This document shows positions 1 through 64,000 of a DNA stretch of 64,000 nt, piece after piece (the first letter of the stretch is position 1; each line of letters begins with the position of its first letter). The stretch is taken from positions 8,322-72,321 of the forward strand of contig BNUH01000006.1 in assembly GCA_025997215.1 (NCBI GenBank), in the 5' to 3' direction. Made by a program: the position numbers and the translations under genes. Source of the stretch: Clostridia bacterium (GTDB lineage: Bacteria > Bacillota_A > Clostridia > Christensenellales > Aristaeellaceae). The notes beneath the pieces were generated by a model. That model made no database searches. It saw nothing but the letters and a program-made list of their open reading frames with translations, and was not told where the DNA came from.

Positions 1-25
1 AAACTCGTCCATAACGCTTTTCTTT

Positions 26-694
26 TCATAATTCTATAGAATCCTCCCGTGTTTTCCTTGTCAGCCGAAAGCGGCGCTCCTCATATTTAACGCCTAACGG
101 CCCGACATATATCCCTAGCTCGTCACGGTTGGGATTCATAGCGTGCTTTATACAAACGACGATGGTTATCAGCGAGGTCGCAATCTTGGTGCCGAGCGCG
201 GAATCCGCCACCCAAACCATCATGGCAGTGGCGATGAAGGCCGTGATGACCTTCGCGGAATCGGGGTGCACTACGATCACAAACTTAACTATTAACATGG
301 TTATAATCAATATACCCAGCGCGCTGGATACCGTTATCACGCCCAGCAGCGATCCGAACGACACCGACACGGCCTTGCCGCCCTTGAACCGCAGGAACGG
401 TGAGAACGCGTGGCCAAGCACCGGCGCGGTCATCACGGGGATCAGGAATAGGCCAGTCACACCGAACACCATCACCGACGCGAACACGGGCGCGAACGCC
501 TTGAACACGTCCAGGAACATGCACACCAGCCCCAGGCCTTTGCCCACGGCTAAGATCGCGTTTGAACTGCCGGGGTTGTGCTCGTCGAAGTCACGCACGT
601 CCACATGGTATATCCATTTGGGTAAAAAGTATGAATACATAATTGAGCCGGACACGAAGCCCGCGCAGCTCATTACGACGCACGTCCACCACAT
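26..694 (-). CDS. plsY: PlsY-like glycerol-3-phosphate acyltransferase
   Basis: A 222-residue integral membrane protein, close to the usual PlsY length. PlsY transfers the acyl group of acyl-phosphate to glycerol-3-phosphate, the first step of phospholipid synthesis, in the cytoplasmic membrane. The family signatures are visible: an N-terminal membrane segment, HNPGSSNA near residue 40 (family GSGNPGATN), and GHAFSPFLRFKGGKAV near residue 94 (family GH-F-FKGGK). Several hydrophobic segments follow. An AAAGGAGG site lies 9 nt before the ATG. The start overlaps the end of the upstream glucosyltransferase gene, so the two are co-translated, which suggests one membrane-lipid operon. The GSS in place of GSG is a mild deviation, and a divergent paralogue rather than the main PlsY is possible. 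Confidence 0.85.
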   Translation of the reverse strand: MWWTCVVMSCAGFVSGSIMYSYFLPKWIYHVDVRDFDEHNPGSSNAILAVGKGLGLVCMFLDVFKAFAPVFASVMVFGVTGLFLIPVMTAPVLGHAFSPFLRFKGGKAVSVSFGSLLGVITVSSALGILIITMLIVKFVIVVHPDSAKVITAFIATAMMVWVADSALGTKIATSLITIVVCIKHAMNPNRDELGIYVGPLGVKYEERRFRLTRKTREDSIEL

Positions 695-1803
695 ACGACC
701 GCGCCTCCTTTATCAAGGATTAAGGCTTGGATGAGCTGGGCGGCGTCGGCGGCTGCGGTCTGGCTGACATGGCGCGATTGCGCGTCGAGCATGCGCTGTC
801 GGGCCTGTTCATCGGCCAGGAGCGAGACGGCTGCGTCCACGGATTGCAAGGCGGTGTTCGCCAGCAAACCCATGCCCATCCGTGAGATAAAGGCCGCGTT
901 GCGCGCCTCTCCGCCTGGGATGGGCATCGTCATCACCAGCGGAACACGCTTGACCATGGCCTCGGTCGTGGTCAGGCCGCCGGGTTTGGTGAGGAGTACG
1001 TCGGCGGCATCCATCAGCGTGTCGATCTGGTCGGTGAAGGGCAGCGCCATAACGCCGGGAATAACCTGGGTTTGGCAGAATGCGTCGGCGTTTGTGCCGC
1101 AGACCGCGACGGTCTGCGCGTCCGGGACGCGGCGCGACAGTTCGGCCGCTATATTTGGGATGCTGCCGAAGCCCATGCTGCCGCCCATCACGACGAAAAC
1201 CTTTTCCTTTTGAATACCCAGGAGTACGCGGGCCTCGGCCTTCGGCATCCGCTGGGCGAATCGCGCGCTGACGGGGATGCCCAGCGGCGCTAGCTTCGCG
1301 CGGTCCATGCCCCTGGCCGCGCACTCATCGGCGACGGCTTCGTCGGCTACGATGTAGCGGTCGAGCGTGCATTCCTCCCAAAATGGACTGCAGGAGTAGT
1401 CGGTGATTATACCTATAGACGGGATATCCAACCCATACCGCGAGCGGATGAAGCTCACCGCGTGCGCGGAGAACATATGCGGACACACGATGGCGTCAGG
1501 CTGGCAGTCCTGTATCCGCTGATACACCGACCGTGCGTACAATGCATTGGCGTAATACACGGGCGAGTGCCGCTTGCTGGAGCTGATATGTTCGGCTAGG
1601 CTATACAGCGCGCCGAAAAACTTCGGTACGCGATGCACCGCAGCGTCGTATAATCGCGAAACGGTCTGGGACTTCTGCTTGCCCGTGTTGAGGACATCCT
1701 CCACCAACGCGGTTATGCCCAGCGCTTCGAGGGATTCCTTCACCGCCTGGGATGCGCAGTTGTGGCCCTGGCCGGTATTGGTAGGGAGTATCAGCGTTTT
1801 CAT
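673..1803 (-). CDS. MGDG synthase/processive diacylglycerol glucosyltransferase-like protein (GT28)
   Basis: A 376-residue GT-B glycosyltransferase of the MurG/MGDG-synthase/UgtP family. Relatives transfer a sugar from a UDP-sugar to diacylglycerol at the inner face of the membrane. The N-terminal acceptor-domain motif TNTGQGHN is at residues 8-15. The C-terminal donor-binding motif TKPGGLTTTEAM is followed by MPIPGGEARNAA, as in MGDG synthases. I chose the ATG at 1803 because GGAGG lies 6 nt upstream; an ATG six codons earlier has no such site. It overlaps plsY by 22 nt. Together they point to glycolipid synthesis for a Gram-positive membrane or as a lipoteichoic acid anchor (inference). The sugar and degree of processivity cannot be read from sequence. 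Confidence 0.85.
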   Translation of the reverse strand: MKTLILPTNTGQGHNCASQAVKESLEALGITALVEDVLNTGKQKSQTVSRLYDAAVHRVPKFFGALYSLAEHISSSKRHSPVYYANALYARSVYQRIQDCQPDAIVCPHMFSAHAVSFIRSRYGLDIPSIGIITDYSCSPFWEECTLDRYIVADEAVADECAARGMDRAKLAPLGIPVSARFAQRMPKAEARVLLGIQKEKVFVVMGGSMGFGSIPNIAAELSRRVPDAQTVAVCGTNADAFCQTQVIPGVMALPFTDQIDTLMDAADVLLTKPGGLTTTEAMVKRVPLVMTMPIPGGEARNAAFISRMGMGLLANTALQSVDAAVSLLADEQARQRMLDAQSRHVSQTAAADAAQLIQALILDKGGAVVCGGRAS

Positions 1804-1971
1804 AAAGCCTCCATTGCGCAAGCATCTTGGATACGGCTGTGCGTGTCCAACCGATTAGGTATTCGTACGCTATATGACGGCGATTCATTCACGATGTACT
1901 CTAAGCATCCGATGATTTAGTGCTCCATGCTTCGAGACAACGCCTGACTTGATGTGGGGGGCGATACCGCA
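1804..1971. other. Intergenic, no gene seen
   Basis: This stretch separates the lipid genes from the DUF2461 gene. Both neighbours are on the minus strand. I see no strong promoter, terminator or RNA structure here. Confidence 0.4.
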
Positions 1972-2646
1972 TTAGCGGGTTGGCATTCGAAAATCTTTTA
2001 AGGCGGAGTTCAAATAATCGTTGAATGGTTTCATTGCATGAAATAAACTTGTCGCTTTACCGACAAAATCATTACTCAAAATTATGTTATCTGTAATAGG
2101 ATATTCCAAATACCAGCTTTTGAATTTAAGATACTCCGCTTGTGGGTGAGTTTCATCATAACCACGAGGAATATTTTTCAAGGTTTCGCCCTTGATTGCA
2201 AACCGAACGGAAAAATCCTGGTTCTTAACAATAGTGTCTAATTCGTCCCCATGCTCAACAATATAATCTCTAATCATTGTTGTTGCGTCCTTGAACATTG
2301 ATGCGAATAACCCACCGCCTATAAAAGAGCGATTTTCGGGAGCGACAGAAATAAAGTAACCGACAGGAATAGGCAGTTTTCCCGCAGAGGAAATATGTGC
2401 ACGAAACATTGGATTATACGGCGACTTATCATGGCTAAAACGGGTATCATGCACCAATTTGAACGTTAATTCTTTGGGAATATTATGCAAGATTGTTTCG
2501 TCAAATTTGCCGATGGAGATAATCAACTCTTGAATAAGTTGCTCAAACTCGGCGTTGGCGTTTTGGAGTTGCTCTTTATTGTCGTGATACCATTCGCGAT
2601 TATTGTTGTGTTCCAAAGCGGTTAGGTATTTCAATGCATTTATCAT
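1972..2646 (-). CDS. DUF2461 family protein
   Basis: A 224-residue protein matching the DUF2461 (TIGR02453) family. The family features visible are NNNREWYHDNK near residue 15, LVHDTRFSHDKSPYNP in the middle, and GGGLFASMFKD. No biochemical role is established for the family. The ATG at 2646 has GAGG 7 nt upstream; an ATG two codons earlier overlaps that site and is less likely. The gene is visibly AT-richer than everything around it, with many AAT, ATT and AAA codons, which suggests recent acquisition. It stands alone, with no obvious partner. Confidence 0.8.
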   Translation of the reverse strand: MINALKYLTALEHNNNREWYHDNKEQLQNANAEFEQLIQELIISIGKFDETILHNIPKELTFKLVHDTRFSHDKSPYNPMFRAHISSAGKLPIPVGYFISVAPENRSFIGGGLFASMFKDATTMIRDYIVEHGDELDTIVKNQDFSVRFAIKGETLKNIPRGYDETHPQAEYLKFKSWYLEYPITDNIILSNDFVGKATSLFHAMKPFNDYLNSALKDFRMPTR

Positions 2647-2652
2647 TCTCAT

Positions 2653-2838
2653 TCCTCATCAAACTTAGTTGATTGATTTTGAGCTAGTGCCAAACTCATT
2701 CCAACAATAGTATTCTATCAAAACTTGTCATAATAATCAAGCCCGAATTTGCTAAAACCATAGCGTGTTTTACGTTGACGAAGCCATGTCGGATATAGTA
2801 GAATACGGTCAACATATAGTTCAAGGGGTGAATTCATT
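2653..2838. other. Divergent intergenic region
   Basis: AT-rich spacer between the leftward DUF2461 gene and the rightward HD-domain gene. It must hold promoters for both, but I see no convincing consensus promoter. A ribosome binding site, AAGGGGTGA, precedes the HD gene. Confidence 0.35.
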
Positions 2839-3405
2839 ATGATCGATAATGATCGCGATGCTGCATGGCTGCTGCTGAATGAGTACAACCAGGACGCGTT
2901 CCACCTGCTCCATTCCCAGATAATGGAAGGCGTGATGCGCTGGTTCGCCAACGATCTGGGTTATGCCGACGAAGCGACGTTCTGGGCGAACGTCGGGTTG
3001 CTTCACGACCTGGACTTTGAGCGGTTCCCCGACCGCCATTGCGAGGCGTGCCAGCCCATACTGAATGAGCGCGGCTACAGCGGTCGATTCATCCGCGCCG
3101 TGGCCAGCCATGGGTATGGCTTGACGGGTATGGAGCTGCCCGCGCCGGAACACCAGATGGAGAAGGTACTCTTCGCCGTCGACGAGTTAACGGGTCTGAT
3201 CGGCGCGACCGCGCGCATGCGCCCTAGCAAGAGCGTCGGCGACTTGGAGGTATCCTCCGTCGTCAAGAAATTCAAGACGCCTAAATTTGCCGCGGGATGC
3301 AGCCGGGATGTCATCCAACGGGGCGCGGATCAGCTGGGCTGGACGCTGGAGGAGCTGATCGACAAGACGATCCTCGCGATGCGCGCTTGCGACGTCTGCG
3401 ACTAA
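2839..3405 (+). CDS. HD-domain phosphohydrolase
   Basis: A 188-residue HD-superfamily protein. LLHDLDFERFPDRH near residue 55 supplies the HD metal-binding pair, and AVASHGYG near residue 92 supplies a further conserved His. FAVDELTGLI near residue 115 is the Asp-containing helix typical of small HD hydrolases found in Clostridia. Such proteins hydrolyse phosphate esters of nucleotides or related compounds; the substrate cannot be inferred. The ATG is preceded by AAGGGGTGA. The C-terminus ends CDVCD, a CxxC that could be incidental. The gene stands alone and convergent to the DUF1801 gene, with only 21 nt between them. Confidence 0.75.
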   Translation: MIDNDRDAAWLLLNEYNQDAFHLLHSQIMEGVMRWFANDLGYADEATFWANVGLLHDLDFERFPDRHCEACQPILNERGYSGRFIRAVASHGYGLTGMELPAPEHQMEKVLFAVDELTGLIGATARMRPSKSVGDLEVSSVVKKFKTPKFAAGCSRDVIQRGADQLGWTLEELIDKTILAMRACDVCD

Positions 3406-3426
3406 ACCTTCCTAATTTATATGTGT

Positions 3427-3834
3427 TCATTTTGCGTTATGCACCCCGCACCATGACGCTATCTCCGTGATGAGTTCCAGCGGGAGCGGCTTGCTGTTCG
3501 GCAGCTGGATGCCGCCCTTACTGGTCTTGAGGCCGACCAGTTTGTCGGCGAACACTGTCGTGGCCTCGCCGCCCGGGAACAGCCCGATGTGCTTCTTGAA
3601 TGCTGCGAAGTGGATCAGGTTCTGCCCCTTCCAGAATGTGGGCATCTGCCAGGAGATTTTCTCGGCGGCATCGGGCAGCGCGACCTTGATCGTGGCGTAA
3701 ACCTCGAGTAGTCGCGGCTGGATGTCTGCGTCCTGTGTGGCGATGTACTCCGCGATGGTCTTGGGCGGACTGGAACAGAAGTGGTGTTGATCAATATTCT
3801 CGAACTCGCGCCCGCATTTTGGACAAATCCACAT
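3427..3834 (-). CDS. DUF1801/YdhG-like protein with N-terminal zinc ribbon
   Basis: A 135-residue protein in two parts. Residues 3-21 form a short zinc-binding segment (CPKCGREFENIDQHHFC). The rest is a DUF1801 (YdhG-like) domain, with ISWQMPTFWKGQNLIHFAAFKKHIG and FPGGEA visible as two separate conserved blocks. DUF1801 proteins resemble the frataxin-like fold; their function is poorly defined. GGAGGT lies 8 nt before the ATG. The gene follows the Gfo/Idh gene on the same strand by 21 nt and may be co-transcribed with it. Confidence 0.75.
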   Translation of the reverse strand: MWICPKCGREFENIDQHHFCSSPPKTIAEYIATQDADIQPRLLEVYATIKVALPDAAEKISWQMPTFWKGQNLIHFAAFKKHIGLFPGGEATTVFADKLVGLKTSKGGIQLPNSKPLPLELITEIASWCGVHNAK

Positions 3835-3855
3835 AAGTTATACCTCCACAAATAT

Positions 3856-5037
3856 TTATAACTCGTCGGGCAGCGCCATGGTCTCGAAGAATGTGCGCAT
3901 CGTGTCGGCGAGGCCTTGAACCCAGCGCAGCTTAGCGGCTGGGATGTTTCCTGCCTGCGGGTTTAAGGCATCGGACTGACGCAGGCGTTCGGGTGGAAAT
4001 TGTTGAATCTTACCATTTAACTGCTGTTCTACAAGATGCATGACCTTGGTATGGCCTATCGCCAGCTCAATGGGACAGGGATTCGGTATCCGGCCGAGGA
4101 TTACGTCTAATGTTTTCATTAACTTATCCTGTACGTCGTTGGCGCTGACGCTGCCGAGGCTGGCGGTGTGACCGTCCGGCTGTGTGATGGTCAACAAATC
4201 GCCCGTCTTGCCGAGTTCGCCGAAGCGTGCCTCGCCGCGTTCAAACGTGTACGTGAGCACGGGATTCTGCAGTTCGTCACGCGCGATGGCGTGGGAGGCC
4301 GCGAACGCCAGGGTTGCGCCGTTCGTCAGCTTGATTTTCATGCAAACGCTGTCGAATGTCTCGATGTCGTTCGCGCGGGCGGCGCGCGCGCTGATGCTGT
4401 CGATGTCAACGCCGTTTTCGCCATAGTCCGCAAGCCATAGCATATTCATTAGATAATGCGCGGTCGCGTTGGACGCCACGTTGTCGAATACCGCGTGGCC
4501 GTCCGGCATGAACCGCTTTCCGGCCCAGCCAACGCCGCGATGGTAGTAGGTTTCGTCGCGCGGCCATAACACCAGCGCACGCAGGGTCAGCGGCAAACCG
4601 TACTCGCCTGAACGCAGCGCTGATTTCAAGTTTTGCATAGCCTCGTTGAAGCACCATTGGTAGCCGATTACCAGTTCACGTTGAGCGGCGTCGCGGGCTG
4701 CAAGTATGGATTGAGCGGCTTCCAGCGTCGGCGCGAGGGGCTTTTCGAGCAGGACGTGGCTGCCGTGGTTCAGGCAGTATGCCGCCTGTTCAGCGTGGAA
4801 GGGTGTCGGGCTGCACACGATCGCCAGGTCGGGCGGGTGGTGCGCGTAACATTCGGGGAGAGTGGCGAATACGGGCACGTCGGCGTTAGTTAAACGTTCA
4901 TAACCTTCATCTGCGGGGAATGGATCCACCGCGCCAAGGAACCGCACACGCCGTAGGCCTTCCTCCGATAGCAATGCTTTCACATAATTAAGCGCGTACC
5001 CGCCGATGCCCACCAATACCGCGCTGAGCTGTTCCAT
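3856..5037 (-). CDS. Gfo/Idh/MocA-family oxidoreductase
   Basis: A 393-residue NAD(P)-dependent dehydrogenase of the Gfo/Idh/MocA family. The Rossmann start is AVLVGIGGYALNYVKALL (GxGG). LLEKPLAPTLEAAQ near residue 95 carries the conserved EKP lysine. The C-terminal half is the alpha/beta substrate domain. Members oxidise or reduce sugars and cyclitols; the actual substrate is unknown. The start has GGAGGT 8 nt upstream. It is transcribed away from the exopolysaccharide operon, but nothing ties it to that pathway beyond position. Confidence 0.8.
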   Translation of the reverse strand: MEQLSAVLVGIGGYALNYVKALLSEEGLRRVRFLGAVDPFPADEGYERLTNADVPVFATLPECYAHHPPDLAIVCSPTPFHAEQAAYCLNHGSHVLLEKPLAPTLEAAQSILAARDAAQRELVIGYQWCFNEAMQNLKSALRSGEYGLPLTLRALVLWPRDETYYHRGVGWAGKRFMPDGHAVFDNVASNATAHYLMNMLWLADYGENGVDIDSISARAARANDIETFDSVCMKIKLTNGATLAFAASHAIARDELQNPVLTYTFERGEARFGELGKTGDLLTITQPDGHTASLGSVSANDVQDKLMKTLDVILGRIPNPCPIELAIGHTKVMHLVEQQLNGKIQQFPPERLRQSDALNPQAGNIPAAKLRWVQGLADTMRTFFETMALPDEL

Positions 5038-5202
5038 ATCCTTATACCTCCGCGTTAGGTTTACGCCCGTCCATCGGTAATTTCCACCTGAATAGGATAT
5101 AGCGCGGCGCGGATATTGTCAAGAAAGCCGCGGCATTCGCCGACAATTTGCCACATACGGAAATGATTACTATATATAACTCTAAAAAATCCCAGCCAGG
5201 CA

Positions 5203-5231
5203 TTGACAACCAGTGGCAGAAATGTTAATAT
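5203..5231 (+). promoter_or_regulatory. Promoter P1 of the exopolysaccharide operon
   Basis: TTGACA at 5203-5208, a 17-nt spacer, and TAATAT at 5226-5231. The match to the housekeeping consensus is near perfect. The -10 box sits inside a perfect 16-nt palindrome at 5222-5237. Confidence 0.75.
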
Positions 5232-5237
5232 TAACAT
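5222..5237. promoter_or_regulatory. Candidate operator: perfect 16-nt palindrome over the P1 -10 box
   Basis: The sequence ATGTTAATATTAACAT is its own reverse complement and covers the -10 element of P1. A repressor binding here would block the promoter. The cognate regulator is not identifiable from the window. Confidence 0.5.
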
Positions 5238-5288
5238 GTATTTGAGGTTTCCGGCGTTGCCGTATAGATTGGGAAGTGTCAAAAAGTG

Positions 5289-5317
5289 TTGACAACCTTT
5301 TCAATTGGTGGTATACT
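5289..5317 (+). promoter_or_regulatory. Promoter P2 of the exopolysaccharide operon
   Basis: TTGACA at 5289-5294, a 17-nt spacer, TATACT at 5312-5317. A 6-bp inverted repeat, TGTCAA with TTGACA at 5277-5294, covers its -35 box. It lies 40 nt upstream of the LCP start codon. Confidence 0.8.
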
Positions 5318-5356
5318 CTGGAAGGTTTTCGCCCCAGGAAATGGGGAAGGTGATGT

Positions 5357-6403
5357 ATGGCAAGAGACAGACGCGTCCACAAGCGGACAATACTGCTGAC
5401 TGCCCTGGGTTTGGTTGGCATTGTTGTTATAGTAGCGGTCATATATAAAGTGGCGCTTGACCGCGAGACGGCAGCCCGTGAAGCTATCCAGATGCAGGAA
5501 ATGCTCGCCAGGCAGACGACGGATAACACGAAGTATGTCGAATGGAACGGCGTGACATACAAGCCGCGCGGCAACCTGACTACGATACTGTTCATGGGTG
5601 TGGACATGACAAGCGAGGATCTGGCGAAGGTAATGGGTTATCGCGGGCATGGGCAGACGGATTTTGTTATGCTGGCGGTTGTGGATCACGACGCCAAGAC
5701 GGTCAGTCGGCTGCAGATCGACCGGGATACCATGCTTGAGATAGAGACCCTTGGTTTGTTTGGCCATGAAGCGGGGATGATGACGGATCATCTATCGGTG
5801 CAGCATCACTATGGCGATGGCAAAGAGCAAAGCTGTGGGATGGTTGTCAGAGCGGTCAGCAGGTTGCTGATGGGTGTGCCGATAGAGCACTATATCGCGT
5901 TAAGTCTGGATTCTATCCCGAAGGTAAACGACGCTGTCGGCGGCGTGACGGTCACGCTGGAGGATGACTTCTCCCGTTTTGATCCGGAGTGGACGCTGGG
6001 CAGTACGGTGACGATGCACGGGGATCAGACGGCGTGGTTTGTACGATCGAGGATGACCGTAGGCGATGGTTCGAATGCCTCGCGTATGAATCGCCAGAAT
6101 CAGTTTCTAGACAAGCTGGCTGTCATGGTTAAGGACAAGATCAAAGAGACACCGGCATTTGTCGGTACTTTGTTCAATACATTGGGTGCCTCCCTGGTAA
6201 CGGATATGACCCGCGGGCGGATCATCAACGAGGCAAACCGCGCGTTAGATTACCAGGTGTTGGCGATGGATCAGTTGCCAGGCGAACACATTGTCAGTGG
6301 CTATGGGTTTGTGGAGTTTTACCCACAACAATCTGCCATCGAGCAATGGGTTATGGATACATTCTGTTCGCCAGTGGAAGGAGGTGGGCAGACGTATCAA
6401 TAG
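5357..6403 (+). CDS. LytR-CpsA-Psr (LCP) family glycopolymer transferase
   Basis: A 348-residue protein with a short basic N-terminus, one membrane segment at about residues 13-32, and an extracytoplasmic LCP domain from about residue 70. LCP enzymes move polymers such as teichoic acid or capsule from an undecaprenyl-diphosphate carrier to peptidoglycan. Family features visible are ILFMGVD, QTDFVMLAVVD, LQIDRDTML (conserved Arg), and VNDAVGGVTVTLE. The start has GGAAGGTGAT upstream. Two strong promoters precede it. It is the first gene of a set with a Wzz-like protein and a BY-kinase, so its likely role is attaching this exopolysaccharide to the wall. Confidence 0.88.
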   Translation: MARDRRVHKRTILLTALGLVGIVVIVAVIYKVALDRETAAREAIQMQEMLARQTTDNTKYVEWNGVTYKPRGNLTTILFMGVDMTSEDLAKVMGYRGHGQTDFVMLAVVDHDAKTVSRLQIDRDTMLEIETLGLFGHEAGMMTDHLSVQHHYGDGKEQSCGMVVRAVSRLLMGVPIEHYIALSLDSIPKVNDAVGGVTVTLEDDFSRFDPEWTLGSTVTMHGDQTAWFVRSRMTVGDGSNASRMNRQNQFLDKLAVMVKDKIKETPAFVGTLFNTLGASLVTDMTRGRIINEANRALDYQVLAMDQLPGEHIVSGYGFVEFYPQQSAIEQWVMDTFCSPVEGGGQTYQ

Positions 6404-6509
6404 ATACGCGGCCCTGGGGGTCTCGCTTGGTATCCACAAGGAAGTAGCCCAACAAAGGAAATCGCCAAAATGCAGCCTAGGCACAGGAGTGCCAAAAGAA
6501 GGAGGAGCT

Positions 6510-7061
6510 ATGCGCAAACAAGCTAAGGTTCTCGCTCTATTACTGGCATTGGTAATGCTGGTAGCCACGTCGTCCGTCGCTCTAGCGAGTACATTTAACC
6601 CGCTGAGCTACCATTACTATGACCAGACTGTTGTCGAAGCGCCAAACCCGGGTTCGGAATTCAAAGTTGACCCCGATGTGAAATTGGTCGATGATCTGAC
6701 GGGCGAAGCCGCGAAGGTTCTGGGAAGCATCTCGTTCTTCGACGCTGCTACCCAGGCTAAGATCAAGGCACTGGGCAATGTCAGCACGATCTATGAGTTG
6801 GTTAAGTTCACCGCTGGCGGTGATTTCAGCAGTGGACTGATTCGCTGGGCGTTCCCGTCCGGTCTGAAGGGCAAGGCAGTCGTGGCAGTGATCGGTATTG
6901 TCAAGAATGACAAAGTTGTCTCATGGACTGCATTGCCGGCTGCCATTGCTACAGCGGCTGATGGCGCGTCCAAGGGCAAGACATTCGTGCAGTTCTACAT
7001 TCCGCAGGATCTATTCAAGGATATCAAGGACAACAGCGCAATCCTGGCGATCCTGGGCTAA
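6510..7061 (+). CDS. Secreted protein of unknown function in the exopolysaccharide operon
   Basis: A 183-residue protein I do not recognise. A clear signal peptide covers residues 1-27 (KVLALLLALVMLVATSS, then ALAS). The mature part is about 155 residues, with no cysteines, no sorting motif and no repeats. It ends with three hydrophobic residues and Gly (AILG). GAAGGAGGAG lies just before the ATG at 6510; upstream in-frame ATGs overlap the LCP gene and lack a site. Its place between the LCP enzyme and the Wzz-like protein suggests an extracellular role in polymer assembly, but this is inference from position only. Confidence 0.7.
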   Translation: MRKQAKVLALLLALVMLVATSSVALASTFNPLSYHYYDQTVVEAPNPGSEFKVDPDVKLVDDLTGEAAKVLGSISFFDAATQAKIKALGNVSTIYELVKFTAGGDFSSGLIRWAFPSGLKGKAVVAVIGIVKNDKVVSWTALPAAIATAADGASKGKTFVQFYIPQDLFKDIKDNSAILAILG

Positions 7062-7096
7062 GTAAAAACGTTTCTCCAAAAAGGGGTAAGTAGAGC

Positions 7097-7936
7097 ATGG
7101 CGGAATTAGCGGTGATATCCAGGGAGACTCAGAATCGGCAGGTTGCATTGACAAACCAGCAAGTGGCACCCGTTAACCAGCAGGCTGCGGTAGAGGACGC
7201 GTCCTCTGAAATCGACCTGGTTGAGCTGTTCTACTATATGCTCGAAAAAGCGTGGATAATCGCGGTGGTCGCTATAGCGGCCGCCGCGATTACCGGGTTG
7301 TATACTCACTACTTTGTGGCCCCCACTTATGAATCCACAGCAATCTTATATGTATTGAATTCTAAAGATTCGGTTATCCAGGTGGCCGACCTGACCGTTG
7401 GCTCACAGCTGACGAATGACTATCTGCAGCTATTCAAACTGCGCACGATCAACGAGGAAGTCATCCGGAATCTTAGTCTGCCATATACCCAGTTGCAACT
7501 GCAGAAAATGGTGACTGTTACCAACCCGACGAATACGCGGCATCTTAGCATTGCCGTTCGCTCAAACGATCCGGATGAGGCGCAGTTGATAGCCAATGCG
7601 TTCGCTAAAGCCGCTCAGTCTACGATCAAAGAAAAGATGAAAAATGACGAACCAACGGAGCTTGAGGCGGCAGTCGCTTCTACAATCCCAGTCGCGCCTA
7701 GTTTGTCTAGGAATACCTTGTACGGTGGACTGGTTGGCGCGTTGCTGGTGATAGGCGTACTGTTCCTGATATTCGTTATGGATGATAAAATAAAATCGCA
7801 GGAAGATATCTCCAAGTATTTCGGCTTGGCGACACTGGCGGTTGTGCCTGTGGTAGGTGTGCTCAATCCGAAAGCCCCTACGCCGACGCCCATCAATAAA
7901 GGAGCGAAGGTTCGCAGGAGGAAGACAAGCATATGA
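7097..7936 (+). CDS. Wzz/CapA-type polysaccharide co-polymerase (BY-kinase modulator)
   Basis: A 279-residue chain-length determinant protein. It has a hydrophobic segment at about residues 52-74 (AWIIAVVAIAAAAITGLY), an extracytoplasmic domain starting APTYESTAILYV, and a second segment near residues 213-232. A basic cytoplasmic tail follows. This is the Gram-positive arrangement in which the membrane modulator and the kinase are separate proteins. It controls polymer length and activates the kinase. The stop codon overlaps the kinase start by 4 nt, so the pair is translationally coupled. The first 40 residues are rich in Gln and Asn, longer than usual before the first membrane segment. Confidence 0.85.
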   Translation: MAELAVISRETQNRQVALTNQQVAPVNQQAAVEDASSEIDLVELFYYMLEKAWIIAVVAIAAAAITGLYTHYFVAPTYESTAILYVLNSKDSVIQVADLTVGSQLTNDYLQLFKLRTINEEVIRNLSLPYTQLQLQKMVTVTNPTNTRHLSIAVRSNDPDEAQLIANAFAKAAQSTIKEKMKNDEPTELEAAVASTIPVAPSLSRNTLYGGLVGALLVIGVLFLIFVMDDKIKSQEDISKYFGLATLAVVPVVGVLNPKAPTPTPINKGAKVRRRKTSI

Positions 7937-8661
7937 ATCAGATCAACTTGACCAAGTTACCAGTGCTGGATTACCCGACGACGGAGGCGCTCAATACCCT
8001 GTGCACAAACATCTCCTTCTCCGGGAAAAGTACCCGTGTTATAATGAATACCAGCTGCCGCGCGGGTGAGGGTAAGTCGTTCCTGACGATGAACCTGATG
8101 CGGGCATTAGCGGGCGAGGGCAAGAACGTCGTTTTGGTTGACGCTGATATTCGCCGTTCGACGATCGTTAAGACATATGCCGAGAATCCTGCACTGAAGC
8201 CGAAGGGGTTGGCTCACTACCTAGCTGATCTGTGCAGCTGGGAGGATATACTCTATCAGACGAATATCGAAGGCGCATACCTCATATTCCATGGCCGTTC
8301 CGTCGCGAATCCGCACGCGCTTCTGACGACGGATAAGCTGAACCAGCTGATAACGCAGTTGTTGCGATCATTCGATATTGTTCTTGTGGATACGCCGCCT
8401 ATCGGGTTGGTTGTTGATGCGGCAGAGATTGCCAAATGCTGTCACGGTGTGTTGCTGACGGTCACGAATGGCGTTATCACGCGCAAAGAATTGTCGGATG
8501 CCGTCGCGCAGATACAGCGAACTGGCTGCCCGATTCTGGGTGTCGTCATGAATAAAGTTACATTCGACACGCATAGTTCACGCAGTCATTATTATAAGAC
8601 GTATTACAGCCACTATAAGAGTGGGTATTACGGGGAAAAAGAGAAGAGTTCGGCTGGCTGA
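7933..8661 (+). CDS. BY-family tyrosine kinase, CpsD/CapB type
   Basis: A 242-residue cytoplasmic bacterial tyrosine kinase. The P-loop CRAGEGKS is at residues 42-49. The second Walker motif VVLVDADIRRS is near residue 75, and the Walker B strand IVLVDTPPIGLV is near residue 150. The tail is a cluster of seven tyrosines (about residues 222-236), the usual autophosphorylation site. Cycles of phosphorylation regulate polysaccharide synthesis through the membrane partner encoded just upstream. AGGAGG precedes the ATG. No glycosyltransferases, flippase or polymerase follow, so the genes building the polymer must lie elsewhere, perhaps at 30-33 kb. Confidence 0.88.
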   Translation: MNQINLTKLPVLDYPTTEALNTLCTNISFSGKSTRVIMNTSCRAGEGKSFLTMNLMRALAGEGKNVVLVDADIRRSTIVKTYAENPALKPKGLAHYLADLCSWEDILYQTNIEGAYLIFHGRSVANPHALLTTDKLNQLITQLLRSFDIVLVDTPPIGLVVDAAEIAKCCHGVLLTVTNGVITRKELSDAVAQIQRTGCPILGVVMNKVTFDTHSSRSHYYKTYYSHYKSGYYGEKEKSSAG

Positions 8662-8733
8662 GAATGCGGCTGAAGTTGGCATTGCTGATTGTTAATTGCG
8701 CCCCGGGGTTTGGTTACGAGGAAACGAAGGATC

Positions 8734-9016
8734 GATTTGCGGTAAAAGGAAGGTCCAGGGGGAACCCCTGGTCGGGGGATCGAAGGGGGCTGAAAGCCCC
8801 TTCGTGGGTGTACGAGGGCAAAGCCCTCGCCCGTGGGGGGATGGGAGATTGAGGCTGTGTATGTTGTAACATCCTCAACCGCCGTGCCCTCCGTAACCCC
8901 GCGCCCGAAGGGGGTCATCAATAAAGCACCGATGAGGCAGTGATCAACGCCAGATGAACCGGGGCGCGGCAGTAACTTGGCAAAAAGAGCGAAGCGTTTT
9001 TTTGCCCAACCTGTGG
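8734..9016 (+). repeat. Left inverted-repeat arm of the beta-helix cassette
   Basis: Contains three hairpins (CCAGGGGGAACCCCTGG, GGGGGCTGAAAGCCCC, GAGGGCAAAGCCCTC), then a spacer not shared with the other arm (about 8840-8870), then the shared inner blocks. The 420-nt gap between the kinase and the beta-helix gene is otherwise empty. The first hairpins could also end transcription of the exopolysaccharide operon. Confidence 0.65.
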
Positions 9017-9082
9017 CGCGTTGATCGGACGGCGCAATCCATGCGTCGCAGACCCTGGGTTATAAGGTTATGAGGCTTTGTG

Positions 9083-10945
9083 CTAAAACCCCATATACAA
9101 ATTCTGGAAAAGCGGCCTCCCTTGCGGATATGTTACCTCCGCCACAAGCTCGCCGTCCTTACCCTGGGTAACATTGAAACAAACGCTGAAAACCATTGGA
9201 TCCAGGTGCATATTCCGGGCATTGGAGCAAACCATCCGCATGGTATAACAATATTCCCCAGGTTCAGGCAGCAGCACCGGACTGAAGGTAACGGTCTCAT
9301 CGCTGTCGTACACCGCGCGCGCAACTAGCTGACAGTTGCAATCATACATCCCGACGAGGAACTTGTAACCATTCGCGCCGCCGTTGCTGCATGTAGTCCA
9401 GCACACGCGCACACGAGCCTGCGCAACGCCAAACAGTGCCGGCGAACCTATATAGTTGATATCATAGTTATTATAAGCGTATATGAATGGCGTGGTCAAG
9501 TGGTGCGTCAATATGTACGGCGCTTGAGCGGCAATGTCCTGCGCGTCGGTCATCGCGTATGGGATGCTGGCATGATTGCCCTTAAAGACGACATCTTCCG
9601 AAACCTGCAGCTGTTCGATGGGCTGGAATGACCTGTATATCCCGCCACCGTCGCGGCCCGCGTCGTTGTACTCCAAATGAGCGTTGCCGGTTATATTAAG
9701 TAATGATAAAGAATTATTTTCGTCAGTAAAAACGTATATCCCGCCACCATCACGGCTCGCGCTGTTATGGTCAATATGAACGCTGTCGGTTATATCAACT
9801 AATGATGAAGAGTTCTCATAAGTATACACATATATACCGCCGCCATCCTGGGTTGCGGTATTATTGTCAACGCGCACGCGATCCGTTATATTAGCTGTGC
9901 CTGACGGTGAGCACGCAAACCATATTCAGCCGCCATTTTCTGCAGTATTATATGAAATCTGCACGTCGTCAGATATCAACAGATCAACTGGCGTGAGTTT
10001 ACTATTCGTCTCGTCAATGTCAGAGCGACGACCGGCTCGATAAATAGACGCGCATATACCGCCGCCTATATTAGCTTTGTTATAAGTAATTTGCGTATTG
10101 CCTGATATTTTTGCATCGACCGCGTTGCCAGTACTAATAGCGCCGCCTCCATAGGTTGCTGCGTTTTTAGTGAATAGGCCTCCGGTTATATGCATATAAG
10201 CATCATAATAGGTTGATAGTGTGTCTATAAAAGAAACGCCGCCGCCGTCTGTCGCTCGATTATTCGATATTGTCCCCCCGTCAATAAGTATCGAACCTCC
10301 GTAGACTAGGATGCCGCCACCCCTAAAATCTGCAGTGTTATTGTCAATTAACGCGCCAGGCTGTACGGTCAAAGTCGAAAACAAGGCATCGTCAGCGGCA
10401 GCAATGCTAATCCCTCCGCCTTCTTCCGCCTTGTTAAATCTTACTATAGCGCCGTCTTGTACCTCAATATTACAATTCCTTCCCTGTAAACCAATAGCGC
10501 CGCCCCATCCCAAGGATTCATTATGTTCCAGTATCGCCCCACTTTGTAATATGATGTCGTTATAGCGACCGTATACTGATACCGCGCTGCTTCCCCAACT
10601 GTGCCTCAAAATAATATTTTCTAGATATAACTCTACATTATCAACATACATAATGTCAATAATATTGCTATTTTCATGCGCGTCCAACGCATATGTATGA
10701 CCAGGCGTACTGGCGATCTTTATTACTTTGTTTGCGCCAATCGCTATCGCCCCATCGCTTGGCCCAAAGTCAATTTGACGGTCTATGTGAATCAGCTTGG
10801 GTTGGCCTTCCAGGGCAGACGTTACCTCGTCCTTGAGATCGGTCAAGTCAATAACGGTCACAGGTTCACCCCAGTCAACCCGCGTCTTGGGAACGCTGGA
10901 TAATGACTGCGCAGGCAAGGTTTCCTTGATCAATGTAGTCGGCAT
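9083..10945 (-). pseudogene. Right-handed beta-helix surface protein interrupted by one in-frame TGA
   Basis: A single reading frame of 620 codons, split by TGA at 9926-9928 into a 339-residue N-part and a C-part with no start site of its own. Residues 80-460 are parallel beta-helix repeats with the recurring pattern N-x-A-x-x-GGGI, as in pectate-lyase-like and Pmp-type surface proteins. The TGA falls where the repeat has a Gly (NGG-stop-IWFAC against DGGGIYVY), so one G-to-T change from GGA explains it. The last 120 residues resemble a Spy0128-type pilin/isopeptide domain (GEYCYTMRM, then FSVCFNVTQGKDGELVAEVTYP). There is no signal peptide or sorting signal. AGGAGG precedes the ATG. A sequencing error is possible. 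Confidence 0.7.
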
Positions 10946-11082
10946 CGCTAAGTCCTCCTTGTTATGCTAGTTCACCTCCCATAATTCATACTGGTTCGCC
11001 GCGCGTATGAAGCATCAGGTCGGTATACTGCTACAAGGTATGAGCCGATATGGTATTGGGTGCAAGGTGGTTGACGATGCTT

Positions 11083-11351
11083 GCGACAGGTTGACGTACA
11101 AGCGGGGGGCAAAAAAACGCTTCGCTGTTTTTGCCTAAAGTTACTGCCGCGCCACTACTACATGGCGTTGATCCATAACTCACCGATAAGTTTGCGCGGC
11201 CCCTTCGGGCGCGGGTTACGGTTGGCACAGCGCTTGTCTCACTACGAGCGACGGGCGAGGGCTTTGCCCTCGTGCACCCACGAAGGGGCTTTCAGCCCCT
11301 TCGATCCCCCGACCAGGGCACAGCCCTGGACCCACTTTTTTACCGTGAATC
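11083..11351 (-). repeat. Right inverted-repeat arm of the beta-helix cassette
   Basis: Reverse-complement relative of the left arm, with the same order of hairpins and blocks but several small insertions, including about 13 nt near the inner end. It fills most of the 440-nt gap between the beta-helix gene and the solute-binding protein gene. Confidence 0.65.
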
Positions 11352-11384
11352 CTTGACTTGCTGTTGCGATTCCATTACATACCC

Positions 11385-12479
11385 TCATCTGACCTGCTCA
11401 ATAGCATCCCGGACACCCGCCGTATCATGCATCACCGCATACAGCGCACGGTCGAAGAACTCCTTCCTAACTCCGCCCCACCCAAACGCGTTAGGCGTAG
11501 CCAGCTCCGTCCGGTAACGCGTCTGCAGCGCTTTCAGCGTAGGCGTTGCATCGCTAGCCTCGACAGCATCCTTCCTTACCGGAATCAGCCCAACACTCAA
11601 CAACGTATCCTGCGCAGCCTTCCCCGTCAACGCCCATATGTATGCCAATGCCATCTCGTCCCGCGCCTTGTCCGGCTCATTCCCCACTTTCCCCACCAAC
11701 AATACCTGGTCACAAAACCCTGACAGCGGTGTCTCAACCCGAAACGGAAACCCCCGTCCCGCATTCACCAGCGCATTGAATCTCCTCGTCTGATCCAGCG
11801 TCCCCACCAAAACGGACACATTCCCGCCAACAAATGTCGAATACGCGCTATCCACCGACACCGTACCGAACCCCTCCGGCTTACTCAACCCCCGCGCCGC
11901 CTCAACGCCCTCTTCCCACCCCAGCAGCGCCGCCATCGGTCCCCCCGCACCAGCCTCTATAACATACCTTGTCTGCTTCTTAACAGGCGGAGGCTCACCC
12001 AGCGCGGTCCCCGCCGGCCACATAGCCTCATTGACTAGCACCGCATACCCGCCCAATGCCACAGGCAGCGCGTACTGCTCATCCATCCACCGCCCCGAAC
12101 GCGCAGCTTCCGACAAAAAACTATCACTATCCGCAAACGGCGTCAGCAACTCCCGCGGATCATCCAGCACCCCCGGCGAGAACACCAGCACATCCGGCGG
12201 CACAGCCCCGTCCGCATCCCACGCCCCCGGCAGCACCCTTCGTATGCTCACATGCACACCCTTATTAGCCTTCTCAAACGCCGCAGATTGCTTCGCCACC
12301 CAACCCGCCGCGCTGCTCGACCAATCCTGGCATACCCACACCCTCAACACACCCTGCCAGCTGCGTTCCCGCATACTCCCGTCCCGGTTAACAGGATATT
12401 GGCTCAACACATCGGGCATCTTCCATATCAGCAAGCCCGTGAGCAGCATACAGCCCAGAGCGATAATCCGCTTGCGCAT
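11385..12479 (-). CDS. Extracellular solute-binding protein
   Basis: A 364-residue periplasmic-binding-type protein. The N-terminal hydrophobic stretch (residues 4-20) looks like a signal anchor; its Cys lies in LGCML, which is not a normal lipobox. The mature part has the family-1 pattern: VLRVWVCQDWSSSAAGWV, AFEKANKGVHVSIRRVLPG, PPDVLVFSPG and YALPVALGGYAVLVN. It probably binds a sugar or similar solute outside the membrane. No permease or ATPase gene is beside it, so it may be an orphan component. AGAGGTGA precedes the ATG. The coding strand is unusually G-rich relative to C. Confidence 0.7.
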   Translation of the reverse strand: MRKRIIALGCMLLTGLLIWKMPDVLSQYPVNRDGSMRERSWQGVLRVWVCQDWSSSAAGWVAKQSAAFEKANKGVHVSIRRVLPGAWDADGAVPPDVLVFSPGVLDDPRELLTPFADSDSFLSEAARSGRWMDEQYALPVALGGYAVLVNEAMWPAGTALGEPPPVKKQTRYVIEAGAGGPMAALLGWEEGVEAARGLSKPEGFGTVSVDSAYSTFVGGNVSVLVGTLDQTRRFNALVNAGRGFPFRVETPLSGFCDQVLLVGKVGNEPDKARDEMALAYIWALTGKAAQDTLLSVGLIPVRKDAVEASDATPTLKALQTRYRTELATPNAFGWGGVRKEFFDRALYAVMHDTAGVRDAIEQVR

Positions 12480-12547
12480 TATATCTCACCTCTTTGGGAA
12501 AGGTATGTGAATATGATCGAAGGTTGACCAAAAATATTAAAAACCCT

Positions 12548-12576
12548 TTGACATAATCATTCTGATGTGCTACACT
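12548..12576 (+). promoter_or_regulatory. Promoter of the infC-rpmI-rplT operon
   Basis: TTGACA at 12548-12553, a 17-nt spacer, TACACT at 12571-12576. It sits just ahead of the structured leader. Confidence 0.8.
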
Positions 12577-12582
12577 GATCCA

Positions 12583-12715
12583 CGTAAGCAGAAGCTGTCC
12601 GCTTCTCACCTGGCGGCATCGCCAGCCGGGTTAATAATGTTCCAAGTTTGCCGCAGCCTTAACGCGGCAATCTCGGCTACGCATTATGGGCGGACGGTTA
12701 AGCGTCCGTTTTTTG
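12583..12715 (+). ncRNA. Ribosomal protein L20 leader
   Basis: The untranslated leader of infC has the features of the Gram-positive L20 leader. A first hairpin AGAAGC-GCTTCT is followed directly by TCACC. A second hairpin is CTGGCG-gcat-CGCCAG. It ends in a terminator, CGGACGGTTAAGCGTCCG plus six T. In characterised species, excess L20 binds the leader and favours termination upstream of infC. Position, order of helices and the downstream rplT all fit. Confidence 0.8.
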
Positions 12716-12716
12716 T
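12690..12716 (+). terminator. Attenuator terminator in the L20 leader
   Basis: Perfect 6-bp stem CGGACG/CGTCCG with a 6-nt loop, followed by TTTTTT. It ends transcription ahead of infC when the leader folds in the off state. Confidence 0.85.
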
Positions 12717-12775
12717 TGTCGTTTGGGATTATCAACATAACCCCAGACCCCGTATTCGATTGGAGGTGTTTCCCT

Positions 12776-13405
12776 ATAGCCGCGGATCTGATGATCAATG
12801 AGGAAATCCGTGACCGCGAGGTGCGGGTTATCGCGCCCAATGGCGACCAGCTGGGTGTGATGACTTCCCGTCGCGCGCTGGAGTTGGCTGAAGAGCAGCA
12901 GATGGACTTGGTGAAGATTGTCGCGAACGCGCATCCTCCGGTGTGCAAGATGATGGACTACGACAAGTACCGCTTCGAACAAGCCAAGCGCGAGCGCGAG
13001 ATCCGCAAGAATCAAAAAATCGTAACGCTCAAGGAAGTTCAACTATCAGCGACCATTGAGGATGCCGACGTAGCTGTCAAGGCCAAGGCCGCCCAGAAAT
13101 TCCTCCAGGACGGGGATAAAGTCAAGGTGTCGATCCGATTCAGAGGCCGCCAGATTACCCATAGCGAGATCGGCGTGAAGGTAATGAATGCCTTCATGGA
13201 ACGCCTTCAGGAATTCGCCATAATGGAACGCCGCCCGCTGCTGGAAGGCCGTCATATGATCATGATCCTCGCACCCAGGGAAGTTCCGCAGGTAGGAGTG
13301 GCGCCCAAGGCCCAGCCACCGCGCCCGCGTCCCGAAGGTACACCCTTGTCCACGCCCACGCCCAGACCAGCTGCAACGCCTCCGCAATCGGTTATTAAGC
13401 AATAA
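12776..13405 (+). CDS. infC: Translation initiation factor IF-3 with AUA start codon
   Basis: IF-3 (209 residues if started here) binds the 30S subunit and checks the start codon. The family start (I/L)INEEIRDREVRVI is present, as are VVANAHPPVCK-like and MDYDKYRFEQ blocks and ILAPRE near the end of the core. TTGGAGGTG lies 9 nt before ATA at 12776. The first in-frame ATG (12791) is 24 nt from that site, too far. Rare start codons on infC are a known device by which IF-3 limits its own synthesis. The last 38 residues are a proline-rich tail (KAQPPRPRPEG and onward) beyond the normal C-terminus. Confidence 0.9.
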   Translation: MAADLMINEEIRDREVRVIAPNGDQLGVMTSRRALELAEEQQMDLVKIVANAHPPVCKMMDYDKYRFEQAKREREIRKNQKIVTLKEVQLSATIEDADVAVKAKAAQKFLQDGDKVKVSIRFRGRQITHSEIGVKVMNAFMERLQEFAIMERRPLLEGRHMIMILAPREVPQVGVAPKAQPPRPRPEGTPLSTPTPRPAATPPQSVIKQ

Positions 13406-13421
13406 TTAGGAGGGATTACCC

Positions 13422-13622
13422 ATGCCCAAGCAAAAGACCCACAAAGGTGCGGCCAAGCGTTTCCGCGTGACCAAGAGTGGTCTGCTCAAACGCGCACACG
13501 CATACCGCAACCATATGTTGGGCCACAAGACCAGTAAACAGAAGCGCAATCTGCGCCAAGGCGGGTACGTCAACCCGAACCAGGAAAACACGATGAAAAA
13601 ATTGATCCCATACGCTGAATAA
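13422..13622 (+). CDS. rpmI: 50S ribosomal protein L35
   Basis: A 66-residue basic protein of normal L35 length. [20 protein letters not shown] is the family N-terminus (family usually K-M-KTH-GAAKRFK-T), with [15 protein letters not shown] in the middle. It assembles into the large subunit near the L20 site. It lies 16 nt after infC, with AGGAGG upstream, in the conserved infC-rpmI-rplT order. Confidence 0.97.
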
Positions 13623-13682
13623 TATTTATTAAGTTTGAGGTTTTCCCGAAAACCCCAAGCCCCTTAAAGGAGTGACGACGCC

Positions 13683-14033
13683 ATGGCCAGGATTAAGCGG
13701 GCGGTCAACGCCCATAAGAAGCGCCGGAAGATACTGAAGCTCGCTAAAGGCTTTTTCGGCGCGAAATCCAAACAGTACCACGCCGCGAACGAACAGGTGA
13801 TGCGCTCGCTGCGCTACGCCTACATCGGCCGCAAGCTGCGCAAGCGCGACTTCCGCCGCCTATGGATCGTACGCATCAACGCGGCCGCGAGGATCAACGG
13901 CATTTCATACAGCGTATTCATCAACGGCCTGAAGAAAGCCGGAGTTATCGTCAACCGCAAGATGCTCGCTGACATCGCGGTGAACGACATGCCCGCCTTC
14001 GCGAAGCTGGTTGAGATCGCTAAGACAGCATGA
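13683..14033 (+). CDS. rplT: 50S ribosomal protein L20
   Basis: A 116-residue protein of standard length. [40 protein letters not shown] and [10 protein letters not shown] are family blocks. L20 is needed for early assembly of the 50S subunit and is the autoregulator that binds the leader upstream of infC. AAAGGAG lies 10 nt before the ATG. Confidence 0.97.
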
Positions 14034-14053
14034 CAATCATACAATTCTGATAG

Positions 14054-14836
14054 ATGGAACATTCTCAGCGCATAACCAGTGCGCGGAACGATCGATTCCT
14101 AGAGTTCCTGGCGCTCCGTACGCGCGCGGACCGCGCGGTACGCGGCGCTTTTTTGCTAGATGGAGAGAAACTAGCGCGCGAGGCCTTGTCATCCAACCGT
14201 GCGAAGGCGTTGCTGGTTGATGAGCGGCGGTCAGATGCGTTTCAAACGCTTATATATGACGCCATAACTTCAGCGGTCGAAGTGGTATACCTCGCATCCA
14301 ACCTGATCGAACGGCTGTCGGACACGCCTTCGCCGCAAGGGGTTATAGCGGTAGCATCGCTGCCCAGCCCAACACCGCCGGAGGGATTAGGCCCGCGTGC
14401 GTTGGTACTGGACGGGCTACAGGATCCCGGCAATGTCGGCACAATATTAAGGACAGCGGACGCGGCAGGCTGCACGGGCATACTGATGACGGATACCTGC
14501 GCCGATGCGTATTCGATGAAGGCCGTCCGCGCGTCGATGGGTTCGGTATTCCGGATGAGCGTGTGCGTCAGTTCGGCGGTGGCGGCTGTGGTTTCCGCGT
14601 GGCGGGATAATGGGACGCACGTGATAGTCGCAGACGCGGACGGCATCCCTTATTCACAAGTGAATAGGGTGGAATCATGGGCGTTGGTTATCGGTTCAGA
14701 AGGAAAAGGTGTGTCGCCGGGATTAGCGGTGTTGGCGGATGAGACGGTGTCGATTCCGATGCGCGACCCCGTGGAATCGCTGAACGCGGCGGTCGCGGCG
14801 GGAATATTGCTGTATTCATTATGTGTGGTGAAATAA
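14054..14836 (+). CDS. TrmH/SpoU-family RNA 2'-O-methyltransferase
   Basis: A 260-residue SPOUT methyltransferase using S-adenosylmethionine to methylate ribose 2'-OH in rRNA or tRNA. The N-terminal part is the RNA-binding substrate domain (ITSARNDRFLEFLAL). The catalytic motifs are in order: LQDPGNVGTILRTADAAG near residue 123, IGSEGKGVSP near residue 213, and IPMRDPVESLNAAVAAGILL near residue 233. It has only a weak ribosome binding site and starts 21 nt after rplT, a common neighbour in Firmicutes, suggesting read-through from the ribosomal operon. The exact target base is unknown. Confidence 0.88.
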   Translation: MEHSQRITSARNDRFLEFLALRTRADRAVRGAFLLDGEKLAREALSSNRAKALLVDERRSDAFQTLIYDAITSAVEVVYLASNLIERLSDTPSPQGVIAVASLPSPTPPEGLGPRALVLDGLQDPGNVGTILRTADAAGCTGILMTDTCADAYSMKAVRASMGSVFRMSVCVSSAVAAVVSAWRDNGTHVIVADADGIPYSQVNRVESWALVIGSEGKGVSPGLAVLADETVSIPMRDPVESLNAAVAAGILLYSLCVVK

Positions 14837-14837
14837 T

Positions 14838-16052
14838 ATGGAATTAACATTAGGTGACATTCTGGAGGCGCGGGAGCGTCTGCGTTCGGTCATATATCCG
14901 ACGGAGTTGGTGCCGTCGCCTGTGCTGTCGCGCTGCGGCCGCGAGGTCTGCCTTAAGACGGAGAGCCTGCAGCTGACGGGTTCGTTCAAGGTTCGCGGCG
15001 CGTACATCAAACTGTCAAGCCTGACGCCGGAGGAGCGCGGCCGCGGCGTCATCGCGGCGTCCGCCGGGAACCACGCGCAAGGCGTGGCGTTGGCGGCGCA
15101 AATGTTCGGCATTCCGGCGACGATCGTGATGCCCGAAGGCGCGCCGCTGTCAAAGATCGCCTCGACGAGGGAGTTAGGCGCGAAGGTGATTCTGCATGGC
15201 ATGGCGTATGACGATGCGTACACCCGAGCGCGCGAGCTGGAGACCGAGACGGGGATGACTTACATCCATGCGTTCGACGATCCGAAGATCATCGCTGGCC
15301 AGGGCACGATTGGGTTGGAAATATTGCAGGATCTGCCGGAGGTGTCAGCGATTGCAGTGCCCGTCGGCGGCGGTGGGATGGCCGCAGGGATCGCGCTGGC
15401 GGTCAAGCGGTTAAAGCCGGACGTGCTAGTGTATGGCGTTGAAGCGGCGGGGTGTCCGTCCATGACGGCGGCAATGGCAGCGGGACATCCGGTGGCGTTA
15501 GACAGCGCGCATACGATCGCCGACGGCATAGCGGTGCGCAAGGTCGGCGAACTGCCGTTCGCTATTTGCAATGAATTGTTGGATGGCATTGTCACGGTGG
15601 ACGACGACGAGATCGCGCAGACTATTTTGTTGTTGTTAGAGAAGTCAAAGATCATCACTGAAGGTGCGGGCGCGACGGCGGCAGCGGCGTTGCTTTACAA
15701 TAAATTGTCTGACAAGATTCCCGCGAAGGGGAAGGTCGTGTGCGTGCTTTCAGGCGGGAACATTGACGTGACCATGCTGTCGCGGATTATCGATAAAGGT
15801 ATGATGAAGGCCGGCAGACTGGTGACATTGCAAACCGTGATCGAGGATAAACCGGGGCGGCTGCATCGGCTGCTGAAGGTCATATCCGAAACGGAAGCGA
15901 ATATCGTGTCGATTCAGCACGACCGCACGAACCTGGATGCTGGGCTGAATAACGCAATGCTTCAGATCACACTGGAGACGCAGGATCATGCGCACATTGA
16001 GCGGATATTGCGGATCATGGCGGAGACTGGGTACCAGGCTGCCGCGCGTTGA
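14838..16052 (+). CDS. ilvA: Threonine ammonia-lyase with C-terminal ACT domain
   Basis: A 404-residue PLP enzyme that deaminates threonine to 2-oxobutanoate, for isoleucine synthesis or degradation. TGSFKVRGAY near residue 50 holds the PLP lysine. ASAGNHAQGVA contacts the substrate, and PVGGGGMAAGIA near residue 176 is the phosphate-binding loop. Residues from about 325 form one ACT domain (TVIEDKPGRLHRLLKVISET). One short ACT domain at this length matches the tdcB/YgeX-like catabolic or CTN-type class as well as ilvA, so the symbol is provisional. The ATG is 1 nt after the methyltransferase stop, so the pair is coupled. Confidence 0.9.
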   Translation: MELTLGDILEARERLRSVIYPTELVPSPVLSRCGREVCLKTESLQLTGSFKVRGAYIKLSSLTPEERGRGVIAASAGNHAQGVALAAQMFGIPATIVMPEGAPLSKIASTRELGAKVILHGMAYDDAYTRARELETETGMTYIHAFDDPKIIAGQGTIGLEILQDLPEVSAIAVPVGGGGMAAGIALAVKRLKPDVLVYGVEAAGCPSMTAAMAAGHPVALDSAHTIADGIAVRKVGELPFAICNELLDGIVTVDDDEIAQTILLLLEKSKIITEGAGATAAAALLYNKLSDKIPAKGKVVCVLSGGNIDVTMLSRIIDKGMMKAGRLVTLQTVIEDKPGRLHRLLKVISETEANIVSIQHDRTNLDAGLNNAMLQITLETQDHAHIERILRIMAETGYQAAAR

Positions 16053-16091
16053 GGCGGTGGCGGCGAGTTTTGGTAGAGGTAACGATAGTTT

Positions 16092-16163
16092 GATTTACGG
16101 CAAAAAGGAAGGTTCAGGGCCCTGCCCAGGCGCAGCCCTGGACCTACTTTTTTACCGCAAATC
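16092..16163. repeat. 72-nt element with the same ends as the beta-helix cassette
   Basis: The two ends are inverted repeats of each other: GATTTACGGCAAAAAGGAAG at the left and the reverse complement of GATTTGCGGTAAAAAAGTAG at the right. The middle folds as CAGGG and CCCTG stems. These ends match the outer ends of the cassette at 8734-11351. It looks like an internally deleted relative and may also act as the terminator of ilvA. Confidence 0.6.
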
Positions 16164-16267
16164 AATCTAGCGTTTACCCGTTACTACTCAGCAGCAAGCA
16201 GCTAATGTGAAAAATTCTTCGGGTTTGTGACCTGTTAGGTTGATGACATTGTATTGCCGCGCAGTGA
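16164..16267. other. Intergenic, no gene seen
   Basis: About 100 nt between the small repeat element and the next promoter, without an open frame or RNA fold that I recognise. Confidence 0.4.
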
Positions 16268-16296
16268 TTGACAATTTCCGCAGGCATCTGTATAAT
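16268..16296 (+). promoter_or_regulatory. Promoter of the XRE-cupin/acyl-CoA synthetase pair
   Basis: TTGACA at 16268-16273, 17-nt spacer, TATAAT at 16291-16296: both boxes are exact consensus. A small hairpin CCCGCATTGCGCGGG follows in the leader (about 16307-16321). Confidence 0.85.
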
Positions 16297-16361
16297 GTCT
16301 GATTAACCCGCATTGCGCGGGCGGTCGATCACTTACCCCAAAATAGGACGGAGGGCACACA

Positions 16362-16928
16362 ATGAGTCAGATCAACCCTACTCAGATTAAGGACATAGCG
16401 TTCCGAATTCGTGACCTGCGTGAGACCCTCGCGCTCACGCAGGAGCAGGCTGCCGCGAAGGCCGGCATGGACGCAGCCGAGTACGCGGCGTACGAATCCG
16501 GTGAGGTGGATTTCACATTCTCGAATCTATTCAACATCGCGCACACGCTGGGGGTGGATATTTCCGACCTGCTGACCGGAGAAAGCCCCAAACTGCGCGG
16601 CTATATTATTACACGCAAAGGCGAAGGCCTCGCTTTCGATAGACGCAAGCAATACCATTACTATCATCTGGCGTACAACTTCCGCGACAAGAAGTCCGAA
16701 CCATTCCTGGTTACGGTCGAGAAGGATAAGCCCGACACAGTCAAACAAGCGCACGCGCACGAAGGCCAGGAATTCGACTACATTCTCTCCGGTTCCATGC
16801 GGCTGAACCTGGGCGGCAACGACATGTGGCTGCGCGAAGGGGATTCGGTGTATTACGATTCCAGCCTCGCGCACGTGATGTACGCGCCGGAGGGCGACTG
16901 CCAATTCCTCGCGGTTGTTATGAAATAA
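16362..16928 (+). CDS. XRE-family regulator with cupin sensor domain
   Basis: A 188-residue regulator. Residues 10-65 are a helix-turn-helix of the XRE type (IRDLRETLALTQEQAAAKAG). Residues 110-188 are a cupin (KQAHAHEGQEFDYILSGSMR, then GDSVYYDSSLAHVMYA), with the His and Glu positions of a metal or small-molecule pocket. GGAGGG lies before the ATG. It is 13 nt upstream of the acyl-CoA synthetase gene, a recurrent pairing in anaerobic Firmicutes, so it probably senses the acid or its CoA ester and controls this transcript (inference). Confidence 0.85.
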   Translation: MSQINPTQIKDIAFRIRDLRETLALTQEQAAAKAGMDAAEYAAYESGEVDFTFSNLFNIAHTLGVDISDLLTGESPKLRGYIITRKGEGLAFDRRKQYHYYHLAYNFRDKKSEPFLVTVEKDKPDTVKQAHAHEGQEFDYILSGSMRLNLGGNDMWLREGDSVYYDSSLAHVMYAPEGDCQFLAVVMK

Positions 16929-16941
16929 GGAGGACAAACAT

Positions 16942-18609
16942 ATGGCGCTGTACCGGGAGTATGTGGACGTTCAAGGCGACTTCCTCAACTATGAGGATTT
17001 CTATAAGAATTTCAAGGTAAAGAAGCCCGCGGGATTCAACTTCGCGTACGACGTGGTGGACCGTTTGGGCCGCGAGGAACCGGATAAGCTGGCGCTCCTG
17101 TGGTGTAACCCGGCGGGCGATGAGAAGCGGATCACCTTCGGCGAGATGTCCAAGCTAAGCAACCGCGCGGCGAACATGCTGCGCGAAAGAGGCGTCAAAC
17201 GCGGCGATCGCGTGCTGTTAATCCTCAAGCGGCATCATGAATTCTGGCCCGTACTGATGGCGCTGCACAAGCTGGGCGCAGTCGGCATCCCAGCCACTCA
17301 CCTGCTGACCAAGAAGGATGTCGTGTACCGCGTCCAACACGCCAAGATCACGGCGGTCGTGTGCACATCGGACGGCATCATCGCCGCTAACGTTGAGGCG
17401 GCTCTGCCCGAAATCCCGCAGCTTTCGACACGCATCATCACGCGCAAATCGCGCGAAGGCTGGCTTTCGTATGAATTGCTGATGGACGCGGCCTCCGACG
17501 AATTCACCCTGGATGGACCTAAGCCGTGCGACAACGATCCGCTGCTGCTCTACTTCACATCCGGCACGACGGGCATGCCCAAGATGGTCGTACACAACCA
17601 CTGGTATCCGATCGCCCATATCGTCACGGCGGTATACTGGCAGCAGTGTGAAGAGGGCGGCTTACACTTAACCATCAGTGAAACCGGCTGGGCGAAGTCC
17701 GTGTGGGGCAAACTGTATGGACAATGGTTTGCTGGCACGGCGGTATTCGCGTATGACTTCGACAGGTTTGCAGCCAAGGAGATACTCGAGCGGATCGGGA
17801 AATATGGCATCACATCATTCTGCGCGCCGCCAACGATGTACCGCTTCCTGCTGCAGGAGGATTTTACCGCGTACAACCTGACAAGCCTGACGCATTGCTC
17901 GGTGGCGGGCGAACCGCTAAGCCCCGACCTGTTTGAACTGTTCAAAAAGAACACGGGCATCGAGATGCGCGAGGCATTCGGGCAGACGGAGGTCGTCGTA
18001 CTGCTGGCAACGTTCCCTTGGGTTAAGCCTAATCCTGGCAGCATGGGCAAGCCTTCCCCGCTATTCGACGTGGATCTCATTACGGACGACGGCACTCCGT
18101 GTGAACCTGGCGTGCCGGGCGAGATCGTCATCCGCACGCACCACGGCGCTCCGGTAGGCATGTTCCTGGGCTATGACAACGACCAGGAGATGACCGAGAG
18201 CGTTTGGAGCGACGGCATATACCATACGGGCGACCTGGCTTGGAAGGATGAGTGGGGTTACTACTGGTACTTGTCGCGTAAGGACGACATCATCAAGTCG
18301 TCGGGGTATCGCATCGGGCCGTTCGAGGTGGAGTCTGCGCTGGCCGAACACCCGGCGGTTTTGGAGAGCGCGATCACAGGCGCGCCGGATACGCTGCGCG
18401 GGCAGGTGGTCAAGGCCACCATCCGCCTGAAGCCCGGCTTCACGGCTTCCGAGGAACTCAAGGTGGAACTACAGGAGCATGTCAAGCGCGTTACCGCGCC
18501 GTACAAGTACCCCCGCATCATCGACTTTGTGGATGAGCTGCCCAAGACCATCAGCGGCAAGATCAGGCGCGTGGCCCTACGCGGCAAGGATACGGGGACG
18601 ACAGAGTGA
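16942..18609 (+). CDS. Acyl-CoA synthetase (AMP-forming)
   Basis: A 555-residue ANL-superfamily adenylating enzyme, close to acetyl- and medium-chain acyl-CoA synthetases. YFTSGTTGMPKMVVHNH near residue 200 is the ATP-binding loop. GEPLSPDLFELF and REAFGQTEV follow. YHTGDLAWKDEWGYYWYLSR and SSGYRIGPFEVESALAEHPA mark the hinge and C-terminal domain. PKTISGKIRR near residue 537 holds the catalytic lysine. It activates a carboxylic acid to its CoA thioester in the cytoplasm. The substrate is not readable from sequence. AAGGAGG precedes the ATG. Confidence 0.9.
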   Translation: MALYREYVDVQGDFLNYEDFYKNFKVKKPAGFNFAYDVVDRLGREEPDKLALLWCNPAGDEKRITFGEMSKLSNRAANMLRERGVKRGDRVLLILKRHHEFWPVLMALHKLGAVGIPATHLLTKKDVVYRVQHAKITAVVCTSDGIIAANVEAALPEIPQLSTRIITRKSREGWLSYELLMDAASDEFTLDGPKPCDNDPLLLYFTSGTTGMPKMVVHNHWYPIAHIVTAVYWQQCEEGGLHLTISETGWAKSVWGKLYGQWFAGTAVFAYDFDRFAAKEILERIGKYGITSFCAPPTMYRFLLQEDFTAYNLTSLTHCSVAGEPLSPDLFELFKKNTGIEMREAFGQTEVVVLLATFPWVKPNPGSMGKPSPLFDVDLITDDGTPCEPGVPGEIVIRTHHGAPVGMFLGYDNDQEMTESVWSDGIYHTGDLAWKDEWGYYWYLSRKDDIIKSSGYRIGPFEVESALAEHPAVLESAITGAPDTLRGQVVKATIRLKPGFTASEELKVELQEHVKRVTAPYKYPRIIDFVDELPKTISGKIRRVALRGKDTGTTE

Positions 18610-18746
18610 TTAGTGGTTAATAACACTACTATTCTTACTGATGGCGAGGAAATCCCTAACACCTCACGTTTTCAACCCGCGTCTGTCAAGGGTAGGGTGG
18701 AGATTTTACTGACCACCAAATAACCTCCAACCGCGAGAAACGACAA

Positions 18747-18779
18747 AACCCCTGGCTGTTTGTGCAGCCGGGGGTTTTT
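18747..18779 (+). terminator. Rho-independent terminator after the acyl-CoA synthetase
   Basis: Stem CCCCTGGCTG with CAGCCGGGGG around TTTGTG, followed by TTTTT. The rest of 18610-18956 shows no gene that I can support. Confidence 0.85.
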
Positions 18780-18956
18780 CGAGTGTCGAAGCGTGATAAA
18801 TGCTGTGAAATCAAGGCGATTTTGCGTGTCGGGATCAGTCGGGCAACCTTACAATCGGTTGTGCTTTTTTCGGCGCTGATGCGCTGGATTGACATTGATG
18901 ACAAACACGGACATTTGGCGTGTTGCTCAAATGTTGCAGGATTGGTGAAAAAAAAT

Positions 18957-19262
18957 TTACCCGTCTTTTTCTTCAATTCGCTCTTTCCTCCGTCCCGTTA
19001 TCTTCTCTATATCTTCCTGCGCGGCTTTGCTGGATTGCTGGACATACGAATCCATCATAACCGACATGCTCTTGTGTCGGGTAAACCGCCGCACCGTCTC
19101 GAATGACGCGCCTTTCTCAATGCTGTTGGTTGTGAAAGTGACGCGCCCATCGTGAGTGCGCAAGTCAACCACCTTCCAGTTTGCCAACTGCTCAGCGGAC
19201 GCTTTCCGCTTCTCAACTCCGTTGAGTTTCATAGTTATATCATCCACGCCGATCCTGTGCAC
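18957..19262 (-). pseudogene. Remnant of a tyrosine recombinase (phage-type integrase), C-terminal part
   Basis: The frame gives about 100 residues resembling the end of a tyrosine recombinase catalytic domain. VDLRTHDGRVTFTTNSIEKG corresponds to the family H-LRHTFAT-LLE-G block, followed by TVRRFTRHKSMSVMMDSYV, the equivalent of the GHSS-TT--Y block with the nucleophilic Tyr. The usual HxLRH motif is altered and the whole N-terminal domain is missing. Upstream, another frame (19263-19330) reads as protein-like sequence (NEVGFDEIFLEEWI), consistent with a frameshift. It has no credible start site. I read it as a decayed mobile element. Confidence 0.6.
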
Positions 19263-19365
19263 CTATCCATTCTTCCAGAAATATTTCGTCAAAACCGACC
19301 TCATTTAGCACCTCGTTTCCCCTTGCCGCTACTCGCTTTTTTGCTTTCTTGCTGCCAAAGATGGG

Positions 19366-19440
19366 ATTGTACCTCACCAACAAACCGCCTGTCAACGAGC
19401 TACGGCGGTTTGTTTACAGAATGGTTGCATTTCCTATTCC
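19366..19440 (-). repeat. 75-nt intergenic repeat, copy 1
   Basis: Nearly identical, in opposite orientation, to 49657-49730. Its core is an 11-bp perfect stem, AACAAACCGCC with GGCGGTTTGTT, around a 14-nt loop. It begins 4 nt after the stop codon of the beta-helix gene at 19445 and probably ends that transcript. Confidence 0.75.
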
Positions 19441-19444
19441 AGGT

Positions 19445-21388
19445 CTACGGCTGCCCAGGAGTTGTGCCGCGCGGCTGCTTGCCCGGACGCTGCTGCAGAC
19501 TGGGGTCGGTAGGCAGGGGGGTTGTGTCGAATCCACCGAATCCGCCGAACCCACCGCGCCCGCCTGCTGGAGCGAACGCGCCGCCGCTCTCAGACGCGGT
19601 CGTAAGCGCCGCGTTTGCGTTGATTGCCACATCGAACCGCTTAACATTGTTGACATAAACCGATACGTTTTGACCAGGTTTCAGCTCGGGCGATGAGAAG
19701 CCGGACACCGTGCATGCTACATTACTGACATATGATAGAATCGTATCGCCAGACTGCGCATCCCGCAGTTCGATCAGGCTGCCTTTATCAACGCTTTGGG
19801 AATACTGGACATGCAGCACCGGTTGAGCGGATGCGCTGGAAATGCCGCTAACATATCCAGCTGTAATTAAGCTGCCGCCATTCATAGTAAACGATCCGTC
19901 GACGTCGATAGCAGCTTCCTGCTCCATCGATGGTCCGCTAAGGTACAATTCGCCGCCATTCATAATGATGTTGCCGTCCGCGTCGATCGTATCAGCGCCC
20001 GTAGCGTGGATGATACCACCATTAATCGTCAAGCTCAACGCAGATGCTGTCGAACCGAACCCACCTCGACCCATGGCGTGCTGACTGGCAGTACCATCCG
20101 CGACGTTGAGCGCGTCGTCCGACGCGACGATGGTTATATCGCCGCCATTGATATACAACATCGCGCTTTCAAGACCTTCATAACAACGGCTGATGTTGAT
20201 CACGCCGCCCTCGACGGTCAACACCTTTTCCGCGTGAACGCCGTCGTCGCCTGTCGCGATGTCATATGAACCGCCGTAGATCGTTATCTCGCCATTACAA
20301 TGGATCGCGTCGTCCTGTGTGTCAATGATGAACTCGCCGCCGAGCAGACGGATATCCACGTCAGACTTTAATCCTTTCATGCTCTCACTGGTTGCCGCCG
20401 CGGTTGTGGTTATTGCTGGAACGCCAAACCAACCGCTGTTTCTGTTGCCGCCATTACCCCTGTCGCCCATATTATTTGTGGATAATGGCACCGCCGCCGA
20501 ACCTTCGCCCGTCTTTATGGTATATGTGCCGCTATGTATCAGCAGGGTTGACGTGGCTTGAATGCCATCCTTGCCAGCGTTAATCGTCAGCGTGCAATCC
20601 TCTAATTGGATGTAACCTTTCGCGGAATCATCCTCTTTTGTGGATTTTATCCCATCGCCACAGGAAACAATCGTAGCCGTGACATTCTTCATAGCAACGC
20701 CGTCGCTGCCACGCAATCCTGTGGTAGTTGCTTCGATATTCAACACGCCTCCGGTCATCACAAGATAATCCTTTGCCCACAGACCACGCGCGGCGCTGGT
20801 TACGTTGATCGTGCCATTGCCTGTAATAACCAGATCGTTCTTGGAATAAACGGCGGCTTTATGTGATTTATCAGCATCGTCGGTTTCTTCGTCATCAGTT
20901 ATTGAATCATCATCGCTGGAAGCCAGACCGCCCACAATATTATTCACCGATCCATCCACCGCGATCAGAATAAGCCTCCCGACTTTCTGTCCGTTGATAG
21001 CCGCGCCGGACGCAAACTCGATCGACGCGTTATCCAGCGCGAGGCGAACCGTGTCCTTCTTGTTTGCGTCAATCAACACTTGATGGTTGGTTGTGGTGCC
21101 GCTCAACACATACGTGCCAGCCTGATTGATCAGGATCGTGCTGCCGCTGACCGTCGCGCCTGCTCCATTTATTGTGATACTATCCCCATTCATAGCGATG
21201 TGTGTCGCGTTTGCCGGGATGCTCGCGTCGGAATCGTCGACGGTGAAGGTGTAAAGCGGCTGGATCGTGGCTGCAGCGACAGTTTCAGTCATGCCGCTAG
21301 TCGTTATGCCAAGAGTTAACAGCAGAACTAACGCGCATACGAGCGCTATCAACCTGAATGCGATACTGCCATTTGTTGATTGTTTCAT
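19445..21388 (-). CDS. Secreted Cthe_2159-like carbohydrate-binding beta-helix protein
   Basis: A 647-residue exported protein. Residues 8-40 form a signal peptide. From about residue 75 the chain is a parallel beta-helix with repeats such as AAVYSKNDLVITGNGTINV, RGSDGVAMKNVTAT and DGIQATSTLLIHSGTYTI, the pattern of the carbohydrate-binding family of Clostridium thermocellum Cthe_2159. An acidic insert with repeated D and E follows residue 155 and could bind calcium. The tail is Gly/Pro-rich (GGRGGFGGFGG) and has no sorting motif. It is followed by DUF4956 and VTC genes on the same strand, a known association. Its role with polyphosphate synthesis is unclear. Confidence 0.8.
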   Translation of the reverse strand: MKQSTNGSIAFRLIALVCALVLLLTLGITTSGMTETVAAATIQPLYTFTVDDSDASIPANATHIAMNGDSITINGAGATVSGSTILINQAGTYVLSGTTTNHQVLIDANKKDTVRLALDNASIEFASGAAINGQKVGRLILIAVDGSVNNIVGGLASSDDDSITDDEETDDADKSHKAAVYSKNDLVITGNGTINVTSAARGLWAKDYLVMTGGVLNIEATTTGLRGSDGVAMKNVTATIVSCGDGIKSTKEDDSAKGYIQLEDCTLTINAGKDGIQATSTLLIHSGTYTIKTGEGSAAVPLSTNNMGDRGNGGNRNSGWFGVPAITTTAAATSESMKGLKSDVDIRLLGGEFIIDTQDDAIHCNGEITIYGGSYDIATGDDGVHAEKVLTVEGGVINISRCYEGLESAMLYINGGDITIVASDDALNVADGTASQHAMGRGGFGSTASALSLTINGGIIHATGADTIDADGNIIMNGGELYLSGPSMEQEAAIDVDGSFTMNGGSLITAGYVSGISSASAQPVLHVQYSQSVDKGSLIELRDAQSGDTILSYVSNVACTVSGFSSPELKPGQNVSVYVNNVKRFDVAINANAALTTASESGGAFAPAGGRGGFGGFGGFDTTPLPTDPSLQQRPGKQPRGTTPGQP

Positions 21389-21420
21389 AATGATCCTTCT
21401 TTCTTAATCATAGTTGCTAA

Positions 21421-22107
21421 TCACAGTTCGTCAACCGGAGATAACTCTCGGCTGATTGAAATGTTCAAGTTCCCGTTGCGTGTGCGCAGCATGTCGATTA
21501 TGGCCTTCGTTGACGAGGGTTCCTTTAACGCCACTCGGTATGTCAGGTCAAACAAACTACCCATGTTCGTGGTCTTAACCTTTACCAGTTCGTTCGATGT
21601 TGTAAATTGACTAAATACATCGTCAAAAACACCTTCATAGTCCAGCGTCTCCGGGATCGTCATCCGCAGCAATCGGAGATTTCCTGACTTTTCGCCAAAC
21701 TTCATTGCCGCCAGTATTGTCAGGAACAGTGCTATCAATATAAGGAACAGTACCGCATAACCAATATATCCCATACCGAGCACCAGCCCGATGGCCATCG
21801 CACAGAATACGCCGCTAATCTCCCTCGCACTGCCGGGCATCGAGCGGAATCGTACCAACCCAAACGCCCCCGCGACCGCCACGCCCGCGCCAAGGTTACC
21901 ATTCACGGTTGTGATGACGATCATCACGATCAGCGGCAATATCGCCAATGTCGTCAGATAGCTCGCGCTGGCATCGACGCCCTTGCGGTAAACGGCGGCG
22001 AGAGTCAATCCCGCGATCACTGCGCACAGCGTGCACAGCGCCACCGCGCCAATGGTCAACCCGCCGGATAAGACGCTTGCGAATATATTGATCGAGTTAG
22101 CTTGCAA
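21421..22107 (-). CDS. DUF4956 membrane protein, TTG start
   Basis: A 228-residue protein with four or so membrane helices in the first 130 residues (GGLTIGAVALCTLCAVIAGL, IVMIVITTVNG and FLILIALFLTIL among them) and a soluble C-terminal domain. The block AGAFGLVRFRSMPGSAREI is typical of DUF4956. Such genes accompany VTC-type polyphosphate polymerases in Firmicutes. The start is TTG at 22107, with AGGAGG 9 nt upstream, and overlaps the end of the VTC gene by 11 nt. It likely forms the membrane part of the polymerase system (inference). Confidence 0.82.
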   Translation of the reverse strand: MQANSINIFASVLSGGLTIGAVALCTLCAVIAGLTLAAVYRKGVDASASYLTTLAILPLIVMIVITTVNGNLGAGVAVAGAFGLVRFRSMPGSAREISGVFCAMAIGLVLGMGYIGYAVLFLILIALFLTILAAMKFGEKSGNLRLLRMTIPETLDYEGVFDDVFSQFTTSNELVKVKTTNMGSLFDLTYRVALKEPSSTKAIIDMLRTRNGNLNISISRELSPVDEL

Positions 22108-22822
22108 GGGGGAACGCCTCCTCTCTCACCTTCAGTAATGACGGCAGTATATAACGTTTATAGCCTTCGCCATATTTCGAGAATGATGTCGGATATATTT
22201 GCAGCAAACTCATCGCGCTGCTCAGCCACAACGGGAACGCGTCGGCAATCTTGATTTCCATTAAGCTTGCGTCACCGTTACAAAGACGATCGCCGTCTGC
22301 ATTTGAATCCAACCTCAAATCATTCGTGCGGAAGCGGATGTTTGAATCAAACGTCACCCGCAGTTCCGGATCATCGACGCCGCAAAACGCGGTTCTATCG
22401 TAGGATATTAATGCCTTGGGCGTGACATGGAACCGCGCGCGGAACGCGGCTACTTCGCGCAGTATCTGCGTGTCGCGCGGCGGAACGCCTTCTTTCAGTA
22501 ATACCTTGGCCTGGTTGAGCGTCAAATCCGCGCGTCTCTTATAAACAATACTGTTAAATTTCTTTTTCAATTCAATGAACACGCTCGCGTCGTCGCTCGC
22601 CTGGCCATACGAACGCAGCCGCAGCTTCTCCTTGTAAATGGGCTTCTCGATCGATGCCCGCACCAGATCATAGTTATCCGTATCAAAGTAAATGCTGCGG
22701 ATTTCATAACGATAATACCCATCCGCACACAGACGCTTGCCGCATAAGTCCAGCAGCGCATTCATCTGCCGAGCGCTTACCATGTACTTGCTTTCCTGCC
22801 GTTCAAATATATTCAATTCCAT
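22097..22822 (-). CDS. VTC-domain polyphosphate polymerase
   Basis: A 241-residue protein with the VTC/TTM-tunnel fold. Charged motifs line the tunnel: ERQESKYMVS near residue 7, KEKLRLRSYG near residue 60, VFIELKKKFNSIVYKRRADL near residue 76, and SLMEIKIAD near residue 195. In yeast Vtc4 this domain makes polyphosphate from ATP; bacterial relatives pair with DUF4956 proteins. I chose the ATG at 22822 because GGAGGTG lies 8 nt upstream. It is transcribed away from a two-component system, with tandem TTTCAG motifs in between. Confidence 0.82.
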   Translation of the reverse strand: MELNIFERQESKYMVSARQMNALLDLCGKRLCADGYYRYEIRSIYFDTDNYDLVRASIEKPIYKEKLRLRSYGQASDDASVFIELKKKFNSIVYKRRADLTLNQAKVLLKEGVPPRDTQILREVAAFRARFHVTPKALISYDRTAFCGVDDPELRVTFDSNIRFRTNDLRLDSNADGDRLCNGDASLMEIKIADAFPLWLSSAMSLLQIYPTSFSKYGEGYKRYILPSLLKVREEAFPLAS

Positions 22823-22869
22823 AACCAATCGCACCTCCACTGTATTTTGTCGTTTTCCTCGACACAAGC

Positions 22870-22925
22870 AGTATAGCACCTTAAACTTAAATCTAGCTGA
22901 AAAAACTCTTTCAGGTTTATTTCAG
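22870..22925. promoter_or_regulatory. Divergent control region with tandem TTTCAG boxes
   Basis: TTTCAG occurs at 22909-22914 and 22920-22925, an 11-nt period typical of OmpR/PhoB-class response regulators. A leftward -10 box (TATACT on the minus strand) is at 22870-22875 but lacks a good -35, as expected for an activated promoter. A rightward TACAAT lies near 22936. The response regulator encoded at 22970 is the obvious candidate to bind. Confidence 0.5.
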
Positions 22926-22969
22926 CAATGTGTGTTACAATATGGGCATGTTAGTTGGAGGGATGTTGG

Positions 22970-23647
22970 ATGCGCGTCTTGGTTGTGGAAGATGAACCGC
23001 GCCTGGCTCAAGCGCTGGAACAGATCCTTAAGGGTCAGAAGATTCAGTCCGACGTGGTGTACAATGGCCGCGATGGGCTGGATTACGCGAAGCTGGGGCA
23101 GTATGACCTGATATTGCTGGATGTCATGCTGCCGGGCATGAATGGCTTTGATGTGGCGCGTCAGTTGCGCCAGGATAAAGTTTCTACACCTATACTGATG
23201 CTGACGGCAAGGGATGAGGTGAGCAGTAAGGTTCGCGGGCTGGACTGCGGCGCGGATGATTATATGACAAAACCCTTCGCGTCGGATGAATTGCTGGCGC
23301 GTGTACGCGCAATGACGCGACGGCGCGGCGAGGTTATACTGGAAACATGCGACTTTTCAGACCTGACGCTCAACATATCAACAAATATCCTTCAGTGCGG
23401 CACGCGGTCTGTCAAACTGGGTTTCAAGGAATTTGAGATCATCAAGCTGCTAATAGCAGGAGGCGAGGCTATCACGCCTAAGGAGGAGCTGATCACACGA
23501 GTCTGGGGCGCTGATTCATCCGCAGAGGATAACAATGTCGAGGCGTATATTTCATTCATTAGGAAGAAACTGCATTACCTGGGTTCTGCAGTAGGCGTTG
23601 AGACCGTGCGCAAGGTGGGGTATCGTTTGGAGGCGCAGGCGGTATGA
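22970..23647 (+). CDS. OmpR/PhoB-family response regulator
   Basis: A 225-residue two-domain regulator. The receiver domain begins MRVLVVEDEPRLAQ, with acidic residues at 7-8, phosphoacceptor Asp51 (LILLDVMLPG) and the conserved Lys in MTKPF near residue 101. Residues 130-225 form the winged-helix DNA-binding domain (GFKEFEIIKLL, ending VRKVGYRLE). The start at 22970 has GGAGGG 7 nt upstream; an ATG 15 nt earlier overlaps that site. It overlaps the kinase gene by 4 nt. Being divergent from the polyphosphate genes suggests it controls them and itself. Confidence 0.92.
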   Translation: MRVLVVEDEPRLAQALEQILKGQKIQSDVVYNGRDGLDYAKLGQYDLILLDVMLPGMNGFDVARQLRQDKVSTPILMLTARDEVSSKVRGLDCGADDYMTKPFASDELLARVRAMTRRRGEVILETCDFSDLTLNISTNILQCGTRSVKLGFKEFEIIKLLIAGGEAITPKEELITRVWGADSSAEDNNVEAYISFIRKKLHYLGSAVGVETVRKVGYRLEAQAV

Positions 23648-24978
23648 TACGCGCGCTGCGCCGCAAGTACATTATCGTAACAACGCTGCTGGTCGCGCTG
23701 CTGCTGGCGGTGATATTCGGCGCATTGCTATTCGCCAGCGTCGTAAACGCGCGTCAAGAAACCCTGAACACCCTTAACTGGGCGATATCCGCGCGTGAAA
23801 GCCAGCACATTGGCCACCGCGTTGCCGAGCGTGAGCAAGTCTCCGTGTCGCAGACACCCGCGTTCACGATCATTTTGCACGCTGATAAGACTGCGTCATT
23901 ATTATGGCTGCAGAACGTTGACCGTGATGCCGAAGGTTTTCTGGAATCGCTGCCGGAATTGGCGCGTATTGCGATTGACATAAGTTCAGAAAATAACTTG
24001 GAAACTGGTATATTATCAGAATATAACCTAAGATTCCTAATAAGTTATGAACGCATACCAGATATCCGCGAACCGATTGGCCCAGGCGGACCGCCGATCA
24101 CATTCATTGATAACAAGTTTCCATTGGAAAGTGAGCAGGCGCGCGATAGTATTCGTATCGCGTTTGTTGATACCGCATCGGAGTCTCGGTTGATCAGCAG
24201 CGCTATCTGGATGACTATCCTATCATTTACAGGTGTAATGACTGGGTTTTTCATAATGAATATATTTATAGCGCGATGGATCGTGCGGCCTGTCGAGCGC
24301 AGTTGGCAGCAGCAGCAGAGATTTCTGGCTGACGCGTCGCACGAGCTCAAAACGCCGCTGACCGTCATCCTGGCGAATATGGAGATCCTTATGTCTCACG
24401 ACAGTGAAGTCGTCGGTCAACCATCCAAATGGATCGAGAACACCGGGGCCGAAGCACACAAGATGCGCCGCTTAGTCGATCAGATGCTCTTCCTTGCTAA
24501 ATCCGATATGGAAAAGGAAGAACCGCGATTCGCTCCCGTAAACATGAGCGACTTGACGATCGGTGCATGCCTGACGTTTGAATCCGTCGCGTTCGACAAA
24601 GAAGTGACAATCGACGCGTACGCGATCACATCCAACATAATCGTTCAAGGCGACAGCGCAGCGCTGGATCGTCTGCTGGGTATTCTGCTGGATAACGCCG
24701 TAAAATTCTCACCCGCTGGCGAGACGGTCGCTGTCTCCCTGACCATCCGCGACTTGTGGACGCAACTCACCGTTCGCAATATGGGCGAACCCTTAACCCC
24801 TCAGGCCAAAGAGCATCTCTTCGAGCGATTCTACCGCGCCGACGCCGCTCGCTCCAGCGAAGGCTACGGACTGGGTTTGGCCATCGCGCAGAGTATCGTT
24901 CATGCCCATCACGGGACGATTCGCGTGGAGAGTGATATCGGCGGGACTGTTTTTATTGTTAAACTGCCTGGCAACTAG
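23644..24978 (+). CDS. Membrane sensor histidine kinase
   Basis: A 444-residue kinase with membrane helices at about 11-33 and 190-212 and an extracytoplasmic sensor of about 155 residues between them. FLADASHELKTPLTVIL carries the phosphorylated His233. The ATPase domain shows the N box (LLDNAVKFSPAGE), then GYGLGLAIAQSIVHAHHG as the G box. The sensor region is not a recognised domain. It pairs with the response regulator just upstream and overlaps it. The signal is unknown; phosphate or envelope state would fit the neighbouring polyphosphate genes. Confidence 0.92.
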   Translation: MIRALRRKYIIVTTLLVALLLAVIFGALLFASVVNARQETLNTLNWAISARESQHIGHRVAEREQVSVSQTPAFTIILHADKTASLLWLQNVDRDAEGFLESLPELARIAIDISSENNLETGILSEYNLRFLISYERIPDIREPIGPGGPPITFIDNKFPLESEQARDSIRIAFVDTASESRLISSAIWMTILSFTGVMTGFFIMNIFIARWIVRPVERSWQQQQRFLADASHELKTPLTVILANMEILMSHDSEVVGQPSKWIENTGAEAHKMRRLVDQMLFLAKSDMEKEEPRFAPVNMSDLTIGACLTFESVAFDKEVTIDAYAITSNIIVQGDSAALDRLLGILLDNAVKFSPAGETVAVSLTIRDLWTQLTVRNMGEPLTPQAKEHLFERFYRADAARSSEGYGLGLAIAQSIVHAHHGTIRVESDIGGTVFIVKLPGN

Positions 24979-25156
24979 GTTTTCTGTATGCTGCGGTGCA
25001 GAATGTGAAACGGATGATCCATTTCTCTGCATTAGTTATTGAGATAACAAATTACATCTTTATAAATAACGAACCCGGTAGGTCTGATCTCCTGTCAGGT
25101 TTGTCGACGCTCTGCGCCGTTGAGATTCCCAAGGAATCCCAACGGCTTGTACATTG
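24979..25156. other. Intergenic, no gene seen
   Basis: Spacer between the kinase gene and the leftward tRNA cluster. A weak inverted pair, GAGATTCC with AAGGAATCC, lies near 25121-25140 and could end the tRNA transcript. Confidence 0.35.
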
Positions 25157-25229
25157 TGACCCACCGGAGAATCGAACTCCGGACACCTTCATTAAAAGTG
25201 AAGTGCTCTGCCGACTGAGCTAGTGGGTC
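25157..25229 (-). tRNA. tRNA-Lys (anticodon TTT)
   Basis: 73 nt, cloverleaf with acceptor stem GACCCAC/GTGGGTC, anticodon loop CTTTTAA and T-loop GTTCGATTC. CCA is not encoded. Last of four tRNA genes in one leftward cluster. Confidence 0.95.
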
Positions 25230-25233
25230 ATGG

Positions 25234-25305
25234 CTGGGATGGCAGGATTTGAACCTGCGAATGCGGGAGTCAAAGTCCCGTGCCTTACCGCTTGGCTACA
25301 TCCCA
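25234..25305 (-). tRNA. tRNA-Gln (anticodon TTG)
   Basis: 72 nt, acceptor TGGGATG/CATCCCA, anticodon loop CTTTGAC, T-loop GTTCAAATC. CCA is not encoded. It fits with the dedicated GlnRS gene at 47.6 kb, which means direct charging rather than only transamidation. Confidence 0.95.
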
Positions 25306-25370
25306 TTTTAATGCTATTGATACCCCTTAATGTATGCAGCCATCCACATAATGGTGCCTAACCTAATTTT

Positions 25371-25482
25371 GCATCCGCTCCTAATCCCCGTCCACCGCCG
25401 TCCGACCAAACTCCCGTTCGATCCAAACCCCAGGGGGAGGTTGGGAGGGGGACGCGAGTCCCCTTCCCAAAGGAGCGGATGC
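25371..25482. repeat. Palindromic element between tRNA genes
   Basis: 112 nt flanked by a perfect 11-bp inverted repeat, GCATCCGCTCC at 25371-25381 and GGAGCGGATGC at 25472-25482. Inside is a second hairpin, GGGGAC-gcga-GTCCCC extended by TTGGGA/TCCCAA. No coding capacity. It has the build of a small repeat element, inserted between tRNA-His and tRNA-Gln. Confidence 0.6.
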
Positions 25483-25497
25483 GACGCTGCGACGTGG

Positions 25498-25570
25498 GGT
25501 GGATGATGGGTTTTGAACCCACGACTTCCAGAGCCACAATCTGGCGCTCTACCACTGAACTACATCCACC
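25498..25570 (-). tRNA. tRNA-His (anticodon GTG)
   Basis: 73 nt including the extra 5' G that pairs with C73, as expected for tRNA-His. Anticodon loop TTGTGGC, T-loop GTTCAAAAC. CCA is not encoded. Confidence 0.95.
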
Positions 25571-25580
25571 AAAACCATGG

Positions 25581-25654
25581 CGCGCCTGAAGGGATTCGAA
25601 CCCCCGGCCAACGGCTTAGAAGGCCGTTGCTCTATCCAGCTGAGCTACAGGCGC
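25581..25654 (-). tRNA. tRNA-Arg (anticodon TCT)
   Basis: 74 nt, acceptor GCGCCTG/CAGGCGC, anticodon loop CTTCTAA, T-loop GTTCGAATC. CCA is not encoded. First gene of the leftward tRNA cluster. Confidence 0.95.
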
Positions 25655-25734
25655 AGGTTCACGAACAGCCCACAGGACGACCGATACCAAGGTGTAATTA
25701 TAGCATCGGTGGCTCAGGATGTCAAGCACAGGGC

Positions 25735-25784
25735 AAAATCATTTCAGGGCTTGTTCATGAAAATCATTTTAGGGCCTGTACACG
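25735..25784. repeat. Two tandem copies of a 25-nt unit
   Basis: AAAATCATTTCAGGGCTTGT and the next five bases recur immediately as AAAATCATTTTAGGGCCTGT plus five, with four differences. They lie about 60 nt before the transposase remnant and could be a leftover element end. Two copies are too few for a CRISPR array. Confidence 0.55.
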
Positions 25785-25844
25785 AAAAAGATAAAGATTA
25801 TATTTAGTAATCAAGAGGAAGGAAGAAAAGAGTGTCGAAAAAGA

Positions 25845-26501
25845 ATGGAGGGAGCAAGGAAAGGAGCAAAAGAGACGAGGTACATCATCAAGCAAATACG
25901 AAGAATAAAGGATGCCCGGCAATCATGGAAGACAAAGCACACGCTGGAGGAAATTCTGGTGATAAGTATAGTGGCGATGCTGTGCGGAGCGGATAGCATC
26001 AGCAAGATAGTGCACTTTGCCAAATTGCGGGAAAGATGGTTGAGGAAATATTTACCTCTCCCCAATGGGATACCGCATCGGTTAACGATATGGAGAACGT
26101 TGAGTGCGATGAATCCGAAGGCATTGGAAGAAATATTCAAACGCGCTACACTGGAGCAGAAACTGATTGTCTCCTACTCGCCCAAATATAAGGCGTACCA
26201 GCGTGAGGTTCGGGCGGGGCAGACAGATCGTGCGCAGCGGCTTGTGAACAATCCCTCGCAGTTGAACCGCAAGAAGGCAAGCGACCCGCGGTGGTTTGTG
26301 GAACAGACACATATAACGCCTAATAGACAGGTCGCCAAGGGAAAAAAGGCGAGGCTGTCCCAGGAAGTCATAGACAAAGAAGCGCGGTTTGCACAGTGCA
26401 TTTGGCTTAAAGACAGACCAGCATATCATCACGAAAAAAAGATGGCGCTCATACAAAAGCAGAGCAAAGACGACAGAGACTGCCGCCGTCGCGGGCAATG
26501 A
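25845..26501 (+). pseudogene. Chimeric transposase remnant
   Basis: The 218-residue frame joins two unlike parts. Residues 1-95 match the N-terminal domain associated with ISAs1-type DDE transposases (HTLEEILVISIVAMLCGADS, then FAKLRERWLRKYLPL and NGIPHRLTIWRTLSAM). From about residue 98 it changes to sequence like the core of another IS4-related group (SPKYKAYQREVRAGQTDRAQ, then DPRWFVEQT). No DDE catalytic triad is complete, and the tail is basic and unlike either family. I take it as a fusion created by deletion between two decayed elements. It has no obvious terminal inverted repeats. Confidence 0.55.
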
Positions 26502-26555
26502 TCCTGCTCCTTAAGGATTCTCAAATTTGGAATTGCTGGTCACCCTAAGCGTCGC

Positions 26556-26584
26556 TTGATCCCCAACCCGTTATCCGCTATAAT
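26556..26584 (+). promoter_or_regulatory. Promoter of the VOC gene
   Basis: TTGATC at 26556-26561, 17-nt spacer, TATAAT at 26579-26584. AGGGGGGG follows before the ATG. Confidence 0.75.
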
Positions 26585-26608
26585 CAACCTAAGGGGGGGA
26601 TTAATCCT

Positions 26609-27358
26609 ATGATCATCCGCGAACTTAACCATGTAGGCCTATTCACTCATAATATTGATGAATCCATTCGATTTTACCGGGACACGCTGGGCGGCATACT
26701 GATACGCAACTCAGCGTCGCAGGATTGGAAGCATCGCTTCATTTACGCGCAGATCGGCGCGGGCGTGGTTGAGATCATCGGTGTGGCGCCTGACGCGCGT
26801 ACGGGCTTTGCGCATGTGGCGTATCTGGTCCACCCGCAGAGCCTGGATTCTGCGTATGAATTCCTCGCCGGACAGGGCTTTGAATTCACCGGCCCGCCCA
26901 GAGCGGCGCTGTCGGGCGTGGGACGGTTAGTCTTCTATAAGGATATCAGCGGCGCGCTATTCGAACTGATCCAGCGTGAAGAGGACATCCGCAAGCCTCC
27001 GTTTGTGACCGACACGATTGCCTCATTCGACGGCATCGTGATCAACGCGCCCGCCGATAAGCTGGACAACCTCCGCGCGCATTATACGACGGAGCTTGGC
27101 CTTGAATCCAGGGGCACGCTTCGCGGCGATGCGCGTTACGGCATCAACGACGACCACCTGATCGTCCGCGCGAGCCTTAGTAATTCAGACAATATGGAAA
27201 AACCGGATACCATGGACTGCATCGACAGCATTGCTTTAACCGCCGCGCCCGGTGCAATGGGCAGACTGACCGACGCTGGCGCACCGATCAAGGATATCGG
27301 CGACGGCCTATTCTGCGTAAGCGGCCCCAGCGGTGAGCGGCTGGTGTTCTCAAATTAA
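26609..27358 (+). CDS. VOC-family (glyoxalase/dioxygenase-fold) protein
   Basis: A 249-residue protein with two VOC modules. The first (residues 3-123) is clear: LNHVGLFTHNIDESIRFYRD with a metal-ligand His, FAHVAYLV with a second, and GALFELIQ with a Glu. The second (residues 138-248) is degenerate: FDGIVINAPADKLDNLRAHYTTELGLES, read here as two separate blocks, and VSGPSGERLVF. Family members include glyoxalase I, epimerases and dioxygenases. The substrate is unknown. Its own promoter precedes it, and no functional partner is next to it. Confidence 0.75.
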   Translation: MIIRELNHVGLFTHNIDESIRFYRDTLGGILIRNSASQDWKHRFIYAQIGAGVVEIIGVAPDARTGFAHVAYLVHPQSLDSAYEFLAGQGFEFTGPPRAALSGVGRLVFYKDISGALFELIQREEDIRKPPFVTDTIASFDGIVINAPADKLDNLRAHYTTELGLESRGTLRGDARYGINDDHLIVRASLSNSDNMEKPDTMDCIDSIALTAAPGAMGRLTDAGAPIKDIGDGLFCVSGPSGERLVFSN

Positions 27359-27390
27359 GTTATAATAACTTAATAATCCTGTTAAGTTAT
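27355..27390. repeat. AT-rich palindrome at a convergent gene junction
   Basis: TTAAGTTATAATAACTTAA at 27355-27373 is a perfect palindrome with a 1-nt centre and includes the VOC stop codon. A third copy of TTAAGTTAT lies at 27382-27390, overlapping the end of the fucokinase gene. It may serve as a shared terminator. Confidence 0.45.
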
Positions 27391-30366
27391 CCTGCAAGGC
27401 CACACAGACACGCCGCTTTCCTGGAAGCATTCATCCAGCCGCGCCGCTAACCGCGCCTCCGTTATGCCCGCCTTCCTGACCACCGCGAAAAAACCGCCGC
27501 CGCCCGCGCCGCAGATCATAGCGCCGTCGATCAGATCCGCGCAGACCTGCTCCATCAGGTCGATGCAGCGGTTGGTTGAACCGGGATCCAACGCCTTGGA
27601 CAGCGTCCAATGCTGATTCAACAGCCGCGCGAACGCCTTGATGTTCCCGCGCTCCAGCTCGAACGCCATGAGCGAGGCCAGCCGCTGTATCTTAGCCAGA
27701 ATTTTCAGCGACTCGCGGTCGGCGTCGATCACCTTGCCCACGATCTCGCGCAGTATGTTGCGTGCCAGACGACGCTGCCCCGTGTAGATCAGAGAAAGCC
27801 GCGCGTTCAATTCGTCCAGCGTCTGCTGGGATATGCGCACCTGTTGGACGTTCAACCGCTGCGGCGCGCCTTCACACGATGTGAACAGCTTAACGCCCGG
27901 GAACAGCGCGCCAGCCTGATCCTGCCAGCCGCCGCCCGTGGCCATCACCTGCTCGGCCAGCAGCGTCTTTTCAAGAACAACCGCGTCGTCGTCCGGCAAA
28001 CCGAATAATTGCGAAACCGCGCGTATTGCCGCCGCCGCCAGTATGCTCGATCCGCCTAACCCGGAACCCTTGGGCAGTTCGCTCGACACGCCAACCAGCA
28101 GCCCGCCGCCCCAGCGTTCTGCCGGGATCGGGCCTGTCGCGCCGCGCGGCACTATCCCCGAAGCGATCAGCACGGCGCGTCCCAGCGCGAACGGTTCACG
28201 CGGATCAATGTCCGCGCTCAATCGGTTCATGCTGTCGAATTCCGCCGCGCGAACGCTGTCGTCCGGGCCGGACGCATGCGGATCAACCATCTCCAGCCTA
28301 ACGACAGGTTGTGCAAGCCGCCGCGCCCACGCGCGAAGCGGCTGTTTTCCGTCCAGCAATATGGCGGCGTTGAGCACCGTCCCGCCCTCCTGCAGGCAGT
28401 ATGGCGGCGTGTCGCTCCAGCCGCCGCCGAAGTTGATCCGCGCGGGCAGCGTCGCCTCCGCGCTGTCGCGGATCATCCGCACATCCGCAGCCCCGGCCAA
28501 ATCCCCCGCCGAAGCTTCAAACATATATGTATTTATTGATCCATAACATTGATCCTCGTAGACGGGATCGTTCGTCATGTGGTATAAGGCATGGCTCAAA
28601 CGCATACCCAGCGGATACGGCGCGGTTTCCGCTACCGCCGACAACCGCCGGATCTGCCGCTCGCGTTCCTTACCGCCGTGGGAAATATTGGATGCCGCGT
28701 GCGCGTACGTCTCGCCCGCTTTCAACGCCTGGAGCATTCGTTCTACACGTATAATATCCTCGATGTTATCCTCTTCGCACAGTACCTTCGTGACGTCGGC
28801 CAGCGCGAAACTCTCCTTGAGGCTCAACCGTTCGGAAGCAAGCCACCCGCGCAGCGCCTCTGCGTCGCCATTCTCCTCCATCAAGCCTAGCAAGGTTCGC
28901 GCATTTTTCGCCGCTTCCGCCCACGAACCGCCGGGCGTGAACAGCGGCGCTTCCCACAGCGGCGTCGAATCGGGAATACCCACGTCCGGCAGTCTCCCCA
29001 GTCGGCTCGAACGCCACGCGGCCTTGGGGTTATCCGTCACACCGTACACTCTGATGACGAACCGCCCGTCCCTAAGCGGCAGCCCGTGCAGCGCGATTCC
29101 ATCCGGCACCGCGCCTTCCAGCCATTGCACATGCGATAACGCGCAGCCCTCGCCGATCGTGGCGGCATGGCCCACGCGCGAGGATTCCAGGTAACTCCCA
29201 GCGCCGATCCGCGCTCCCGGCTGCACCCAGCCGCGCACCCCGGCCCCGGAATCCAGCCTGCCTGCGCATAATGAATACCGCCGCCAGTTCAGTTCGCCGC
29301 TCTTTTCCTCGGCGCCGAGCATCAGCTGGTGTAATTCTGTTGTAGTACCAAAGTGGATGAACCGCGCCGGAGACAGGCAGATCATCCTAAGCGGCGTGCG
29401 GCTAAGCACATTCCACAGCGCGCGGCGGCAATCGTCCAGCGCGGCGGTGTGCCGGCCTTCAGCCTCCTGCGCCAAGTATGAATCCAGCGTCGCGTCGATG
29501 GCCATCGGGTACAGGAAGTCGCCGTAAAAACTCAACCGCGTATCCTCGTTGATGAATCGTCCGGCCGCCGCGTCGTCCTCAACCAGGTCGGCTAGCCGTT
29601 CCAGCAGCGACGAATCCATCCACACCGCGCCCGTATCCAGATGCACACGATTGCCTTCGAGCACAGCGCCGCTTTCCTTTAATATGGATAACGGTTGCTT
29701 ATGCATAAACGCTTTCACGAATCCGCGCGAATCATCCAGGAATACGCCATGCCTTTCGCCCGCCTCGACCGGCACGCCGACGGTCAGGCACGCGGCCTTC
29801 GACCATTCCAAATCGATCTGGAGCGCGCTGAATAACAGCAGCACATCCCCGCACAGCGTCAGCATCCCGCCCGGCAACCGCGCGGGCACCCCCGCCAGCG
29901 CGATCATTAATTCGTCGAATAGGGATGAAACGCGGCCGTCCGGCAGCGTCCGCGGCACGGGCGAGAACAGCTTGCCCAGCGCGGAATACTGCGGTACCCG
30001 CTGACTATCGCCGCCTGAATGCAGCACCAGTATGCGGTGTTTCGCGAAGGGTTCAGAATTCTTCCGATGCCGAAGCGTTTTCAGCAGGTGCAGCGTCGCG
30101 CCGCCGCTGCCCACGCGCTTGCCTTCGGGATCGGCGATCACTGCGAAACGCGTCTGCGCGGGCAGCCAGCCGCGCCGCATCCGCCGTTCAACCTGCGCGC
30201 GGTAGGCGTCGGCCTGCGCCTCGTTCGACGCGGTGATCACCACATCCGACCAGGTATCCTTCTCGGCGCGCGTTGCTATAGCGCGGTAATCGGCCCAGCT
30301 GTCGTCCATACTCTGGCGCAGAAACGCGGCGTTAACTTGCCGCATCGTCAATGATTCGGATGACAT
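27382..30366 (-). CDS. fkp: Bifunctional L-fucokinase/fucose-1-phosphate guanylyltransferase
   Basis: A 994-residue enzyme of the Fkp type, about the length of the Bacteroides protein. It phosphorylates L-fucose and then makes GDP-L-fucose, the donor for fucosylated glycans. Residues 60-480 are the pyrophosphorylase part (GKRVGSGGATLHLLKTL, VLHSGGDSQRVPQYSALGKL). A left-handed helix-like segment follows (GSYLESSRVGHAATIGEGC). Residues 640-990 are the GHMP kinase part (RINFGGGWSDTPPYCLQEGG, LPKGSGLGGSSILAAAAIRA, ICGAGGGGFFAVV). A salvage enzyme implies uptake of free fucose. It is last in an operon with two glycan-building enzymes. Confidence 0.9.
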   Translation of the reverse strand: MSSESLTMRQVNAAFLRQSMDDSWADYRAIATRAEKDTWSDVVITASNEAQADAYRAQVERRMRRGWLPAQTRFAVIADPEGKRVGSGGATLHLLKTLRHRKNSEPFAKHRILVLHSGGDSQRVPQYSALGKLFSPVPRTLPDGRVSSLFDELMIALAGVPARLPGGMLTLCGDVLLLFSALQIDLEWSKAACLTVGVPVEAGERHGVFLDDSRGFVKAFMHKQPLSILKESGAVLEGNRVHLDTGAVWMDSSLLERLADLVEDDAAAGRFINEDTRLSFYGDFLYPMAIDATLDSYLAQEAEGRHTAALDDCRRALWNVLSRTPLRMICLSPARFIHFGTTTELHQLMLGAEEKSGELNWRRYSLCAGRLDSGAGVRGWVQPGARIGAGSYLESSRVGHAATIGEGCALSHVQWLEGAVPDGIALHGLPLRDGRFVIRVYGVTDNPKAAWRSSRLGRLPDVGIPDSTPLWEAPLFTPGGSWAEAAKNARTLLGLMEENGDAEALRGWLASERLSLKESFALADVTKVLCEEDNIEDIIRVERMLQALKAGETYAHAASNISHGGKERERQIRRLSAVAETAPYPLGMRLSHALYHMTNDPVYEDQCYGSINTYMFEASAGDLAGAADVRMIRDSAEATLPARINFGGGWSDTPPYCLQEGGTVLNAAILLDGKQPLRAWARRLAQPVVRLEMVDPHASGPDDSVRAAEFDSMNRLSADIDPREPFALGRAVLIASGIVPRGATGPIPAERWGGGLLVGVSSELPKGSGLGGSSILAAAAIRAVSQLFGLPDDDAVVLEKTLLAEQVMATGGGWQDQAGALFPGVKLFTSCEGAPQRLNVQQVRISQQTLDELNARLSLIYTGQRRLARNILREIVGKVIDADRESLKILAKIQRLASLMAFELERGNIKAFARLLNQHWTLSKALDPGSTNRCIDLMEQVCADLIDGAMICGAGGGGFFAVVRKAGITEARLAARLDECFQESGVSVWPCRIT

Positions 30367-30371
30367 AATTA

Positions 30372-31589
30372 TTACCCTTCCAACATATCCGCGTACTTTG
30401 CGTAAGCCGCTTCAGTATAGTACGCCCGATCGTATAACATTCTCGCCCGATAACCCATCGCCCGCGCCTGGTGCGGATTTGCGGCCAAGTCAACAATAGC
30501 CCCGGCGATGGCTTCCGACTCGCCGTGACCAAAGCACAGCCCAATTCCTTCGCGCTGAATGTCCCGCGTGATATCGTTCACACACCCGGAGATCAGCAGC
30601 ACAGGCCGTCCGCTGGCCAATATTCCGGCATACTTGCTGGGCAGCAGCACGTCCCTGAAAGCCCCGTCGAAGATTACCACCGCCAAATCCGCCAGCGCCA
30701 GCCGCTCCGACAGCTCGCTGGCCGGAGCGAATCCTTCAAAAACTGCGTTCGGCAGAGCCTCCGCTTCACGCTTCAGCGCGTCATAGTGCGAGCCGCCGCC
30801 CGCTATATGGAAGAGGATGTCATCCCGGCCGGATAATAGCCGCATGACGTCCAGCATCGTCATATATTCATGCGCAGCGCCGAAGTTGCCGCTGTATTGC
30901 ACGACAAACCTGCCGTCCCAGCCGCGCCTTGATTTTTCTTGATTGAAGGGTAACGTTTTTACAGAATCCAACGCAGGGTTGGGTATGACGGCAACGCCTT
31001 CCAGCCCGTACATCAGCCGCAGATGCGCCGCCATATCCGTCGAAATGGCCGCGACCGTCCGGCACGCCGACATCGCGCGGCGCATCATGGCCCGGAGCGC
31101 GCGGCACACCAGCCCATTCGCATTGGCCGAACCCGCCGCGACGAGCACATCCGGGTACAAATCCTGCACGCTCATCACCAGGTCAAAGGGGTTGAGCATC
31201 AACGATTTTTTGAGCGCGAGTATAACCACGGCCAGCGGTGGCGCGGTCGTTACCAATACCGTATTATTTTTATCAATACTATAGAATAATAGCGACAGCA
31301 TGAACGTCAAATGGTTGAACAGCTTCCCGGGCAAGGATTGTTTCGGAAAGGTTGAATTCCATAGACGTTGAACTAGCACGCCGTTTTCAGCATCGTCCTT
31401 GTCAATTGCAACGGCGTCCGCGTCGAACTCGCTACCCGAATCCTTCGCATAAAACGTCCGGCCGCATACGAGACGAACCGACTCAAACCGCTCCGATGCC
31501 GCCATCGTTCGCGCTAATCCGCGCATCAACTGCCCCGTAGCGGCCGTCTCGGGCGGATACTGTTGATTGATTATGACTAACCCGCGCAC
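30372..31589 (-). CDS. GT4-family glycosyltransferase (WcaI-like), GTG start
   Basis: A 405-residue GT-B enzyme resembling colanic-acid WcaI-type transferases. The N-terminus INQQYPPETAATGQLMRGLA is the acceptor-side motif. LYPDVLVAAG and VIPNPALDS lie in the middle. VQYSGNFGAAHEY opens the donor domain and ALADLAVVIFD with LPSKYAGILASGRPVL closes it. The start is GTG at 31589, 4 nt after the sugar transferase stop. It would add the second sugar, possibly fucose given the fkp gene 5 nt downstream (inference). Confidence 0.85.
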   Translation of the reverse strand: MRGLVIINQQYPPETAATGQLMRGLARTMAASERFESVRLVCGRTFYAKDSGSEFDADAVAIDKDDAENGVLVQRLWNSTFPKQSLPGKLFNHLTFMLSLLFYSIDKNNTVLVTTAPPLAVVILALKKSLMLNPFDLVMSVQDLYPDVLVAAGSANANGLVCRALRAMMRRAMSACRTVAAISTDMAAHLRLMYGLEGVAVIPNPALDSVKTLPFNQEKSRRGWDGRFVVQYSGNFGAAHEYMTMLDVMRLLSGRDDILFHIAGGGSHYDALKREAEALPNAVFEGFAPASELSERLALADLAVVIFDGAFRDVLLPSKYAGILASGRPVLLISGCVNDITRDIQREGIGLCFGHGESEAIAGAIVDLAANPHQARAMGYRARMLYDRAYYTEAAYAKYADMLEG

Positions 31590-31592
31590 TCG

Positions 31593-32336
31593 TCAAGCCC
31601 CCGGCGCTCGCGGCTGGCGGCCCGCGCTGCGCGAATACACGCGCGACGATTCGACATCGTACCGCGCGAACCACTCATTCTGACGATTGCGCGGCTTCGG
31701 CCGTTCGACAGCATCCTCCATCGAATCGTTCGGAACCTCGCCGCCCTCCTGAATCCCGCGCGCAGTTATGACGCACATTACGGAGTAGAGTATAACCTTC
31801 GCGTCCATCCGAAGCGACAGATGCGCGGCATAATAGGCGTCCAGCTCGGCCTTAGTCTGCGCGTTCACGCAGTCGCGGCCATTCACCTGCGCCCAGCCCG
31901 TAATCCCCGGGCGGACGTTATATGCGCCGAGTATCTGCCGCGCCTCGTGAACCACGGCTTCCTCCGGCACCAGCGGCCTCGGCCCGATCAGGCTCATCTC
32001 GCCCCGCAGGACGTTTATGAGCTGGGGCAGCTCATCGATGCTGGATTTGCGCAGCGTCCGGCCGATAGGGGTGATGACCGCGCCCGCGTTGCGCAGCTCG
32101 CTAGTCGCCACCGATCGCGGCGCGAACGTATACATCGTGCGGAATTTGTATATACGAAACAACCCGCCGCCCCGACCCACCCGCCGCTGCAGGAAGAACA
32201 CCGGGCCGGGCGAATCCAGGCAGATCATGACGGAAATAATGACGAATACCGGGCACAGCAGTATCAGCAATACAGCCGCGCACACGATATCCAGCGCGCG
32301 CTTCATGTGGGCGTAGAGTATGCGCCGCCGACCCAT
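31593..32336 (-). CDS. Undecaprenyl-phosphate sugar-1-phosphate transferase
   Basis: A 247-residue initiating transferase of the bacterial sugar transferase family (WcaJ/CpsE C-terminal type). It links a sugar-1-phosphate to undecaprenyl phosphate in the membrane, starting a lipid-linked glycan. MKRALDIVCAAVLLILLCPV is the membrane anchor with the K-x-D motif. RIYKFRTM, SSIDELPQLINVLRGEMSLI, GPRPLVPEE and RPGITGWAQVNGRD are catalytic blocks. The start overlaps the proA stop as TGATG, so it is coupled to it. Only the catalytic domain is present, with no sensor-like N-terminal helices. Confidence 0.9.
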   Translation of the reverse strand: MGRRRILYAHMKRALDIVCAAVLLILLCPVFVIISVMICLDSPGPVFFLQRRVGRGGGLFRIYKFRTMYTFAPRSVATSELRNAGAVITPIGRTLRKSSIDELPQLINVLRGEMSLIGPRPLVPEEAVVHEARQILGAYNVRPGITGWAQVNGRDCVNAQTKAELDAYYAAHLSLRMDAKVILYSVMCVITARGIQEGGEVPNDSMEDAVERPKPRNRQNEWFARYDVESSRVYSRSAGRQPRAPGA

Positions 32337-33658
32337 CACACCGGACACTCCTTCCGTATGGGTGTGTGCGCGTAAGTCCATTCCCCGTCCGCGAAGCCTT
32401 GGACGGTCTGTCCGGCTCCGATCAGCTTATATTTATACGTCATCAGGCCATCCATGCCGACCGGCCCGCGCGCTTGGATCTTGGTCGTCGATACGCCGAC
32501 CTCCGCGCCCAGCCCGAATCGGTAGCCGTCCGCGAACCGTGTCGAACAATTCCAGAACACGTCCGCGCTGTCCACCTCGTTCAGGAACCGCGTCGCGTTC
32601 TCCGCCGACAGCGTAACGATCGCGTCCGTATGCCCCGAACCGTGTCGGTTTATGTGAGCGATAGCCTCATCCAAGCTGGATACGACACGAATCGACAGGA
32701 TCGCGTCGAGGTACTCCGTATCCCAATCTTCAACCGAGGCGGGTATGCAATCGACAATAGCGCGGGTGCGCTCGTCGCCTCTCAGCTCACACTCGGACAT
32801 TCCTTTCGCTATAATCGGCAGCGCGTCCTCGGCGATATCCGCATGGATTAACAGCGTTTCGATGGCGTTGCATACCGCCGGATACTGCAGCTTGCTGTCG
32901 CGGACGATCTTCGTCGCCATCGTTATGAATTCATCACGTCCGGCCGCGCCTCCATTGTATCTATCCATATAGACGTGGCACAGGCCTTCCGCGTGCCCGA
33001 GTACGGGAATTTTGGTATTATCCATGATATACTGGACGAACGCGTTGCTGCCGCGCGGTATCAGCAGCGATATATACTCATCCAGCGCGAGCATGGAGGC
33101 GACGTCCTCGCGGGATTCCAGCAAGGCGGCCCAGCCGTCGGGTATGCCCGCATCGAGCGCGGCGGCATTCAGGACGGCAAACAACGCGCGGTTGGTCTCC
33201 AGCGCCTCCGATCCGCCCTTAAGCAATACTGAATTCCCCGTCTTAAGGCACAGCGCGGCAATCTGCACCAGCGCGTCCGGCCGCGACTCGAATACCATGC
33301 CGATCACGCCGATCGGACAGCTTACGCGGTACAGTTCCAGGCTGTCTGCGATCTGTGTGGATACTAGCGTCCGCCCGATCGGATCGGGCTGGGCAGCGAT
33401 GGCATGCAGCTCGGCAATGGATTCATCCAGCTTGTGCGCGTCATACTTCAGCCGTTTGAGCAGCGGTGCGGGGAGGCTTTGGGCGGCTGCCAGGTCGCGG
33501 GCATTGGCGGCGAATATGGTCTCGCGCGCGGCGTACAGCGCGTCCGCGATCCCCAGCAGCGCCGCGTTGCGCACGCTCAACGGCGTAGCGGCCAGCCGCC
33601 TAGAGGCATCCTTGGCCGCGGCAGCGTTTTCCATTACGGTCATATGATTTATGGTCAT
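32336..33658 (-). CDS. proA: Gamma-glutamyl phosphate reductase
   Basis: A 440-residue NADPH-dependent aldehyde dehydrogenase superfamily enzyme that reduces glutamyl-5-phosphate in proline synthesis. KDASRRLAATPLSVRNAAL is the usual N-terminal block. GVIGMVFESRPDALVQIAAL is the cofactor region. VLGHAEGLCHVYMD near residue 250 contains the catalytic Cys. EVGVSTTKIQARGPVGMDGL ends the domain. The start at 33658 has GGAGGAAG upstream. proB is not adjacent, and the gene leads a glycan operon by direct overlap, an unusual grouping. Confidence 0.95.
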   Translation of the reverse strand: MTINHMTVMENAAAAKDASRRLAATPLSVRNAALLGIADALYAARETIFAANARDLAAAQSLPAPLLKRLKYDAHKLDESIAELHAIAAQPDPIGRTLVSTQIADSLELYRVSCPIGVIGMVFESRPDALVQIAALCLKTGNSVLLKGGSEALETNRALFAVLNAAALDAGIPDGWAALLESREDVASMLALDEYISLLIPRGSNAFVQYIMDNTKIPVLGHAEGLCHVYMDRYNGGAAGRDEFITMATKIVRDSKLQYPAVCNAIETLLIHADIAEDALPIIAKGMSECELRGDERTRAIVDCIPASVEDWDTEYLDAILSIRVVSSLDEAIAHINRHGSGHTDAIVTLSAENATRFLNEVDSADVFWNCSTRFADGYRFGLGAEVGVSTTKIQARGPVGMDGLMTYKYKLIGAGQTVQGFADGEWTYAHTPIRKECPV

Positions 33659-33689
33659 ATAACTTCCTCCATCGCCCACAACTTACCTA

Positions 33690-33718
33690 ATTATACACGA
33701 ACCCTCCCGTTTTGTCAA
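33690..33718 (-). promoter_or_regulatory. Promoter of the proA-sugar transferase-GT4-fkp operon
   Basis: On the minus strand TTGACA (33713-33718), 17-nt spacer, TATAAT (33690-33695). Both boxes are exact consensus. It lies directly behind the terminator of the upstream gene. Confidence 0.85.
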
Positions 33719-33719
33719 A

Positions 33720-33748
33720 AAATACACAAGCGACGGCTTTGCCGCCGT
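33720..33748 (-). terminator. Probable terminator of the DUF2807 gene
   Basis: Stem CGGCGGC-aaa-GCCGTCG (one G-U pair) ends 3 nt after the stop codon; a T-rich run follows after about 8 nt. The spacing to the T tract makes it a moderate terminator. Confidence 0.5.
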
Positions 33749-33749
33749 T

Positions 33750-34382
33750 CTACTGCCGCACGATACTCCCGACGCCGTCATGCTGGACATTCAGCGTTGG
33801 GTTGCCCTTGTAAACCAGTTGGCCGACCCCCGACAGATTCCCGTCGAGCGAGTCCGTGGCCCAAACCTTCAGCGTGCCTACGCCACCTAGGTTGACTGTG
33901 GCATGCTTAACCTGGTACCTCGTCGCGTCCACACTGCCGACGCCAGCCAGCTTTATCGTAAGGCTCTCGGCGCTTCCCTCATTCAACGTTATCGAACCCG
34001 CTCCCTCCATATCGATGGCTGTCAGCGTAGGCATCGTTATGTCGATCGCCAGTTTCGTCGTCCTGGCGGCCGGCAGATCCATGCTGATGTTGAGCGCGCT
34101 GCCGATGTTGAGCGCACCGCCAGTCACGGTCGTCTTGACGTGCTGCTGGGCGCTGCTGTCCGTCGTGACGTTTACGCTGTATCGGTCGGCGAAGCTGACC
34201 GTCACCTCACCCGCTCCGTTGAATACGATGCTGTCAAACTCGGACACCGTTCGCTCCTCGCTGGTAATCGTTCCCGAACCGATCAACAGGCTGGTGCAGC
34301 CGGACAACAGCATCAGCATCGCGAGCGAGACGGCAACCACAATCAGCGCCTTTTTGTTGAATCTATTGAGCATATTGGACAT
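33750..34382 (-). CDS. DUF2807 (GIN-domain) lipoprotein
   Basis: A 210-residue exported lipoprotein. A lipobox LLSGC closes the signal peptide near residue 29. The mature part is the repetitive beta structure of DUF2807, also called the putative auto-transporter adhesin head GIN domain (FDSIVFNGAGEVTVSFADRY, MEGAGSITLNEGSAESLTIK, LAGVGSVDAT, LGGVGTLKV, LSGVGQL). The recurring G-(A/V)-G steps mark the turns of the helix-like fold. It is on the cell surface, role unknown. GGAG precedes the ATG. It appears to be a single-gene transcript. Confidence 0.85.
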   Translation of the reverse strand: MSNMLNRFNKKALIVVAVSLAMLMLLSGCTSLLIGSGTITSEERTVSEFDSIVFNGAGEVTVSFADRYSVNVTTDSSAQQHVKTTVTGGALNIGSALNISMDLPAARTTKLAIDITMPTLTAIDMEGAGSITLNEGSAESLTIKLAGVGSVDATRYQVKHATVNLGGVGTLKVWATDSLDGNLSGVGQLVYKGNPTLNVQHDGVGSIVRQ

Positions 34383-34493
34383 TTAGTAAATCTCCTTCCG
34401 GGCGTTGGCATCCACCCACTAGACATTATATACCAGCCGCGCCTCGACTGCATGAGAAACCCATGAGAATTAATAGCGAATCCGATAGAAATA

Positions 34494-34522
34494 TTGACAT
34501 GCCCAACCCCGCCTGATATCAT
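34494..34522 (+). promoter_or_regulatory. Promoter of asd-dapA
   Basis: TTGACA at 34494-34499, 17-nt spacer, TATCAT at 34517-34522. No lysine riboswitch fold was seen in the roughly 70-nt leader, which is too short for one. Confidence 0.75.
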
Positions 34523-34594
34523 ACAAGCCAGCGCGATCGAGCATAATGTAGAATATAGACTGGTTTCGGCCATGTCCAAGGAGGAATAGTTATA

Positions 34595-35680
34595 ATGGAG
34601 CAACAATATCGGGTTGGTGTCGTTGGCGCGACTGGGATGGTCGGCCAGCGTTTCGTTACATTGCTGGAAAGTCATCCATGGTTCAAGCTGTCGGTGGTGG
34701 CGGCGTCCGCGTCCTCGTCCGGCAAGACTTACGCGCAGGCCGTCGAAGGCCGCTGGTATATGTCCGCGCAGATTCCCGAGTCTGCGGCCGGTCTGACAGT
34801 GCTGGACGCCGCGAATGTCGAGGCGGTGGCGTCCGCGTGCGACTTCCTATTCTGCGCGATCAGCTTGAATAAGGCCGATACCCTGGCGCTGGAGGAAGCC
34901 TACGCCAAGGCCGAAACGCCTGTCGTGTCGAATAACTCCGCCACGCGCATGCTGCCCGACGTGCCCATGATGATTCCGGAATTGAACCCGCATCACGCCC
35001 CCGTCATCGAGCGGCAGCGGCGCAGGCTGGGTACGCGCGTCGGGTTCGTCACGGCGAAGCCGAACTGTTCGATCCAGTGCTACGTGCCCGTGCTGCACCC
35101 GTTGATGGAGTTCCAGCCCGATAAGGTCATCGCCGCAACGTACCAAGCGATATCCGGCGGCAGCAAGACGTTCGCCACATACCCGGAGATTCTGGATAAC
35201 GTTAATCCGTTGATACCCGGCGAGGAGGAGAAGAGCGAGATCGAGCCGCTCAAGATCTGGGGCGACTTAACCGACGAAGGCATCCGGCTGGCGTCCGCGC
35301 CCACGATCAGCGCGCAGTGTTTCCGCGTGCCCGTGTCGGATGGCCATATGGCCGCAGTTTCGATAAAATTCATCAAAAAACCAAAGATGGATGAGATGAT
35401 CGAGCGGTGGCGCGCCTTCGAGCCGCTGCCCCAGCGCTGGAATCTGCCCAGCGCGCCCAAGCCGTTCCTGCAGTACATGGAGGAGCCCGACCGCCCTCAA
35501 ACCAAGCTGGACCGCGACTTCGGCAACGGCATGGGCGTGTCGATAGGCCGCCTGCGTCCGGATCCTGTGTTCGACTACCGTTTCGTCGCGCTGGCCCACA
35601 ACACGCTGCGCGGCGCTGCCGGCGGCGCTGTCCTGACCGCCGAACTGCTGGCGCGCGAGGGCTACATCGTCAGGAAGTAA
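34595..35680 (+). CDS. asd: Aspartate-semialdehyde dehydrogenase (archaeal/fungal-type)
   Basis: A 361-residue enzyme that reduces aspartyl-4-phosphate for lysine, threonine and methionine synthesis and for diaminopimelate in the wall. RVGVVGATGMVGQRFVTLL is the nucleotide-binding start. TAKPNCSIQCYVPVLHPL has the catalytic Cys; the PNCS context and the VSNNSATRM block mark the archaeal-like subgroup. AQCFRVPVSDGHMAAVS has the active-site His. AAGGAGG precedes the ATG. It is followed after 9 nt by dapA, the next enzyme of the pathway. Confidence 0.95.
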   Translation: MEQQYRVGVVGATGMVGQRFVTLLESHPWFKLSVVAASASSSGKTYAQAVEGRWYMSAQIPESAAGLTVLDAANVEAVASACDFLFCAISLNKADTLALEEAYAKAETPVVSNNSATRMLPDVPMMIPELNPHHAPVIERQRRRLGTRVGFVTAKPNCSIQCYVPVLHPLMEFQPDKVIAATYQAISGGSKTFATYPEILDNVNPLIPGEEEKSEIEPLKIWGDLTDEGIRLASAPTISAQCFRVPVSDGHMAAVSIKFIKKPKMDEMIERWRAFEPLPQRWNLPSAPKPFLQYMEEPDRPQTKLDRDFGNGMGVSIGRLRPDPVFDYRFVALAHNTLRGAAGGAVLTAELLAREGYIVRK

Positions 35681-35689
35681 GGAATAGTT

Positions 35690-36589
35690 ATGAATAATAA
35701 ACGTGCTCCATTCATAGGCGCTGCGACTGCGCTGGCCACGCCGTTCACGGTTACGGGCGAGGTGGATTTTGACGCGCTCGAACGCCTGATCGAGCGTCAG
35801 CTTCGCGCGGGCATCAGCGCGCTGATCGTGCTGGGTACCACGGGCGAGCCGTCCACGCTGGATGAAGAGGAGTCGCTGGCGATAGTATGTCGCGCCAAGC
35901 AATTGCTTGGTTGCAAGGCCACACTCGTAGTGGGCGTTGGCGGCAACAACACATCCCACTGTATCGCCCGCTGCAAGTTGATGCGCGACCTAGGCGCGGA
36001 CGCGTTGCTGGCCGTAACCCCTTATTACAACAAAACCAGTCCGTCCGGATTGATCGCGCACTTCACCTCGCTGGCCGACGCCACCGATTTACCGTTAATC
36101 ATATATAACGTTCCAGCGCGCACCGGGCTGAACCTCACGCCCGACACGATGGATATTCTGGCCGACCATCCCAACATCGCCGCGCTGAAGGAAGCCAGTG
36201 GAAATATTGAGCAGATCGTTGAACTATTCCACCGCGTGCATGACCGGGTGGCGATATACTGCGGCTCCGACGATCAGAATTTGGTTTACCTCACGCTGGG
36301 CGGCGATGGTTTGATCAGCGTGCTATCCAACCTCGCCCCAAAGCCCGTGGTTAAGCTGTATGCCGAGTGCGCCGCCGGGCATCTGGCCGCAGCCCGGGAG
36401 ACGGCGAGGACGCTGCATCCGCTTGCCCGAGCGATATTCTGGGAAACCAGCCCGATCCCGCTGAAGGCTGCACTGGCATACGCCGGGCTGTGCGAGGAGA
36501 CGGTACGGCTGCCGCTCGTACCTATGCGCGCGGACTTGAAGGCTAAACTGTTCACGCTGATCGACGAATTCCCACGGGAGATGGCGTAA
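35690..36589 (+). CDS. dapA: 4-hydroxy-tetrahydrodipicolinate synthase
   Basis: A 299-residue TIM-barrel aldolase that condenses pyruvate with aspartate semialdehyde. TTGEPSTLDEEESLAI is the family motif with the catalytic Thr pair. VTPYYNKTSPSGLIAHF has the active-site Tyr. IAALKEASGNIEQI carries the Schiff-base lysine. YCGSDDQN follows. It shares a transcript with asd. Its stop codon abuts, nose to nose, the stop codon of the Gx transporter gene. Confidence 0.95.
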   Translation: MNNKRAPFIGAATALATPFTVTGEVDFDALERLIERQLRAGISALIVLGTTGEPSTLDEEESLAIVCRAKQLLGCKATLVVGVGGNNTSHCIARCKLMRDLGADALLAVTPYYNKTSPSGLIAHFTSLADATDLPLIIYNVPARTGLNLTPDTMDILADHPNIAALKEASGNIEQIVELFHRVHDRVAIYCGSDDQNLVYLTLGGDGLISVLSNLAPKPVVKLYAECAAGHLAAARETARTLHPLARAIFWETSPIPLKAALAYAGLCEETVRLPLVPMRADLKAKLFTLIDEFPREMA

Positions 36590-37126
36590 TCATCGACGAG
36601 CTATAAAACCCATACGTTTGGCGGCGGGCATGAACGCCCTCAATATTCCCGCCGTGACGAACCCTGCCGCTATACCCGACATCGTGAGTATGGGCACGAA
36701 AGCGGCCGCCGCCAGCGACGCATATATCAGCTTGACGACTATCAGTTGTCCGGCGTTATGCGCGAGTGCTCCGGCGACGCTTAGCATGAAGTAAGATATA
36801 TGCTTACCGAATATTGCTATTAACATAATCATTATTAAGACCGACAGTAAGCTCCCCGCCAGACTTAACGCGCCCGCGACAGCGCCGCGTGTGAGCAATG
36901 CGAATAGCCCCTTCAGCATCGCCAAGGTCAGCGCATCCCATCGGCCGACAAAGAATACCGCGTACATCACCACGATGTTAGCCAATCCCAGCCGAATCCC
37001 CGGCATCGGCGCGGGTATGGGCAGTATCCCTTCCGCAGCGGACAGCGCCATGGCCAGCGCGAAGAGCATCCCATCGATTGCCACGCGCCGTACCCCGCCG
37101 GGATGATCCCTGCTTGAACGCCTCAT
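36590..37126 (-). CDS. Gx transporter family membrane protein (heptaprenyl diphosphate synthase component I-like)
   Basis: A 178-residue hydrophobic protein with five or six membrane helices. PIPGIRLGLANIVVMYAV-type sequence is visible as PMPGIRLGLANIVVMYAVFF, followed by LKGLFALLTRGAVAGALSL. Family members are annotated as component I of heptaprenyl diphosphate synthase or as Gx transporters, and the true function is uncertain. It overlaps the NusG-domain-II gene by 4 nt; this pair recurs in Clostridia, often near redox-flavin genes that are not present here. Confidence 0.82.
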   Translation of the reverse strand: MRRSSRDHPGGVRRVAIDGMLFALAMALSAAEGILPIPAPMPGIRLGLANIVVMYAVFFVGRWDALTLAMLKGLFALLTRGAVAGALSLAGSLLSVLIMIMLIAIFGKHISYFMLSVAGALAHNAGQLIVVKLIYASLAAAAFVPILTMSGIAAGFVTAGILRAFMPAAKRMGFIARR

Positions 37127-37515
37127 CGGAGGATAATGTCCACGTCGTCCGAATTTGCGGCGTTGTTCAACACGATCTGGATCAGCACCTTATTCGGCAG
37201 ACAGGCCGCGAACGATCCCGGCAGCGTTATCCGTCCTGTGCGCACGCAGATTTGGTCGGGGCAGTCGGAGGATTCAAACAATATTCCTCCATTTTCCTGA
37301 CGTATTGCCACGCTCGGGGCTTCCGGTATACTGAATGGCACGGCCGCTTCATCCCCCAGCTCCACAACCTGAATGAGCTGACCGTCGAAGTATATCTCTG
37401 CCGACACGGATCCGCCGCCGACTGTGCGGCGGTACACCAAGCCACCGCCCGCCGCCAGCGCAATCAGGATAACTGCGACGACGATATCCGATCTGCTCAT
37501 AAATTTCCTGCCCAT
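37123..37515 (-). CDS. NusG domain II-containing membrane-anchored protein
   Basis: A 130-residue protein with one N-terminal membrane helix (residues 10-27) and an extracytoplasmic NusG domain II. The C-terminal block CPDQICVRTGRITLPGSFAA, followed by CLPNKV, is diagnostic of this family and conserves three cysteines. Function is not established. It is coupled by ATGA overlap to the Gx transporter gene. An ATG five codons inside is an alternative start. Confidence 0.85.
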   Translation of the reverse strand: MGRKFMSRSDIVVAVILIALAAGGGLVYRRTVGGGSVSAEIYFDGQLIQVVELGDEAAVPFSIPEAPSVAIRQENGGILFESSDCPDQICVRTGRITLPGSFAACLPNKVLIQIVLNNAANSDDVDIILR

Positions 37516-37566
37516 TTTCTCGCCGCCGCCTCCTATTTTGTCGAATCGAAGGGGGTTAGATCATCG

Positions 37567-38274
37567 ATGAGGATTGCGCTGATCGCCGACCTGCACGGCA
37601 ACCTGCCAGCGACGCTGGCCGTTGCCGAGGATATTAAGAAGCGCGGCGCGGACACGATATATTGTCTAGGGGACTTGATTGGCAAAGGCCCGGACTCGCC
37701 GGAGACGATGGACTGGGCGTTTGCGAATTGCGAGATAATCCTAGGCGGCAACTGGGATTTGCTTATAGCGCAAGCGACCGAGCCTTCGGACGCAGTCCAA
37801 TGGTATCGGAATCAACTAGGCAGCGCGCGGTTGCGGAAGCTGGCGGCGCTGCTGCTGGAGCACTGGTTCACATTCTCCGGCCGGAAGGTTCGGCTGGTAC
37901 ACGGCCGGCCTGTCGTCCCTAAAACGGTGCACCATGATTCGCCCAGGGAGGAACACGAGTGGTTCTTCGATGTGCCGGGCAAACCGGATGTGGTGGGGTT
38001 CGCAGATATCCACGAACCGTTTTACCTGATGAGCGATGGCCGGACGCTGTTCAACACCGGGAGCGTCGGCAATCCGATAGTTCTGTCGCAGACCGCCGCG
38101 ACCTACATGATGCTGGACGGCGAATTAGGCGGCGACGCGGCGGATATCTCGTACACGATCCACATGGTTGAGTATGACCGCGAACAGGCTGTGAGCAGGA
38201 CGTTGGCGAGACCCGGTTTGCCAATGGGCGACGCGTTCATCAATGAAATCAGGACAGGCAAATATTCCCGGTGA
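37567..38274 (+). CDS. Calcineurin-like metallophosphoesterase (YfcE/MJ0936 type)
   Basis: A 235-residue phosphodiesterase/phosphatase. MRIALIADLHGNLPATLAV has the first metal ligands (DxH), IYCLGDLIGKGP has the GD motif, EIILGGNWDLL is the GNxD/H motif with W replacing a common residue, and LVHGRPV and FADIHEPF give the later His ligands. NTGSVGNP is the family end block. I started at 37567, where AAGGGGGT lies upstream; the frame is open far upstream, but that part is antisense to the NusG-II/Gx pair. Substrate unknown. Confidence 0.85.
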   Translation: MRIALIADLHGNLPATLAVAEDIKKRGADTIYCLGDLIGKGPDSPETMDWAFANCEIILGGNWDLLIAQATEPSDAVQWYRNQLGSARLRKLAALLLEHWFTFSGRKVRLVHGRPVVPKTVHHDSPREEHEWFFDVPGKPDVVGFADIHEPFYLMSDGRTLFNTGSVGNPIVLSQTAATYMMLDGELGGDAADISYTIHMVEYDREQAVSRTLARPGLPMGDAFINEIRTGKYSR

Positions 38275-38284
38275 CAACCTTCGA

Positions 38285-39820
38285 TTACGCCCACGTCGCC
38301 ACATCCAGCATGCGGTAACGCACCGCCTCCGCGACGTGTTCTTTTTCGATAATATCCGACACGGCCAGATCCGCAATCGTCCGCGCAACCCTCAACACCC
38401 GGAAGTGTGCGCGCGCCGTCATGCCGTGCCGCTTCGTCTCAAACATCAGCACAGCGTCCGCATCCGGCGTCAGTTTGCAATATTTGCGCATCAGTTCGTT
38501 ATCAAGCTGCGCGTTTGTGAATATCCCCGATTCGCCATACCTCGTCAGCTGTCGTGTTCGCGCCGCCTGCACCCGCTCCCTGACTGCGTCCGACGACTCC
38601 GCCATCGGCGCGTTGAGCGTCAGCGCCTCGATCGGCACCTCGCCCACCCGTATCCTCAAATCAATCCTGTCCAGCAGCGGGCCTGATATCCTGCTCTGAT
38701 ACTTCACGACCTCCGCTTCCGAACACTTGCACCTGCCGCCATCCTGACCGTAATACCCGCACTTGCAGGGGTTCATCGCCGCCACCAGCATCACCCGCGC
38801 CGGGTAGACCCTTCGCGCGTGCACCCTCGCGATGGCCACCTGACCATCCTCCAGCGGCTGTCGGAGCGCCTCCAGTACCCGTTTGTCATATTCTGGCAGC
38901 TCGTCTAGAAACAACACCCCGTGATGCGCGAACGAGATTTCCCCCGGCGAGGCATCCCTGCCGCCGCCCACCAGCGACACCGCTGACGCCGTATGATGCG
39001 GCGCGCGAAACGGCCTCTCCGTCAGCATCGCACTGCCCGCGCCTAACCGTCCAGCCGCGCTGTGTATCCGCGTGGCTTCCAGCGCCTCGTCAAAGCTCAT
39101 GTCGGGCAGTATGCCCGGCAGACACCGCGCAAGCAGCGTTTTCCCCGAACCCGGCGGGCCTACCATCAGCATATTGTGACCGCCAGCCGCCGCGATTTCC
39201 AGCACCCGCTTCGCTTCATACTGACCGCGTACGAACTTAAGATCATACGCTCCGGCGACAGGCGCGCGCAGGGATTCGTAGGAAACAGGCTTCAACGGCT
39301 CGATCGCCTTGACGCCTGTCAGGTGATCCGCCACCTGCCGCAGCGTCGATGCCGCCAACAGCGGCACCCTATCCACGCAAGCGACCTCCTGCGCATTCTC
39401 CAGCGGCAGCAGCATCGCCTTCACATGCCTCTCGCGCGCGAACAACGCCCCCGGCAACGCGCCGGGCACCTGCCTAAGCCTCCCGTCCAGCGCCAACTCC
39501 CCAACGAATATTATCCCATCCGCGACGGCCTGGTCAAACATCCCGCCGCCTATCAGCATCGCCAGCGCAATAGGCAGGTCGTACATCGAACCAATCTTGC
39601 GTACATTCGCCGGAGCCAGGTTAACGACAATCTTCGCGGGCGGCAGCTTCAGTCCGCTGTTGTTTAACGCGGCGCGCACACGCTCCTTCGCCTCCTTCAC
39701 GGATGCGTCGGGCAATCCGACAATCTCCAACGACGGTATCCCGCCCGATTGGTTGACCTCAACCGTCACCTCGAACGGCTCCATACCCTCCAGCCCATAA
39801 CTCATCACGCGCGCGAACAT
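38285..39820 (-). CDS. comM: ComM/YifB-family AAA ATPase (Mg-chelatase-like)
   Basis: A 511-residue protein of normal family length. Residues 1-165 are the N-terminal Lon-like domain (SLEIVGLPDASVKEAKERVR). MVGPPGSGKTLLARCLPGIL near residue 215 is Walker A. GVLFLDELPEYDKRVLEALR is Walker B. A zinc-finger-like CKCGYYGQDGGRCKC is near residue 355. In naturally competent bacteria ComM is a helicase promoting branch migration during DNA integration. Whether this strain is competent cannot be told. Confidence 0.9.
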   Translation of the reverse strand: MFARVMSYGLEGMEPFEVTVEVNQSGGIPSLEIVGLPDASVKEAKERVRAALNNSGLKLPPAKIVVNLAPANVRKIGSMYDLPIALAMLIGGGMFDQAVADGIIFVGELALDGRLRQVPGALPGALFARERHVKAMLLPLENAQEVACVDRVPLLAASTLRQVADHLTGVKAIEPLKPVSYESLRAPVAGAYDLKFVRGQYEAKRVLEIAAAGGHNMLMVGPPGSGKTLLARCLPGILPDMSFDEALEATRIHSAAGRLGAGSAMLTERPFRAPHHTASAVSLVGGGRDASPGEISFAHHGVLFLDELPEYDKRVLEALRQPLEDGQVAIARVHARRVYPARVMLVAAMNPCKCGYYGQDGGRCKCSEAEVVKYQSRISGPLLDRIDLRIRVGEVPIEALTLNAPMAESSDAVRERVQAARTRQLTRYGESGIFTNAQLDNELMRKYCKLTPDADAVLMFETKRHGMTARAHFRVLRVARTIADLAVSDIIEKEHVAEAVRYRMLDVATWA

Positions 39821-39851
39821 TAAGCTCTCACCCTTAACCCGTTATTCCCAA

Positions 39852-40277
39852 TCACGTCTCCTTATCCACAGTCCGACTTTTGTAAACGAATAACCTATTC
39901 CCGATATAATTAATCAACATCGACACGGGCGCGGCGGCCACGCCCGCCCACTGCTTATCCCACATATAATGCTCCGTCAGCAGCGCGACTATCCCCGTGC
40001 TCACGCCCAGCGAGACAAGGTTCACGACCAAAAACCGAACAACCTGGCTGCCGCGCAGCTGTTCCCTTTGCCTGAATGTCCAGCGCGTATTGAGCGTCAG
40101 ACTTAACGCCATACCCAGCACATATCCTATAACCCAAGCCAGCGGCGCGTACACTGCCAGCCGCACGCCCAGCGTATATATCCCATATGACAGCGCGGTA
40201 TTCAGCACGCCGATCAACCCGAACCGGATCAGCTGGCCGAACCATCCGGACCATACGCCCTGAAAACGTTCACGCAT
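39852..40277 (-). CDS. GtrA-family membrane protein
   Basis: A 141-residue protein with four membrane helices. IRFGLIGVLNTALSYGIYTL, then FTLNTRWTFRQ-like sequence (LTLNTRWTFRQREQLRGSQ) and IGNRLFVYKS are family blocks. GtrA proteins are thought to flip or hand over polyprenyl-linked sugars across the membrane. It follows the large glycosyltransferase gene by about 3 nt on the same strand, and so may supply lipid-linked sugar to it. Confidence 0.88.
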   Translation of the reverse strand: MRERFQGVWSGWFGQLIRFGLIGVLNTALSYGIYTLGVRLAVYAPLAWVIGYVLGMALSLTLNTRWTFRQREQLRGSQVVRFLVVNLVSLGVSTGIVALLTEHYMWDKQWAGVAAAPVSMLINYIGNRLFVYKSRTVDKET

Positions 40278-40280
40278 CCA

Positions 40281-43200
40281 TCAATACCACAGCCAGCCTT
40301 GGTATTTCCAACCCGGCAGCTTCACCTTCGAGAACCAATTCATCGCGTTAGCCCAAACACGCGGGAACGTCACGCCCGTCGCGAATGGATAGAATCCGAC
40401 AAACAGCATCGCTGCCGCAACGATCAGCAAAATTCGCGCGTGCCGCCCTGCTATCGGCGATCGCTCCTCCCACCGCCGCAGACACCATATCGCGCACAGT
40501 ATAATGAACGGCGTGCTCGCGAAGTAGTGATAGATGAACATCGACCGAGGCACCAACGCCCACGGCAGGAATTCGGCCAGGAACCCAATCAGCAGCAGCG
40601 ACGGGATTGGATCATCATTTAACCTGCTAAACAGCGGCGAAACCCGCCGTCGAATCCAGTAAACCGCTGTCACAACCAATCCAGCCAATCCGCTCCACCA
40701 TATGGCGGGATTCCCGAACGCGAGGATGGTCGAAACCTTGCCCTCCGGTTGATAATTCGCCGTATAATACCACATGGGCCGAAAGTCGAACGGCCACTCA
40801 TACCACCTCGACTTGAACGGATGATCATCCACCAAGGCGCTGTGATAGCTAAACATGGACGACTGCGCCATGATCAGCCGCCGCAATGAATACGGGCCAG
40901 TTGCGGTCAGATCCGGGATATAGCTTAGCGCGTATATCCCCGCCGGGATAGCCAGGAACCACATTACGCACCAGCCGATGGTCACGCCCATCTGGGATGG
41001 GAATCGGTGCACCGCCTTAAAGACCTCGCTGGATACCTCCCGCGAACGGTCCGTTGCGTAGATATATTCCCGAATCCTTTGCGCGAACGACCAGAATAAT
41101 ATCACTACCAGCCCTGCCGACGCGTATATCCCAATCCATTTGCTGGATATTGCCCCGGCCATGAACAGCCCCGACAGCGCCAGCCAGCCCAGCGGCCGCC
41201 ACAATCCATCCCTGAATATACTCATCTGGAAGTAACGGATCATACACCAGTACATCAGTATAATGAATAATACTGGGTAACTATCTATCGTCGCTATCCT
41301 CGTCTGGGTCAGGTGCATCAGATCCAGGGCCAGCAGTGACGCGGCCAGCGCGGCCCACTTCGTTTTCTTGAATAGCTGCTTGGCCAGCAGGTATAATGCC
41401 GGGATCATCAGCACGCCCGCCATCGTCCCCGGGAACCGCCAGCCAAACGGCGTCATCCCAAACGTCGAGATGGACCACATGATGGCGACCTTACCCAGCG
41501 GCGGATGCGTCGTCTCCAGCGGCGGCATCCGGTGCAGGTACTCGAATCCCGTGCGCGCGTGGTATATCTCGTCGAAGTAGGTGCCGTTCATGTAGGATGG
41601 CTTCTCTGGTGCTACGCCCTGCTCATCGATCAGGCTGCCAGCGTCGGTCCATTCGCCCGCCACAATGGAGGTCACACCTTCAAGGTATACATCCGAAACG
41701 GGCAGCGTATTCCCCGATTCATCGTGGAATACCACCTCGCCCAGCATCATGCCGGGCATCTCGGGAGTCAGCCGCACGTAGCGCGCATTATGCCATAATA
41801 TGGATGAATCGACATACTGCGGCTCGTTATTCTCATTGCGATATGAATAAACGTTATACTTCCATCTGAAACACTCGCCTCGCGACGAACCCATGTACAG
41901 CTCCGACCAGTTCTCACCGTCCTCGCTGACCGACCAATACATCTCGCCGGACGAGATGCCGTTATAATACAGTATCGAGAATGTGCGCGTCTCGCCCAGA
42001 TCGAACATGACCGTCTCATTGATCCCTGTCGAACGGTAGAATGTCTGCGGCGCAATATTATCGCCCAATCCCCAGAAAGCGACGACCGCGTACACGGCAG
42101 TCAGCCCCAGAATCAACAGCCAATCCAGCCGTTTGAACGATAGCCGCGCGTCCGACTTACCCAATATGCGCCTATCCAGATCCAGTGGCGCGGCTATGTC
42201 GCCGCCCGTCCGCACGGTGCCCAGCACTTGCGCTCGATCGGATGCGTACGCCGGGTTGATCCCCCACTGCCTCACCATGCCTCGAACGCATAACTCCCAG
42301 CCCGTCCATCCGGCCAAGCCACCCAACGCCAGGTTGAACGACGCTATCACACATCCCGGCGCGAATGCTGTCAGGTGTTCGTTCATCAGCACCAGCCAGA
42401 CGTTAAAGAACATCGTTACCGACAGGCCGAGGGTCAGCCACAGCAGCCGCCCATCCCACTGCATCGCGTACGCCGCCAGGAAGCACACGATCGCCGGGAA
42501 CAGATACCGCTCGTGCATCCTGAATGAGAACAGGAAGAATCCCAGGAATGTCAATCCCGCTATGAGGAAGATCGACCTCTGATCCTTCGCCTTCCAGTAA
42601 AGCCACAACGTTCCGCCCAGCGTCAAGCCCATCAGCAGCAGCGCGACTTCGCGGAAGGTCAGGTTGCCCGCGAACGCCGTCGAAGTTGTGACCCAGTTGC
42701 CGCGCATCAGGAAGTATAGGTTCGCGGCGTTCACCGTCGCGTAGTCATACGAACCCATCGTCCCGAAATATTTGCCCGGCAGCCAAGACCAGCCGATCTT
42801 CACACAAAACGGCAGCAGTAGCGCGAAACACAGCGCCAATCCCGCCGCCAATCCCGTAAGCGCGTTGAATAGCTCGCGCCTATCCCACTTGTTTCTGCTC
42901 AAATGGATTATCAGCGCGAATAGACCCAGCGGACCAACCAACAGCGCTTGGGGTTTTACCAATACCGTCAGCAGGTATAATGGTAGGGCGGTACGGTAGT
43001 CATCCTTGCTTGCACGCCACAGCGTCAGCCCTAGCCCCAATGCCAACGCCGCGTCGATCTGCCCCCAAGCCGCACCGATCACAAGCGACGCTGGGTTCAG
43101 CGCATATAGCAGCGCCAGCGGTATGCCAAGGTGGATGGCGGTTGAAGATGTTGAGGATTTGGATGATGTAGTGCTACAGGATTCGCCAATTCTCCATAAG

Positions 43201-44276
43201 AATAGGATTATACCAAGGTCAGCCAGAATCGGCCCTGTTTTAACCAGCAGCTGCAGCCCGCTGGAATCCGCAGTCACATTTAGTGCGCGAATCATCAAGC
43301 CGATCGGCCATAGGAAATACAGATAACCCGGCGGATAGTCGCAGAAGTATCCCTCGGCGCCCGTTCCGTAAAATCCCGACGGACCAACCTGCGCCATCCT
43401 CAACGCCCACGCGTGCCAGCAATTGATATCCACACCGTAACCCTTGACCGTCGCCGCCAGGAATACCCTCAACGCCGCAGCAACGGCCAGGATCAAGCCC
43501 AGCCATACTGCACGCATGGCAGCTTGACCTGGCATTCGCCACATGGATATCCAAGCCGCCGCCATAGCCGCCGCAAATAATATCAGCAGTGTCCACAATC
43601 CGCCGCCGTTCGACAGCGCGACAGGCTCCTTCACAGGCGTGGCCGGAGGCTCCAGGATCAGTATAGGCTTGCCGGATTCAGGCGCATCCACCTTGACCAT
43701 CGACAGGTTGTCGAACCATGCCACGCCGGTTGAATCGCTGCTATATCCGCCCAAACGCGCGGCAACGTCCGCCGTATGCTGTCCTTTATACGTGAATACA
43801 TAAACTTCCGTGTGCTGCCACTCGCCGGCGGTGTCGAATACGGACGGCAGCGTAGCGTAAGCCCCCAGGACGGATAGGTTTGCACCCGTGCGGCCAGGAG
43901 TGTCGTTGATGTTCTCCGCCTTGATGTCGCCGGATAATCGGTACCATGTTTCAGGCTCAACGTTTACGGTCTGTATGAAGCGCGCGTCGTTCGTGAGAGC
44001 GTTCTCAACCTTGATTTCGCCGGACGCCCAGGTGAGATTGCTGACACCCCACTCGGTGCGCCACATGCTGCGCGTCCAATTGGCGGGCAAGCCCGACGCC
44101 TCATCCCCAAGTGAGAAGTCGCCGTTAACCAGTAGGTTGCCTTCGATCGCTGCAGCCTCTTCGATAACTGCGGATTCAGCCGCTGCGCGTACGGTGAAAA
44201 GCGCGATGCATATGAGACACACCGCGAATATCAACATTAAACGCCGCCTATACCGCGGCGCGCTATCCCTCGTCAT
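40281..44276 (-). CDS. Giant membrane glycosyltransferase: CBM-like, polytopic GT, discoidin-like and PMT-type modules
   Basis: A 1331-residue protein. Residues 13-33 are a signal or membrane segment. Residues 45-195 resemble a CBM4/9-type sugar-binding domain (NLLVNGDFSLGDEASGLPAN, VAWFDNLSMVKVD). Residues 225-720 are polytopic and resemble DUF2029/GT87-like transferases (INCWHAWALRMAQ, YFCDYPPGYLYFLWP). Residues 735-870 resemble an F5/8-type discoidin domain (MYWSVSEDGENWSELYMGSS, ARYVRLTP). From about 890 it is a PMT-family protein O-mannosyltransferase (YFDEIYHARTG, ETTHPPLGKVAIMW). The start has AAAGGAG upstream. GtrA follows. It probably glycosylates exported proteins or cell-surface glycans. 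Confidence 0.8.
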   Translation of the reverse strand: MTRDSAPRYRRRLMLIFAVCLICIALFTVRAAAESAVIEEAAAIEGNLLVNGDFSLGDEASGLPANWTRSMWRTEWGVSNLTWASGEIKVENALTNDARFIQTVNVEPETWYRLSGDIKAENINDTPGRTGANLSVLGAYATLPSVFDTAGEWQHTEVYVFTYKGQHTADVAARLGGYSSDSTGVAWFDNLSMVKVDAPESGKPILILEPPATPVKEPVALSNGGGLWTLLILFAAAMAAAWISMWRMPGQAAMRAVWLGLILAVAAALRVFLAATVKGYGVDINCWHAWALRMAQVGPSGFYGTGAEGYFCDYPPGYLYFLWPIGLMIRALNVTADSSGLQLLVKTGPILADLGIILFLWRIGESCSTTSSKSSTSSTAIHLGIPLALLYALNPASLVIGAAWGQIDAALALGLGLTLWRASKDDYRTALPLYLLTVLVKPQALLVGPLGLFALIIHLSRNKWDRRELFNALTGLAAGLALCFALLLPFCVKIGWSWLPGKYFGTMGSYDYATVNAANLYFLMRGNWVTTSTAFAGNLTFREVALLLMGLTLGGTLWLYWKAKDQRSIFLIAGLTFLGFFLFSFRMHERYLFPAIVCFLAAYAMQWDGRLLWLTLGLSVTMFFNVWLVLMNEHLTAFAPGCVIASFNLALGGLAGWTGWELCVRGMVRQWGINPAYASDRAQVLGTVRTGGDIAAPLDLDRRILGKSDARLSFKRLDWLLILGLTAVYAVVAFWGLGDNIAPQTFYRSTGINETVMFDLGETRTFSILYYNGISSGEMYWSVSEDGENWSELYMGSSRGECFRWKYNVYSYRNENNEPQYVDSSILWHNARYVRLTPEMPGMMLGEVVFHDESGNTLPVSDVYLEGVTSIVAGEWTDAGSLIDEQGVAPEKPSYMNGTYFDEIYHARTGFEYLHRMPPLETTHPPLGKVAIMWSISTFGMTPFGWRFPGTMAGVLMIPALYLLAKQLFKKTKWAALAASLLALDLMHLTQTRIATIDSYPVLFIILMYWCMIRYFQMSIFRDGLWRPLGWLALSGLFMAGAISSKWIGIYASAGLVVILFWSFAQRIREYIYATDRSREVSSEVFKAVHRFPSQMGVTIGWCVMWFLAIPAGIYALSYIPDLTATGPYSLRRLIMAQSSMFSYHSALVDDHPFKSRWYEWPFDFRPMWYYTANYQPEGKVSTILAFGNPAIWWSGLAGLVVTAVYWIRRRVSPLFSRLNDDPIPSLLLIGFLAEFLPWALVPRSMFIYHYFASTPFIILCAIWCLRRWEERSPIAGRHARILLIVAAAMLFVGFYPFATGVTFPRVWANAMNWFSKVKLPGWKYQGWLWY

Positions 44277-44304
44277 GCTTGATCTCCTTTGTATGATAAT
44301 GCTA

Positions 44305-44682
44305 TTATGCCACCATATCCGTCGCGTCAAACGCGTTGCGCCAATGATATATCCTGCCGCCGTATATTTCGATCACGTCAAACCGCACGTTGGCCTCGTC
44401 CAATCCATGCTTGTACAGCCATGATGAAGCGGTCTTAACAACGCGCGATTGCTTCCGCCTGTCCACCGCCTCACGCGGATAACCGTACGCCGAGCCGCCG
44501 CGCGCCTTTACCTCAACAAACGCTACCGTTTCGCCGTATCTCGCCACGATATCCACTTCGCCCGTGCGTGTGTGATAATTGCGATCCAGCACGATGTACC
44601 CACGGTTTTGCAAGAACGCCGACGCCTGATCCTCGGCTATGCGTCCAAACGCCAGCGCGTCATTTTTAGCAGCGTTCGTCAT
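44305..44682 (-). CDS. yraN: YraN/UPF0102 family nuclease-like protein
   Basis: A 125-residue protein. GRIAEDQASAFLQNRGYIVL is the family start. TRTGEVDIVARYGETVAFVEV contains the D-(E)-V-K pattern of a PD-(D/E)XK nuclease fold, followed by KARGGSAYGYPREAVDRRK as the family ending block. Biochemical role is not settled. It overlaps rnhB by 4 nt, a common arrangement next to rnhB in Firmicutes. Confidence 0.9.
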   Translation of the reverse strand: MTNAAKNDALAFGRIAEDQASAFLQNRGYIVLDRNYHTRTGEVDIVARYGETVAFVEVKARGGSAYGYPREAVDRRKQSRVVKTASSWLYKHGLDEANVRFDVIEIYGGRIYHWRNAFDATDMVA

Positions 44683-45308
44683 GCCCGCACCTTCTCACTC
44701 AAATTTCGCAAAAACGACGGCCTATGCAGTATAGACGGACCAAACCGCAGAATAGTTTCATAATGCGCGGCGGTTCCATAGCCCTTATGTTTCGCGAAGC
44801 CGTATTCGGCGAAGTCCGCGTCCAGCGATTCCATCAGCCTATCCCGCGTAACCTTCGCTACGATTGACGCCGCCGCGATCGAGTACGACGTAGCGTCGCC
44901 ATGCGTAATCCCCAGCTGGGCGCAAGCTATCGGCAGATCCTGCCTCGAATCCACCAACAGCAGGTCGGATTCCAAGCCCTGCGCCGCGCGAACCATTGCC
45001 AATCGTGTCGCGTTGAGGATGTTCAACGATTCAATCTCTTCGACACTGGCAGAGCCAATGCCGATGAACCACGCCGATTCGACAATCTTATCGTAAACGT
45101 TCGCGCGCTGGGCGGGCGAGAGTTTCTTTGAATCGTCAACACCCGGGATGGCTGACCCAGGCTGCATGCCCACGCACGCCGCTATTACCGGGCCAGCCAG
45201 CGCGCCGCACCCGGCCTCGTCCATGCCCGCAACGCGCAGACCCTGCGTCCAGTATAGCGAATCATACGCGACCAGCGCGCCGCGCCGCTCATCACTGCGG
45301 ATGCTCAA
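44679..45308 (-). CDS. rnhB: Ribonuclease HII, TTG start, GRG motif altered to GCG
   Basis: A 209-residue enzyme that nicks at ribonucleotides in DNA. MDEAGCGALAGPVIAAC holds catalytic Asp30 and Glu31; VDDSKKLSPAQR and LLVDSRQDLP follow, as do HGDATSYSIAAASIVAKVTR and KHKGYGTAAHYE. The family motif GRG, which contacts the RNA-DNA junction, is GCG here: codon 34 (45207-45209) is TGC instead of CGC. I chose TTG at 45308 because GGGGAGG lies 7 nt upstream; it overlaps ylqF by 17 nt. Earlier ATGs are in the coding part of ylqF and lack a site. Confidence 0.88.
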   Translation of the reverse strand: MSIRSDERRGALVAYDSLYWTQGLRVAGMDEAGCGALAGPVIAACVGMQPGSAIPGVDDSKKLSPAQRANVYDKIVESAWFIGIGSASVEEIESLNILNATRLAMVRAAQGLESDLLLVDSRQDLPIACAQLGITHGDATSYSIAAASIVAKVTRDRLMESLDADFAEYGFAKHKGYGTAAHYETILRFGPSILHRPSFLRNLSEKVRA

Positions 45309-46152
45309 GCGTAATCCTCCCCAGTTTCCCTGCGCGGAACTCGTCCAAGACGACCGCCGCCGCCCGCGCGGTATCCCGTCTGCCACCGCTTAGCACATAG
45401 CCGCGCCCGGAGCATACCGCCTCCAGCAGCGAGCCGTCATTACAATCATCATGGCCAGCATCCTCACCCAGTTTGAACCGTGAACGTACCGCTTCAGCCG
45501 CGACGCCCATCAGTTCACGCAATAATGATTCCGCTAAACCTTCCTGATCGAGTATCTCATCGCGGATGGTACCCAAGTACGCCAGCCGCCGAGCCGCGTC
45601 CGCGTCGTTGATGCGCGGCCAGAGCAGACCCGGCGTGTCCAGCAGTTCCAACGTATCGGCCACCCGCACCCACTGTGGCGCGCGAGTGACGCCGGGACGG
45701 TCGGCGGTTTTTGCGGAGGCTCGGCCGCTCAACTTATTGATGAAAGCGGACTTGCCCACGTTCGGCACACCTACGACCATCACGCGGATGGTCTTGTTGA
45801 TGCCGCGCAAAGTGGCGCGTTCAACGGCTGGAGCGACGGCGCGCTCAATCGGTTTGAGCACATCCTGAGTATGGCCTTTGAGCGCGTCGAATGCCACCGC
45901 GTCCAGACCGTTGGCGCGTACCGCGTTTAACCAAGTCTCGGTGGCGCGCGGATCAGCTAGGTCGGACTTATTCAGCACGAGGCAGCGGCGTTTCCCGGCG
46001 CACAACGTTTGCAAGTCTGGGTTGCGGCTGGAATTGGGGAGCCGCGCGTCGCATAATTCGACGACGGCATTCACGCGGCGTAACTGTTCGATCAGCTGCC
46101 GCCGCGCTTTTGCCATATGTCCGGGGTACCATTGAATACTTTGAATCGGCAA
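45292..46152 (-). CDS. ylqF: Ribosome biogenesis GTPase YlqF/RbgA, TTG start
   Basis: A 286-residue circularly permuted GTPase needed for late 50S assembly. QWYPGHMAKARRQL is the family start. LNKSDLADP is G4, then VVGVPNVGKSAFINKLSG is G1 and LLDTPGLLWPR is G3, in the permuted order. The C-terminal domain ends ITLEHPQ. The start is TTG at 46152, with GGAG 7 nt upstream inside the end of gltX. Four nt separate it from gltX. Confidence 0.93.
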   Translation of the reverse strand: MPIQSIQWYPGHMAKARRQLIEQLRRVNAVVELCDARLPNSSRNPDLQTLCAGKRRCLVLNKSDLADPRATETWLNAVRANGLDAVAFDALKGHTQDVLKPIERAVAPAVERATLRGINKTIRVMVVGVPNVGKSAFINKLSGRASAKTADRPGVTRAPQWVRVADTLELLDTPGLLWPRINDADAARRLAYLGTIRDEILDQEGLAESLLRELMGVAAEAVRSRFKLGEDAGHDDCNDGSLLEAVCSGRGYVLSGGRRDTARAAAVVLDEFRAGKLGRITLEHPQ

Positions 46153-46156
46153 CGTT

Positions 46157-47605
46157 TTACTCCAACCGCTCGCGCGCCGCTTTCACACGGAGTAGCGTCT
46201 CATCCTTGCCCAGCAGGTAGGCGATCTCCGTCGCACCGCCGGGCGTCGAGGCTAGGCCGGATATGGCCACACGTAGCGGCCAAAGCACCGCGGCGTTCTT
46301 GCGGCCGGATTCGGCGATGGCGGGCATCAGCGCGTCGTGAAGCGCGGCTTCGGTCCACGGTTCGACGGAGCGCAGGATAGGCTCGGCGAACGCCAGCGAA
46401 TCTTTCGCGACGGCCGGGTCGGACTTCATCTTCTTATGTGTATATAAGTCCAGCTCATAGGGCGGCATCTCCGCGAGGAACGACGCCATATCAGGTATGC
46501 GGTTGAACACCTCCGTGCGGCCGTGCAGCAATTCTGCGAGCCGCCGCGGATCGTTGCCGCCGTTGGGCAGCGCTTTATCCAGCCATGGTTTGGCCAGTTC
46601 GTAATATTTGTCGAACGGCAGCTTGCGGATATACTCTGCGTTCATCCAGGTTAGCTTGGCCTTGTCGAATATTGACGGCGACTTGCTCAACCCTTCGAGC
46701 GAGAAGGCTTGCTCCAACTCTTCCAACGTGAAGAATTCGCGGTCATCTCCCGGACTCCAACCCAGCAGCGCGATGTAGTTGATCAAGGCTTCGGGCAGAT
46801 AGCCCTCCGCCAGCAGATCCTCAAACGACGGATCGCCCTTGCGCTTGGACAGCTTGCGCGTGCTGTCAGCCATCACGGGCGACATGTGCACATAGATGGG
46901 CTTCTCCCAGCCGAACGCGTCGTACAGCAGGTTGTACTTGGGCGTGGACGACAGATATTCCGTCGCGCGCAGGACGTGGGTGATGCCCATCAAGTGATCG
47001 TCGACGACGTTCGCAAAGTTATACGTCGGCAGACCATCCGCTTTTATCAATACAGAATCATCCAGCTGTGCGCATTCCACTTCGACATGTCCATACAGCA
47101 CGTCGTCGAAAGAGGCGACGCCTGTTTCCGGCACGTTCTGCCGAATGACATACGGCTCGCCCGCCGCGATGCACCGTTTGGCTTCGTCCGGCGGGATGTT
47201 CAGGCAGTGTTTGTCGTACTTGAACGTGCGGCCTTCCTTCTCGGCCTTGGCGCGTTCGTCATCTAAACGCTCCTTTGTGCAGAAGCAGGGGTATGCCGCG
47301 CCTTTTTCGACAAGCTCCCAAGCCAGCGGCGCATACGTCGCCTTACGCTGGGACTGGATATACGGCCCGACCGGGCCGCCGACGTCGGGGCCTTCGTCGT
47401 AGAACAGCCCCGCCTTGCGCAGCGAGGCGTATATCACCTCGACCGCGCCGGGTACCTCGCGCTCCTGGTCGGTATCCTCGACACGCAGGATAAATACCCC
47501 GCCAGTTTTCCTGGCGAATAAATATGTGTACAGCGCCGAGCGCAGGTTGCCCAGATGCATATACCCCGTCGGACTCGGCGCGAATCTTGTGCGAACTGTG
47601 CTCAT
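46157..47605 (-). CDS. gltX: Glutamyl-tRNA synthetase
   Basis: A 482-residue class I synthetase that attaches glutamate to tRNA-Glu. RFAPSPTGYMHLGNLRSALY holds the HIGH-like motif (HLGN). DSTRKLSKRKGDPSFEDLL holds the KMSKS-like loop. A Cys-containing zinc segment PCFCTKERL lies near residue 108. It overlaps glnS by 4 nt (ATGA). With a separate glnS, it may be discriminating, charging only tRNA-Glu (inference). Confidence 0.95.
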   Translation of the reverse strand: MSTVRTRFAPSPTGYMHLGNLRSALYTYLFARKTGGVFILRVEDTDQEREVPGAVEVIYASLRKAGLFYDEGPDVGGPVGPYIQSQRKATYAPLAWELVEKGAAYPCFCTKERLDDERAKAEKEGRTFKYDKHCLNIPPDEAKRCIAAGEPYVIRQNVPETGVASFDDVLYGHVEVECAQLDDSVLIKADGLPTYNFANVVDDHLMGITHVLRATEYLSSTPKYNLLYDAFGWEKPIYVHMSPVMADSTRKLSKRKGDPSFEDLLAEGYLPEALINYIALLGWSPGDDREFFTLEELEQAFSLEGLSKSPSIFDKAKLTWMNAEYIRKLPFDKYYELAKPWLDKALPNGGNDPRRLAELLHGRTEVFNRIPDMASFLAEMPPYELDLYTHKKMKSDPAVAKDSLAFAEPILRSVEPWTEAALHDALMPAIAESGRKNAAVLWPLRVAISGLASTPGGATEIAYLLGKDETLLRVKAARERLE

Positions 47606-49344
47606 GCCTTGCTCAACACCTTCGTAAAACTATCTTTTAAGCCGACGGTGCGGTTGAACACCATCGCGCCGGGCTTGCTATCCTGATCAACGGCGAAGTA
47701 GCCTTGCCTCATGAACTGGAACCGATCGCCCACCTTCGCCTGCGCGAGCATCGGCTCGCCCAGACAGCCCGCCAATTCAGTCAGCGAAGCCGGATTGATG
47801 CGTTTCTCAAAATCGTTCTTGGATTTTACCTCGCCCTCGCCCTCGGCGTCCTCTTCGCCAGTTTCCGATTCAGCCTCAACAGGCGCTTCGTCAACCAGCA
47901 GCGGCTCATATAATCGGACGGCCAGCGGTGTGGCGTCCTGTTTGCTAAGCCAATGCAGCGTACCCTTGACCTTGCGGTTGCTGCCGGGCATCCCTGACTT
48001 GGATTCCATATCTACGGTACACTCCAGCGCGGTTAGGTTGCCGGCGTCGTCCTTGACGGCGCGCTCACACTTGATGATGTATGCGCCCTTGAGCCGCACC
48101 TCACCGCCGGGGTACAGCCGGAAGAATTTCTTCGGAGGATCCTCCATGAAGTCGTCCTGCTCGACATATATCTCGCGGCTGAATGTGAGCTTGCGCTCGC
48201 CCATCTCCGGATGGTTGGGATGGTTCTCCAGCGTGACGGGTTCCTCTCTATCTTCAGGCCAGTTTGTGAGGATTACTTTAAGCGGACGAAGCACGGCCAT
48301 TGCGCGCGGCTCGGTTTCCTCCAACGCCTCGCGGACGCAATGCTCCAGCAATCCCGCGTCAACGGTGGAATCCACCTTGCTGATGCCCGCGCGTTCGACA
48401 AAATCTATGATGGCGGCTTGCGGATAACCGCGCCGCCTCATCCCGGCGATGGTGGGCATGCGTGGATCATCCCAGCCGTGTACCTTGCCAGCCTCCACCA
48501 GCCGCCGCAAGAATCGCTTGCTCATGACGGTGCGCGTCACGTTCAACCGCGCGAACTCGATCTGTCGAGGCGGGTTTGCAAAGCCGCACTTACGCACCAC
48601 CCAGTCATACAGCGGGCGGTGAATCTCATACTCCATCGAGCACAGCGAATGTGTGATGCCCTCCAGCGCGTCGCCTATGGGGTGCGCGTAGTCGTACATC
48701 GGGTAGATACACCAGGCGTTGCCTGTGCGGTGATGTTCCTTGTACAGGATGCGGTAGAGCACGGGATCGCGCAGGTTGATGTTGGGTGAAGCCATGTCGA
48801 TTTTTGCGCGCAGTGTGTAGCTGCCTTCGGGATACTTACCCGCGCGCATGCCGCGGAACAGTTCCAAACTCTCCTGCGCCAGTCGCTCGCGCCAGGGACT
48901 ATTCTTGCCGGGGGTTGTAAGTGTACCCCTATATTCGCGCATCTGCTCCTGGGTCAATTCGTCAATATACGCATCGCCTTGCAGTATCAGCTGCTCGGCC
49001 AGCTCGTAACACTTCTCATAATAATCCGACGCGAAGTACAGACCGCCATCCCAATCAAACCCGTACCAGCGGATATCCTCCATGATGCCATCGACGAATT
49101 CCTGCTCTTCCTTCGCGGGATTGGTGTCATCGAAACGCAGGTTAAACTTACCACCATACCTGCGCGCGGTCATAGCGTCGATGTATATGGCCTTGCAGTG
49201 GCCGATGTGCAGGTGCCCGTTGGGTTCAGGAGGATAGCGGGTGCGTACGTGGTCGTAATGCCCCTGCTCCAGGTCCTCGTCGATAAAATCCCAGATGAAG
49301 TTGCCACGCTCGGTTACGGCGGCTATGTCGGCGGATGCGTCCAT
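47602..49344 (-). CDS. glnS: Glutaminyl-tRNA synthetase
   Basis: A 580-residue class I synthetase. RYPPEPNGHLHIGHCKAIYI carries HIGH. LNVTRTVMSKRFLRRLV carries KMSKS. RLYPGGEVRLKGAYIIKCER lies in the C-terminal beta-barrel anticodon domain. Its presence means Gln-tRNA is made directly. The ATG at 49344 is 10 nt after GGAG; an ATG three codons earlier overlaps that site. A short acidic insertion rich in Glu lies near residue 485 (SETGEEDAEGEGEV). Together with gltX, ylqF, rnhB and yraN it forms one operon. Confidence 0.95.
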   Translation of the reverse strand: MDASADIAAVTERGNFIWDFIDEDLEQGHYDHVRTRYPPEPNGHLHIGHCKAIYIDAMTARRYGGKFNLRFDDTNPAKEEQEFVDGIMEDIRWYGFDWDGGLYFASDYYEKCYELAEQLILQGDAYIDELTQEQMREYRGTLTTPGKNSPWRERLAQESLELFRGMRAGKYPEGSYTLRAKIDMASPNINLRDPVLYRILYKEHHRTGNAWCIYPMYDYAHPIGDALEGITHSLCSMEYEIHRPLYDWVVRKCGFANPPRQIEFARLNVTRTVMSKRFLRRLVEAGKVHGWDDPRMPTIAGMRRRGYPQAAIIDFVERAGISKVDSTVDAGLLEHCVREALEETEPRAMAVLRPLKVILTNWPEDREEPVTLENHPNHPEMGERKLTFSREIYVEQDDFMEDPPKKFFRLYPGGEVRLKGAYIIKCERAVKDDAGNLTALECTVDMESKSGMPGSNRKVKGTLHWLSKQDATPLAVRLYEPLLVDEAPVEAESETGEEDAEGEGEVKSKNDFEKRINPASLTELAGCLGEPMLAQAKVGDRFQFMRQGYFAVDQDSKPGAMVFNRTVGLKDSFTKVLSKA

Positions 49345-49401
49345 GCGATTCATTCTCCTTACAATTCAACTGGGGGTTCGGCGAAGGGTTCACACGCGGT
49401 A

Positions 49402-49430
49402 AGTGTACCCCAAAGCGCGCGTTCCGTCAA
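49402..49430 (-). promoter_or_regulatory. Promoter of the glnS operon
   Basis: On the minus strand TTGACG (49425-49430), 17-nt spacer, TACACT (49402-49407). The leader is short and shows no T-box. Confidence 0.7.
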
Positions 49431-49530
49431 TGTTTTCACTCTGGTTTATTATACGCCATTTATCTATGCGTTAACCGCTTCGGGTGTTCCAGCGGTGCTT
49501 TTTTACATTATTTTGCACGAAGTGTGTTAA

Positions 49531-49683
49531 GCGTATGATCTCAAGGAGGATTGGAACATCGAGGACCAGGCATGGTATACGACCACTTATCTGAAGTATG
49601 TAATCCTGCTAAGGCGCGATGGCAAGGTGCTGGCATTACTGCCAAACTCCCGAGCCGGAATAGGAAATGTAACCATTCTGTAA
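49531..49683 (+). pseudogene. Small protein-like fragment, probable gene remnant
   Basis: An open stretch of 50 codons after a TAA reads YDLKEDWNIEDQAWYTTTYL and on to LLRRDGKVLALLPNSR before stopping inside the 75-nt repeat. It looks like protein sequence but has no ATG, GTG or TTG with a ribosome binding site (AAGGAGG is followed 8 nt later by ATC). I do not recognise a family. It is probably the end of a deleted gene. Confidence 0.3.
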
Positions 49684-49730
49684 ACAAACCGCCGTAACTC
49701 GTTGACAGGCGGTTTGTTGTGGGGTACAAT
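49657..49730 (+). repeat. 75-nt intergenic repeat, copy 2
   Basis: Matches the reverse complement of 19366-19440 with about five differences. It has the same hairpin, AACAAACCGCC with GGCGGTTTGTT. It lies 40 nt before the zinc-operon membrane gene and would isolate it from upstream transcription. Confidence 0.75.
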
Positions 49731-49769
49731 CAATGTGGATGGAAAATGAGCCGGAAGGGAGGGATCGCT

Positions 49770-50096
49770 GTGAACGGAAGCGGCCGCGCACATCACAAAC
49801 GCCAGTGGATGGCGTTGGCGCTATGCCTGTTGCTGGCGGCTGCCCTCGTGCTTTCGACGGCGTTCGTTTCGATGTATGCGCAGCATGAGCACGATACGGA
49901 CGGGCCGGACGGCGCGTGTTCCGTTTGCGTGGAGGTTGTCGCGACGTTCAACCTAATCCGCCAGATGGGTTACGCGTGCGCCATCTTAGCGATACTGGCG
50001 GCGTTTCAACATACCGCGATGTCGCTATTCAGAGACGCCTCGTCACACTCGGATCATCCTACGCTCGTAACTTTGCATACCAGACAGAATAATTAA
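49770..50096 (+). CDS. Small membrane protein with HxH and CxxC motifs ahead of the zinc operon
   Basis: A 108-residue protein, GTG start with GGAAGGGAGGG upstream. A membrane helix spans residues 14-35. The loop AQHEHDTDGPDGACSVCVEV then carries an HxH and a CxxC that could bind zinc, and a second helix covers about residues 64-80. The tail is His- and Ser-rich (HSDHPTLVTLHT). I do not recognise a named family. It lies 116 nt before znuA on the same strand, which suggests a role in zinc sensing or handling at the membrane (inference). Confidence 0.65.
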   Translation: MNGSGRAHHKRQWMALALCLLLAAALVLSTAFVSMYAQHEHDTDGPDGACSVCVEVVATFNLIRQMGYACAILAILAAFQHTAMSLFRDASSHSDHPTLVTLHTRQNN

Positions 50097-50176
50097 ACCT
50101 CCATAAAGGATATACAAACCGATCGGCAAGGCATGCGCTTTTCGCCATGCGAAGCTGTAGTTTGTGTGTCCTTATA

Positions 50177-50190
50177 TTTGTGTGCACAAA
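50177..50190. promoter_or_regulatory. Candidate operator ahead of the zinc transporter
   Basis: TTTGTGTGCACAAA is a dyad with one mismatch at the centre. A second TTTGTGTG lies 16 nt upstream at 50161. A Zur- or AdcR-type repressor site is plausible, but the sequence does not match a consensus that I know. Confidence 0.35.
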
Positions 50191-50212
50191 CATAAATATA
50201 TGGAGGTTTACT

Positions 50213-51166
50213 ATGAAGAAATATACTGCATTGTTAATATCTATCGTTTTGTTGATGGCGTCGATTGTGCTGACGGGCTTCGCGCTGGCTGAGAATCCAA
50301 AGAAGCTCAACGTTATCGCAACGATATTCGCGCCGTTTGATTTCGCGCGTGCCGTCGCCGGGGATAACGCCGACGTGTCCATGCTGCTTCAGCCCGGTGC
50401 CGAGAGCCACTCCTATGAGCCGACCCCGCGCGACATCATCAAGATTCAAAACTGCGACGTATTCATATACGTTGGCGGTGAATCCGACAAGTGGGTGAGC
50501 GACATTCTGTCCTCGATGGATACGTCTCATATGCGGATCGTGACCTTGATGGACTGCGTCGAGGCCGTTGAGGAGGAGATCGTCGAAGGCATGCAGGAAG
50601 AGGATGAAGATGAAGTTGAAACGGAGGAGCATGAGCCGGAATACGACGAACATGTGTGGACTTCACCACGCAACGCCAAGCTGATCGTTCAGAAAATATC
50701 GGACGCCCTTTCCGAGGCTGACCCGACAAACGCTGAAGCATACGAATCCAACACCACCGCGTACTTGGCGGAGTTGGATGAATTGGACGCGGAATTCATC
50801 GACGTTGTTGGAACGGCGCGGCGCAAGACGATCGTGTTCGGCGACAGGTTCCCGTTCCGCTATTTTGCCGACGCGTACGATCTGACGTATTTCGCGGCGT
50901 TTCCGGGGTGCGCTACCGAGACAGAGGCCAGCGCCGCGACGGTCAAGTTCCTTATCGACAAAATCAACGCCGAGGGGATTCCGACTATATTCCATATCGA
51001 ATTATCCAACGAGAAGATGCCCGACGCCATCGCCGAGGCGACCGGAGCGAAGGTTGCGCTGCTGCACGCGTGCCACAATATTTCCAAGTCTGACTTTGAG
51101 GCGGGCGTTACCTACCTCGACTTGATGCGCGCCAACGCCGAGGCTTTAAGGGAGGCGTTGAACTGA
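50213..51166 (+). CDS. znuA: Zinc ABC transporter substrate-binding protein
   Basis: A 317-residue exported metal-binding protein of the ZnuA/AdcA family. The signal peptide ends near residue 25 (LTGFALA). GAESHSYEPTPRDI has the first His. An acidic stretch of Glu and Asp at about residues 120-145 leads to YDEHVWTSPRNA, with the second His. FGDRFPFRYFADAYDL stands where classical ZnuA has HDAF, so the third His is replaced as in a known Clostridia subgroup. HIELSNEKMPDAIA follows. GGAGG lies 6 nt before the ATG. It is first of three transporter genes. Confidence 0.9.
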   Translation: MKKYTALLISIVLLMASIVLTGFALAENPKKLNVIATIFAPFDFARAVAGDNADVSMLLQPGAESHSYEPTPRDIIKIQNCDVFIYVGGESDKWVSDILSSMDTSHMRIVTLMDCVEAVEEEIVEGMQEEDEDEVETEEHEPEYDEHVWTSPRNAKLIVQKISDALSEADPTNAEAYESNTTAYLAELDELDAEFIDVVGTARRKTIVFGDRFPFRYFADAYDLTYFAAFPGCATETEASAATVKFLIDKINAEGIPTIFHIELSNEKMPDAIAEATGAKVALLHACHNISKSDFEAGVTYLDLMRANAEALREALN

Positions 51167-51167
51167 T

Positions 51168-51893
51168 ATGGCGTTGATCACTTGCCGCGACGCGGCGTTT
51201 GCGTACGAAGGCCACACCGTTATCAGTGGGCTGAATTTTGAGGTTCGCAGAGGAGACTATCTGTGCGTGGTCGGCGAGAACGGCTCCGGCAAATCAACGC
51301 TCATAAAGGGGCTGCTTCATCTGAAGCAGCCCGCGCAGGGTGTCGTTGAGACGAGCGAGGGGCTGAAGGCCACCGAAATCGGCTACCTGCCGCAACAGAC
51401 CGCCGCGCAAAAGGATTTCCCCGCCAGCGCGTACGAGGTGGTGCTTTCCGGGCGGCTGGCGTCGCGAGGGATGATGCCGTTTTATTCTCGCGCGGATAAA
51501 GTTATCGTCGAGGAAAACATCCAGCGGCTGGGCATAGGCGCGCTGCGCAACCGCTGCTATCGCGAACTGTCGGGCGGGCAGCAACAGCGCGTGCTGTTGG
51601 CGCGGGCATTGTGCGCGACAAAGAAGCTGCTCCTCCTGGACGAACCGGTCGCTGGGCTGGATCCGGTTGTCACGCAGGAGCTTTACCGTCTGATCGAGCG
51701 GATCAACGATGAGACCGGCATAACGATCATCATGGTGTCCCACGACATCCAAAGCGCAGCCAAGTATGCCAGCCACATACTGCACCTGAAGAATACGCAG
51801 GTATTCTACGGGGAAACGGCGGAATACCTGCGCACAGATATAGGCGCAACATTCCTTGGAAAAACTCCGCCGGAAAGGGAGTTGGTTATATGA
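51168..51893 (+). CDS. znuC: Zinc ABC transporter ATPase
   Basis: A 241-residue ABC ATPase. VVGENGSGKSTLIKGLL is Walker A, IGYLPQQTA the Q-loop, ELSGGQQQRVLLARALC the signature, and KLLLLDEPVAGLDP Walker B; MVSHD is the H-loop. It powers zinc or manganese uptake with the permease encoded next. It follows znuA by 1 nt and overlaps the permease gene by 4 nt. Confidence 0.93.
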   Translation: MALITCRDAAFAYEGHTVISGLNFEVRRGDYLCVVGENGSGKSTLIKGLLHLKQPAQGVVETSEGLKATEIGYLPQQTAAQKDFPASAYEVVLSGRLASRGMMPFYSRADKVIVEENIQRLGIGALRNRCYRELSGGQQQRVLLARALCATKKLLLLDEPVAGLDPVVTQELYRLIERINDETGITIIMVSHDIQSAAKYASHILHLKNTQVFYGETAEYLRTDIGATFLGKTPPERELVI

Positions 51894-52741
51894 GCGCGCT
51901 GGTTCAGACATTGACGGATATGTTTTCATACACGTTCCTCGTGCGCGCGGTTGTGGTGGGGCTGCTTGTGGCGCTGTGTTCCGCGCTGCTGGGCGTGAGC
52001 CTGGTGCTGAAGGGATACTCGATGATAGGGGACGGTCTGTCGCACGTGGGGTTCGGCGCGCTGGCGCTCGCGACGGCGACATATCTCGCGCCGCTGGTGG
52101 TCTCCATCCCGGTCGTCGTGTTGGCGGCGTTTCTGCTGCTGCGGATCAGCGAGAATAGCAGGATCAAGAGCGACTCGGCGATTGCACTGATCTCGGTCAG
52201 CGCTCTGGCCGTTGGTGTGATGATCATATCGATGACCACCGGCATGAATACGGATGTGTGCAACTACATGTTCGGCAGCATCCTGGCCATGCGCAAGGAT
52301 GACGTGACGCTGTCGATAATCCTGGCCGTTGTGGTGCTTACGCTGTTCGTGTTGTTTTACAACAAGATATTCGCGGTCACGTTCGACGAGAATTTCACAC
52401 GGGCGTCGGGCGTTCGGACGAATTTGTACAATATGCTCATCGCATTCCTGACGGCCATCACGATTGTGCTGGGCATGCGGATGATGGGCGCGCTGCTGAT
52501 CGCCAGCCTGGTGGTCATCCCGGCGCTGACGAGCATGCGATTGTGCAAGCGGTTTAAGAGTGTGACGATATGCTCGGCGATCGTGTCGGTGCTGTGCTTC
52601 TTCGTCGGTGTGATTATCTCGTACGTTTACGCCACGCCCACGGGTGCCAGCGTGGTGATAGTTAACGTCGGGGTGTTCCTGCTGTTCTGGATAATTCAGG
52701 CAATAACATCTTCGGGGAGTTTGCGTAAACAGTTAGGATGA
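51890..52741 (+). CDS. znuB: Zinc ABC transporter permease
   Basis: A 283-residue ABC-3 family permease with about eight membrane helices. SLVLKGYSMIGDGLSHVGFG is the family cytoplasmic motif. VTFDENFTRASGVRTNLYN and MMGALLIASLVVIPALTSMR are further family blocks. It forms the channel for the metal delivered by ZnuA. Confidence 0.93.
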   Translation: MSALVQTLTDMFSYTFLVRAVVVGLLVALCSALLGVSLVLKGYSMIGDGLSHVGFGALALATATYLAPLVVSIPVVVLAAFLLLRISENSRIKSDSAIALISVSALAVGVMIISMTTGMNTDVCNYMFGSILAMRKDDVTLSIILAVVVLTLFVLFYNKIFAVTFDENFTRASGVRTNLYNMLIAFLTAITIVLGMRMMGALLIASLVVIPALTSMRLCKRFKSVTICSAIVSVLCFFVGVIISYVYATPTGASVVIVNVGVFLLFWIIQAITSSGSLRKQLG

Positions 52742-52765
52742 AAGGAAATGAAGGGAGAATCGATT

Positions 52766-53257
52766 ATGAATTCACTGATGGTCAAGAAATTTTTCGCGGT
52801 TACTTTGATAGGAGCAGTCCTGCTAATCGCGCTGGCCGGATGCCAGGCCAAACCCGCCGCCGTTCCCGTTAGCATTGAGGACACCGGCGCTGCGATACCT
52901 GTCGATTTGGAAATCAAAGAGAAAATGTTTGTGGCACAGACCAACGACGTTTACTTTAACCCGGAGGATTATCTGGGCAAAACGATCAAGCTGGAAGGGA
53001 TATTCAGCGTGCTGGACGTGCCCGAAACGAACATGACATATTACTCCGTAATCCGCTATGGACCGGGTTGCTGCGGCGTCGACGCGAACGCGGGGTTCGA
53101 GGTGGAGTGGGATAAGGCCTACCCCAAGCAGGACGATTGGGTGGAGGCCGTCGGCGTGCTGGAGTCTTATGAGGAGGACGGGAGTTCCTACCTGCGCCTG
53201 GCGTTGTCGTCGCTGAAAGTGCTGCCCGTCCGCGGCGAGGAGTATGTCAACCAGTAG
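52766..53257 (+). CDS. Lipoprotein related to TIGR03943/DUF1980-type proteins
   Basis: A 163-residue lipoprotein with lipobox LALAGC near residue 23-28. The mature part, YFNPEDYLGKTIKLEGIFSV then IRYGPGCCGVDANAGFEVEW, resembles the OB-fold-like C-terminal domain of TIGR03943/DUF1980 proteins, which also have a CC pair. These often sit with permease-like partners in zinc-responsive clusters. GGGAG lies 8 nt before the ATG at 52766. It follows znuB by 24 nt, so it is probably part of the zinc operon. Confidence 0.7.
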   Translation: MNSLMVKKFFAVTLIGAVLLIALAGCQAKPAAVPVSIEDTGAAIPVDLEIKEKMFVAQTNDVYFNPEDYLGKTIKLEGIFSVLDVPETNMTYYSVIRYGPGCCGVDANAGFEVEWDKAYPKQDDWVEAVGVLESYEEDGSSYLRLALSSLKVLPVRGEEYVNQ

Positions 53258-53305
53258 CACAAATATTAACATTCTATGAACTCGGTTGGATTCCGCTGAC
53301 CGCTC

Positions 53306-53334
53306 TTGACAAACGCGGCGAATCCGGGTATACT
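53306..53334 (+). promoter_or_regulatory. Promoter of tRNA-Asn
   Basis: TTGACA at 53306-53311, 17-nt spacer, TATACT at 53329-53334. Confidence 0.8.
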
Positions 53335-53370
53335 AGGCAACAGTTTCCGGTTCGCCGCTGGACTTAATAT

Positions 53371-53442
<72 letters not shown>

Positions 53443-53465
53443 CCATAATGGAGAGCGCAGGAAAT

Positions 53466-53489
53466 CGCCGCTTGTGCGGCGGTTTTTTG
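53466..53489 (+). terminator. Terminator after tRNA-Asn
   Basis: Stem CGCCGC-ttgt-GCGGCG followed by GTTTTTTGTT. Confidence 0.88.
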
Positions 53490-53509
53490 TTGACTCGATT
53501 GTATTATGA

Positions 53510-53638
53510 TCACACACTTATATGTTTAAGGCAGAAACCGTACTGAAACATCTCAACGTGTTCTTTCGATGGCTCGAACGTATTCAAAACCATTGTTAGC
53601 TCTTCACGTACACGTTTCCATTTAAGTAGTGAAAACAT
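53510..53638 (-). pseudogene. 42-codon fragment of an unknown AT-rich gene
   Basis: The frame starting at ATG 53638 reads MFSLLKWKRVREELTMVLNT and ends FQYGFCLKHISV. The open frame continues a few codons upstream (KPQWCVAK) without a ribosome binding site. The composition looks like coding sequence, but I do not recognise a family. It could be the C-terminal end of a deleted gene. The remaining part of 53490-53733 is AT-rich and otherwise empty. Confidence 0.3.
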
Positions 53639-53733
53639 CTTGGCAACGCACCACTGCGGCTTGCCTCACCGGTATCATATACTAAGCAGACAGCCGCAGT
53701 TAACTACACAGAAATCTTGCGCGCTGTATTTTC

Positions 53734-55347
53734 TTACCAACACGCAATATTGCTATCTGTCCGACCCTCCGTAGCGCCTACCAGCGCGTCATCCTCTGAG
53801 CGCAGTATGATCTGGCCGCGCCCAAATGCCGTGTGATTGAGCGTGACGTCAACTTTATGGCCGCGGCGGACGAGCTGCGACGCTATTTCAGGGTTAAATG
53901 AACTCTCAACGGTCATACGATCGTCGCGCATCCACTGCCAGCGGGGTGCGTCCAGCGCTTGCTGTGGGTTCATGTGATAATCGATAAGATTTGTGACAAC
54001 CTGCACGTGTCCTTGCGGCTGCATATACCCGCCCATCACGCCGAACGGGCCTACCGCTTTGCCATCCTTCATCAAGAATCCGGGGATGATCGTGTGGTAG
54101 GTCTTTTTGCGCGGCGCGACGCAGTTGACATCCGACGGATCGAGCGAGAAATCATGGCCGCGGTTTTGCAGGCTGATACCCGTACCCCGCACGACGATGC
54201 CCGAGCCGAAGCCCATATAGTTGCTCTGGATCATCGACACCATATTACCTTCGCCGTCAGCCGCGCAGAAGTAAACCGTACCGCTCTTAGGCGGGAGGGC
54301 CGCCGTGTATGATTTGGCGCTGGGACCAATCTCGCCGGCTCGCAGCGCTCCGTAGGATGGCTTGATGAGATCATCGTATGATACGCGCATGGCTTTGGGA
54401 TCGGTAACATGCCCCAGACCATCCGCGAACGCAATCTTCATCGCTTCCCACTGTGTATGGAATGCGTCGGACGATTCGCGGTGTGTGAACATGAACTCTT
54501 TGAGTATGTTCAGCGCCATCAACGCAACTATGCCTTGACCGTTTGGCGGTATCTCGCAGACGTCATAGCCACGGTAATGCACGGATATCGGCTCCACCCA
54601 AGAGGGCGCATAGTCCGAAAAGTCTTCATTGCTAAAGAACCCGCCGAATTCGTTGCTGTCCTCGACGATCCGTTCGGCAAGTTCGCCGCGGTAAAACGCT
54701 TCGGCGTTGGATTCGCCGATGAGTTCAAGCGTTCTGGCATGGTTGAGCAGACAAACGCGGCTACCGGCATGCAGCTCGCCGTCCGACGCAAAGGTGTTGA
54801 ACCACTCCGCGTATTCGGGGCCTTTGAGGTTGCGGGTGAAATGGTCGATCGAACCGGACCAAGCCCGCGCAAGATTAGGCGAGGCGGGATACCCATCGCG
54901 CGCATACTCGATCGCCGGAGCAAGGGTTCGCGACAACGGCAGTCGGCCAAACCTGCTGCTTAACGCGGCCCAAGCGCCCGGCGCGCCGGGTACCATCGTC
55001 GGTGTCCAGCCATGAGTGGGCATCTTGCCGTTTACGGATGCCTCGCGCGCCGCTGCCAGCGTCAGTGTCATTGGCGCCCAGCCGCTTCCGTTAAGCCCAT
55101 ACAATCGTTGATCCTTTTCGATCCACACCAATGCGAACGCGTCGCTGCCGATCCCGTTGGCGGTAGGTTCGACAACGGTCAGCGCGGCGGCGGTCGCCAC
55201 GGCCGCATCGACGGCGTTGCCGCCATGCCGCATAATGTCCAACCCTGCCGCAGATGCTTGCGGCGACGACGCGGCGACCATACCGTGGCTGGCATAGATG
55301 GGATAACGCATGGAGTGATATGGTATGAATGTAGGATCGTAGTTCAC
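53734..55347 (-). CDS. ggt: Gamma-glutamyltransferase family protein, GTG start
   Basis: A 537-residue Ntn-hydrolase of the gamma-glutamyltranspeptidase family, which cleaves or transfers gamma-glutamyl groups of glutathione and related peptides after self-cleavage. AAGLDIMRHGGNAVDAAVAT is the N-terminal block. SGTVYFCAADGEGNMVSMIQ contains the catalytic Thr. FGVMGGYMQPQGHVQ closes the site. No signal peptide is seen, so it is likely cytoplasmic. GTG at 55347 has AGGAGG 8 nt upstream. It is the last gene after a peptide ABC transporter, which suggests processing of imported gamma-glutamyl peptides. Confidence 0.88.
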   Translation of the reverse strand: MNYDPTFIPYHSMRYPIYASHGMVAASSPQASAAGLDIMRHGGNAVDAAVATAAALTVVEPTANGIGSDAFALVWIEKDQRLYGLNGSGWAPMTLTLAAAREASVNGKMPTHGWTPTMVPGAPGAWAALSSRFGRLPLSRTLAPAIEYARDGYPASPNLARAWSGSIDHFTRNLKGPEYAEWFNTFASDGELHAGSRVCLLNHARTLELIGESNAEAFYRGELAERIVEDSNEFGGFFSNEDFSDYAPSWVEPISVHYRGYDVCEIPPNGQGIVALMALNILKEFMFTHRESSDAFHTQWEAMKIAFADGLGHVTDPKAMRVSYDDLIKPSYGALRAGEIGPSAKSYTAALPPKSGTVYFCAADGEGNMVSMIQSNYMGFGSGIVVRGTGISLQNRGHDFSLDPSDVNCVAPRKKTYHTIIPGFLMKDGKAVGPFGVMGGYMQPQGHVQVVTNLIDYHMNPQQALDAPRWQWMRDDRMTVESSFNPEIASQLVRRGHKVDVTLNHTAFGRGQIILRSEDDALVGATEGRTDSNIACW

Positions 55348-55377
55348 AGGCGGATCCTCCTGAATATTACATTATCG

Positions 55378-56931
55378 TTAATGTGATGAGGCGTAGAGGA
55401 AGCACGCGATGAAATGCCCCGGCTCCACTTCCATCATTTGCGGCCGTGACTGCTCACACGCGGGCATACACTGCGGGCAGCGCGTATGGAATGGACAGCC
55501 TTTGGGCGGATGCAGCGCGCTGGGCACCTCGCCTTTGATTACGTGATCGTCGTCCTGATGTTCACGTACCACGGGACGTGGTACGGACGCCAGCAACGAT
55601 ATCGTATACGGGTGCATCGGATGATGGAATAAAGTCTTGTTATCCGCCAATTCGCAGATATTGCCCAGGTACATCACCATTACGCGGTCGCAGAAGTATT
55701 TGACCACGCCCAAATCATGAGTGATAAACAGGTATGTCAGACGCTTCATCCGGCTGAGATCATTGAGCAGCGCCAGTATCTGCGCCTGAACCGATACATC
55801 CAGTGCGGATACTGATTCATCCAGTACGACAAACCGGGGATCGAGCGCAATGGCCCTGGCGATACCCACCCGCTGCTTCTGGCCGCCGCTTAATGTGTGC
55901 GGATAAACATAGTAACGCTCGCGTTTGAGCCCTACCAATTCCAATAGCGCCATCGCCTTCTCGCGCCGGACGCCCGGAATATAATCCGTGTTGACAGCGA
56001 ATACTTCCTCGATAGCCTTGCCTACGGATTGGCGGGGATCCAAACTGGCGGCGGGATCCTGGAATATCATCTGCATATCGCGGCGTAGGACACGCATCTC
56101 CTCGGTCGTCAATTTACCCAGGTTGACCGCCGTTTCGTAATTATTGTCAAGTTTCGCCAAGTAAGTGGGATCGGCGCATAGTTCTGTCAACGGCAGAACG
56201 TCCCTGCCGCTGAATTTGTCGAACGCTTCCTGTCTAAACGCTTTCGATCGCATAAGGAATTCTGCCGCGTCGTCACGGGATTCTTTGTAGTAACCGCTCA
56301 ATTCCGTATTATCTATATTATCTATATTATTATATTTATTACGCTCCATGGCCGCTTCGAGCTTGGCGGCTTCGATCAGCGACTCATGCGCGCGTGTCAT
56401 TTCATGATGGCTTTGCCGGAATAATTGCTGTACTTCCAATAAATGGCTGCTGGTTATCAGCGAGCCTACCGTGCGTGATCCTTCACGCAGCTGGCGGGAC
56501 GCGTCTTTGCGCAGTTCCTTGGATTTATGCGATAAAGCGGCAACTCGCGCGGCAGTGCCGCGATCATTCTGACCGGAACTGCGAATCTTGGCGATCCGCT
56601 TATCAACATCTAGGGATTTCTGGTAGAATTCCTTAGCTTTTTGTTGATAGTAGGGCAGGCGTTCGATCTCGTGGTGGAGATATTGCGGGGCAATGTCCTC
56701 TATCGGTTTGCCATAATACAAGCATGCGCCGCTGGTTTGCTTATACAGCTGCAGTATCACGCGGCCCAGCGTCGACTTGCCGCAGCCGGATTCGCCGACG
56801 ACGCCAAACTTCTCGCCCTCGTACAGCGTGAAGCTGATATCCTCCATCGCCTTAAGGTTAACATTACGCTTGAGCGCGAAGGTTTTCCTTAATTTCCTCA
56901 CTTCGAATAGAACGGGCCGCGCCTGCATCAT
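55378..56931 (-). CDS. DppF/OppF-type ABC ATPase with large internal insertion
   Basis: A 517-residue ABC ATPase for peptide import, against a usual length near 330. [20 protein letters not shown] near residue 37 is Walker A. The Q-loop MQMIFQDPAASLDPR appears only near residue 290, so about 180 extra residues sit between them. The insertion is polar and helical, with coiled-coil character and a low-complexity segment (NKYNNIDNIDNTE) encoded by 9-nt TATTATCTA repeats at 56307-56341. TLSGGQKQRVGIARAI and RFVVLDESVSALDVSVQAQI are signature and Walker B. It ends with the family Cys-rich tail (CPFHTRCPQCMPAC). It overlaps the DppD gene by 4 nt. Confidence 0.88.
   Translation of the reverse strand: MMQARPVLFEVRKLRKTFALKRNVNLKAMEDISFTLYEGEKFGVVGESGCGKSTLGRVILQLYKQTSGACLYYGKPIEDIAPQYLHHEIERLPYYQQKAKEFYQKSLDVDKRIAKIRSSGQNDRGTAARVAALSHKSKELRKDASRQLREGSRTVGSLITSSHLLEVQQLFRQSHHEMTRAHESLIEAAKLEAAMERNKYNNIDNIDNTELSGYYKESRDDAAEFLMRSKAFRQEAFDKFSGRDVLPLTELCADPTYLAKLDNNYETAVNLGKLTTEEMRVLRRDMQMIFQDPAASLDPRQSVGKAIEEVFAVNTDYIPGVRREKAMALLELVGLKRERYYVYPHTLSGGQKQRVGIARAIALDPRFVVLDESVSALDVSVQAQILALLNDLSRMKRLTYLFITHDLGVVKYFCDRVMVMYLGNICELADNKTLFHHPMHPYTISLLASVPRPVVREHQDDDHVIKGEVPSALHPPKGCPFHTRCPQCMPACEQSRPQMMEVEPGHFIACFLYASSH
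56307..56341. repeat. AT-rich 9-nt tandem repeat inside the ATPase insertion
   Basis: TATTATCTA occurs twice in tandem, followed by diverged copies. On the coding strand it encodes Asn/Ile/Asp-rich sequence. Such tracts are prone to length change by slippage; nine-nt units would keep the frame. Confidence 0.6.
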
Positions 56932-57908
56932 ACCGCCTCCTCCGCCCGATGACAGGCGACTAAATGTCCCGCTTCGTACTCCGCCTCAACCGGCGCTTCG
57001 CGCCTGCAGCGTTCGTTAGCTAAGCTGCATCGCGGGTGGAATCGGCAACCGGGTATGTCCTCGGTAAGGTTGGGGAATGTGCCTGGAATAATCTGCAGCT
57101 TAAAGTCGTCGTCGTCCACGTTTGGGACGGCGTTCATCAGTCCGATGGTATATGGATGGCGCGGGTTCTGGAATATGGAGGCGACTGGCCCTTCCTCCAC
57201 CTTGCGCCCGGCGTAGAGTATGATCACACGATCGGCAATCTCGGCGACGACGCCCAGATCATGCGTTATGAACAGTATCCCGGCGCTGATATCTTTCTTC
57301 AGTTTTTTGAGCAGTACCATAACCTGTTTCTGGATTGTCACATCCAGCGCGGTGGTCGGTTCATCCGCAATAAGTAGGCTGGGCTGAACGGACAGCACCA
57401 TGGCTATCATAACACGCTGCCGCAGTCCGCCGCTTAATTGAAACGGAAACTGCCGCATTCTTTCGCGCGGATTCGCAATACCGACGCGCTCCAGATATGA
57501 TACGGCTGTACTATACGCATCGTGTTTGCTCATGCCTTTATGCCTTCGCAGACCTTCGGTCAGTTGAAAGCCAATTGTCAGCAGCGGGTTGAGCGCCGTC
57601 ATCGGTTCCTGGAAGATCATGCCCATCTTCTTACCGCGATAGGCATTGCGCTCTTTTTTGCTAAGGGTCGTCAGCTCCTGGTCTTCCAGGCGGATGCTTC
57701 CGGAGACAACCTTGCCATTCAGCGGCAGCAAATCCATCACAGCGAGTGTGCTTACGCTCTTGCCGCACCCGCTTTCACCAACCATGCACAGCGTTTCATT
57801 CCGCCCAACAGAAAAGGAGACGTTATGCAGCACCTCATAATCCTTTTGATCAATGCGGAATGTTGCGACCAAATCCTTTACTTCAAGGATCTTGTCAGAT
57901 TGTGCCAT
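56928..57908 (-). CDS. DppD/OppD-type peptide ABC transporter ATPase
   Basis: A 326-residue ATPase of normal length. [20 protein letters not shown] is Walker [14 protein letters not shown] the Q-loop, [20 protein letters not shown] the signature, [14 protein letters not shown]alker B. The C-terminal oligopeptide-type Cys-containing tail is [14 protein letters not shown]. The start is either 57908 ([10 protein letters not shown]) or 57917; GGAAGGCGGG fits either. It works with the DppF-type ATPase, two permeases and the binding protein. Confidence 0.92.
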
Positions 57909-58027
57909 ATAACACATCCCGCCTTCCTGCGCCATGAGATAAATGCTGTCGAACCGATGGATGAAACCGCAAGCCGCGGGCGGCACAGGAACGGCCTGCC
58001 CGCGGCTTTGCCCGATGCTGTTATCCG

Positions 58028-59581
58028 TTACTCGGCGATACCGAAGTCCTGGATGTAGAATGTGCCGCCAACGTCGCGGATGATGCCGGTGTATGCGTTG
58101 TTGTACGCGAATAGGTTTTGAGCGTTGTAGACGGGAACCACATCAGCCTCATCCAGGAGGAATTTGTTGCCCGCTTCCAGTTTCTCCAGCCGGACATCGC
58201 GGTCGACGGTGGTCTTGCTTTCCAGTATGAGCTGGTCGAGCTCTGCGCTGTCTACACGCGTGCGCTTGCTGCTTGCCTTGGTCTCGAAGTTCGGCTCCAG
58301 CAGCTCTGTGCCGTCACGGGTTACGTTGGACCAACCGTTCAGCGCAATGTCAAAACGGTTGTCTAATTGAGTTTCCGTAAGGAATGCTGACCATTCAAGC
58401 AGCTCCAGATGCACGTTGTTGAATCCTGCCGCGGTTAGGTTCGCTTGGAAGTATTCGCCTAGCGGCATGTACGCGGGAGTGCTAGCGATCAGGAATACCA
58501 GCGGCTCATCCTGCCAGCCGTTCTCCTCGACGATCTTTCTTGCGCCTTCCGGATCATAGCGATAACCGAATTCCTCGGCGGCTTCGGTGTAACCGAATAC
58601 CCGAGGCCCGATCATGCTGTTGGAATGTTCAGCATACCCTTCCATCATGTAGTCGGTGTAGCCTTGAGAATCCAACGCCATTGCCAGGGCAATCCTGAAT
58701 TCCTTGTTAGCCATCAATGGGTTTACGTATGAGGTGGGACGCGCATGGAAGTACGTCACAGCTGCCGCCGGTGAAGCGCCAAACGTGACCTCAGGGATGG
58801 ACTCGACGCGCGATATCTGCGGAACCGAAACGTTGGTCAGGAAATCCGCCTCGCCCGTTTCCAGCCGCGCGATGGCGGTGGATTCTTCCGGAACGATGGT
58901 GAACTTCACATTCTTGATGGCTGGCGCGCCGCCCCAGTAATCCTCGTTCGCTTCCAGCACAACATCCGCGCCGGATATGGCGCTGACAAACTTGTACGCT
59001 CCAGTGCCGACGGGATCTATCATCAGATCCTGCTTCTTCTGCGCCGTGGGCGATACGATGGCAAAGTTGGTGTGCGCGAGTTTCGCCAGCAGTACGCCGT
59101 CCGTGTAGCCCAGGTTCAAGCGAACGGTGTACTCATCCACGATATCAACTGAATCGATAGACGCGACCAGCGACGCGCGCGACGAGCCGAACGCCGGATC
59201 CTTTATAAGCGAATAGGTATACTGGAATGCCTCCGCGTTAAACGGCGTGCCGTCGTGGAAGTTGACGCCTTCGCGCAGCTTGATGGTTGCGCTCAACCCA
59301 TCCTCCGCGAATTCCGGCAATTCAGCGGCCAGCAGGCACGCGAACTCGTTGTTAGGCATCAAGCGATACAGCGTCTCGTACAGCTGCGCGTTGACATATG
59401 TGGAGACGGAGTCGTTCGTGCGCAGCGGATCAAAACCCGTATATGAGGCTGTGATCACGATGTTAAACAGTTTGTCCGGCGATACGGCGGCGGATGCCGT
59501 TCCACCGAGAGCAAACACCATAACCAACGCCAGGGACATCACGAGTGTCAGCAGCCGCCGTGGAGCCGAGTATCGATTCAT
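58028..59581 (-). CDS. Peptide ABC transporter substrate-binding protein (SBP_bac_5)
   Basis: A 517-residue exported binding protein. The signal peptide covers residues 1-32 and ends TASAA; there is no lipobox Cys, so it is secreted or anchored otherwise, unusual for a Gram-positive. FNIVITASYTGFDPLRTNDS starts the domain. ATIKLREGVNFHDGTPFNAE is the classic family block. It captures di- or oligopeptides or similar solutes. AGGAGG precedes the ATG. Confidence 0.92.
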   Translation of the reverse strand: MNRYSAPRRLLTLVMSLALVMVFALGGTASAAVSPDKLFNIVITASYTGFDPLRTNDSVSTYVNAQLYETLYRLMPNNEFACLLAAELPEFAEDGLSATIKLREGVNFHDGTPFNAEAFQYTYSLIKDPAFGSSRASLVASIDSVDIVDEYTVRLNLGYTDGVLLAKLAHTNFAIVSPTAQKKQDLMIDPVGTGAYKFVSAISGADVVLEANEDYWGGAPAIKNVKFTIVPEESTAIARLETGEADFLTNVSVPQISRVESIPEVTFGASPAAAVTYFHARPTSYVNPLMANKEFRIALAMALDSQGYTDYMMEGYAEHSNSMIGPRVFGYTEAAEEFGYRYDPEGARKIVEENGWQDEPLVFLIASTPAYMPLGEYFQANLTAAGFNNVHLELLEWSAFLTETQLDNRFDIALNGWSNVTRDGTELLEPNFETKASSKRTRVDSAELDQLILESKTTVDRDVRLEKLEAGNKFLLDEADVVPVYNAQNLFAYNNAYTGIIRDVGGTFYIQDFGIAE

Positions 59582-59654
59582 ACTAGATTCCTCCTTGTTT
59601 CTTTATTACATCCCGATCAATCGAGGTGTAAACCCAGCATGCGTCAGTCCTTCA

Positions 59655-60554
59655 TCAGTCCTTCAGGCTTGGATCCAGTACATCCCGCAGTTTGTCGCCT
59701 AATATATTGAAGCATATAACCGTTATCATTACAGCGATACCGGGTATGATAATCAAACTGGCACGCCGCCACATGTGTTCCTTGGCCTGGGCGATCATAC
59801 CGCCCCACTCGGACGTAGGCGGCGGAACCCCCATGCCTAAGTAGCTAAGCGTTGACACCGATATGATAGAACCCGCCATGCGCATCGTCGCGATAACGAT
59901 AACCAACGGCAGACAATTTTTGAGTATATGATTGAAGATAATCCGTGAATCCCGGGCGCCGATCGCACGTATTGCGAGAATGTAGTCCTCTTCCTTTATC
60001 TGCAGCACACGTCCGCGTATCATGCGCGCGAACCCTGGAATCGACCAGACGCTTATAGCGATCATAGCGTTGAACGTGCTCACGCCCATCGCCGCGATTA
60101 TGAGCATCGCCAGCAGTATTCCAGGAAATGTGAACAGCAGATCCATCACGCGCATGATCGGATTATCCAAACGCCTATAGTACCCTGCCAGCAATCCCAG
60201 CGTCACGCCGATCACCGAGCCGATAACGGTAGAAACAAATCCTACCATCAATGATATCCGGCCGCCCCAAAGCACGCGGGACAGGACGTCGCGGCCTAGG
60301 TGATCCGTTCCAAGGTAATGCCTGGGCGCGTAAGTCCGCGCCACAGCCGGATCCGAATTGTATTTGGCCCAGAAGCCAGGCGCGAGTTTCTTCGTAACAT
60401 CCGCAGTGTCCGGGTTGAACGGCGCTATCACGGGAGCGAGCAGTATCAGAATTATCTCGACCAGCAGGATAAAGAAGCAGACCGTCGCCAGCTTATTCTT
60501 GAACAGCTTCTGCATGGATGCCCGGAATATACGCTCGTGGTTGTTGGTTTGCAT
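59655..60554 (-). CDS. dppC: DppC/OppC-type permease
   Basis: A 299-residue permease with six membrane helices and an N-terminal extracytoplasmic loop. HYLGTDHLGRDVLSRVLWGG is the family block after the first helix. GARDSRIIFNHILKNCLPLV is the coupling-helix (EAA) region. The ATG at 60554 lies 10 nt after AAAGGAG; an ATG three codons earlier overlaps the site. It pairs with DppB encoded upstream. Confidence 0.92.
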   Translation of the reverse strand: MQTNNHERIFRASMQKLFKNKLATVCFFILLVEIILILLAPVIAPFNPDTADVTKKLAPGFWAKYNSDPAVARTYAPRHYLGTDHLGRDVLSRVLWGGRISLMVGFVSTVIGSVIGVTLGLLAGYYRRLDNPIMRVMDLLFTFPGILLAMLIIAAMGVSTFNAMIAISVWSIPGFARMIRGRVLQIKEEDYILAIRAIGARDSRIIFNHILKNCLPLVIVIATMRMAGSIISVSTLSYLGMGVPPPTSEWGGMIAQAKEHMWRRASLIIIPGIAVMITVICFNILGDKLRDVLDPSLKD

Positions 60555-60569
60555 GGCGGACATACTCCT

Positions 60570-61511
60570 TTACTGATACTTGATGCGCGGGTCGATGAAA
60601 CTGTAAAGTATGTCCACAATTAAGTTTACAGTGATGAACAGTGTAGCAATTATCAGTACGGAACTCTGTACAACAGGATAATTCCGCGTGTTGATAGCGT
60701 TTATGAGATAAGAACCAATGCCGTTGACCACAAAAACCTGCTCGGTGATGACCGCACCGCCCAGCAGACCGCCGAAGCTGGTGCCAAACTGGGTAATCAG
60801 CGGTATCAGTACGTTGCGCAGCGCGTGTACGCATACGACGACCTTGCCGCTCAATCCTTTGGATTTCGCAGTCCTGATATAATCGGATTGCAAGACGTCC
60901 AGCATAGCGGAGCGGCCAATGCGCGTGAATCCCGCTATCGTGCCTGTTGATAATGCGATAGCCGGTAAAATCACTTGACGGAAACCCAGCGGCGTCCAAA
61001 ACGGTTCCGTCATACCACCGGATGGAAATAGCCTGAACTTGACGGAGAATAAGTATATCAACATCGTACCCAACCAGAAGTTGGGCAAGGATATGCCCAT
61101 CAACGCTGTCGTAGTCAACGCGCTGTCGACCAGGCGGTCTTTATTCAAAGCTGTGATAATGCCTGTGGGTATACCGACTAGGATGGAAAGCAGTATACTG
61201 GCGCACGCCAGATTCAAGGTGTTCGGCAAGCGTATCGCAATCTCGGTTAATATCGGCTGACGTGTTGTAAACGACACGCCAAGGTTCAGCGTAATAACAT
61301 TTTTCAGATATAGACCGTATTGTACGAGGAACGGCCTATCCAGCCCCAGTACGGTGCGGACGCGGTCGATGTCCTCCGGCGAAGCGCTAGGTCCCGCAAC
61401 CATCATAGCGGGATCGCCTGGCGCGATGTACAGACTGCCAAACACGATGAACGTCATGCCCAGCAGCAACAGCAGCATTAGCAGGAGCCGCACACCGATG
61501 TACTTCGCCAT
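60570..61511 (-). CDS. dppB: DppB/OppB-type permease
   Basis: A 313-residue permease with six membrane helices. LLLGMTFIVFGSLYIAPGDP is the family start with the PGDP turn. SDYIRTAKSKGLSGKVVVCV is the EAA coupling region. GAVITEQVFVVNGIGSYLIN follows. First gene of the leftward transporter operon; GAGGGGGT precedes the ATG. Confidence 0.92.
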   Translation of the reverse strand: MAKYIGVRLLLMLLLLLGMTFIVFGSLYIAPGDPAMMVAGPSASPEDIDRVRTVLGLDRPFLVQYGLYLKNVITLNLGVSFTTRQPILTEIAIRLPNTLNLACASILLSILVGIPTGIITALNKDRLVDSALTTTALMGISLPNFWLGTMLIYLFSVKFRLFPSGGMTEPFWTPLGFRQVILPAIALSTGTIAGFTRIGRSAMLDVLQSDYIRTAKSKGLSGKVVVCVHALRNVLIPLITQFGTSFGGLLGGAVITEQVFVVNGIGSYLINAINTRNYPVVQSSVLIIATLFITVNLIVDILYSFIDPRIKYQ

Positions 61512-61751
61512 GGAGATACCCCCTCGTTATAGATGAGGAAGCGTTAGGAAGCGGGTTGTAAATGCAGGAACTACAGTGCGAACATGCATTTACCTTTATG
61601 CATCATAACATTGGTTCCTGGAATCGTCAAGGTGCCTGTCGAAATTCTGCGAATTGTCGGAATATTGTGTCGGTCATTATCGAATGTGCACTACAAAATA
61701 ATTTTGTTGAATTGCAAGCGCATCGACTATGCAAAACAAGGTTTATTCCTG
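61512..61751. other. Divergent intergenic region
   Basis: Lies between the leftward peptide transporter and the rightward chromate transporter. AT-rich, with small open frames that I take as chance. ATGCATTTACCTTTATGCAT near 61584-61603 is an imperfect dyad and might be a control site. Confidence 0.35.
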
Positions 61752-61780
61752 TTGACAATTCATATACCAGCGGTTAATAT
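61752..61780 (+). promoter_or_regulatory. Promoter of the chromate transporter pair
   Basis: TTGACA at 61752-61757, 17-nt spacer, TAATAT at 61775-61780. Confidence 0.8.
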
Positions 61781-61835
61781 ATTCATGATCAGTAAGCGGC
61801 TGACGCACTATTCTGGCAGAATGAGGTAGAGATTA

Positions 61836-62399
61836 ATGATTATATACGCGGATTTATTCTTAACCTTCGCGAAGATTGGCGGGCTGACATTTGGCGGCGG
61901 CTATGCGATGCTGCCGATGCTTCAAAGAGAGGTTGTTGAAAGCCGAAAATGGGCGACTGAGGCGGAGATAATGGACTATTATGCCATAGGCCAGTGCTTA
62001 CCTGGGATTATTGCGGTAAACACGGCGATTTTCATTGGCAATAAGGTCAAAGGCTGGCTCGGCGGCGTCATGGCTGGATTAGGCGTGGTGTTCCCTTCAC
62101 TGGTCATTATAACGCTGATCGCTACGTTTTTAAGTAATTTCGCCGATCTGGCGGTGGTGCAGAACGCGTTCGCGGGAATACGCGTATGCGTATTGGTGCT
62201 GATCATAAACGCTATTATGAAGCTGCGCAAAGGCGCGCTGGTTGATCTGGTGACGGTTATCATCTGCGCGGGGGTATTCCTGCTCGCGGTGTTTACTGGA
62301 TTCTCACCGATTTTATTCGTGTTGCTGGCGGCTGTCACAGGCGTTTTGTTCAAAGGACTTCCAGGCAGAGCTACTCCTAAAGGAGGCGCTGATTCATGA
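61836..62399 (+). CDS. chrA: Chromate transporter subunit 1 (short-chain CHR)
   Basis: A 187-residue membrane protein, one half of a split CHR-family transporter. FAKIGGLTFGGGYAMLPMLQ is the family start and AIGQCLPGIIAVNTAIFIGN the signature region (family S-PGP). Short CHR proteins act in pairs. Transport of chromate or another anion is the family function; the physiological substrate is uncertain. GAGGTAGAG precedes the ATG. It overlaps the second subunit by 4 nt. Confidence 0.88.
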   Translation: MIIYADLFLTFAKIGGLTFGGGYAMLPMLQREVVESRKWATEAEIMDYYAIGQCLPGIIAVNTAIFIGNKVKGWLGGVMAGLGVVFPSLVIITLIATFLSNFADLAVVQNAFAGIRVCVLVLIINAIMKLRKGALVDLVTVIICAGVFLLAVFTGFSPILFVLLAAVTGVLFKGLPGRATPKGGADS

Positions 62400-62974
62400 T
62401 TATACTGCAGCTCTTCTACGAGTTCGCCAAGATAGGGCTGTTCGCCATCGGCGGCGGACTGGCGACGCTGCCGTTCCTTCAGGCGCTGTCCGAAAGCACG
62501 GGCTGGTTCTCCGCACAGGATCTGATCAACATGATAGCCGTTTCGGAATCGACGCCCGGTCCTATCGGCATCAATATGGCGACCTATGTCGGCTACACAA
62601 CCGCCGGTGTACCTGGAGCAATAGTGGCAACCCTTGGGGAAGTGCTGCCGTCGCTTATAATCGTGCTGTTCGTCGCGAAATTCCTAAAAGCGTTTTCCGA
62701 AAACAAGGTGGTCAAAGCGGTATTCTATGGCGTACGCGCAGCTTCGGTCGGGCTGATCGCCGCGGCGGGATACAGCGTGCTGACAATCGCGCTGCTCGAT
62801 ATCGAGGCGTTTCGTACTGCCGGCGAGGTGATGCGTCTCTTCCAATGGAAGGCGTTGGCGTTAGCGGTGGTATTATACCTAGTCATGCTAAACAAGAAGT
62901 GGAAAATTCACCCAATCGCCGCCATCGCAGGCTCTGCGGTAGTGGGGATTGTGTTCAGGTTTGGAGGGGTGTAG
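62396..62974 (+). CDS. chrA: Chromate transporter subunit 2 (short-chain CHR)
   Basis: A 192-residue partner of the preceding gene. FAKIGLFAIGGGLATLPFLQ and AVSESTPGPIGINMATYVGY are the family blocks. It has about five membrane helices. The two genes are a normal short-chain pair, not a frameshifted long ChrA. Confidence 0.88.
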   Translation: MIILQLFYEFAKIGLFAIGGGLATLPFLQALSESTGWFSAQDLINMIAVSESTPGPIGINMATYVGYTTAGVPGAIVATLGEVLPSLIIVLFVAKFLKAFSENKVVKAVFYGVRAASVGLIAAAGYSVLTIALLDIEAFRTAGEVMRLFQWKALALAVVLYLVMLNKKWKIHPIAAIAGSAVVGIVFRFGGV

Positions 62975-63071
62975 GGGTTGGAGGATGATGCGGCGGGGTT
63001 TGGGGTTTGATGGATGGTGTTGGGTTTTGAGATGTTGTATACATTCTATATAGGAATTTTTCCGCTGCGGA
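62975..63071. other. Intergenic, G-rich then AT-rich
   Basis: After the chromate genes, a G-rich run on the plus strand gives way to AT-rich sequence that leads into insertion-sequence debris. No gene seen. Confidence 0.4.
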
Positions 63072-63215
63072 TCAGGAATGGTGACAGCTTGAGACATCTT
63101 TATTTCTAAAAGTCTGATCAAAACGGTGCTGGCATTCAACCTTGCCGTTATGCCTGGGTGTAGCCACGCGTATACGCTGGCACTCGATCCCATATTCTAC
63201 CAGCGCTTCTCGAGC
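63072..63215 (-). pseudogene. Fragment of an IS481/IS3-like integrase-core transposase
   Basis: The minus-strand frame reads ALVEYGIECQRIRVATPRHN and then GKVECQHRFDQTFRNKDVSS, ending at TGA. This is the end of a retroviral-type integrase core, with the catalytic Glu in GKVE. A few codons upstream the protein-like sequence shifts frame (FTVKLLEK), and the first two Asp residues of the triad are missing. It is a decayed remnant. Confidence 0.6.
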
Positions 63216-63261
63216 AACTTAACGGTAAAATCCTGTAGTGCATAGTGCTGATAAGATCCGT

Positions 63262-63561
63262 CTAAACGTTAGTAGTAGAGCCATAGAAATATCTATACCT
63301 TAGTAATCTGGGATTTTGAAATCCCAGATTTATCACAAGCTCCACTTTTTCCAACAACTCGGTCGGATGATTCGAGACAAAGGCGAATAGGTTCAGATAA
63401 CCTTGTATATCCTCACGCTTAAATCCACCGTGCGAATTCAGGAAGTTTTTGAGAATGGCGTGTACACGATTGACAGAGTTCATAGGATTTTCGTTGTCGG
63501 GCAGTCCTTTCAATGTCTTGGAAGGATAGACCATACTGTCTAACGATAACTTTTTAATCAA
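63262..63561 (-). pseudogene. C-terminal remnant of an IS1595-like (ISXO2-type) transposase
   Basis: A 99-residue AT-rich frame. NSVNRVHAILKNFLNSHGGF, then QGYLNLFAFVSNHP, resembles the end of ISXO2/IS1595-type transposases (N-x-x-H-x-x-x-K-x-F, then YL-LF-F). The catalytic domain is absent. It could be a very short relic rather than a gene. Confidence 0.5.
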
Positions 63562-63713
63562 CGGTAGTGCCGCACCAATTGTGTAAACCCATCACCCATA
63601 AAGAAGCGCCCAGCCAGGACAGCACCCGCCGCAGCGGAAGTAGGTTCTCGGAGCCAGAGGCCCGTTCCCCCTGCACCACAGCCAGAACGCAGTCCCGAGC
63701 GAAGCGAGCTTGG

Positions 63714-63835
63714 TCTTGACTGCGCGGCGGGAAACCGCTACGCTGGATATGCCGACGGCGAGAGGGCTTGTGCTTTGCTGATTCCCATCGCCGTCGGCAT
63801 AGCCTGCACAGCGGTTTCCAGCCGCGCAGTCAAGA
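63714..63835. repeat. Long hairpin downstream of the IS256-type transposase
   Basis: Three nested perfect arms: TCTTGACTGCGCGGC (63714-63728) with 63821-63835, GGAAACCGCT (63730-63739) with 63810-63819, and TATGCCGACGGCGA (63748-63761) with 63788-63801. Together they give 39 paired bases around a 26-nt loop. It lies 29 nt past the transposase stop codon. No gene lies within 63562-63863. Confidence 0.75.
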
Positions 63836-63863
63836 CGGACGGTTGGGGGGTCGTGCGTTCCTT

Positions 63864-64000
63864 TTACGCAGGTTGCGTGATCCGCTCGCCGTAGTAGACC
63901 GTCAACTGCGCGAGTATCGCTCCCCAGTTGCGTATGGGCATCGTCCATTTCTCAGTCACCTGGATCGTTACCAAATACAGTTGCTTTAGCAGCGCATCCT
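63864..64000 (-). CDS. IS256-family (mutator) transposase, C-terminal end, cut by window edge
   Basis: The last 44 codons of a transposase, continuing past the right edge. ALLKQLYLVTIQVTEKWTMP, then IRNWGAILAQLTVYYGERI, is the conserved end of IS256 transposases (family KKWTMPIRNWG-I--QL-IYF--R). The stop is TAA at 63864-63866. Catalytic residues lie outside the window. It may be intact. Confidence 0.8.
   Translation of the reverse strand, partial: DALLKQLYLVTIQVTEKWTMPIRNWGAILAQLTVYYGERITQPA

Follow-up and report, generated by a model that had tools for sequence, protein, structure and literature searches.

In the 64,000-nt stretch of DNA that we analysed (the window), a gene of beta-helix type lies between two inverted arms built of hairpins (Table 1). 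The sequence-only reading of this locus had described two long inverted arms with the same order of blocks, and the alignment bears this out: used as a blastn query on the window, the left arm recovers the right arm as an inverted match (72.6% identity in 277 columns; E 2.6e-38), and seven colinear blocks of 16-74 nt each, 78-100% complementary, are common to both. The inner hairpins of the two arms are nearly identical. The motif noted earlier at both outer ends is equally real. Both carry GATT--CGGTAAAA and GGTCCAGGG, and their homology with the ends of a 72-nt element elsewhere in the window reaches ~15-20 nt past the limits first drawn, to ~8716 and ~11365.

Table 1. The arms, the gene between them, the adjoining genes and the short related element of the window
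Feature	Position	Strand	Remarks
P-loop ATPase gene (CpsD-like by eye)	7933-8661	+	Convergent with the enclosed gene
Left arm	8734-9007	+	274 nt; has an outer end, a number of hairpins rich in GC (by eye) and a centre module that ends in GGCAAAAAGAGCGAAGCGTTTTTTTGCCC
Enclosed gene, C-terminal ORF, beta-helix-type repeats	9083-9877	-	264 aa, same frame as the N-terminal ORF; FctA part
Enclosed gene, N-terminal ORF, beta-helix type	9926-10945	-	339 aa; stop is the TGA at 9926-9928; Chlam_PMP repeats
Right arm	11107-11351	-	245 nt; left-arm modules, order kept, opposite strand
Neighbour gene	11385-12479	-	364 aa; by eye, resembles a substrate-binding protein
Short closed palindrome of the arm family	16081-16174		Earlier 72-nt element (16092-16163) with extended ends

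The enclosed gene runs from 10945 to 9083 behind a likely ribosome-binding site, AAGGAGGACTTAGCGATG, and consists of two ORFs in one frame that are split by an in-frame TGA. Pfam places Chlam_PMP repeats in both ORFs and, in the 264-aa ORF, part of the FctA / streptococcal pilin isopeptide domain. Its product may be a surface protein, judging from these domains, and no N-terminal signal peptide was seen by eye. Compared with 5.8 billion proteins, the two gene pieces gave three and four matches, the window's own counted. Besides this interrupted gene, the arms enclose no ORF of at least 100 aa. The earlier description of a single beta-helix gene between the arms is accordingly right in that a repeat-protein gene alone is enclosed, and has to be amended in that the TGA divides it. 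The left arm sits in the gap between the 3′ ends of the ATPase gene and the enclosed gene. Beyond the right arm, the neighbour gene has no Pfam match at E 0.001 and no NCBIfam match at E 0.01.

Folded alone, the left arm shows a modest gain over shuffled sequences (z -2.1, 8/200 shuffles as good). A terminator scan of positions 8600-11500 found three sites against 3.1 expected, no excess in number, and all three touch the arms: the left-arm outer hairpin and a second left-arm site (minus strand), and the right-arm inner end (plus strand). Scanning the stretch from the right arm to the start codon of the enclosed gene gave no promoter-like site. At the gathering threshold, Rfam models recover five tRNAs from the window and nothing else.

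The 72-nt element was said to have the same ends as the arms, and this claim is borne out. With its ends extended, the element matches its own complement at 77%, and the segment 16076-16181 forms one long hairpin (z -7.2, 0/200 shuffles as good). Alignment of end pieces from the four family ends in the window, one per arm and two from the 72-nt element, gave 33 for the left-right arm pair and 42-55 for the other five pairs. Without gaps, the outer ends of the two arms agree at 82% over 45 nt, and they agree with the 72-nt element at 84% (right arm) and 80% (left arm). By these alignments the window arms appear about as alike as any two copies of the family, so the likeness of their outer ends does not decide whether they form a pair.

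We then turned to related genomes. Five loci matched the neighbour gene: one at 27% identity, and four at 64-68% in MAGs labelled Oscillospiraceae. The genomes of these four, which we call G001-G004, encode an IF3 that is 79-83% identical to that of the window; these MAGs presumably stem from termite guts. The hairpin pattern of the arms has exact matches in four of eight genomes (89+89 in G003, a draft of ~2.9 Mb with 178 in all, 18+26 in G002, 5+5 in G184 and 0+2 in G016) and none in G001, G004, G046 or G037, while a reversed-pattern control gave zero in all eight. Those matches in G184 that we examined are arrays of simple hairpins, and both in G016 are single hairpins. Three exact arm patterns had zero matches each in viral contigs.

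Longer queries reach less far. At E 0.001, the whole left arm matched one of G001-G004, namely G002 (80% over ~70 bases, E 1.4e-8), and did not match G003, so it is the hairpin core, together with the sequence of hairpins after it, that links the family. Outermost ends differ between species, and the hairpin core is common to the relatives. Searched against 308 genomes of G002's family, with two candidates scored per listed genome, the left arm matched two (G002 and G184) at E <= 1e-6; this search overlooks family members, since G003 with all its exact hairpins gave no match.

The arms thus belong to a repeat family that occurs in both closed and single forms in relatives. In G003, whose ends read TGGAGGAACAA...GGTCCAGCG, the forms are palindromes of ~75 nt like the 72-nt element of the window, closed elements of ~280-470 nt, and single halves. 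Closed gene-free elements of G002 and G003 together span ~110-520 nt, and G002 has five exact closed pairs with 79-519 nt between hairpins. The single halves in relatives adjoin other genes. Among eight stretches that were scored single, five (L103, L106, L107, L110 and L112) run from an outer end through hairpins to a centre hairpin and then stop, and the window arms are built like these. Two more (L108, L109) are halves without a comparable centre, as are, L073 aside, six other halves (L075, L079, L081 twice and L086 twice), and in L111 the element is closed, though its far end has decayed. When 11 G003 copies, closed or nearly so and one of them at a contig end, were inspected by eye, no clear target duplication showed in their flanks.

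Larger closed copies vary in their middles. One closed repeat of G002 (L102, contig C43, 6721-7239) holds three similar centre modules in tandem, which suggests growth by module duplication. Two others, L083 (G003 contig C6, 7154-7619) and L101 (G002 contig C36, 7170-7672), are symmetrical, and their poly-G/poly-C middles may have arisen as assembly errors at palindromes. Both G002 and G003 are drafts that break at these repeats; in G003, a family end lies within 700 nt of the contig edge at 32/48 left and 15/22 right edges, and family copies seem to fragment draft assemblies.

With crude ORF-based gene calls, the closed elements of G003 lie in convergent gaps in 7 of the 11 that could be classed, compared with 54/299 background gaps, a lean that would fit a terminator-like side role. 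By the same calls, the 16 single ends of G003 comprise nine in tandem gaps, four in convergent and three in divergent ones, and their inner sides have no lean, facing gene starts in 7/15 and gene ends in 8/15.

If arms of this family carried genes, pairs of ends pointing at each other across a gene should recur. Ends in G003 were located with one end sequence at E 1e-3, a search that decayed ends can escape, in 65 stretches covering ~1.09 of 2.9 Mb; the choice of 25 of them was guided by the pattern list or the neighbour gene, and that of the other 40 by contig number. These 1,087,367 bases contain 104 ends, comprising 26 closed pairs (52 ends), 36 ends at contig edges and 16 scored single. 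At least five of the 16 turn out to be closed, their partner being short or decayed (C2 6109, C6 17411, C35 43089, C36 10280 and C51 9265). Successive ends are separated by 700 nt or more in 36 cases: 27 '-+', seven '--', one '++' and one '+-'. The excess of '-+' arises largely from contig edges. None of the 36 is an interval of the cassette type ('+-') at 0.7-12 kb; the sole '+-' interval is longer than 12 kb.

A bracketed gene that had been lost in assembly predicts contigs with a lone '+' end at their start or a lone '-' end at their finish. Such edges were absent from G003 (0/48 left, 0/22 right), a count that contigs too short for binning would escape. Among the 44 exact ends of G002, the '+-' pairs comprise the five closed elements plus a single pair 29.5 kb apart, with no others and therefore no cassette-type interval at 0.6-29 kb; a looser end search over 193,740 bases of this genome added no further cassette-type pair. 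The further paired-end copies that the sequence-only reading looked for thus exist, closed and gene-free, in G002 and G003, and the arms are not a repeat that is never found as paired ends. Target duplications, which it also looked for, were not clearly seen.

The history of the enclosed gene can be followed through the gene next to it. In G046, a homologue of the neighbour gene (56% identical) has 109 nt behind it, in the same orientation, a 433-aa ORF that contains similar repeats and lacks arms. This ORF is the one match in G046 to the window protein at E <= 1e-5, with 32% identity over 100 residues of repeats. Pfam assigns to it a Flg_new domain alone, with no Chlam_PMP and no FctA; the one Chlam_PMP match of G046 at E <= 0.01 is located elsewhere. 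The common position behind the neighbour gene is no more than suggestive of orthology between this ORF and the enclosed gene, since the similarity covers 100 repeat residues at 32% and the only domain is Flg_new. Behind the neighbour gene, G002 and G003 have a maf-like gene and G016 has an acyltransferase-like ORF (named by eye). The closest G002 counterpart of the enclosed protein is encoded not far from the end of a contig, and the 9.3 kb around it are free of any family end.

We favour the reading that two single repeat copies flank a resident, interrupted and decaying gene, to which we assign a probability of roughly 0.63; the bracket itself is probably ordinary. The arms would be two separate halves of a modular, hairpin-rich intergenic repeat of REPIN- or MITE-like kind. 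The mobile unit of such a repeat would be the closed palindromic doublet of ~75 to ~500 nt, which would depend for its spread on a trans-acting enzyme, and single halves would be remnants that stay beside genes. One half would have settled downstream of the beta-helix-type gene, in the convergent gap, and the other in the gap upstream of that gene, each probably arriving separately; because the halves sit in gaps on both sides of the gene, the arms look like a bracket. The gene may be an older resident of the locus that is now interrupted by a stop codon, and the arms may act locally as transcription terminators at most. This agrees best with an alternative raised at the outset, that intergenic repeats flank the gene by chance, given the single halves beside other genes and the lack of any gene-bracketing pair in the parts of G002 and G003 that were searched. 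Two observations argue against separate halves, however. The arms match over their full length, in both outer end and centre, and stop at about the same inner point, which independent remnants need not do; the halves listed above as lacking a comparable centre show as much. Furthermore, it is uncommon for two single halves to lie within 2.6 kb of each other in this orientation, to judge from the 1.09 Mb of G003, which yielded 16 single ends, at least five of them closed elements.

The shared centre would be explained if a closed symmetrical element had been opened by insertion of the gene, or if the gene had been captured once between the arms, with no later mobility in either case. Two closed elements, those of G003 C6 and G002 C36 (L083 and L101) described above, carry centre modules in both arms, and opening such an element would give the geometry of the window. 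The middles of both are, however, the poly-G/poly-C tracts that may be artefacts, and the similar gene behind the same neighbour gene in G046 has no repeat beside it, which counts against this history if that gene is an orthologue. On balance we regard an opened element as rather unlikely.

Still more doubtful is the view from which this analysis began, in which the whole bracket is one non-autonomous element with long inverted ends that carries the beta-helix-type gene as a passenger and is moved by a transposase in trans. It would account for inverted arms that are colinear over their full length and for the absence of any other ORF of at least 100 aa between them, and the family does make closed paired-end units in relatives. 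What it does not account for is the want of cassette-type pairs in the searched 1.09 Mb of G003 (0.7-12 kb) and among the 44 exact ends of G002 (0.6-29 kb), the presence of similar genes without arms in G046 and G002, and the lack of a clear target duplication in the 11 G003 copies. As a non-autonomous element the repeat survives in part, as a dispersed MITE-like family whose inverted ends close into elements in relatives; the gene as mobile cargo finds no support in the relatives searched.

A variant in which MITE- or REPIN-like halves captured a surface-type beta-helix gene, and could now be moved as a unit by an enzyme acting in trans, seems to us improbable. If it were true, loci or strains could exchange repeat proteins; a literature search found no such gene-carrying cassette reported for this lineage. 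Very improbable is a role of the arms as recombination sites that invert the gene for phase variation: inverted repeats do surround a gene of a repeat-protein family, but overall arm identity is just 72.6%, without gaps the longest inverted match reaches 74 nt (82%), and no recombinase was seen by eye among the window ORFs of at least 200 aa.

Pneumococcal BOX repeats are modular. Like BOX and RUP, the family described here is intergenic with modules in variable number, as in the three centre modules of L102, and unlike them it is palindromic; this likeness is one of description, not of sequence. REPINs, inverted REP doublets mobilised by RAYTs, offer a second comparison, in which closed inverted doublets are the mobile form and single copies are remnants (Bertels and Rainey 2011, PMC3116915). 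The likeness lies in many inverted doublets that form hairpins outside genes and in singles read as remnants. The modules here are longer, at ~75-520 nt with several hairpins, and their outer ends vary between species. Prokaryotic MITEs are likewise short, non-coding and dispersed, with terminal inverted repeats; as a difference from them, no clear target duplication was seen in 11 G003 copies, and no parent transposase was identified in a search that covered the Y1_Tnp family.

A RAYT as mobiliser was considered and rejected. Its gene (Y1_Tnp, PF01797) was found in one of seven genomes, G184, with none in the drafts of G002 and G003, which are the richest in the repeat, and for this reason we do not file the family as a REPIN. 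By analogy, the family may nevertheless work like a REPIN or MITE. A family of palindromic repeats built of modules, found in MAGs labelled Oscillospiraceae with 178 exact hairpins in one draft, seems to us worth recording; we noticed no paper on it in a literature search for which subscription journals were mostly out of reach.

The window contains further repeats and one piece of a mobile element. An N-terminal transposase piece (25845-26501; DDE_Tnp_1_assoc, E 4e-26) adjoins a tRNA cluster, in surroundings without arm ends by eye. An inverted repeat at 63713-63836 has 49-nt arms that are 90% complementary, with 26 nt between them. Two inverted 68-nt copies, at 19378-19445 and 49652-49719, are 94% alike, and each contains ACAAACCGCC..GGCGGTTTGT together with a promoter-like TTGACA-TACAAT (by eye); they are perhaps a shared operator-promoter.
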